This document shows, piece by piece, positions 1-20,193 of a DNA stretch of 20,193 nucleotides. The notes beneath the pieces are model-generated. The model was not told the DNA's origin. It ran no database searches and worked only from the letters and a program-made list of their open reading frames with translations. Origin of the DNA: a virus; the IMG/VR virus record IMGVR_UViG_3300022745_000162, positions 1 through 20,193 of that record. One strand, written 5' to 3'. Numbering within the stretch: the stretch's first letter is position 1; every line of letters begins with the position of its first letter. A program made the position numbers and the translations under genes.

Positions 1-1937
1 TAGAACAGCGCCGAAAAGTCCGCACGCATGTCCTCCTTGCTCAGAGGCTGGTTCTTAAGCCAGGCGTCGTGCACCACGCCGTACACGCTAGACTCCATCT
101 GCTTGTGCACGTCAGCCAGGGGTGGCACCAGCAGCGCGGGCACCGCCTCAAACGAATAGCCCCGGCGACGTATGTAGATCTCCGTCTGAGGACGACAGTA
201 AGACATCTTAGGCATAGCCATCACCATGGCCGACTCGGCCCCTTGCAGGACTTGTCCGGTGGCTTCTTCGAACTCCGCCGGGGACAGCGGTGCCAGCACG
301 CACACCATGCGAGCGCCGTCAGCCAGTGCGCTGCCCCCACGGCCCGAGTACTGGTCCAGGGTCTTCTCGCGGGCGTTGGCCTTGCCTGAGTGGTGGATAC
401 CCTCAACGCAGCAGTTGAACTCCTTCTTGAGTATCCGCATGGCCTCGATGAGGCCCTGCTCGGCGTCGTTGACCCGTTGCTCCCCCACACCAAAGGAGAC
501 CAGCGGATCCATTATCACCCAGTCCGGTCTGAACTCACGCAGGTGCTGGACCATCCAACTCAGGTTCTCGTCATGCGGGGTCACCACGTCACCCACGACA
601 GATGAGATGCGGAACCCGACAGCGGACAAGTCCATGATGCTGAGGTTGCTCAGTACCGTGTCCACATGTTCGCGGTCGAGCCGCAAGTCCTTCATGATCT
701 CGCGCGAGCGTGCAGCCAAGGTCTCGCGTGCGTCCTCCCGGGTCACCAACACGGTGCGCACTGGGGAGTCAGGCTTACGCCCCCAGAGCTCACGCCCCAG
801 CGCCAGCGTTATGGCCTCGTACAGTGCGAGGGTGGTCTTGCCGACCCCACCCGCCGCTATTCGGGTGCGCACGTCAGCGTACAGCATGTAGGGGAGTATC
901 ACCCTGGGAGTCAGCTGTGCCGACTCCAGCTCCTCAAAGGTCAGGGGCTCCAGCTTGAACTCTTCGAGTTTGTCCGCCGTGTGTGCGGCTTTCTTGTGCC
1001 CCGGCGGAGCGTTGCGCCACTCCCGGTTGTACTCGTCCGCCAGGTAGAACACCGAGTGGTGCGTGACCACGTAGGCTTCGCGCAGGCAGCCGCGCCACTT
1101 CTCCTGCAGTGCAGCCTCGGTGTGCCCCGGGCGGCGCGACGCCGTGGACCACTCGTGCGCCACCGCATAAGCCTGCGCCGTGTCATGCAACCGGCTCAAC
1201 CCTTGCAGCACGCGGAACCAAGTGCCGTAGTCGCACTCAGGTGGGATGACGCGCAGCGCCGCACGCAAGTCCGCGTAGACCTCTGGCGCGACGATGACCG
1301 AAGCCGGAGCCACCTTCACAGCCAAAGCTGCCGGGCCCTCCTCACGCGGGGCAGGGACTAGGGCTGCGGGGGCGTCGTCCGGGGCGGAGCCTTGCGTGGG
1401 GTCCCGCCCCGGCAGCCACGCGTACACCCCCGCCTCCCCGTGCGAAGGCGCCACCAGCACGTAACCCCGGTGCTTGACGTCCAGCCCTGGGCCCAGCGTG
1501 CCGGGGTAGTTGACCCCCTCCACCGCGCGAAAGTACCTATGCACACCCCCGCCCTGCGTACTGGCCGCCACCGCCGAGCGCAGCGGACCGTGAGCCTCCT
1601 CCAGCGCGTTCAGCGTGGCCATACCCCCGTTGCGCGGGTCCACGTCCAGCACCACCAGCCCCGAACGCGCACAGGCAACAGCAATGTTCGCGTCGGGGTG
1701 TTCGCGCCACATCTGCCGCACCGCCTCGGGGTCGCAGCTGGCGCTGTTGAGCCCGTAGCCGTTGACGGGCTTTTTGTCAGGCCGCACGGGTAACACGTGC
1801 CACCCCAGCGCCGCGTAGCGCAACGCCCAGTCCAGCAGTGTGTCCGCTGTGCCCGCAGCCCGCTGCGCCCGCTCAACCACCCTCAGCACTGCCGGGTCGG
1901 GGCGGAAGTCATTTGAATCGAATCCGAACTTTGACAT
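1..1937 (-). CDS. Primase-polymerase fused to RepA-like ATPase/helicase (partial, runs off left edge)
   Basis: Replication protein expected to prime and unwind phage DNA. The frame is open from the ATG at 1937 to the left edge, giving 645 visible residues without a stop. Residues about 34-165 look like a bifunctional primase/polymerase (Prim-Pol) domain: LDVDPRNGG with Asp98 and Asp100 as candidate metal ligands, STQGGGVHRYF (126-136), and GLDVKHRGY (151-159). Residues about 234-282 resemble a primase C-terminal helical domain (YGTWFRVLQGLSRL). An AAA/RecA-like ATPase follows, with Walker A AAGGVGKTT (361-369) and Walker B WVIMDP (473-478), then HHSGK and YSGRGGSAL (530-538) as in RepA-like hexameric helicases. 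An in-frame TGA lies 18 bp upstream of the ATG, so this start is well bounded, although its Shine-Dalgarno is weak. It is the last gene seen in the leftward operon. Domain assignment is by motif; the C-terminus is not visible. Confidence 0.88.
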   Translation of the reverse strand, partial: MSKFGFDSNDFRPDPAVLRVVERAQRAAGTADTLLDWALRYAALGWHVLPVRPDKKPVNGYGLNSASCDPEAVRQMWREHPDANIAVACARSGLVVLDVDPRNGGMATLNALEEAHGPLRSAVAASTQGGGVHRYFRAVEGVNYPGTLGPGLDVKHRGYVLVAPSHGEAGVYAWLPGRDPTQGSAPDDAPAALVPAPREEGPAALAVKVAPASVIVAPEVYADLRAALRVIPPECDYGTWFRVLQGLSRLHDTAQAYAVAHEWSTASRRPGHTEAALQEKWRGCLREAYVVTHHSVFYLADEYNREWRNAPPGHKKAAHTADKLEEFKLEPLTFEELESAQLTPRVILPYMLYADVRTRIAAGGVGKTTLALYEAITLALGRELWGRKPDSPVRTVLVTREDARETLAARSREIMKDLRLDREHVDTVLSNLSIMDLSAVGFRISSVVGDVVTPHDENLSWMVQHLREFRPDWVIMDPLVSFGVGEQRVNDAEQGLIEAMRILKKEFNCCVEGIHHSGKANAREKTLDQYSGRGGSALADGARMVCVLAPLSPAEFEEATGQVLQGAESAMVMAMPKMSYCRPQTEIYIRRRGYSFEAVPALLVPPLADVHKQMESSVYGVVHDAWLKNQPLSKEDMRADFSALF

Positions 1938-2060
1938 GTGTGAACGACCTATTCACGTTGTGCGCGACCATTTTGCAAAGAAGACTGCGGCAGGCGCTGG
2001 TCGAGGGCGCTTTTCGGTAGCTAGCCTAGCCGGGTCTTACACTCTTGCGCCCAGGGGGAG

Positions 2061-2372
2061 TTAGGCCTCCTCGGGCTCCTCAGCCGCGCCGAGCTGGTAC
2101 GGGCGGTAGGGGTTCAGCGGGCACGTGACCACGCCGCAGTCCCGCACCGCCTCGCGCTCGTAGTTGCAGCACGCCAAGCATTTCTGCTTAATCGCAGCCG
2201 CAGGGGGGATCTTCTTGAGCAGCGCCCGCTCGGCGGCGATCTTGTGCTTGTCAGGCACCGAGTCCCGCAAGTACTCAGCAATGCGCTCCAGGGTGCGGGG
2301 CGGCAGCGCGATACCCGCCTTAATGCGCGGTGACCTGACCCGCCGCGCGGGGGTGGCGTCAGAAGTGTTCAT
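2061..2372 (-). CDS. Small phage protein with C-terminal cysteine cluster
   Basis: A 103-residue protein of unknown function. The N-terminal half is basic and helical in character. The C-terminal part carries KCLACCNYE, then RDCG and VTCPLNPYRPY, a Cys-x2-Cys...Cys...CPLxPYR pattern common at the ends of small phage proteins and likely to bind a metal such as zinc. The tail is acidic (EEPEEA). Its start lies inside the end of the upstream helicase gene (14-nt overlap), so the two are probably translationally coupled. The position between the helicase and the primase-ATPase suggests a replication accessory or nucleic-acid-binding role, which is inference only. Confidence 0.72.
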   Translation of the reverse strand: MNTSDATPARRVRSPRIKAGIALPPRTLERIAEYLRDSVPDKHKIAAERALLKKIPPAAAIKQKCLACCNYEREAVRDCGVVTCPLNPYRPYQLGAAEEPEEA

Positions 2373-3894
2373 CTTGAGTTTCCCAAATCTCGCGTACTAC
2401 GTTCCAATAACGACCGGCCTTGCGCACCGTAACGTGCGTGGGCTGCGGTGCGCCCTTCAGCGCCCAACCCAGCCGCTGGGGCTCGTTGGGCAATTGTACG
2501 GCCAGCCTCCGCCGCTGGAAGAACTCCTGCGCTGCGGGGTTGAGCGTACTCGTGGTGATGAAAGCCGAGGCGTTCACCCGTGCGTTCTCGGGCGTGGTGC
2601 ACGTGTACTGCACCATCAGCGCCGGTCCCCGCCGCGTGTTGAGCGCCACCGCGTTCACGTTGTGCACCTGCACCCGGAGCGTAGCGCCTTCCCGCGCCTG
2701 CGCCCCCGTCGTAGGGTCCAGCGGCACCAGCGAGGTCACCCCGGGCCACACCTTGCGGGGCTCTCGCGTGGGGGCGGGCAGGGCCTCCAGCGGCTCCAGC
2801 GGGGCACGCTCGCGCACGTAAGTCTCCAGGGCGTCCACCCCGCCCAGCCGCTGCAAGTTGCCCACGTAGTCCAAGACCAGACAGTTCCTCTTGCCCTCCG
2901 CCCGACGCGTCCCCCGCCCCAGGATCTGCACCCAGAGGTTGCTCGCAGCCGTGGGCCGCAGGCACACGATGCAGTCCAGCGCGGGAAAGTCGAACCCCGT
3001 GGTCAGCGTGTCCACGCTCAGCAATACCCGCGCCTCCCCACTGAGGAATTGCTGCATCGCCCGCTCACGCTCGGCCGGGGGCATCGCACCGTACACCGTG
3101 ATCGCTGACCACCCCGTGTGCCGCAGCACTGCGAGCTCGGCACGGCGCATCGCGACCACTGAGGGGCAGTACACCGCAATGTGCTGCCGCGTGCGGGCGA
3201 GCTTAGGCAGCGACCGCGCCACCGCCCCCAGCCACTCGGAGTCCTCCCGCTCGCCCACCTCGCGCGGGTTGTAGTCCTCGGTCAGCGGAGCCGGGGGCAG
3301 CTCCAGCTGAACCTCAGTTTCCACCCCCACCAGCGGGCTCAGCCAGCCGTCCGCCACACCTTGCGGCACGGTGTAGCGGTAGCACAGGCTGTCAAACCAG
3401 TAGCTCTCGCCCGCGCCGTAAATCAACCCGTTGTCCGTGCGCCACGCGGTCGCGGTGAGCGCCACGCGCTGCGCCCCGGGGTGACGGGCGAATACCTCCC
3501 CATACATGCTGACCTCGCCGGTGCGGTGATTGACTCGGTGGGCCTCGTCAACGATGATGAGCTCCGGCGGGGGTAGGGCGTCCTGCTTCACAGGGCCGAT
3601 AATCGACTGCACGGTGCCGATCGTGACCCGGGCCTCCAGGTCCCTGCGACCCAGCCCCGCACACACCACCCCGGGCCCCATGCCCGTGTAGCGTTCGTAG
3701 GTGTCGGCGTTCTGCTGCACGAGCTGCTGCGAGTGCGTCAGCACCCACGTGCGCACTCCGCTGTGGCGAGCCAAGTCCGCTAGGATGAGCGACTTGCCCG
3801 TGCCGGTGGCCAGCTGGGCAGCGGGGTGACCGCCCGCCGCCAGTGCCGAGCGGATGGCCGCCAAGGCGGCTGTTTGGTGAGGGCGTAATTCCAT
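2359..3894 (-). CDS. Superfamily 2 DEAD/DEAH-type DNA helicase
   Basis: ATP-dependent helicase or translocase of 511 residues, probably acting in phage replication, replication-fork repair or recombination. All SF2 core motifs are visible: LRPHQ near the N-terminus, Walker A ATGTGKS (29-35), motif II IVDEAH (114-119), motif III LTATAWR (146-152), motif V SVDTLTTGFD (293-302) and motif VI QILGRGTRR (323-331). The order matches the RecG/UvsW/SSL2-like SF2 helicases found in phage replication modules. Residues about 390-511 form an extra C-terminal domain that I do not recognise. It is the first gene of the leftward operon and starts with ATG about 40 bp below a TATGAT -10 box. GGAG lies 13 nt before the ATG, rather far for a ribosome binding site. 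The substrate (fork, D-loop, R-loop) cannot be told from sequence. Confidence 0.92.
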   Translation of the reverse strand: MELRPHQTAALAAIRSALAAGGHPAAQLATGTGKSLILADLARHSGVRTWVLTHSQQLVQQNADTYERYTGMGPGVVCAGLGRRDLEARVTIGTVQSIIGPVKQDALPPPELIIVDEAHRVNHRTGEVSMYGEVFARHPGAQRVALTATAWRTDNGLIYGAGESYWFDSLCYRYTVPQGVADGWLSPLVGVETEVQLELPPAPLTEDYNPREVGEREDSEWLGAVARSLPKLARTRQHIAVYCPSVVAMRRAELAVLRHTGWSAITVYGAMPPAERERAMQQFLSGEARVLLSVDTLTTGFDFPALDCIVCLRPTAASNLWVQILGRGTRRAEGKRNCLVLDYVGNLQRLGGVDALETYVRERAPLEPLEALPAPTREPRKVWPGVTSLVPLDPTTGAQAREGATLRVQVHNVNAVALNTRRGPALMVQYTCTTPENARVNASAFITTSTLNPAAQEFFQRRRLAVQLPNEPQRLGWALKGAPQPTHVTVRKAGRYWNVVREIWETQDEHF

Positions 3895-3904
3895 AGGTGA
3901 GGCA

Positions 3905-3940
3905 GGTCTCCGTCAGTTATGAGTTAGCCTCGCGATCATA
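3905..3940 (-). promoter_or_regulatory. Leftward early promoter (-10 TATGAT) and leader
   Basis: Read on the minus strand, TATGAT occupies 3940-3935 with no good -35 hexamer 16-18 bp upstream. The expected start is near 3928. The transcribed leader (3926-3907) reads TAACTCATAACTGACGGAGA, a relative of the ATAACTGnATAACTGGAGA leader that precedes four rightward genes. The dyad centred at 3972 lies about 44 bp upstream of the expected start, a position typical of an activator that replaces a weak -35. Function is inferred. Confidence 0.5.
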
Positions 3941-3963
3941 GCTCGGTTTGCGCCGGGGGTGGC

Positions 3964-3980
3964 GATTGTTTTTCCCAATC
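3964..3980. promoter_or_regulatory. Operator-like dyad 1 (GATTG-N7-CAATC), left member of pair
   Basis: Perfect 5-bp inverted repeat GATTG/CAATC around a 7-nt AT-rich centre (TTTTTCC). The flanks extend the symmetry to 3958-3985 with a single bulged G. The same 17-bp design recurs 30 bp to the right and twice again upstream of 17709. It lies between divergent promoters and looks like a regulator binding site; the binding protein is unknown. Confidence 0.6.
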
Positions 3981-3993
3981 GCACCTCCCGGCT

Positions 3994-4010
3994 CATTGAA
4001 AAATACAATC
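3994..4010. promoter_or_regulatory. Operator-like dyad 2 (CATTG-N7-CAATC), right member of pair
   Basis: Second copy of the dyad, with one mismatch in the left arm (CATTG) and centre AAAAATA. Its centre is at 4002, exactly 30 bp from dyad 1, so both sites face the same side of the helix (about three turns). It is centred about 43 bp upstream of the inferred rightward start near 4045. Confidence 0.58.
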
Positions 4011-4032
4011 ACCTGAACGCGGAATTGTCACC

Positions 4033-4059
4033 TATGATTCGTTCACGGTTGAGAGACCG
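4033..4059 (+). promoter_or_regulatory. Rightward early promoter with 5'-terminal GNRA hairpin
   Basis: TATGAT at 4033-4038 is the likely -10 box; no TTGACA-like hexamer lies 16-18 bp upstream. Transcription should begin near 4045, immediately before a stem-loop: CGGTT (4046-4050), loop GAGA (4051-4054), GACCG (4055-4059), closed by a U-G pair next to a GNRA-type tetraloop. The matching cassette at 17656-17682 keeps the hairpin with a C-G pair and a GCGA loop. A hairpin at the very 5' end would be expected to slow mRNA decay; that role is inferred. Confidence 0.6.
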
Positions 4060-4061
4060 GG

Positions 4062-4085
4062 ATAACTGAATAACTGGAGAAACAC
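4062..4085 (+). promoter_or_regulatory. Repeated leader and ribosome binding site (copy A)
   Basis: The sequence ATAACTGAATAACTGGAGA followed by AACAC places GGAG 8 nt before the ATG at 4086. Near-identical leaders occur at 5232, 11362 and 17685, so the similarity goes beyond a plain Shine-Dalgarno. Confidence 0.6.
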
Positions 4086-4964
4086 ATGATCGCCTCTACC
4101 CTCGCCTCCGTCGCCACCAGCATGCTGGTCGCCTTCTACAACGCCAACACGGCGGGCAGTCCGGTGAACAAGTTCGCCGACCGCACCACCGCCGAGCGCC
4201 GCTGCGCCCTGCTGGCGGAAGAGCTCGTCGCTGAAGGCTTCAACGTAAACCAGGTCATCCACGCCATCCGCACCGGGCAAGTGCTAGCCCGCCTGAACGC
4301 CGAAGCCGACAAGCTCAAGCAGCTCGCCCTGGACAACTACGAGCTCGACGGCGGCACGACCACCGAGTGCTGCGACCACGCTGACCGCGTGGAGCTCATC
4401 AAGCAACACGGCTCCGCCGCTGCCGCCTGGGCCGCGCAGATCCGGAAGTACGAGACCACCCGCGAGATCCAAGCCTGCTACGACACGGGTGTGGAAGAGT
4501 CCGCCCCCGAGGCCTCCCAGCCTGAGATCCCGATCGTCGGTGAGTTCGTGAGTTGCCCCCACTGCGGCGTGCACCTGAGCAACGGTTACACGACCTACGA
4601 AGACCTGAAGAGCGACAAGAACCACGACGTCAACGTCAAGGACATGACCCACGAGTACATGTGCCTGGGCTGCGGCGGCAACTTCGGCCCCGCGCTGCAG
4701 CACGCCCCCAAGACCCCCAAGGCATCCGCTACCCCCGCTACGAAGCGTCCCGCGATGGCTGAGAGCATGGCGCTCGACCGCACCATCCTCGACACGACCG
4801 ACAACGTGACGTACAAGAATGCGTTCGCCGTGTACAAGGCGGGTGTGGTCAGCTCCGCCCAGTGCGACCGGCTGTCCGCCGTGTTGTACGCCGCTGCCAA
4901 GGCGGGTGACCGCACCGCCACGGTCGAAGTCAACGGTCACGTGTTCACCCTGGCCGTCAAGTGA
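4086..4964 (+). CDS. Early phage protein with zinc-ribbon insert, paralog of the 5255 gene
   Basis: A 292-residue protein of unknown function. Residues about 11-47 contain LVAFYN, then FADRTTAERRCALL; residues about 228-292 contain MALDRTI, YKNAF, DRLSAVLYAAAK and NGHVFTL. Both blocks have close counterparts, in the same order, in the 140-residue protein at 5255-5677, so the two are paralogs. Between the blocks this protein has an extra middle region with CPHC (157-160) and CLGC (193-196), a four-cysteine zinc-ribbon pattern that suggests nucleic-acid or protein binding. It is the first gene after the rightward early promoter, with a strong GGAG site, so it is probably among the earliest and most strongly made products. 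A regulator or host-takeover role is possible but not shown. Confidence 0.8.
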   Translation: MIASTLASVATSMLVAFYNANTAGSPVNKFADRTTAERRCALLAEELVAEGFNVNQVIHAIRTGQVLARLNAEADKLKQLALDNYELDGGTTTECCDHADRVELIKQHGSAAAAWAAQIRKYETTREIQACYDTGVEESAPEASQPEIPIVGEFVSCPHCGVHLSNGYTTYEDLKSDKNHDVNVKDMTHEYMCLGCGGNFGPALQHAPKTPKASATPATKRPAMAESMALDRTILDTTDNVTYKNAFAVYKAGVVSSAQCDRLSAVLYAAAKAGDRTATVEVNGHVFTLAVK

Positions 4965-5215
4965 GCGAACCATCCATGAGTCTCCGTCGCCGCATAAACC
5001 GATTCCTGATCGGACTCTACACTGTGGCGCTCGTGCTAGCCACTACCCTGCTGCTGGGGTGGGTCGGTCCGAGCATCGACTACACCCCTCTCACCGCGCA
5101 GGAGCAAGCCACGCTCGACTGCCGCTCCACCTACGGCGAGGCGGTGGCTGAAATGCGCCCCGACGGAAGCCACAGGTGCCTGGACAAATACGGGCGCAAG
5201 CTCACCCCTCGGTGA
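4961..5215 (+). CDS. Small single-pass membrane protein
   Basis: An 84-residue hypothetical protein. After a basic N-terminus (LRRRINR) comes one hydrophobic stretch at about residues 14-36 (FLIGLYTVALVLATTLLLGW), followed by a polar tail with two cysteines. Charge distribution suggests the N-terminus faces the cytoplasm and the tail lies outside or in the periplasm. The GTG start at 4961 overlaps the preceding stop as GTGA, the coupling style used elsewhere here. An in-frame ATG at 4976 is an alternative start, and neither has a strong ribosome binding site. The function is not recognised; superinfection exclusion or inner-membrane targeting would be guesses. Confidence 0.6.
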   Translation: MSEPSMSLRRRINRFLIGLYTVALVLATTLLLGWVGPSIDYTPLTAQEQATLDCRSTYGEAVAEMRPDGSHRCLDKYGRKLTPR

Positions 5216-5223
5216 GCTATACT
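5199..5223 (+). promoter_or_regulatory. Hairpin next to a -10 box (TATACT)
   Basis: AGCTCACC (5199-5206) and GGTGAGCT (5211-5218) form a perfect 8-bp stem with a 4-nt loop, spanning the stop codon of the membrane-protein gene. TATACT (5218-5223) abuts it and could be a -10 box for the next gene; no clear -35 is seen. No T-run follows, so a simple intrinsic terminator is unlikely. It may be an operator or a weak pause site. Confidence 0.35.
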
Positions 5224-5231
5224 CTAACCCC

Positions 5232-5254
5232 ATAACCCATAACTGGAGAGAAAC
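5232..5254 (+). promoter_or_regulatory. Repeated leader and ribosome binding site (copy B)
   Basis: ATAACCCATAACTGGAGAG plus AAAC precedes the ATG at 5255. It matches the leaders at 4062 and 17685 over the TAACTGGAGA core, and the downstream genes at 4086 and 5255 are paralogs, so gene and leader may have been duplicated together. Confidence 0.55.
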
Positions 5255-5677
5255 ATGAACACTGTCGACTTCTCCGCGATGACCACCCCTCAGTTGGTCG
5301 CCTTCTACAACCGACACGCCAAGGTGGCCGTGCGCCGGTTCTCGGATCGCAAGACCGCGCTGAGTCGCTGCGCTGACCTGTACAAGAGCCTGGCGATGCC
5401 TACCGCCTCGCAGATCCGCCAGCGGTCCGAGGTCTCCCGCCCGAGCATGAAGGTGTCGCTGAGCCTGGACCGTCGCATCACCTGCGTGCAGACGGGCGAA
5501 GTGTGGAAGAACGCGTACCAGATGTGGGTCGAGCACAACGACTGGATGACGGGCGGGCAGCAAGATCGGCTCACCGCCGTGCTCTACTCCGCTGCCAAGC
5601 GGGGCGAGCGGGCTCAGCTGACCATCAACGGTCGCACGTTTCAGCTGGTCCACGTACAGACCCTCATTCCGGAGTGA
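5255..5677 (+). CDS. Short early phage protein, paralog of the 4086 gene without the zinc ribbon
   Basis: A 140-residue protein of unknown function. Residues 12-46 (LVAFYNRHAK, then RFSDRKTALSRCADL) match the N-terminal block of the 4086 product. Residues about 68-131 (SLSLDRRI, WKNAY, DRLTAVLYSAAKRGER, NGRTFQL) match its C-terminal block. The middle zinc-ribbon region is absent. It starts at ATG 5255 behind a GGAGAG site. The stop is followed within 5 nt by the PLP-enzyme start, so it is co-transcribed with the hypermodification genes. The conserved blocks look like two small folded units, the second perhaps a compact alpha/beta domain; no catalytic motif is evident. Confidence 0.78.
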   Translation: MNTVDFSAMTTPQLVAFYNRHAKVAVRRFSDRKTALSRCADLYKSLAMPTASQIRQRSEVSRPSMKVSLSLDRRITCVQTGEVWKNAYQMWVEHNDWMTGGQQDRLTAVLYSAAKRGERAQLTINGRTFQLVHVQTLIPE

Positions 5678-5682
5678 ACGCG

Positions 5683-6657
5683 ATGTCTTCTACTGTGTTC
5701 GACGTCCTCAGCCTGGACCGTGATCAGGTCAGCTGGGAGCAGTACCTGGGGGTGCTGACGCCCTGGGAGCTCCGCGCTGGCATCTGGTTCAAGCGCGAAG
5801 ACTACTTTGCCCCGCTGGGCTACGGGGGTCCTAACGGCTCCAAGATGCGCCAGCTCATCTGGTACGTCAACCGCTATCGCTCCGGCAAGAGCCATATCGT
5901 GACCGGGGCGAGCATCCAGTCCCCTCAGCTCAGTATGAGCGCCATCGTCGGCGCACACTACGGGCTCCGTGCCCGGCAGGTGGTCTACAGCAAGCCCTCC
6001 ACCGTGCTGCAGCACGAGAACCCGCGCATCGCCTACGGATTCGGGGCGGAGTTCGAGTGGGCCTCTGGACCGTACAACCCGATCCTGCAGCGCAAGGTGT
6101 CTGACCTGACTCAACCCGGCTCTCTGGTGGTGGAGTACGGCATCACCTTGCCGCACGACCGCTACCCGGCGGAGGATGTGCGTAAGTTTCACGAGGTCGG
6201 CGCCAACCAGGTGTCCAACCTGCCTGACGAAGTCGAGACACTGATCGTACCCGCAGGCTCGTGTAACTCGCTATGCAGCCTGCTGCTCGGGTTGAGCCGC
6301 GACTCGCATAACGTGGCGACGCTGTTCACCATCGGCATCGGGCCGAACAAGATGGATTGGGTGCGGAGCAGGATGCGCGTAATGGGGGTAGACATAGACG
6401 CGCTGCCGTTCGAGTGGAAGCACCACAGTCTGCACGACACCAAGTACGCTGCTTACAGCGACGCGTTCCGGGGCGAAGAGTACCACGGGATCTCTTTCCA
6501 TCCCACCTACGAGGCCAAGATGTGGCGCTGGCTGAACAGCGTCAACGCTCTGGGCAACGTGCTGCCTAAGAACGGGCGCACCGGGTTCTGGATCGTCGGC
6601 TCTGCGCCGAACCCGAAGGTCATCGAGCCGTTCTACACCCGCAAGTTGGAGGCCTGA
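5683..6657 (+). CDS. PLP-dependent enzyme, fold type II (ACC deaminase / D-cysteine desulfhydrase-like)
   Basis: A 324-residue pyridoxal-phosphate enzyme. The N-terminus has FKREDYFAP (36-44) and GGPNGSKMRQL (48-58), matching the family pattern KRED...GGNKxRK; Lys54 is the candidate Schiff-base lysine. VTGASIQSPQLS (73-84) corresponds to the Ser/Asn substrate loop, PAGSCNSLCSLLLGL (190-204) to the glycine-rich phosphate-binding turn, and HPTYEAKMWRWL (273-284) to the DPVYtGKa motif near the C-terminus. Members of this fold perform beta- or gamma-elimination, beta-replacement, racemisation or deamination of amino acids. The gene sits at the head of the hypermodification cluster, so the likely substrate is an amino acid attached to thymine in DNA, or the free donor amino acid; that is inference. 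ATG 5683 was chosen for GGAG 8 nt upstream. Confidence 0.82.
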   Translation: MSSTVFDVLSLDRDQVSWEQYLGVLTPWELRAGIWFKREDYFAPLGYGGPNGSKMRQLIWYVNRYRSGKSHIVTGASIQSPQLSMSAIVGAHYGLRARQVVYSKPSTVLQHENPRIAYGFGAEFEWASGPYNPILQRKVSDLTQPGSLVVEYGITLPHDRYPAEDVRKFHEVGANQVSNLPDEVETLIVPAGSCNSLCSLLLGLSRDSHNVATLFTIGIGPNKMDWVRSRMRVMGVDIDALPFEWKHHSLHDTKYAAYSDAFRGEEYHGISFHPTYEAKMWRWLNSVNALGNVLPKNGRTGFWIVGSAPNPKVIEPFYTRKLEA

Positions 6658-6659
6658 CC

Positions 6660-6860
6660 ATGGCTCGACGTGACAAGCGGGGTCGCCTCGTGTGCGGCTG
6701 CGGGGGCTACTGGTTCCCGCACCGGCAGGGTGGGGGCGCGTGCCACAGCTCGCCCCGCTCTGACTACTACCTGGCTCTGCGTGCCGGGGTGCCCCACGAG
6801 GAGGCGATGATGCTCCTCTCTGTGAATCAACTGGAACGCATGTTCCCTCTGTATAGGTGA
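6660..6860 (+). CDS. Small Cys/His protein in the hypermodification operon
   Basis: A 66-residue hypothetical protein. CGCGGYW (12-18), a following His and a Cys at about residue 28 form a short Cys/His cluster that could bind a metal, although the ligand spacing is not that of a known ribbon. The C-terminal part (YYLALRAGVPHEEAMMLLSVNQLERMFPLY) looks helical. ATG 6660 is 2 nt after the PLP-enzyme stop, and its own stop overlaps the DHH gene start (GTGA), so it is embedded in one translation unit with them. It may be an accessory subunit or DNA-binding adaptor of a modification enzyme; function unknown. Confidence 0.65.
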   Translation: MARRDKRGRLVCGCGGYWFPHRQGGGACHSSPRSDYYLALRAGVPHEEAMMLLSVNQLERMFPLYR

Positions 6861-7795
6861 TAACCGTGAAACCCCTCATCATTTACCATGACAACTGCGC
6901 CGACGGCTTCGGAGCAGCCTTCGCCGCGTGGCTCAAGTTCGGCGATGATGCCGATTACCTACCCATGCAATACAACCAACCCCTGGATCCGAGTAAGGTT
7001 CAGTATGAGGACCGAGATGTTTACATCCTGGACTTCAGCTTCCCCAAGGAAACCATGGAGAAACTGCTGTCTGCTGCTTCTCATTTGGTTTGGCTGGACC
7101 ATCACAAGACCGCGTTCGAGATGTGGTGCGGAGGCATCCCTGACAGCGAACACTACATCAGATGCGACGACAAGCGTCAGATCTTCCTGGTCAACTTCAA
7201 GTCCGGTGCCATGCTGGCGTGGGAGCACTTCCACCCGGGCACCCTGGTGCCGTACCTCATCCAGCTGATCGACGACAGGGATCGGTGGGTGTTCCAGTAC
7301 GGGGAGGAGAGCCGCGCCCTGCACGCTGCGCTCTCCCTGCGCCGCCCCTGGACGTTCAAGGACTGGGCCGCGCTGCTACCCAGAGAAGTGCTGCCTAACG
7401 AACCCAATGAGACGCACGCCGGGGTGTTGGCCATAGCTGAAGGCCGGACGATCCTCCGCTACCAAGCCCAGCAGGTGGAGGAGAGCGCCAAGCGGGCGCT
7501 GCCGTGTTGCATTCCCTGGAGCGATACGCTTACCCCTCGCGCAGCGTCCGAAGGCATGGCGGTGAACACGCCGAACAACATCAGCGAGGTCGGCCACGCC
7601 CTGGCCAAGCAGTCCGGCACCTACGGGTTGGTGTGGTACTACGACGCCAAGGACAAGGTGGCGCAATGCTCCCTGCGCAGCATCGGGGACTACGACGTGA
7701 GCGCCATCGCCAAGGCGTTCGGCGGGGGCGGGCATCAGAACGCAGCAGGGTTCCGGGTGTCCGTGCCGCGCCTGCTCGAATGGTTGAAGGGGTGA
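6857..7795 (+). CDS. DHH-family phosphoesterase
   Basis: A 312-residue predicted metal-dependent phosphoesterase of the DHH/DHHA1 superfamily (RecJ, NrnA/pAp phosphatase relatives). Visible motifs: motif I YHDNCADGFGAA (10-21), motif II DFSFP (59-63), motif III with the name-giving LDHHKT (80-85), an acidic LIDDRDRW (137-144), and a DHHA1 signature GGGGHQNAAGF (289-299). Such enzymes cleave short oligonucleotides, cyclic dinucleotides or 3'-phosphorylated nucleotides; the substrate cannot be read from sequence. It lies between the PLP enzyme and the DNA transferase, with GTGA coupling upstream and 5 nt before the next gene. The GTG at 6866 (residue 4) has a better AGGTGA site 5 nt upstream and may be the true start. 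Confidence 0.9.
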   Translation: MITVKPLIIYHDNCADGFGAAFAAWLKFGDDADYLPMQYNQPLDPSKVQYEDRDVYILDFSFPKETMEKLLSAASHLVWLDHHKTAFEMWCGGIPDSEHYIRCDDKRQIFLVNFKSGAMLAWEHFHPGTLVPYLIQLIDDRDRWVFQYGEESRALHAALSLRRPWTFKDWAALLPREVLPNEPNETHAGVLAIAEGRTILRYQAQQVEESAKRALPCCIPWSDTLTPRAASEGMAVNTPNNISEVGHALAKQSGTYGLVWYYDAKDKVAQCSLRSIGDYDVSAIAKAFGGGGHQNAAGFRVSVPRLLEWLKG

Positions 7796-7800
7796 GCGCG

Positions 7801-8793
7801 ATGGACTACCGCCTCGCTGAAAACCGCAGGGAGTACTTCGATGCTCTCTACACGATGAACCTGCGCCATGGCGTGATGCCGGGGCTTGTCTACCTCTACA
7901 TGCCCGCGCTGTCCGAGCGATTCGGCTGGGGCGCAGAGCAGAAACTGTGGTTCGCCTTTCTGAACGGAATGACCCAGAACCCGATCACCTCGCTGCGAAT
8001 GCTCGAGCGGCTGCCCGAGTGCCCGCCCGCTGGGGCGGAGCTGACCGGGTTCTCCGACTGGTTCAACCGGGAATGGTCGACGCTGCAATTTGATACGGAC
8101 CGCCGCTATCAGAAAGCAGATACCGTGTCTGCTATCAAGGCGTACGCTAAGACGGTGTCGGAGCACGGCACCCAAGAGGCGATGCTGACCGGCGAGTACT
8201 CCGCACTGTGGGAGCTGGTGCGCGGGCACTACTACTCGTTCGGCCGTCTGTCCGCATTCAGCTACCTGGAGTATGTCTACCTGAATGGGTTCGGCTCTGA
8301 CTGCGACGACCTGGTGTTCGGCGACAAGTCGGGCAGCAAATCACACCGCAACGGGATGTTCTTCTTGCTCGGTATGGATCACCTGGTCTGGGACAAGCGT
8401 CAACCGGGCTCTCACGACGGCAGCTACACGGATTTCAAGAAGATGTGCGCCTGGCTCGAGCGCCAGGCAGAAGACTACCTGGAGTCGGTTCGCGATAACC
8501 CGCTCCTGGAGCGGTACGTCAGCAAGTTTACTCTGGAGTCCAACCTCTGCACGTTCAAGAATCATTTCTTCGGTCGACGCTACCCCGGGGTCTATGCCGA
8601 TATGGCGTGGGAGCGTATCCAGTGGGCTGACGAGCGAGGCCAGCAGCCGTACACTGAGGTGTTCAAAGAGGTCCGCCAGTCGCTACCCGCGTGGCTCCGC
8701 GCCGAATGCGAAGCCAAGCCCCTCACCCTGAAGCAGAAAGCCGCGCTGTTTCCGGAGACCGGGTCGCCTTATCGTGGAGAGCACTTCCTATGA
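7801..8793 (+). CDS. Amino acid:DNA transferase-like enzyme (aGPT-PPlase family) for thymidine hypermodification
   Basis: A 330-residue, mostly helical protein matching my recollection of the phage amino acid:DNA transferase group, first predicted as alpha-glutamyl/putrescinyl-thymine pyrophosphorylases. These displace the pyrophosphate of an activated 5-hydroxymethyluracil in DNA with an amino acid. Characteristic stretches are VMPGLVYLYMP (25-35), KLWFAFLNGMTQNPITS (48-64), LQFDTDRRYQK (95-105), YYSFGRLSAFSYLEYV (144-159) and a very distinctive GSKSHRNGMFFLLGMD (178-193). The gene has a good site (GGGGTGA) before ATG 7801, and its end overlaps the kinase start as ATGA. The adjacent kinase, helical-domain protein and hydroxymethylase strongly support the assignment. 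The transferred amino acid (glycine, serine or other) cannot be inferred. Identification is from memory of the family, not a search. Confidence 0.8.
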   Translation: MDYRLAENRREYFDALYTMNLRHGVMPGLVYLYMPALSERFGWGAEQKLWFAFLNGMTQNPITSLRMLERLPECPPAGAELTGFSDWFNREWSTLQFDTDRRYQKADTVSAIKAYAKTVSEHGTQEAMLTGEYSALWELVRGHYYSFGRLSAFSYLEYVYLNGFGSDCDDLVFGDKSGSKSHRNGMFFLLGMDHLVWDKRQPGSHDGSYTDFKKMCAWLERQAEDYLESVRDNPLLERYVSKFTLESNLCTFKNHFFGRRYPGVYADMAWERIQWADERGQQPYTEVFKEVRQSLPAWLRAECEAKPLTLKQKAALFPETGSPYRGEHFL

Positions 8794-9371
8794 AGCACGT
8801 CATACTCCGAGTCGCCGGCACCTTTGGGTCGGGTAAGACCACCGCAGTGCGACAGTTCCTGGACGGCTACCCTTGCCAGGAGCTCCGCAGCGGGGGTAAG
8901 ATCGCGGGCTACCAGGTTGACCTGAGCTCTCGCGGCATCTCAACCCCGCTGTACGTTGTCGGCAAGTACGACAACGTCTGCGGCGGCACAGACGCTATCA
9001 AAACTCAGGCCGAGATCGCCGAGCGGGTGCTCAAGGCGCACACCCTGGGTCACGTACTGTACGAGGGGGCGCTGGTCTCGGCCAGCGGGTTCGCCGGGGC
9101 AGTGACTGCCGCCGTGGAGCCCACTGGCTGCGCTGTCTACGCGTACCTGGACACTCCGCAGGAGCTCTGCATCGAGCGGGTCAAGGGTCGCCGCGCGGCG
9201 GCGGGTAACGAGAAGGAGTTCGACCCTAAGAACCTGATTCAAAAGTTCGGCAGCGTCGTCAGCACTTACCGGGCTATGCGCAACACTCCCGGCTGCGACG
9301 TCCGCCTGATCAACCACCAAGATCCCCACAACCAGCTGCTCAGCATCATACAGGAGTACGACAATGATTGA
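8790..9371 (+). CDS. 5-hydroxymethyldeoxyuridine DNA kinase-like P-loop kinase
   Basis: A 193-residue P-loop kinase. Walker A is GTFGSGKTT (10-18). The stretch VVGKYDNVCGGTDAIK (56-71) has the GxY..CGGxD pattern I associate with phage 5-hmdU DNA kinases, followed by VLYEGALVS (89-97) at the Walker B position and a lid-like basic run RVKGRR (130-135). The expected reaction is phosphorylation of the hydroxymethyl group of 5-hmdU in DNA, possibly to the pyrophosphate, to make the leaving group used by the transferase encoded just upstream (ATGA overlap). Its own end overlaps the next gene by 8 nt (ATGATTGA). An adenylate- or dNMP-kinase role is the main alternative, but context argues against it. 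Confidence 0.8.
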   Translation: MKHVILRVAGTFGSGKTTAVRQFLDGYPCQELRSGGKIAGYQVDLSSRGISTPLYVVGKYDNVCGGTDAIKTQAEIAERVLKAHTLGHVLYEGALVSASGFAGAVTAAVEPTGCAVYAYLDTPQELCIERVKGRRAAAGNEKEFDPKNLIQKFGSVVSTYRAMRNTPGCDVRLINHQDPHNQLLSIIQEYDND

Positions 9372-10281
9372 CGAATGTCCGGTCGCCCGCCCAACCTGGG
9401 AGACTGTCCGCAGCGTGGACGCGGTGCTCTACTACACGTGGGAGCGTGAAGCCATCCGCCTCGCCCGGGAGAACGGCCACACCGCCCCCTACACCTCGGA
9501 CCCTATCCTCGCCCGGTACAAGTTCACCAACGTCCGCCGTCGCGACGACCGGGTGTCCCGGTGGATCATCGAGAACCTGATTGAGCCCGCCGTGGACAAC
9601 GTCGACGAGTACCTCTGGTTCACGTTGCTCATCGCTCGGTTGATCAACTGGCCCCCGTCGCTGCGGGCGCTCATCGACGCCGGGGTGCTGCCCACCTCAC
9701 CGTCAGAATTTGACGCCGAGGAGTTCATCCGCGTGGTCGAGGGCTGCAAGGCCGACGGCAAGAAGGTCTACAGCGGAGCGTACATGGTGTACCCCACGCG
9801 GGCCGAGCCCTCAGCGCCCAAGTCCCGGCTGCTGGCGGAGCGTATCCTGAGCGGAGTGATTGCGAACAGCGAAGCGATACACCGCGTCGTTTGGCTCGAC
9901 GATACGCTCAGCGTGCGGTCGATAGTGGAAATCTTGGCGCAGTGTTTCGGCATCAGCACGTTTATGGCGGGGCAGGCGACCGCTGACCTGACGTACACCG
10001 GGCTGGAGTTCTCCGACCTGTACACCTATGCCCCAATCGGCCCGGGCAGCTCGCGCGGACTGAATTACTTGTTCAACCGGGCACCGGGTGCGGGCTGGGG
10101 GCAAGATGACTTCAACCGCAAGCTCATCGACATTCGCGGTGAGATCATCGTGCGGCTGGAGATCGAGGATCTGACCCTGCACGATGTGCAGAACGTCATG
10201 TGCGAGTACAGCAAGTATGCCCGCGCGGTGCTCGGCGAGGGCATGCCCAAGAACCTCTACACGCCTGAACAGGAGTTCTGA
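9364..10281 (+). CDS. 5-hmdU DNA kinase helical-domain protein (HMUDK_hel-like)
   Basis: A 305-residue protein matching the all-helical domain associated with 5-hmdU DNA kinases (Pfam HMUDK_hel, as I recall it). Signature stretches are TWEREAIRL (25-33), PYTSDPILARYKFTNVRRRDD (42-62), LIARLINWPPSL (89-100), KKVYSGAYMVYP (133-144), FMAGQATADLTYT (200-212) and GPGSSRGLN (226-234). The NVRRRDDRVSRWI core probably contacts DNA. Here it is a free-standing protein encoded directly after the small P-loop kinase. It may therefore be a partner subunit of that kinase, or a second DNA-modification enzyme related to the pyrophosphorylase-type glycosylase fold. It is followed after 2 nt by the hydroxymethylase gene. 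The family match is strong; the biochemical role is inferred. Confidence 0.78.
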   Translation: MIDECPVARPTWETVRSVDAVLYYTWEREAIRLARENGHTAPYTSDPILARYKFTNVRRRDDRVSRWIIENLIEPAVDNVDEYLWFTLLIARLINWPPSLRALIDAGVLPTSPSEFDAEEFIRVVEGCKADGKKVYSGAYMVYPTRAEPSAPKSRLLAERILSGVIANSEAIHRVVWLDDTLSVRSIVEILAQCFGISTFMAGQATADLTYTGLEFSDLYTYAPIGPGSSRGLNYLFNRAPGAGWGQDDFNRKLIDIRGEIIVRLEIEDLTLHDVQNVMCEYSKYARAVLGEGMPKNLYTPEQEF

Positions 10282-10283
10282 AC

Positions 10284-11324
10284 ATGGAACTGGTCGTCCG
10301 CAACGTCAACGAGGCTTTCAGCGAGATCTTCTGGAAGTTGAAAGTGCTCAACCTGCAGCCGGAGCAGACCCGTAACGGTCCCGCACTAGTGTACCCGGAG
10401 CCCGTCACCACGGTGTACAAGTACCCGGCGGAGCGGGTGCTCTTCCACCCCGGGCGGGACGCCAACCCCGTGTTCCACCTGATGGAGTGCATCTGGATGC
10501 TCGCGGGGCGGAACGACGTCGCCTTCCTGCAGCAGTTCAACTCGCGCATGGGGACGTACAGCGACGACGGTAAGTCGTTCAACGCTGCCTACGGCCACCG
10601 CTGGCGCCGGCACTTCGGGCGTGACCAACTGGTGGACCTGGTGCGACTGCTGCGCAAGGACCACTCCACGCGGCAGGCGGTGCTGCAGATCTGGGACAGC
10701 GCCGACCTCACCCGCAAGACGCTTGACAAGGCGTGCAACACGCAGGTGATGTTTGACGTCCGCGCGGGGCGACTGAACATGACCGTGATCAACCGCAGCA
10801 ACGACATCTGGTGGGGGGCCTACGGCGCCAACGCGGTGCACTTCAGCTTCCTGCAGGAGTTCGTAGCCGCAGCTACCGGAATGCGCTTGGGTGTGTACCG
10901 GCAGATGAGCAACAACTTCCACCTCTACACCGAGCTCTACAACGCGCAGCAGTACCTCGTCATGCCGCCCGACCCCGGCATGTACGACCACTACTCGCAC
11001 GGCGAGGTGCGCCCCTCGCCCATCATGCTCGACGGCGAGTACCGGCTCTTCCTGACCGAGTGCGAGATGTTCTGCGCTGACCCCTTCAACGAGCGGGTGC
11101 ACTATGCCAATCCGTTCTTCACGCACGTGGCGCAGCCGATGGCCATGATTAGCCGGGTGCGCAAGACCCATGCGGGCGACGGCATGGGTTACGCGATGAA
11201 GATCCGCGCCGAGGACTGGCGTCGCGCTGCAGTTGAATGGGTGGCTCGCCGGGAGCTCGCCCGCCGCATCGCGAGCGAGAACGCCGAGCTTGGCGCGGTT
11301 CAGTCTGGGGCGCGGCAAAAGTAG
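10284..11324 (+). CDS. Thymidylate synthase-family dUMP hydroxymethylase
   Basis: A 346-residue thymidylate synthase homolog. The catalytic cysteine is Cys151 in KACNTQVMFDV. STRQAVLQIWD (128-138) supplies phosphate-binding arginine positions, RSND (171-174) with the following WWGAYGANAVHFSFLQE forms the nucleotide site, and NFHLYTELY (211-219) matches the HIYxNH segment. Asn183 occupies the position that is Asn in enzymes acting on dUMP and Asp in dCMP hydroxymethylases, so dUMP is the predicted substrate. With kinase, transferase and helical-domain genes directly upstream, the likely product is 5-hydroxymethyl-dUMP rather than dTMP, from methylenetetrahydrofolate and water. A plain thymidylate synthase is the alternative. 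The C-terminus extends about 30 residues past the core. Confidence 0.85.
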   Translation: MELVVRNVNEAFSEIFWKLKVLNLQPEQTRNGPALVYPEPVTTVYKYPAERVLFHPGRDANPVFHLMECIWMLAGRNDVAFLQQFNSRMGTYSDDGKSFNAAYGHRWRRHFGRDQLVDLVRLLRKDHSTRQAVLQIWDSADLTRKTLDKACNTQVMFDVRAGRLNMTVINRSNDIWWGAYGANAVHFSFLQEFVAAATGMRLGVYRQMSNNFHLYTELYNAQQYLVMPPDPGMYDHYSHGEVRPSPIMLDGEYRLFLTECEMFCADPFNERVHYANPFFTHVAQPMAMISRVRKTHAGDGMGYAMKIRAEDWRRAAVEWVARRELARRIASENAELGAVQSGARQK

Positions 11325-11354
11325 TTGCCCGCCGCGCAAAAACCCGCCTATAAT
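11325..11354 (+). promoter_or_regulatory. Sigma70-type promoter for the nucleotide/polymerase operon
   Basis: TTGCCC at 11325-11330 and consensus TATAAT at 11349-11354 are separated by 18 bp, directly after the hydroxymethylase stop. No GATTG-N7-CAATC dyad is nearby, so this promoter should not need the regulator proposed for the two early cassettes. The start would fall near 11361, leaving a leader of about 25 nt. Confidence 0.65.
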
Positions 11355-11361
11355 TGGCTGC

Positions 11362-11385
11362 ATAACTGCTAACTGGAGAACTGAA
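11362..11385 (+). promoter_or_regulatory. Repeated leader and ribosome binding site (copy C)
   Basis: ATAACTGCTAACTGGAGAA precedes the GTG start at 11386 with GGAG 7 nt away. It repeats the ATAACTGnnTAACTGGAGA leader of the early genes although the promoter differs, so the leader is conserved independently of the dyads. Confidence 0.55.
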
Positions 11386-11874
11386 GTGAAGACAACCCTT
11401 GAATTCATTGCCTCAGGCGCGAACGTCTCGCGCTACCACACGGTCACCACCGTGCGCTCGGAGTCCGTGGGGCATCACTCCCACGGCGTGGCGCTGCTCG
11501 CGACGCTGCTGAACCCGCTGGCGTCACGCGCCCTACTGCTCTCGGCGCTCTACCACGACCTGGCCGAGCACCAGACGGGTGACATCCCCTCTCCCGCAAA
11601 GCGGGCCTACGGCATCGGTGAGCAGGTGGCGCAGCTGGAATGCCGGCTCCTGCGTGATGCGGGCATCCCGATGCCCGAGCTCACGCCGGAGGACGAGCGC
11701 ACGCTCTCCCTGGCCGACATCGCGCAGGGGGCGCTGTACTGCGTGTCGGAGATGAACCTCGGCAACAAGGGTGCGCGCGTCATCTACGACCGCTACATGT
11801 CCTACGCTCGCAGCCTGATCCTGGTGGGCCGCGAGCGCGAACTGTTCAACACCATCGAAGGGATGATCCTGTGA
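11386..11874 (+). CDS. HD-domain 5'-deoxynucleotidase (YfbR-like)
   Basis: A 162-residue HD hydrolase. The motifs follow YfbR, which removes phosphate from deoxynucleoside monophosphates: RSESVGHHSHGVALLA (24-39), SALYHDLAEHQTGDIPSPAKR (53-73) with His57-Asp58 as the HD pair, and LSLADIAQGAL (107-117) with Asp111 as the distal metal ligand. In a phage that replaces thymine by 5-hydroxymethyluracil, an enzyme hydrolysing dTMP or other dNMPs would help keep canonical thymidine out of DNA; this role is inferred. The GTG start is supported by GGAG 7 nt upstream. The end overlaps the next gene as GTGA. Confidence 0.85.
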   Translation: MKTTLEFIASGANVSRYHTVTTVRSESVGHHSHGVALLATLLNPLASRALLLSALYHDLAEHQTGDIPSPAKRAYGIGEQVAQLECRLLRDAGIPMPELTPEDERTLSLADIAQGALYCVSEMNLGNKGARVIYDRYMSYARSLILVGRERELFNTIEGMIL

Positions 11875-12284
11875 GCAACGCCAACAGTAAGCAAGTCGCT
11901 GGCGATCATTACCGCACGGCGAGCAGCGGGCTCCAGCATTGGGACATCTGCGCCGAGCACGACGTTCCCTACCTGGAAGGCTGCGCGACCAAGTACCTGA
12001 GCCGGTTCCGCCGCAAGGGCGGCTTGCAAGACCTGCAGAAGGCGGCGCACTACATCGAGAAGCGGCTCGAGAACGCGGGCCGTCGGCATCCCTACGTGCC
12101 GGCAGGCAAGGTCATCGCGTTCCTCGACGACAACGGCATCTTCGGTCCCGAGCGGGAGATCATCCGCATCCTGCTGAACTGGACCGTGGCGCACGACCTC
12201 ATCATCGCTCACGACAAGACTCTGGACCTGATCGCCGTGATGGACGGCTCGGCTCCGGGCGGCGGCTACGTCAATCAGGACTGA
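11871..12284 (+). CDS. DUF3310 protein, T7 gp1.7-like nucleotide kinase
   Basis: A 137-residue protein. Residues 8-49 fit the DUF3310 family: QVAGDHYR, LQHWDICAEHDVPYLEGCATKY, LSRFRRKGGLQDLQKAAHYIEK. The best studied member, T7 gp1.7, is a P-loop-less kinase that phosphorylates dTMP and dGMP. The remaining residues 57-137 are an unrecognised, partly acidic extension. Placed right after a dNMP hydrolase and shortly after the dUMP hydroxymethylase, it is a good candidate for phosphorylating 5-hmdUMP towards the triphosphate; that is inference. Translation is probably coupled to the HD gene (GTGA) and the polymerase gene starts 1 nt after its stop. Confidence 0.82.
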   Translation: MSNANSKQVAGDHYRTASSGLQHWDICAEHDVPYLEGCATKYLSRFRRKGGLQDLQKAAHYIEKRLENAGRRHPYVPAGKVIAFLDDNGIFGPEREIIRILLNWTVAHDLIIAHDKTLDLIAVMDGSAPGGGYVNQD

Positions 12285-12285
12285 G

Positions 12286-14130
12286 ATGTCTACCTGGGTG
12301 TTCGATACCGAAACGCTGCCGAACAGGACACTGTTCTGCGCGTACGACGTCGAGACGGGGGTCTGGTTTGACCTCTGGAGGCACGACGAGGACGCCCCTG
12401 CGCGGCTGGCCCGCTTTGTGCAGCAGCCCGATGCGACGTTCGTAGGTTTCAACAGCCGGTCGTTCGACTCAATCATCGTGGCTGCGTTTTGCGCGGGCCG
12501 CACTGAGTCGCAGATCAAGCGGATCGCCGACGACATCATCGGCAACCGGCTGCAGCCCTGGGACGCGATGCGCAAGTATCGCTTGTGGGACGCTATCATC
12601 GACCACATCGACCTCATCGAAGTCGCTCCCTCATTCGTAGGGCTGAAGGCTTACGGTGCCCGCATGCACATGCCTCGGCTGCAGGACATGCCAGTAGGGC
12701 ACGACCAGGAGATCACCCCCGAGCAAGAGAGCGTCGTGCTCGAGTACTGCCACAACGACGTAGACACCACCGCCGAGCTCCTACGCCACCTAGAGCAAGA
12801 GCTCATGCTGCGCGTGCAGATGAGCCGCAAGTACGGCGTTGACATGCGCAGCAAGTCTGACTCGCAAATGGCCGAACAGGCGTACATCACCCGCATGGGG
12901 CTGCGCCGCAAGGACAACGAAGTACCCGCTACGGTGCGCTACGCTCCCCCGGGCTTCCTGCAGTTCAGAGACGCTGCGCTGCAACAACTCCTGGAGCGGG
13001 TCGCCGCGCACACGTTCAACATGAACCAGTCCAGCGGCCATGTCGTGCTGCCGGACTTCCTCGGCGAGGTGACCGTCAAGTTCGGCTCGGGCGAGTACCA
13101 GCTCGGGGTGGGCGGCATCCACAGCGTGCACGATCGCCAGGTTTGCCACGTGGCTGGCGATGACGTCATCTGCGACATCGACGCTGCGTCGTTCTACCCG
13201 AGCATCATCTTGGAGTGCGGGTTCGTGCCCGCTGGGCTGGGGCAGGCGTTCCTGGACGAGTACCGCAAGATCTACCGTCAGCGCCTTGACGCTAAGAAAG
13301 CGGGCGACAAGGCCACCGACAGCACGCTCAAAATTTCCTTGAATGGAACCTTCGGCAAGCTCGCGTCACGTTATTCCGTGCTGTACGCGCCGGACCTGAT
13401 GCTCGCAGTGACGCTGACAGGGCAATTCACGCTGCTGATGCTCATCGAGTGGCTGGAGGCAGCGGGCGCTACCACCCTGAGCGCCAACACCGACGGCATC
13501 GCGATACGCTATCCTAGAGCCCTGCAAGGCGCCATTGAGGCTACGGTCGCCCGGTTCAGTGAGCTCTCGCGGTTCGTCTTCGAGTTCACCCCCTACCGCG
13601 TGCTGGCGCTGAAGGATGTCAACAACTACATCGCCGTCAAGCCCGACCGCAGCCTCAAAGTCAAGGGTATCTACGCTCCGCTCTCGCTGCGGAAAAACCC
13701 CACTTCGCAGGTTTGCTCGGATGCAATGGGCGCGTGGCTTGCGCACGGCACGCCGTTCGCCGAAACCATAAAAAACGCTGTGTTTGCAGACTTCCTGTCC
13801 GCACGCAACGTAACCGGCGGAGGCACCCAGCAGGGTAAGTACCTGGGCAAGGTGGTGCGGTGGTATCAGTCAACGGATCCCACGCTTGAGCCGCTGCGGT
13901 ATGCGCAGAACGGCAACAAGGTGCCCAAGACTGACGGAGCTCGCGCCTGCATGGAGCTGCCTGACAAGGTCACTCACCCTGGCGACCTCGACTACCTCTG
14001 GTACCGCAAGGAGGCTATCCGCATCGCCGTGGCGGTGGGCTGTGCGCAGTACCTCACGCCGGAAGAGCTCGAGCTGATCGCCCCGCCCCCGAAGAAATCA
14101 CGAAAGAAGGTAACAGATGGACCCCGGTAA
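12286..14130 (+). CDS. Family B DNA polymerase with 3'-5' exonuclease
   Basis: Replicative polymerase of 614 residues, short for family B. Exonuclease motifs are present: Exo I FDTET (6-10), Exo II VGFNSRSFDS (53-62) and Exo III YCHNDVDTT (154-162). Polymerase motif A is CDIDAASFYPSI (296-307), motif B KISLNGTFGK (349-358), motif C SANTDGIAI (399-407) and the KxY-like motif is KGIY. In motif C the usual DTD is NTD, leaving Asp403 as the conserved catalytic acid together with Asp297. A GGIHS motif (276-280) joins exonuclease and polymerase domains. I saw no clear terminal-protein-priming insertions, in keeping with the encoded primase. The C-terminus is basic (KKSRKK) and overlaps the next gene by 14 nt. 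It must copy a template with modified thymines if the upstream cluster is active. Confidence 0.92.
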   Translation: MSTWVFDTETLPNRTLFCAYDVETGVWFDLWRHDEDAPARLARFVQQPDATFVGFNSRSFDSIIVAAFCAGRTESQIKRIADDIIGNRLQPWDAMRKYRLWDAIIDHIDLIEVAPSFVGLKAYGARMHMPRLQDMPVGHDQEITPEQESVVLEYCHNDVDTTAELLRHLEQELMLRVQMSRKYGVDMRSKSDSQMAEQAYITRMGLRRKDNEVPATVRYAPPGFLQFRDAALQQLLERVAAHTFNMNQSSGHVVLPDFLGEVTVKFGSGEYQLGVGGIHSVHDRQVCHVAGDDVICDIDAASFYPSIILECGFVPAGLGQAFLDEYRKIYRQRLDAKKAGDKATDSTLKISLNGTFGKLASRYSVLYAPDLMLAVTLTGQFTLLMLIEWLEAAGATTLSANTDGIAIRYPRALQGAIEATVARFSELSRFVFEFTPYRVLALKDVNNYIAVKPDRSLKVKGIYAPLSLRKNPTSQVCSDAMGAWLAHGTPFAETIKNAVFADFLSARNVTGGGTQQGKYLGKVVRWYQSTDPTLEPLRYAQNGNKVPKTDGARACMELPDKVTHPGDLDYLWYRKEAIRIAVAVGCAQYLTPEELELIAPPPKKSRKKVTDGPR

Positions 14131-14479
14131 CTCGCGCACTGTCTACGTAGTGCAAGTAGACAACCACAAGGACTTGTCGGACGCGAAGCGTTACGGTGCT
14201 CTGCGGGCCGTGTTCAGCAACCCGCGCAAGCCCTACGACACCGACCGCATGATCGCTAAGGCTCGCCGCGAGCTGAACGGCTGGAACGCGGGCGACTACC
14301 TGCTGATGATCGGCGACCCGGCGCTGTGCGCGGTGTGCATGACCGTCGTGGCTGAGAAGGACGACACCGTCAACGTGCTGAGCTGGGACCGCATGAACTT
14401 CCAGTATGCGCCCCAGCGCTGGGACTTCCAGACCCAGCAGCCCTACGACGTCGAAGATTTTGCAACGGCGGACGACTAA
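14117..14479 (+). CDS. Conserved-looking small phage protein of unknown function
   Basis: A 120-residue hypothetical protein. It begins with a beta-like stretch (TVYVVQVDNHKDLSDAKRYG) and ends in an acidic tail (YDVEDFATADD). The middle, GDYLLMIGDPALCAVCMTVVAEKDD, looks like a compact alpha/beta core; two close cysteines (CAVC) are the only metal-site hint. The start at 14117 has AAGG about 6 nt upstream and lies inside the polymerase gene end (14-nt overlap), so the product may assist replication. I do not recognise the family. Confidence 0.7.
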   Translation: MDPGNSRTVYVVQVDNHKDLSDAKRYGALRAVFSNPRKPYDTDRMIAKARRELNGWNAGDYLLMIGDPALCAVCMTVVAEKDDTVNVLSWDRMNFQYAPQRWDFQTQQPYDVEDFATADD

Positions 14480-14506
14480 CCGCCACAACCACAGAAAGGA
14501 AACAAA

Positions 14507-15280
14507 ATGTCAAAAGAGAAAGCCCCTGCCGCCGCTGCGGCTCCGTCCTGGCAAGACACGCTGCGTAAGGGGCGGCAGCAAGTGCCCCCGCGCGTGTGCA
14601 TCTACGGTGGACACGGGATCGGCAAGAGTACGCTGGCCTCCAAGTTCCCCGCACCCATCTTCATCAGCACTGAGGACGGGTTGGACTCGCTGGACGTGAC
14701 GAGCTTCCCGAAGGCGACCACGGTCAACGAGGTCGTGGAGAGCATCAAGACCCTCATCCGCGAGCCGCACGACTTCCGCACGCTGGTGATCGACTCGGTG
14801 GACTGGCTCGTCGAGCCGCTCATCATGTCCAACGTGGAGGGCTCGCACGAAGCTAAGGACCTGGCCTACGGCAAGGGGCAGATGCTCGTGGCGGAAGAGT
14901 TCCGGGAGATCCTCCAAGGGCTGGATGTGCTGCGCATCAAGCGCAACATGAACGTGGTGCTCATCGCTCACTCGGCGGTGGTCCGGTTTGAAGACCCCCG
15001 CACCGAGCCCTACGACCGCTACCAGCCCAAGCTGCCCAACCGCTGCAACGCACTGCTCATGGAGTGGGCGGACGTCCTCACGTTTGCCGCGTTCAAGGTC
15101 ATCATCAAGAAGAGCGACGCCGGGTTCAACAAGACCAAGGATCGCGGCGTGACCACCGGCGAGCGGCTGCTCCACTTTGTGGAGAACCCCGCCTACGTCG
15201 CCAAGAATCGCTACAACTGCCCCGACGAGGTCGAGATGACAATCGAAAACCTCGTCAACATTGTTCCCATCGCCAAGTAA
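14507..15280 (+). CDS. Sak4-like RecA-fold ATPase (recombination/annealing mediator)
   Basis: A 257-residue single-domain ATPase. Walker A is GGHGIGKST (34-42) and Walker B is TLVIDSVDW (92-100); IFISTEDGLD (51-60) and NVVLIAHSAVV follow the order seen in phage Sak4-type or AAA_24-like proteins. These are RecA-fold proteins found beside single-strand-binding proteins and nucleases and thought to promote single-strand annealing or strand exchange. The next gene encodes a DUF669 SSB-like protein, the usual partner. The N-terminus has a low-complexity Ala run. The start at 14507 has a clear AAAGGA site. A role in helicase loading cannot be excluded. Confidence 0.82.
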   Translation: MSKEKAPAAAAAPSWQDTLRKGRQQVPPRVCIYGGHGIGKSTLASKFPAPIFISTEDGLDSLDVTSFPKATTVNEVVESIKTLIREPHDFRTLVIDSVDWLVEPLIMSNVEGSHEAKDLAYGKGQMLVAEEFREILQGLDVLRIKRNMNVVLIAHSAVVRFEDPRTEPYDRYQPKLPNRCNALLMEWADVLTFAAFKVIIKKSDAGFNKTKDRGVTTGERLLHFVENPAYVAKNRYNCPDEVEMTIENLVNIVPIAK

Positions 15281-15296
15281 ACCTAGGAGATTCATC

Positions 15297-15794
15297 ATGG
15301 CCAAGTTCGGATTTTCCACTGAAGAGTACAACCCCGACACCCCCGTCAGCTACGACCCCGTGCCGGACGGTGAGTACACGCTCAAGTGCCTGGAGGCGGA
15401 GGAGAAGACCACCTCCGCCGGCACCGGCAGCTACATCAAGGCTAAGTTCGAGATCACCAAGGGTGAGTACGCGGGCCGCTGGGTGTGGCAGAACTTCAAC
15501 GTCAACAACCCCAGCGAGAAGGCCCAGCGCATCGGGCGCCAGCAGCTGGTGGCCTGGGCTACCGCCTGCGGCAAGCCCGACGCCGACGACACCGACCGCC
15601 TGCTGGACAAGCCCTTCCGCGCCGCAGTGAGCATCGAGAAGGGCACCGGGGGCTACGCGGACAGCAATCGCATCAAGGCGTTCCTGTACGAGTCGGCCCC
15701 GCCCGCCGCTGAGGCTAAGGCTACGCCGGCTCCGCGCACCGCGAGTGCGAAGCCCGCCGCCCGCGCCCCTGCCAGCGCGAACCCCTGGGACTGA
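15297..15794 (+). CDS. DUF669-type single-stranded DNA-binding protein
   Basis: A 165-residue protein of the DUF669 type, proposed to act as a phage single-strand DNA-binding protein. The core has PDGEYTLKCLEAEEKTT and SYIKAKFEITKGEYAG, then GRWVWQNFNV (an OB-fold-like beta segment). The C-terminal third is an Ala/Pro-rich linker ending in ANPWD, which resembles the flexible acidic-tipped tail of SSBs. ATG 15297 was chosen for AGGAGA 6 nt upstream; an earlier in-frame ATG at 15261 lies inside the ATPase gene and lacks support. It would coat ssDNA for the Sak4-like ATPase encoded 16 nt upstream. Confidence 0.8.
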   Translation: MAKFGFSTEEYNPDTPVSYDPVPDGEYTLKCLEAEEKTTSAGTGSYIKAKFEITKGEYAGRWVWQNFNVNNPSEKAQRIGRQQLVAWATACGKPDADDTDRLLDKPFRAAVSIEKGTGGYADSNRIKAFLYESAPPAAEAKATPAPRTASAKPAARAPASANPWD

Positions 15795-15797
15795 GCG

Positions 15798-16253
15798 ATG
15801 AGCAACTTTCAACGCACTGCGGCGTGGCTCCGGGCCTGTGGCAAGGAGCCGAGCATGGAGTCGTTGTCTGTGCAGATCGGGTGCCACATTGAGGAGTTCT
15901 GCGAGTTCCTGAGTGTGCTCCGGTCTGACAGCGAGGGTTACGCCCTCCTGTTGCAACGCACCGTAACGGACTTGGAGTGGTTCGCCATCAAGTTGAAGAA
16001 GCGCGAGCAATCGGTCTACGTGCCGATCCACCTGCGCGCGGACCTGCTGGATGCGCTCTGCGACTCCGAAGTCACGGGCAACGGGGTGGCCTACCTAGCC
16101 GACATGGACAAGCCGGGGGCCGACGAGGTCGTCCTGCAGTCCAACGACGACAAGCTGGTCGACGGCAAGCCGGTCATCTTGGAGGGCGGCAAGATCGGCA
16201 AGCCCGAGGGCTGGAAGGCTCCCGACCTACGACAGTTCGTCAACCGGAGCTGA
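15798..16253 (+). CDS. MazG/PRA-PH-like nucleotide pyrophosphohydrolase
   Basis: A 151-residue all-alpha protein. Residues 21-38 (ESLSVQIGCHIEEFCEFL) carry the EExxE metal-binding helix. Residues 85-104 have DALCDSEVTGNGVAYLADMD, the second acidic helix. DEVVLQSNDDKLVDGKPVI and GKIGKPEGWKAPDL near the C-terminus match the loop-and-tail seen in phage MazG-like proteins. These enzymes cleave NTPs or dNTPs to monophosphates and pyrophosphate. In this phage it could remove dUTP or dTTP that compete with 5-hmdUTP, or act on host alarmones as proposed for some MazG proteins; neither is shown by sequence. It begins 3 nt after the preceding stop. Confidence 0.75.
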   Translation: MSNFQRTAAWLRACGKEPSMESLSVQIGCHIEEFCEFLSVLRSDSEGYALLLQRTVTDLEWFAIKLKKREQSVYVPIHLRADLLDALCDSEVTGNGVAYLADMDKPGADEVVLQSNDDKLVDGKPVILEGGKIGKPEGWKAPDLRQFVNRS

Positions 16254-16256
16254 ACC

Positions 16257-17099
16257 ATGGCTGCAATCCCACCCAAGCCCGAGCAGCAGATCATTGATCG
16301 TGTCTACTCGGCCTACGAGCGCGAGAAGAGCGCAGCCAGCCCGGACATGTACCTGGGTCGGCTGGGCTCCTCGTTCATCGGCGAAGAGTGCGTGCGCAAC
16401 ATCTGGCTGGAGTGGCGGGGGTTCGCCCGTAAGCAGTTCCCGGGCCGGATGCTGCGACTGTTCGAGACCGGTCACCATCAAGAGTCCCGCGTGGTGTCGG
16501 ACTTGCGCCGCGCGGGGTTCGCCACGTGGGACAAGACCGAGACCGGGGAGCAGTACGAGTGGCGCGACGAGACCGGCCATTTCGTCACCAAGATCGACGG
16601 CATCATCAAGGGTGTGCCGGAGAGCGACAAGCCTCACCTGCTCGAGATCAAGACGCACAACAAGAACTCCTTCAGCACACTGACCAAGAAGGGCGTGCAG
16701 GAAGCCAAACCCCTGCACTACGCTCAGATGCAGATCAGCATGGCGCTGGGAGGGTTCAGCCGGGGACTGTACGTCTCGGTGTGCAAGGACGACGAGCAGC
16801 TGCACGTTGAGCGCGTGCGGGAAGACCCCGCCACCCAGCAGCAGCTGAAGCAGAAGATCATCAAGCTGGTCGATGCTCGGCTGCGCCCTGCGGGCATTAG
16901 CGACGACGGCAACAGCTACGGCTGCAAGTTCTGCGACATGCGGGCGGTGTGTTTGCGCGAGGAGCCGCCCGTCCGGCAATGCCGCAGCTGCAGCATGTGT
17001 TCCCCCGGGCCGGAAGGCACCTGGGTGTGCGGGCTGACGTCCTCCACGCTGTCGCTGGACCAGCAACGCGCGGCTTGCGACGAGTACGAGGCACTATGA
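16257..17099 (+). CDS. PD-(D/E)XK exonuclease, Cas4/RecB-like, with C-terminal cysteine cluster
   Basis: A 280-residue nuclease. The PD-(D/E)XK core is visible as GRLGSSFIGEECVRNIWLEW at the N-terminus, FETGHHQE (69-76), KIDGII with Asp114, LLEIKTHN with Glu130 and Lys132, and AQMQISM (156-162) as the RecB-family Q motif. The C-terminal part has Cys223, Cys226 and Cys232, then CRSCSMC (242-248) and Cys258, enough for an iron-sulfur cluster, a zinc finger, or both. Together with the SSB-like protein and Sak4-like ATPase it probably supplies end resection for phage recombination. Its stop overlaps the resolvase start (ATGA). Confidence 0.86.
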   Translation: MAAIPPKPEQQIIDRVYSAYEREKSAASPDMYLGRLGSSFIGEECVRNIWLEWRGFARKQFPGRMLRLFETGHHQESRVVSDLRRAGFATWDKTETGEQYEWRDETGHFVTKIDGIIKGVPESDKPHLLEIKTHNKNSFSTLTKKGVQEAKPLHYAQMQISMALGGFSRGLYVSVCKDDEQLHVERVREDPATQQQLKQKIIKLVDARLRPAGISDDGNSYGCKFCDMRAVCLREEPPVRQCRSCSMCSPGPEGTWVCGLTSSTLSLDQQRAACDEYEAL

Positions 17100-17572
17100 T
17101 CACCATCGGCGTGGACCCCGGGCTCAGCGGTGCCGTCGGCGTGCTCTCTGACGGCAAATTCGTAGCCGTAGAGGACATGCCCACGGTGGTCAAGGGCTCC
17201 GGCAGTGTCAAGAACGAAGTCGACCCTGCGGGGCTCATCGCGCTGCTGCGCAAGTACGCCCCGGCGGACGACTCAGTGGCCGTCGCGTTGGAGCGTGTGA
17301 ACGCAATGCCCGGGCAGGGGGTCTCCTCGATCTTCAGCCTGGGGGACAGTTTCGGCTGTGCCCGGTCGGCCATCGCGGCTTGCAGGTTCGCGACGTACTA
17401 CATCACCCCCGCGCAGTGGAAGAAGTCATTCGGGCTCACCAGCGACAAGGAACTCAGCCGTGCCTTGGCGGTGCGGCTGTACCCGGAAGCCCCGCTGCAC
17501 CTGAAGAAACACTCCGACCGGGCCGAGGCTCTGCTGCTCGCCCGGTGGCTACACGAAACCTGGTACAAATGA
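17096..17572 (+). CDS. RuvC-like Holliday junction resolvase
   Basis: A 158-residue RNase H-fold nuclease of the RuvC type. GVDPGLSGAVGVL (5-17) supplies the first Asp (Asp7), VAVALERVNAMPGQG (61-75) the Glu (Glu66), and KKHSDRAEALLLARW (137-151) the C-terminal His/Asp site (Asp141). RuvC-like phage enzymes cut four-way junctions and branched DNA before packaging. ATG 17096 overlaps the preceding stop as ATGA and directly precedes the first beta strand, so this start is firm. It is the last gene before the second promoter cassette. Confidence 0.9.
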   Translation: MITIGVDPGLSGAVGVLSDGKFVAVEDMPTVVKGSGSVKNEVDPAGLIALLRKYAPADDSVAVALERVNAMPGQGVSSIFSLGDSFGCARSAIAACRFATYYITPAQWKKSFGLTSDKELSRALAVRLYPEAPLHLKKHSDRAEALLLARWLHETWYK

Positions 17573-17577
17573 CTCGC

Positions 17578-17612
17578 CCCGGCTCCGATTGCTTTTCACA
17601 ATCGGAGCCGGG
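17578..17612. promoter_or_regulatory. Perfect 14-bp inverted repeat containing operator-like dyad 3
   Basis: CCCGGCTCCGATTG (17578-17591) and its exact complement (17599-17612) flank a 7-nt loop CTTTTCA. The inner GATTG-N7-CAATC (17587-17603) is the same dyad as at 3964. It begins 5 nt after the resolvase stop. The RNA hairpin would be strong, but no T-run follows, so a Rho-independent terminator is possible only in a loose sense. Confidence 0.6.
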
Positions 17613-17616
17613 ACGC

Positions 17617-17633
17617 GATTGAAAAATACAATC
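17617..17633. promoter_or_regulatory. Operator-like dyad 4 (GATTG-N7-CAATC)
   Basis: Perfect arms around AAAAATA, identical in centre to dyad 2 and again 30 bp from its partner. Its centre (17625) lies about 43 bp upstream of the inferred start near 17668, as in the first cassette. Confidence 0.6.
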
Positions 17634-17655
17634 GGCTGAACGCGGAATCGTCAAC

Positions 17656-17682
17656 TATAGTTCGTTCACGGTCGCGAGACCG
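17656..17682 (+). promoter_or_regulatory. Second early-type promoter with 5'-terminal GNRA hairpin
   Basis: TATAGT (17656-17661) is the -10 candidate; the -35 region is poor. The start near 17668 would place CGGTC (17669-17673), loop GCGA, GACCG (17678-17682) at the mRNA 5' end. From the dyad through the leader this cassette is nearly identical to 3994-4085, including CTGAACGCGGAAT and TTCGTTCACGGT. Confidence 0.6.
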
Positions 17683-17684
17683 CA

Positions 17685-17708
17685 ATAACTGAATAACTGG
17701 AGAGAAAC
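17685..17708 (+). promoter_or_regulatory. Repeated leader and ribosome binding site (copy D)
   Basis: ATAACTGAATAACTGGAGA then GAAAC precedes ATG 17709. The first 19 nt are identical to copy A at 4062. Confidence 0.6.
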
Positions 17709-18026
17709 ATGAGCATCAGCACACAACACACGCCGGGGCCGTGGCTCCTAAACACGCAGTACGCCGACATTGAAGTCCGTGGCCCTGCGGACAGCGGCGT
17801 GCTCATCGCAACGATGGCACCGTGGGGAGATGCCGCCGATGCGCCGAGCCCGCAAGCGGCCAACGCCCGTCTGATCGCTGCGGCCCCGGAGTTGTTGAAG
17901 ACTCTTGTCGGCCTCTTGGACTCGATGGCTGAAATCCGTTCTGGCGACTTCGTCATCGCCCGCGATAGCGTCTGGCTCGACGCAGCAGAATCCGTTATCG
18001 CCAAGGCCACCGGGAGCGCGGCATGA
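17709..18026 (+). CDS. Small phage accessory protein (HTPGPW...ANARLIAAAPELL type)
   Basis: A 105-residue protein of a widespread but uncharacterised phage/prophage type. It shows the usual N-terminal HTPGPWLLN (7-15), a central beta segment (GVLIATMAPWG) and the strongly conserved helix ANARLIAAAPELLKTLVGLLD (51-71), followed by WLDAAESVIAKA. It is the first gene behind the second promoter cassette and ends in an ATGA overlap with the next gene. No catalytic residues are evident. Confidence 0.78.
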   Translation: MSISTQHTPGPWLLNTQYADIEVRGPADSGVLIATMAPWGDAADAPSPQAANARLIAAAPELLKTLVGLLDSMAEIRSGDFVIARDSVWLDAAESVIAKATGSAA

Positions 18027-18649
18027 CCCGCCGCCACGTTATATGGTCCGAAGACGAACGCGACATCCTCCGCAAGGAGATGACGCGGCTCATCGTGGCG
18101 GCCTACCCACGGCACTACTCCTCCCGGGAGCTTGTCCGCGAATCCCAGCAGGTGTTGCCCTCGGACCGCCGTCGGCCCATCTACGGCAACACCATCGCCA
18201 CCCTGCTCCCGCTCATCGAGTCCGCCCGGGGTCAGGCGATCGCTTGTCGCCTGAATCAGCCGCCGAAAATTCAGCCGGTGCCGACGCTCGAACCCGTGCA
18301 GGAGGAGCCCGCACAACCCCCTGCAACTCCGCATGAGATGCTCCTAGGGGCGCTGTTCGAGAATCTGGTCGACCTCCTGGCCGACCGCATCATCATGCGC
18401 GTGCTGGATGCGCTGCCCCGGGAGGCCGCACCCGAAGCCAAGTTCCAGCGGCACCACACCCCCTGGCAGCAGGAGCAAGGTAAGCCGGACCTGCGCCCCG
18501 GGGTGTTGGTCATCGGGCTGCTGGATTCGCAGGTCAGGTTCGCGGCCGACCGCCACCCGGGGCTGGACCTGACGTTCCTGACCGCGGAGGGGGCCGCGCA
18601 GCGCCACCAGGTGCGCCGTGCTCACACCGTGCTCACACCGTGCTCATGA
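18023..18649 (+). pseudogene. Accessory phage protein, apparently truncated by an 11-bp duplication frameshift
   Basis: Open frame of 208 codons starting by ATGA overlap with the previous gene. The N-terminus (VIWSEDERDILRKEMTRLIVA) looks like a small helical DNA-binding or adaptor unit, a Pro-rich linker follows (about 80-105), and the C-terminal part has the alpha/beta stretch PGVLVIGLLDSQVRFAADRH. The frame ends at TGA 18647-18649 just after a tandem duplication of GTGCTCACACC. Removing one copy joins it to the frame at 18646-18777 and gives a protein of 247 residues that continues HTVLMTRFISHAA. It may be a broken gene, a phase-variable gene, two coupled polypeptides, or an assembly error. 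Function unknown. Confidence 0.65.
18618..18639 (+). repeat. 11-bp tandem duplication (GTGCTCACACC x2)
   Basis: Two perfect copies at 18618-18628 and 18629-18639, followed by a partial third (GTGCTCA, 18640-18646). Eleven is not a multiple of three, so the duplication shifts the reading frame of the surrounding gene. Confidence 0.9.
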
Positions 18650-18777
18650 CCCGATTCATCAGTCATGCTGCCCAGGAGGTCTACCGCAAGGCTCCGACTC
18701 ACCTACACTACTGCAACGGGGGTCTGACGGACCTATCCGCCTTGCTGGGTAGCATCGAGCGAGGAGAACTGACATGA
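18646..18777 (+). pseudogene. C-terminal fragment of the frameshifted 18023 gene
   Basis: Forty-three codons starting with ATG 18646, which overlaps the TGA of the upstream frame. The reading (MTRFISHAAQEVYRK, then HLHYCNGGLTDLSALLGSI) is protein-like and ends with an ATGA overlap on the next gene, the normal junction in this genome. This supports it being the original 3' end of the 18023 gene. It might still be made separately by reinitiation at the ATGA. It fills the otherwise empty 124 bp before 18774. Confidence 0.6.
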
Positions 18778-19091
18778 CAATCCCTTACGACCATGTGATA
18801 GACTTGGCACAGCTGGCCGACGCTGCGCTGCCCGGGGCGCGTTGCGCTTACAAGGTTGAGGCGGCTTACTTCCGCTCGGCGGCTGCGGTTGCGAGCCAGC
18901 AGGTCAACTACGACTTTGCGGCCTCCCTGCTGCGGGACACCATCCGCTACTCGCTGCAGGACCGCACTGATCCCGAATCTATCGAGCTGCGTGCCCGATT
19001 CCGCATGCTGGAGGCAGTTGAGCGCCGGGAGCAGATCCGGGAAGAGCACGCCTACGGGTTCGACGGGCGGGAAGCCGAGGAGGACGTATGA
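18774..19091 (+). CDS. Small helical phage protein of unknown function
   Basis: A 105-residue hypothetical protein. It is mostly predicted helix, rich in Ala, Arg and Glu (for example VEAAYFRSAAAVASQQV and RARFRMLEAVERREQIREE), ending in an acidic tail (REAEEDV). ATG 18774 has AGGAG 7 nt upstream. It overlaps its neighbours by 4 nt on both sides (ATGA), so it belongs to the same accessory operon. No recognisable motif. Confidence 0.7.
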   Translation: MTIPYDHVIDLAQLADAALPGARCAYKVEAAYFRSAAAVASQQVNYDFAASLLRDTIRYSLQDRTDPESIELRARFRMLEAVERREQIREEHAYGFDGREAEEDV

Positions 19092-19423
19092 ACAACCCTT
19101 GGGCGGGATTGCTACCCCAAGCTGTGCAGCCCGCGCCGGTTGCGTTCAGGGTGGGTCCGACCCGCACAGATCAGCTCCGTACGCTACTCATGGAGCGGGG
19201 TCCGTTGAGCACCGCGCAGATCGTTCGCGCTCTGCCGGAAGCTGCACCCACTACGGCGTGGGTTACTGCGCTGCTCGCGCCAGACATCAAGCGAGGGTAC
19301 GTCTACAAGCACGAGGGCAAGTGGCGCCTCGCTGCCGACTACGACCCTCGCCTGCCACGAAAAGTGCAGAACGCCATCACGCTGCTGCGGCAGCACGGAT
19401 ACACAGTAAGGAGAGAAGCATGA
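19088..19423 (+). CDS. Putative winged-helix DNA-binding phage protein
   Basis: A 111-residue protein. After a Pro-rich start, residues 26-48 (RTDQLRTLLMERGPLSTAQIVRA) have the look of the first helices of a winged helix-turn-helix, followed by a possible recognition helix (TTAWVTALLA) and a wing-like beta hairpin (GYVYKHEGKWRLA, 77-89). It could be a small transcriptional regulator and is a candidate reader of the repeated dyads, though nothing links them directly. The start has GAGGAGGA just upstream, with ATGA overlaps on both sides. Confidence 0.62.
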   Translation: MNNPWAGLLPQAVQPAPVAFRVGPTRTDQLRTLLMERGPLSTAQIVRALPEAAPTTAWVTALLAPDIKRGYVYKHEGKWRLAADYDPRLPRKVQNAITLLRQHGYTVRREA

Positions 19424-19734
19424 TCAAGCACGCAGAAATCATCCGCGCCATCCTTGATGGCAAGACGGTGCAACTCAAGAGCCACGAAGGGAAGTGGGTT
19501 ACCCAGGCAGGTTCACCGGATCTTCTGATTGCGCTCATCCTGCGGTACCCCGACGACGGATGGCGCATCAAGCCGGAGCCGGTGGTGAGCTGGGCACCCG
19601 TGTGGAACAACGACCGCGCCGGAGAATCTCGCCCTGCTCGCGCCGTCGGAAATTTCGCGGATAACCCCATCCAATGGCTCCGTCTGGAGTTCCTCGACGG
19701 CAAGTGCGTCTCCGTGTCGCTGGAGGACGCATGA
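19420..19734 (+). CDS. Small phage protein with WRIKPEP motif
   Basis: A 104-residue protein of a common uncharacterised phage type. The N-terminus has IIRAILDGKTVQ (7-18), a Trp a few residues on, and DDGWRIKPEPVVSW (45-58), a combination frequent in short phage proteins. A C-terminal beta segment (IQWLRLEFLDGKCVSVSLEDA) completes it. ATG 19420 has AAGGAGAG 5 nt upstream and an ATGA overlap, which makes it a better start than frames extending further upstream. Function unknown. Confidence 0.72.
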   Translation: MIKHAEIIRAILDGKTVQLKSHEGKWVTQAGSPDLLIALILRYPDDGWRIKPEPVVSWAPVWNNDRAGESRPARAVGNFADNPIQWLRLEFLDGKCVSVSLEDA

Positions 19735-19991
19735 CCCCGCTCCGCACCCAACGCGCCTGCGAGATCCGGGCCACGCTGCTCAGGGCAGCGGAGATTGCGC
19801 TGGACCCGTGGCAGTCAGGCGAGCGCGAAGGCCCTCTTACCGTGATCTGGCTGGCTACCGGAGACGACAACTGCACGATTTCACACAGCACGGTGGTGCG
19901 CAGCTATTTAGACAGCGTGGAGTGGTGCTACTACGACCGCCAGCGCAACTGCTGGGCCTTGCTTTTTGCCGCTGCGGCGGTGGAGGATTGA
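19731..19991 (+). CDS. Small phage protein of unknown function
   Basis: An 86-residue hypothetical protein. It has a basic N-terminal helix (RTQRACEIRATLLRAAEIAL), then short beta-like stretches (LTVIWLATGDD, VEWCYYDRQ, CWALLF). The start overlaps the preceding stop as ATGA, and the stop is 1 nt before the next ATG. I do not recognise it. Confidence 0.65.
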   Translation: MTPLRTQRACEIRATLLRAAEIALDPWQSGEREGPLTVIWLATGDDNCTISHSTVVRSYLDSVEWCYYDRQRNCWALLFAAAAVED

Positions 19992-19992
19992 T

Positions 19993-20193
19993 ATGAAGCA
20001 CCAGATCAAGCACATCAACGGGTCCGTCCTGTACGAGGCCGATATCCCGGATGACACGCCGAGCGGAATGGCTGTGCGGGTAGCTCTGGAGAATGCCACC
20101 AAGCGGGGGGCTTACCTGCAGGGGGCTGACCTGCGGTGGGCTGACCTGCAGGGGGCTGACCTGCGGTGGGCTGACCTGCGGGGGGCTTACCTG
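19993..20193 (+). CDS. Pentapeptide-repeat protein (partial, cut by right edge)
   Basis: The first 67 residues are visible. A short N-terminal region (MKHQIKHINGSVLYEADIP) with an ALENATKRG helix leads into tandem A(D/Y)L(Q/R)(G/W) pentapeptides: AYLQG, ADLRW, ADLQG, ADLRW, ADLRG, AYL, still continuing at the edge. Such repeats fold as a right-handed quadrilateral beta-helix; some members (Qnr, MfpA) mimic DNA and bind gyrase. The coding repeats are near-identical 15- and 30-bp DNA repeats, so copy number may vary between relatives. Its role here is unknown. Confidence 0.82.
   Translation, partial: MKHQIKHINGSVLYEADIPDDTPSGMAVRVALENATKRGAYLQGADLRWADLQGADLRWADLRGAYL

Follow-up and report, generated by a model that had tools for sequence, protein, structure and literature searches.

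In class II activation, a regulator binds a site that overlaps or touches the -35 element, near -41.5 and in a fixed helical phase, and contacts polymerase to raise transcription. At the lambda promoter PRM, a CI dimer activates from a 17-bp operator near -42 and the neighboring operator is bound cooperatively. The small Cys4 zinc proteins Ogr of P2 and Delta of P4 activate phage promoters from dyads, the Ogr sites lying near -55, and LysR-type sites such as those of OxyR follow a T-N11-A outline. In phage Mu, Mor recruits the host sigma-70 polymerase to the middle promoter Pm (PMC4390567, PMC4287176). The element that it binds there is 16 bp long, contains two 5-bp inverted repeats, is centered at -43.5, and replaces the -35 element (PMC4390567).

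The window analyzed here, a 20,193-bp virus record taken as a whole, carries two 17-bp dyads in the intergenic region between a leftward helicase gene (start at 3894) and a rightward gene at 4086 (Table 1). Their centers, at 3972 and 4002, are 30 bp apart, as a first-pass annotation of this DNA had described; its label for the pair, GATTG-N7-CAATC, is exact for the left dyad only, since the right one matches at nine of ten positions, with C instead of G as the outermost base. The window has four dyad sites with at most one mismatch, where 0.26 would be expected; a count of four was not attained in any of 100 shuffles. The annotation had also suggested a scan for the motif; run on the window, it revealed a second pair (17587/17617) that had been overlooked there. 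This pair has the same 30-bp spacing, follows ruvC (stop at 17572), and lies ahead of the rightward gene at 17709 only. The stretch between proximal dyad and start codon, approximately 90 bp long, is similar in sequence in both places. Directly after ruvC, a perfect 14-bp inverted repeat, CCCGGCTCCGATTG-N7-CAATCGGAGCCGGG (17578-17612), encloses the distal dyad.

Table 1. Coordinates and properties of the dyads, promoters, leader hairpins and neighboring genes in the window.
Feature	Position	Strand	Remarks
Cys4 protein, 103 aa, C-x2-C-x10-C-x4-C	2061-2372	-	Candidate regulator
SF2 helicase	2359-3894	-	First gene of the leftward operon
-10 TATGAT, leftward helicase/primase promoter	3935-3940	-	Inferred start ~3928; -10 conserved in relatives
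Left dyad, GATTGTTTTTCCCAATC	3964-3980		Proximal for the leftward promoter, distal for the rightward promoter; 10/10 match
Right dyad, CATTGAAAAATACAATC	3994-4010		Proximal for the rightward promoter; 9/10 match, conserved in relatives
-10 TATGAT, rightward promoter	4033-4038	+	Inferred start ~4045; matches paralogous and orthologous promoters
Leader hairpin CGGTT-GAGA-GACCG	4046-4059	+	Begins at inferred +2
Zinc-ribbon protein	4086-4964	+	First rightward gene; second candidate regulator; C-terminal domain weakly like DNA-binding folds
Second pair, distal dyad, GATTGCTTTTCACAATC	17587-17603		Exact; inside the perfect 14-bp inverted repeat 17578-17591/17599-17612
Second pair, proximal dyad, GATTGAAAAATACAATC	17617-17633		Exact; center at inferred -43
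-10 TATAGT, second, one-way promoter	17656-17661	+	Inferred start ~17668; 31 bp from the dyad center
Leader hairpin CGGTC-GCGA-GACCG of the second promoter	17669-17682	+	Begins at inferred +2

Other features of the window include likely thymine hypermodification genes, namely a threonine-dehydratase-like gene (5683-6657), a 5-hmdU DNA kinase helical domain (9364-10281) and a thymidylate-synthase-like protein (10284-11324), the last recognized by eye. A 15-bp tandem repeat in six copies (20103-20193) encodes a pentapeptide-repeat-like protein cut off by the end of the contig, and the 11-bp tandem repeat CCGTGCTCACA (2.8 copies, 18616-18646) is located at the end of ORF 18023-18649.

When the transcription start was taken as 12 bases after the first base of the -10 element (3928, 4045, and 17668), the proximal dyads came to be centered at -44, -43, and -43, respectively. 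Recalculation thus returned the distances of about 44 and 43 bp given earlier for the leftward and rightward promoters. The good -10 (TATGAT) and poor -35 ascribed to both were confirmed as well: the best hexamer at 16-18 bp spacing matches the -35 consensus at two of six positions on each side, approximately the chance level. A hairpin at inferred +2 in both rightward leaders supports the start-site calls, as does a stem with four or more pairs in the same position in 17 of 28 distinct family promoters, where about 1.9 equally stable stems were expected from shuffles. In the rightward leaders of the window (4045-4085 and 17668-17708) and of relatives, the short hairpin is placed at +1 to +3, its sequence varying among phages while its place is kept; in the window it is followed by a AATAACTGAATAACTGGAGA-like sequence. 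The leader hairpin may protect the 5' end of the mRNA.

Relatives were collected by an IMG/VR scan with the threonine-dehydratase-like protein, which yielded 80 loci at 61-81% identity, 41 of them covering the helicase start; the larger ones (approximately 50-60 kb) have the operon layout of the window. Paired dyads were located upstream of the helicase gene in 14 of these 41 loci and in a fifteenth relative, G033, whose right box is degenerate. On the helicase tree, dyad-bearing phages span deep branches and the dyad-less ones form one clade plus a separate tip, L131, giving two changes of dyad state. Further box sites in the relatives are found at the junction of the thymidylate-synthase-like and YfbR-like genes, after ruvC, and in one or two other places. 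At the junction, the 17-mer GATTTGAAAATACAATC is usually exact and is unchanged in many relatives despite differing flanks; it occurs in 31 IMG/VR contigs, in which carriers of the family genes have it at this junction and the rest are unrelated contigs. The distal box there is, in most relatives, the inner half-site CAATC only, at a spacing of 31 and overlapping part of the end of the upstream gene. The paired box is not specific to divergent promoters, as it recurs at one-way promoters after ruvC and at this junction. Because the 30-31 bp arrangement is kept at one-way promoters, the distal box probably helps the same promoter as the proximal one.

Outside the family, the pair pattern matched 35 IMG/VR contigs compared to 30 for a permuted control, and on account of these nearly equal counts no enrichment in unrelated phages is claimed. 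Among the matches, L008, L018, and L025 resemble real promoters; these three and two further unrelated phages (L029 and L030) have GATTG-N7-CAATC pairs 22 bp apart, some by promoter-like sequence. A DNA search of isolated phages with the dyad region gave no match, and a prophage search for the host found no relative.

The geometry was examined at 40 promoter-proximal sites from the window and its relatives, with -10 elements assigned by eye. The boxes of a pair are 31 bp apart in 31 cases and 30 bp apart in nine. From the proximal center to the -10, the distance is 29-33 bp at 34 sites and 43 (n=2), 52 (n=3), or 62 bp (n=1) at the remaining six; these longer distances, at about +12, +21, and +31, correspond to approximately one, two, and three helical turns beyond 31 bp, the 43-bp cases deviating by 1-2 bp from an exact turn. 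On the inferred starts, this is the geometry of class II activation. We consider it probable, judging from sequence, that the dyads are sites of a dimeric activator that replaces the -35 element from about -43, binds cooperatively with the upstream box, and serves several promoters. The activator geometry proposed in the first-pass annotation is strengthened by the conserved spacing, the roughly whole-turn shifts, and the exchange of dyad and -35 described below, whereas its description as a divergent-promoter device has to be given up. Whole-turn shifts would be left unexplained if the boxes were repressor operators, on which cooperatively bound dimers, one per box, shut polymerase out of both promoters at an early or late stage of infection. 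Such operators appear unlikely to us, even though the dyads touch the -35 position and a cooperative repressor would be well served by two operators at a distance of about three turns.

The sites, their spacing, their conservation, and the loss of the -35 can be read off the DNA directly. At deep dyad-bearing promoters, the mean -35 match is 2.56 (left) and 2.80 (right) of 6, compared to 2.47 by chance; at dyad-less promoters it is 3.61 and 3.79, respectively. On the left side, the best hexamer starts with TTG in 0/9 deep dyad-bearing versus 15/18 dyad-less phages (Fisher 5e-5), and on the right side in 2/10 versus 15/19 (Fisher 0.005), P values that overstate the evidence and should be taken as indicative only, since the phages have a common ancestry (the dyad-less ones are mostly one clade and hence non-independent points) and the -10 elements were assigned by eye. 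Breaking ties the opposite way changed the left-side counts to 2/9 and 17/18. In most dyad-less phages, a hexamer identical or similar to TTGCCT lies at 16-18 bp; TTGCCT is found both in the large dyad-less clade and in L131, a separate dyad loss, where it stands at the rightward promoter. In the L062/L063 clade, which is the sister group of the large dyad-less clade, dyads and a -35 mostly occur together, and L061 is an exception with neither. Repressor operators would be compatible with the good -35s of the L062/L063 clade and with the dyads that accompany TTGACA or TTGCCT in L063/L065/L132; however, they leave unexplained why the -35 is at chance level in most dyad-bearing phages and present in dyad-less relatives. 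In the simplest history, box and -35 would be interchangeable means of recruiting polymerase.

The composition and placement of the boxes bear on two further explanations. A-tracts at the box center might bind the polymerase alpha subunit as an UP-element does, or bend the DNA, with no dedicated regulator involved. In the consensus, AAAA in most proximal sites does point toward its own promoter, but the flanking half-sites ATT and CAA are better conserved than the center and some sites have T-tracts instead, and we regard this explanation as very improbable. That the boxes are replication-origin repeats, RNA hairpins, or terminators is hardly credible: the inverted repeat around the distal dyad after ruvC would fit, yet it has no T-run, and no such extension of the dyad was observed after ruvC in G017 and G022. 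In addition, each genome has several loci at which the boxes precede the inferred start and keep a fixed distance to the -10.

Taking activation as the preferred reading, we infer the start sites, protein binding, dimerisation, cooperativity, and activation itself. A dimer on the proximal box, at about -43, would sit just upstream of the -35 position and touch it, and would recruit RNA polymerase to promoters with a good -10 and no -35. A second dimer would occupy the upstream box, which at 30-31 bp lies about three helical turns away on the same face, probably through cooperative binding. Between the helicase gene and the rightward operon, the boxes are placed head to head, each being proximal to one promoter and distal to the other, and would in this way co-activate the replication and hypermodification genes; shared control of the two blocks is plausible. 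The same paired unit would also drive one-way promoters elsewhere in the genome. One protein might instead act as a timing switch, activating from the proximal box and repressing one or both promoters once the distal box, or both boxes, are filled. Several phage regulators are dual, and two boxes are kept even at one-way promoters, but the second state is only postulated, and we consider such a switch improbable.

We looked for the putative activator among the genes of the dyad-bearing phages, and found none that is common to all of these genomes yet absent from the rest. The Cys4 protein was present in 10 of the 11 dyad-bearing relatives in which the junction is covered and in 0 of 23 dyad-less ones. 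A profile search with it picked G033, in whose helicase upstream region a dyad was then found; it is absent from G017, whose dyads are good. Comparison of the Cys4 protein with Pfam, PHROG, and PDB gave no clear match, and the weak fold match of its AlphaFold model (Z 4.4) was disregarded because the mean pLDDT was 62. The zinc ribbon of the first rightward gene occurs in dyad phages only, L102 and L228 among them, and the C-terminal 60 residues of the protein showed weak matches to the DNA-binding protein 8b6e (Z 4.7) and to the C-terminal region of I-HmuI (Z 4.2). In L062 and G033 the family members have no ribbon, and L063/L065/L132 yielded no member of the family, although all of these phages are dyad-bearing. 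The proteins encoded at 4086-4964 and 5255-5677 belong to one family (PHROG 4730 at the N-terminus), with an inserted zinc ribbon in one and none in the other. Both associations may be mere linkage, since the Cys4 protein and the zinc ribbon follow the phage tree.

Searches for known regulator families gave little. No XRE (HTH_3) gene scored over the cut-off in 18 phage records, which also counts against a repressor, although diverged HTHs could escape. MarR_2 gave nothing over the cut-off in the phages and one sub-threshold match; the Mor family (PF08765) was matched in 0 of 19 phage records at E<=0.5, the window record being a 20-kb fragment; and Ogr_Delta (PF04606) had no match over the cut-off in 19 records. 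A winged-helix gene, G017|24697, was rejected as the reader of the boxes because only five of eight large dyad-bearing genomes have it. Exact-box pairs with spacing of the 30-31 bp type gave four matches, all unrelated, in about 85,000 bacterial genomes, a near-absence that makes a host system based on such pairs slightly less likely. An activator encoded by the phage is slightly favored over a host-encoded one, and a host factor is possible as the reader of the boxes. Our tentative suggestion is that a phage activator of a new family, either the Cys4 or the zinc-ribbon protein, may read a paired box that has been exchangeable for the -35 in evolution and control a multi-promoter regulon in hypermodification phages of about 59 kb.

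For a widespread family of phages that are uncultured and probably modify their DNA, the analysis predicts a regulon down to its exact sites. It also supplies a natural series of phages in which activator box and -35 seem to substitute for each other, and it narrows the search for the activator to a few candidates. Compared with known systems, GATTG-N7-CAATC fits the T-N11-A outline of LysR-type sites, an outline that is weak evidence taken alone. The Cys4 protein shares C-x2-C ... C-x4-C with Ogr and Delta, but its middle cysteine spacing is 10 rather than 22, the box centers are mostly near -43 instead of -55, and Ogr_Delta gave no match over the cut-off. Like the lambda CI operator at PRM, the proximal dyad is a 17-bp site near -43 with a neighboring box; the spacing of 30-31 bp, however, differs from the ~23-24 bp of lambda, several promoters are involved, and no HTH_3/XRE protein exceeded the cut-off in the 18 records. 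As at Mu Pm, two 5-bp repeats, here within 17 bp, are centered at inferred -43 at promoters with no -35, a feature that, on the inferred starts, is present in the window and the deep dyad-bearing relatives and not in the L062/L063 clade. Membership in the Mor system is not claimed, because no Mor protein was found; the 19 phage records contain no Mor/C-family gene, and the present sites, unlike that of Mu, are paired 30-31 bp apart and recur at several promoters. On this evidence, Mu Pm/Mor is the nearest described system, and the paired boxes would work in a similar manner.
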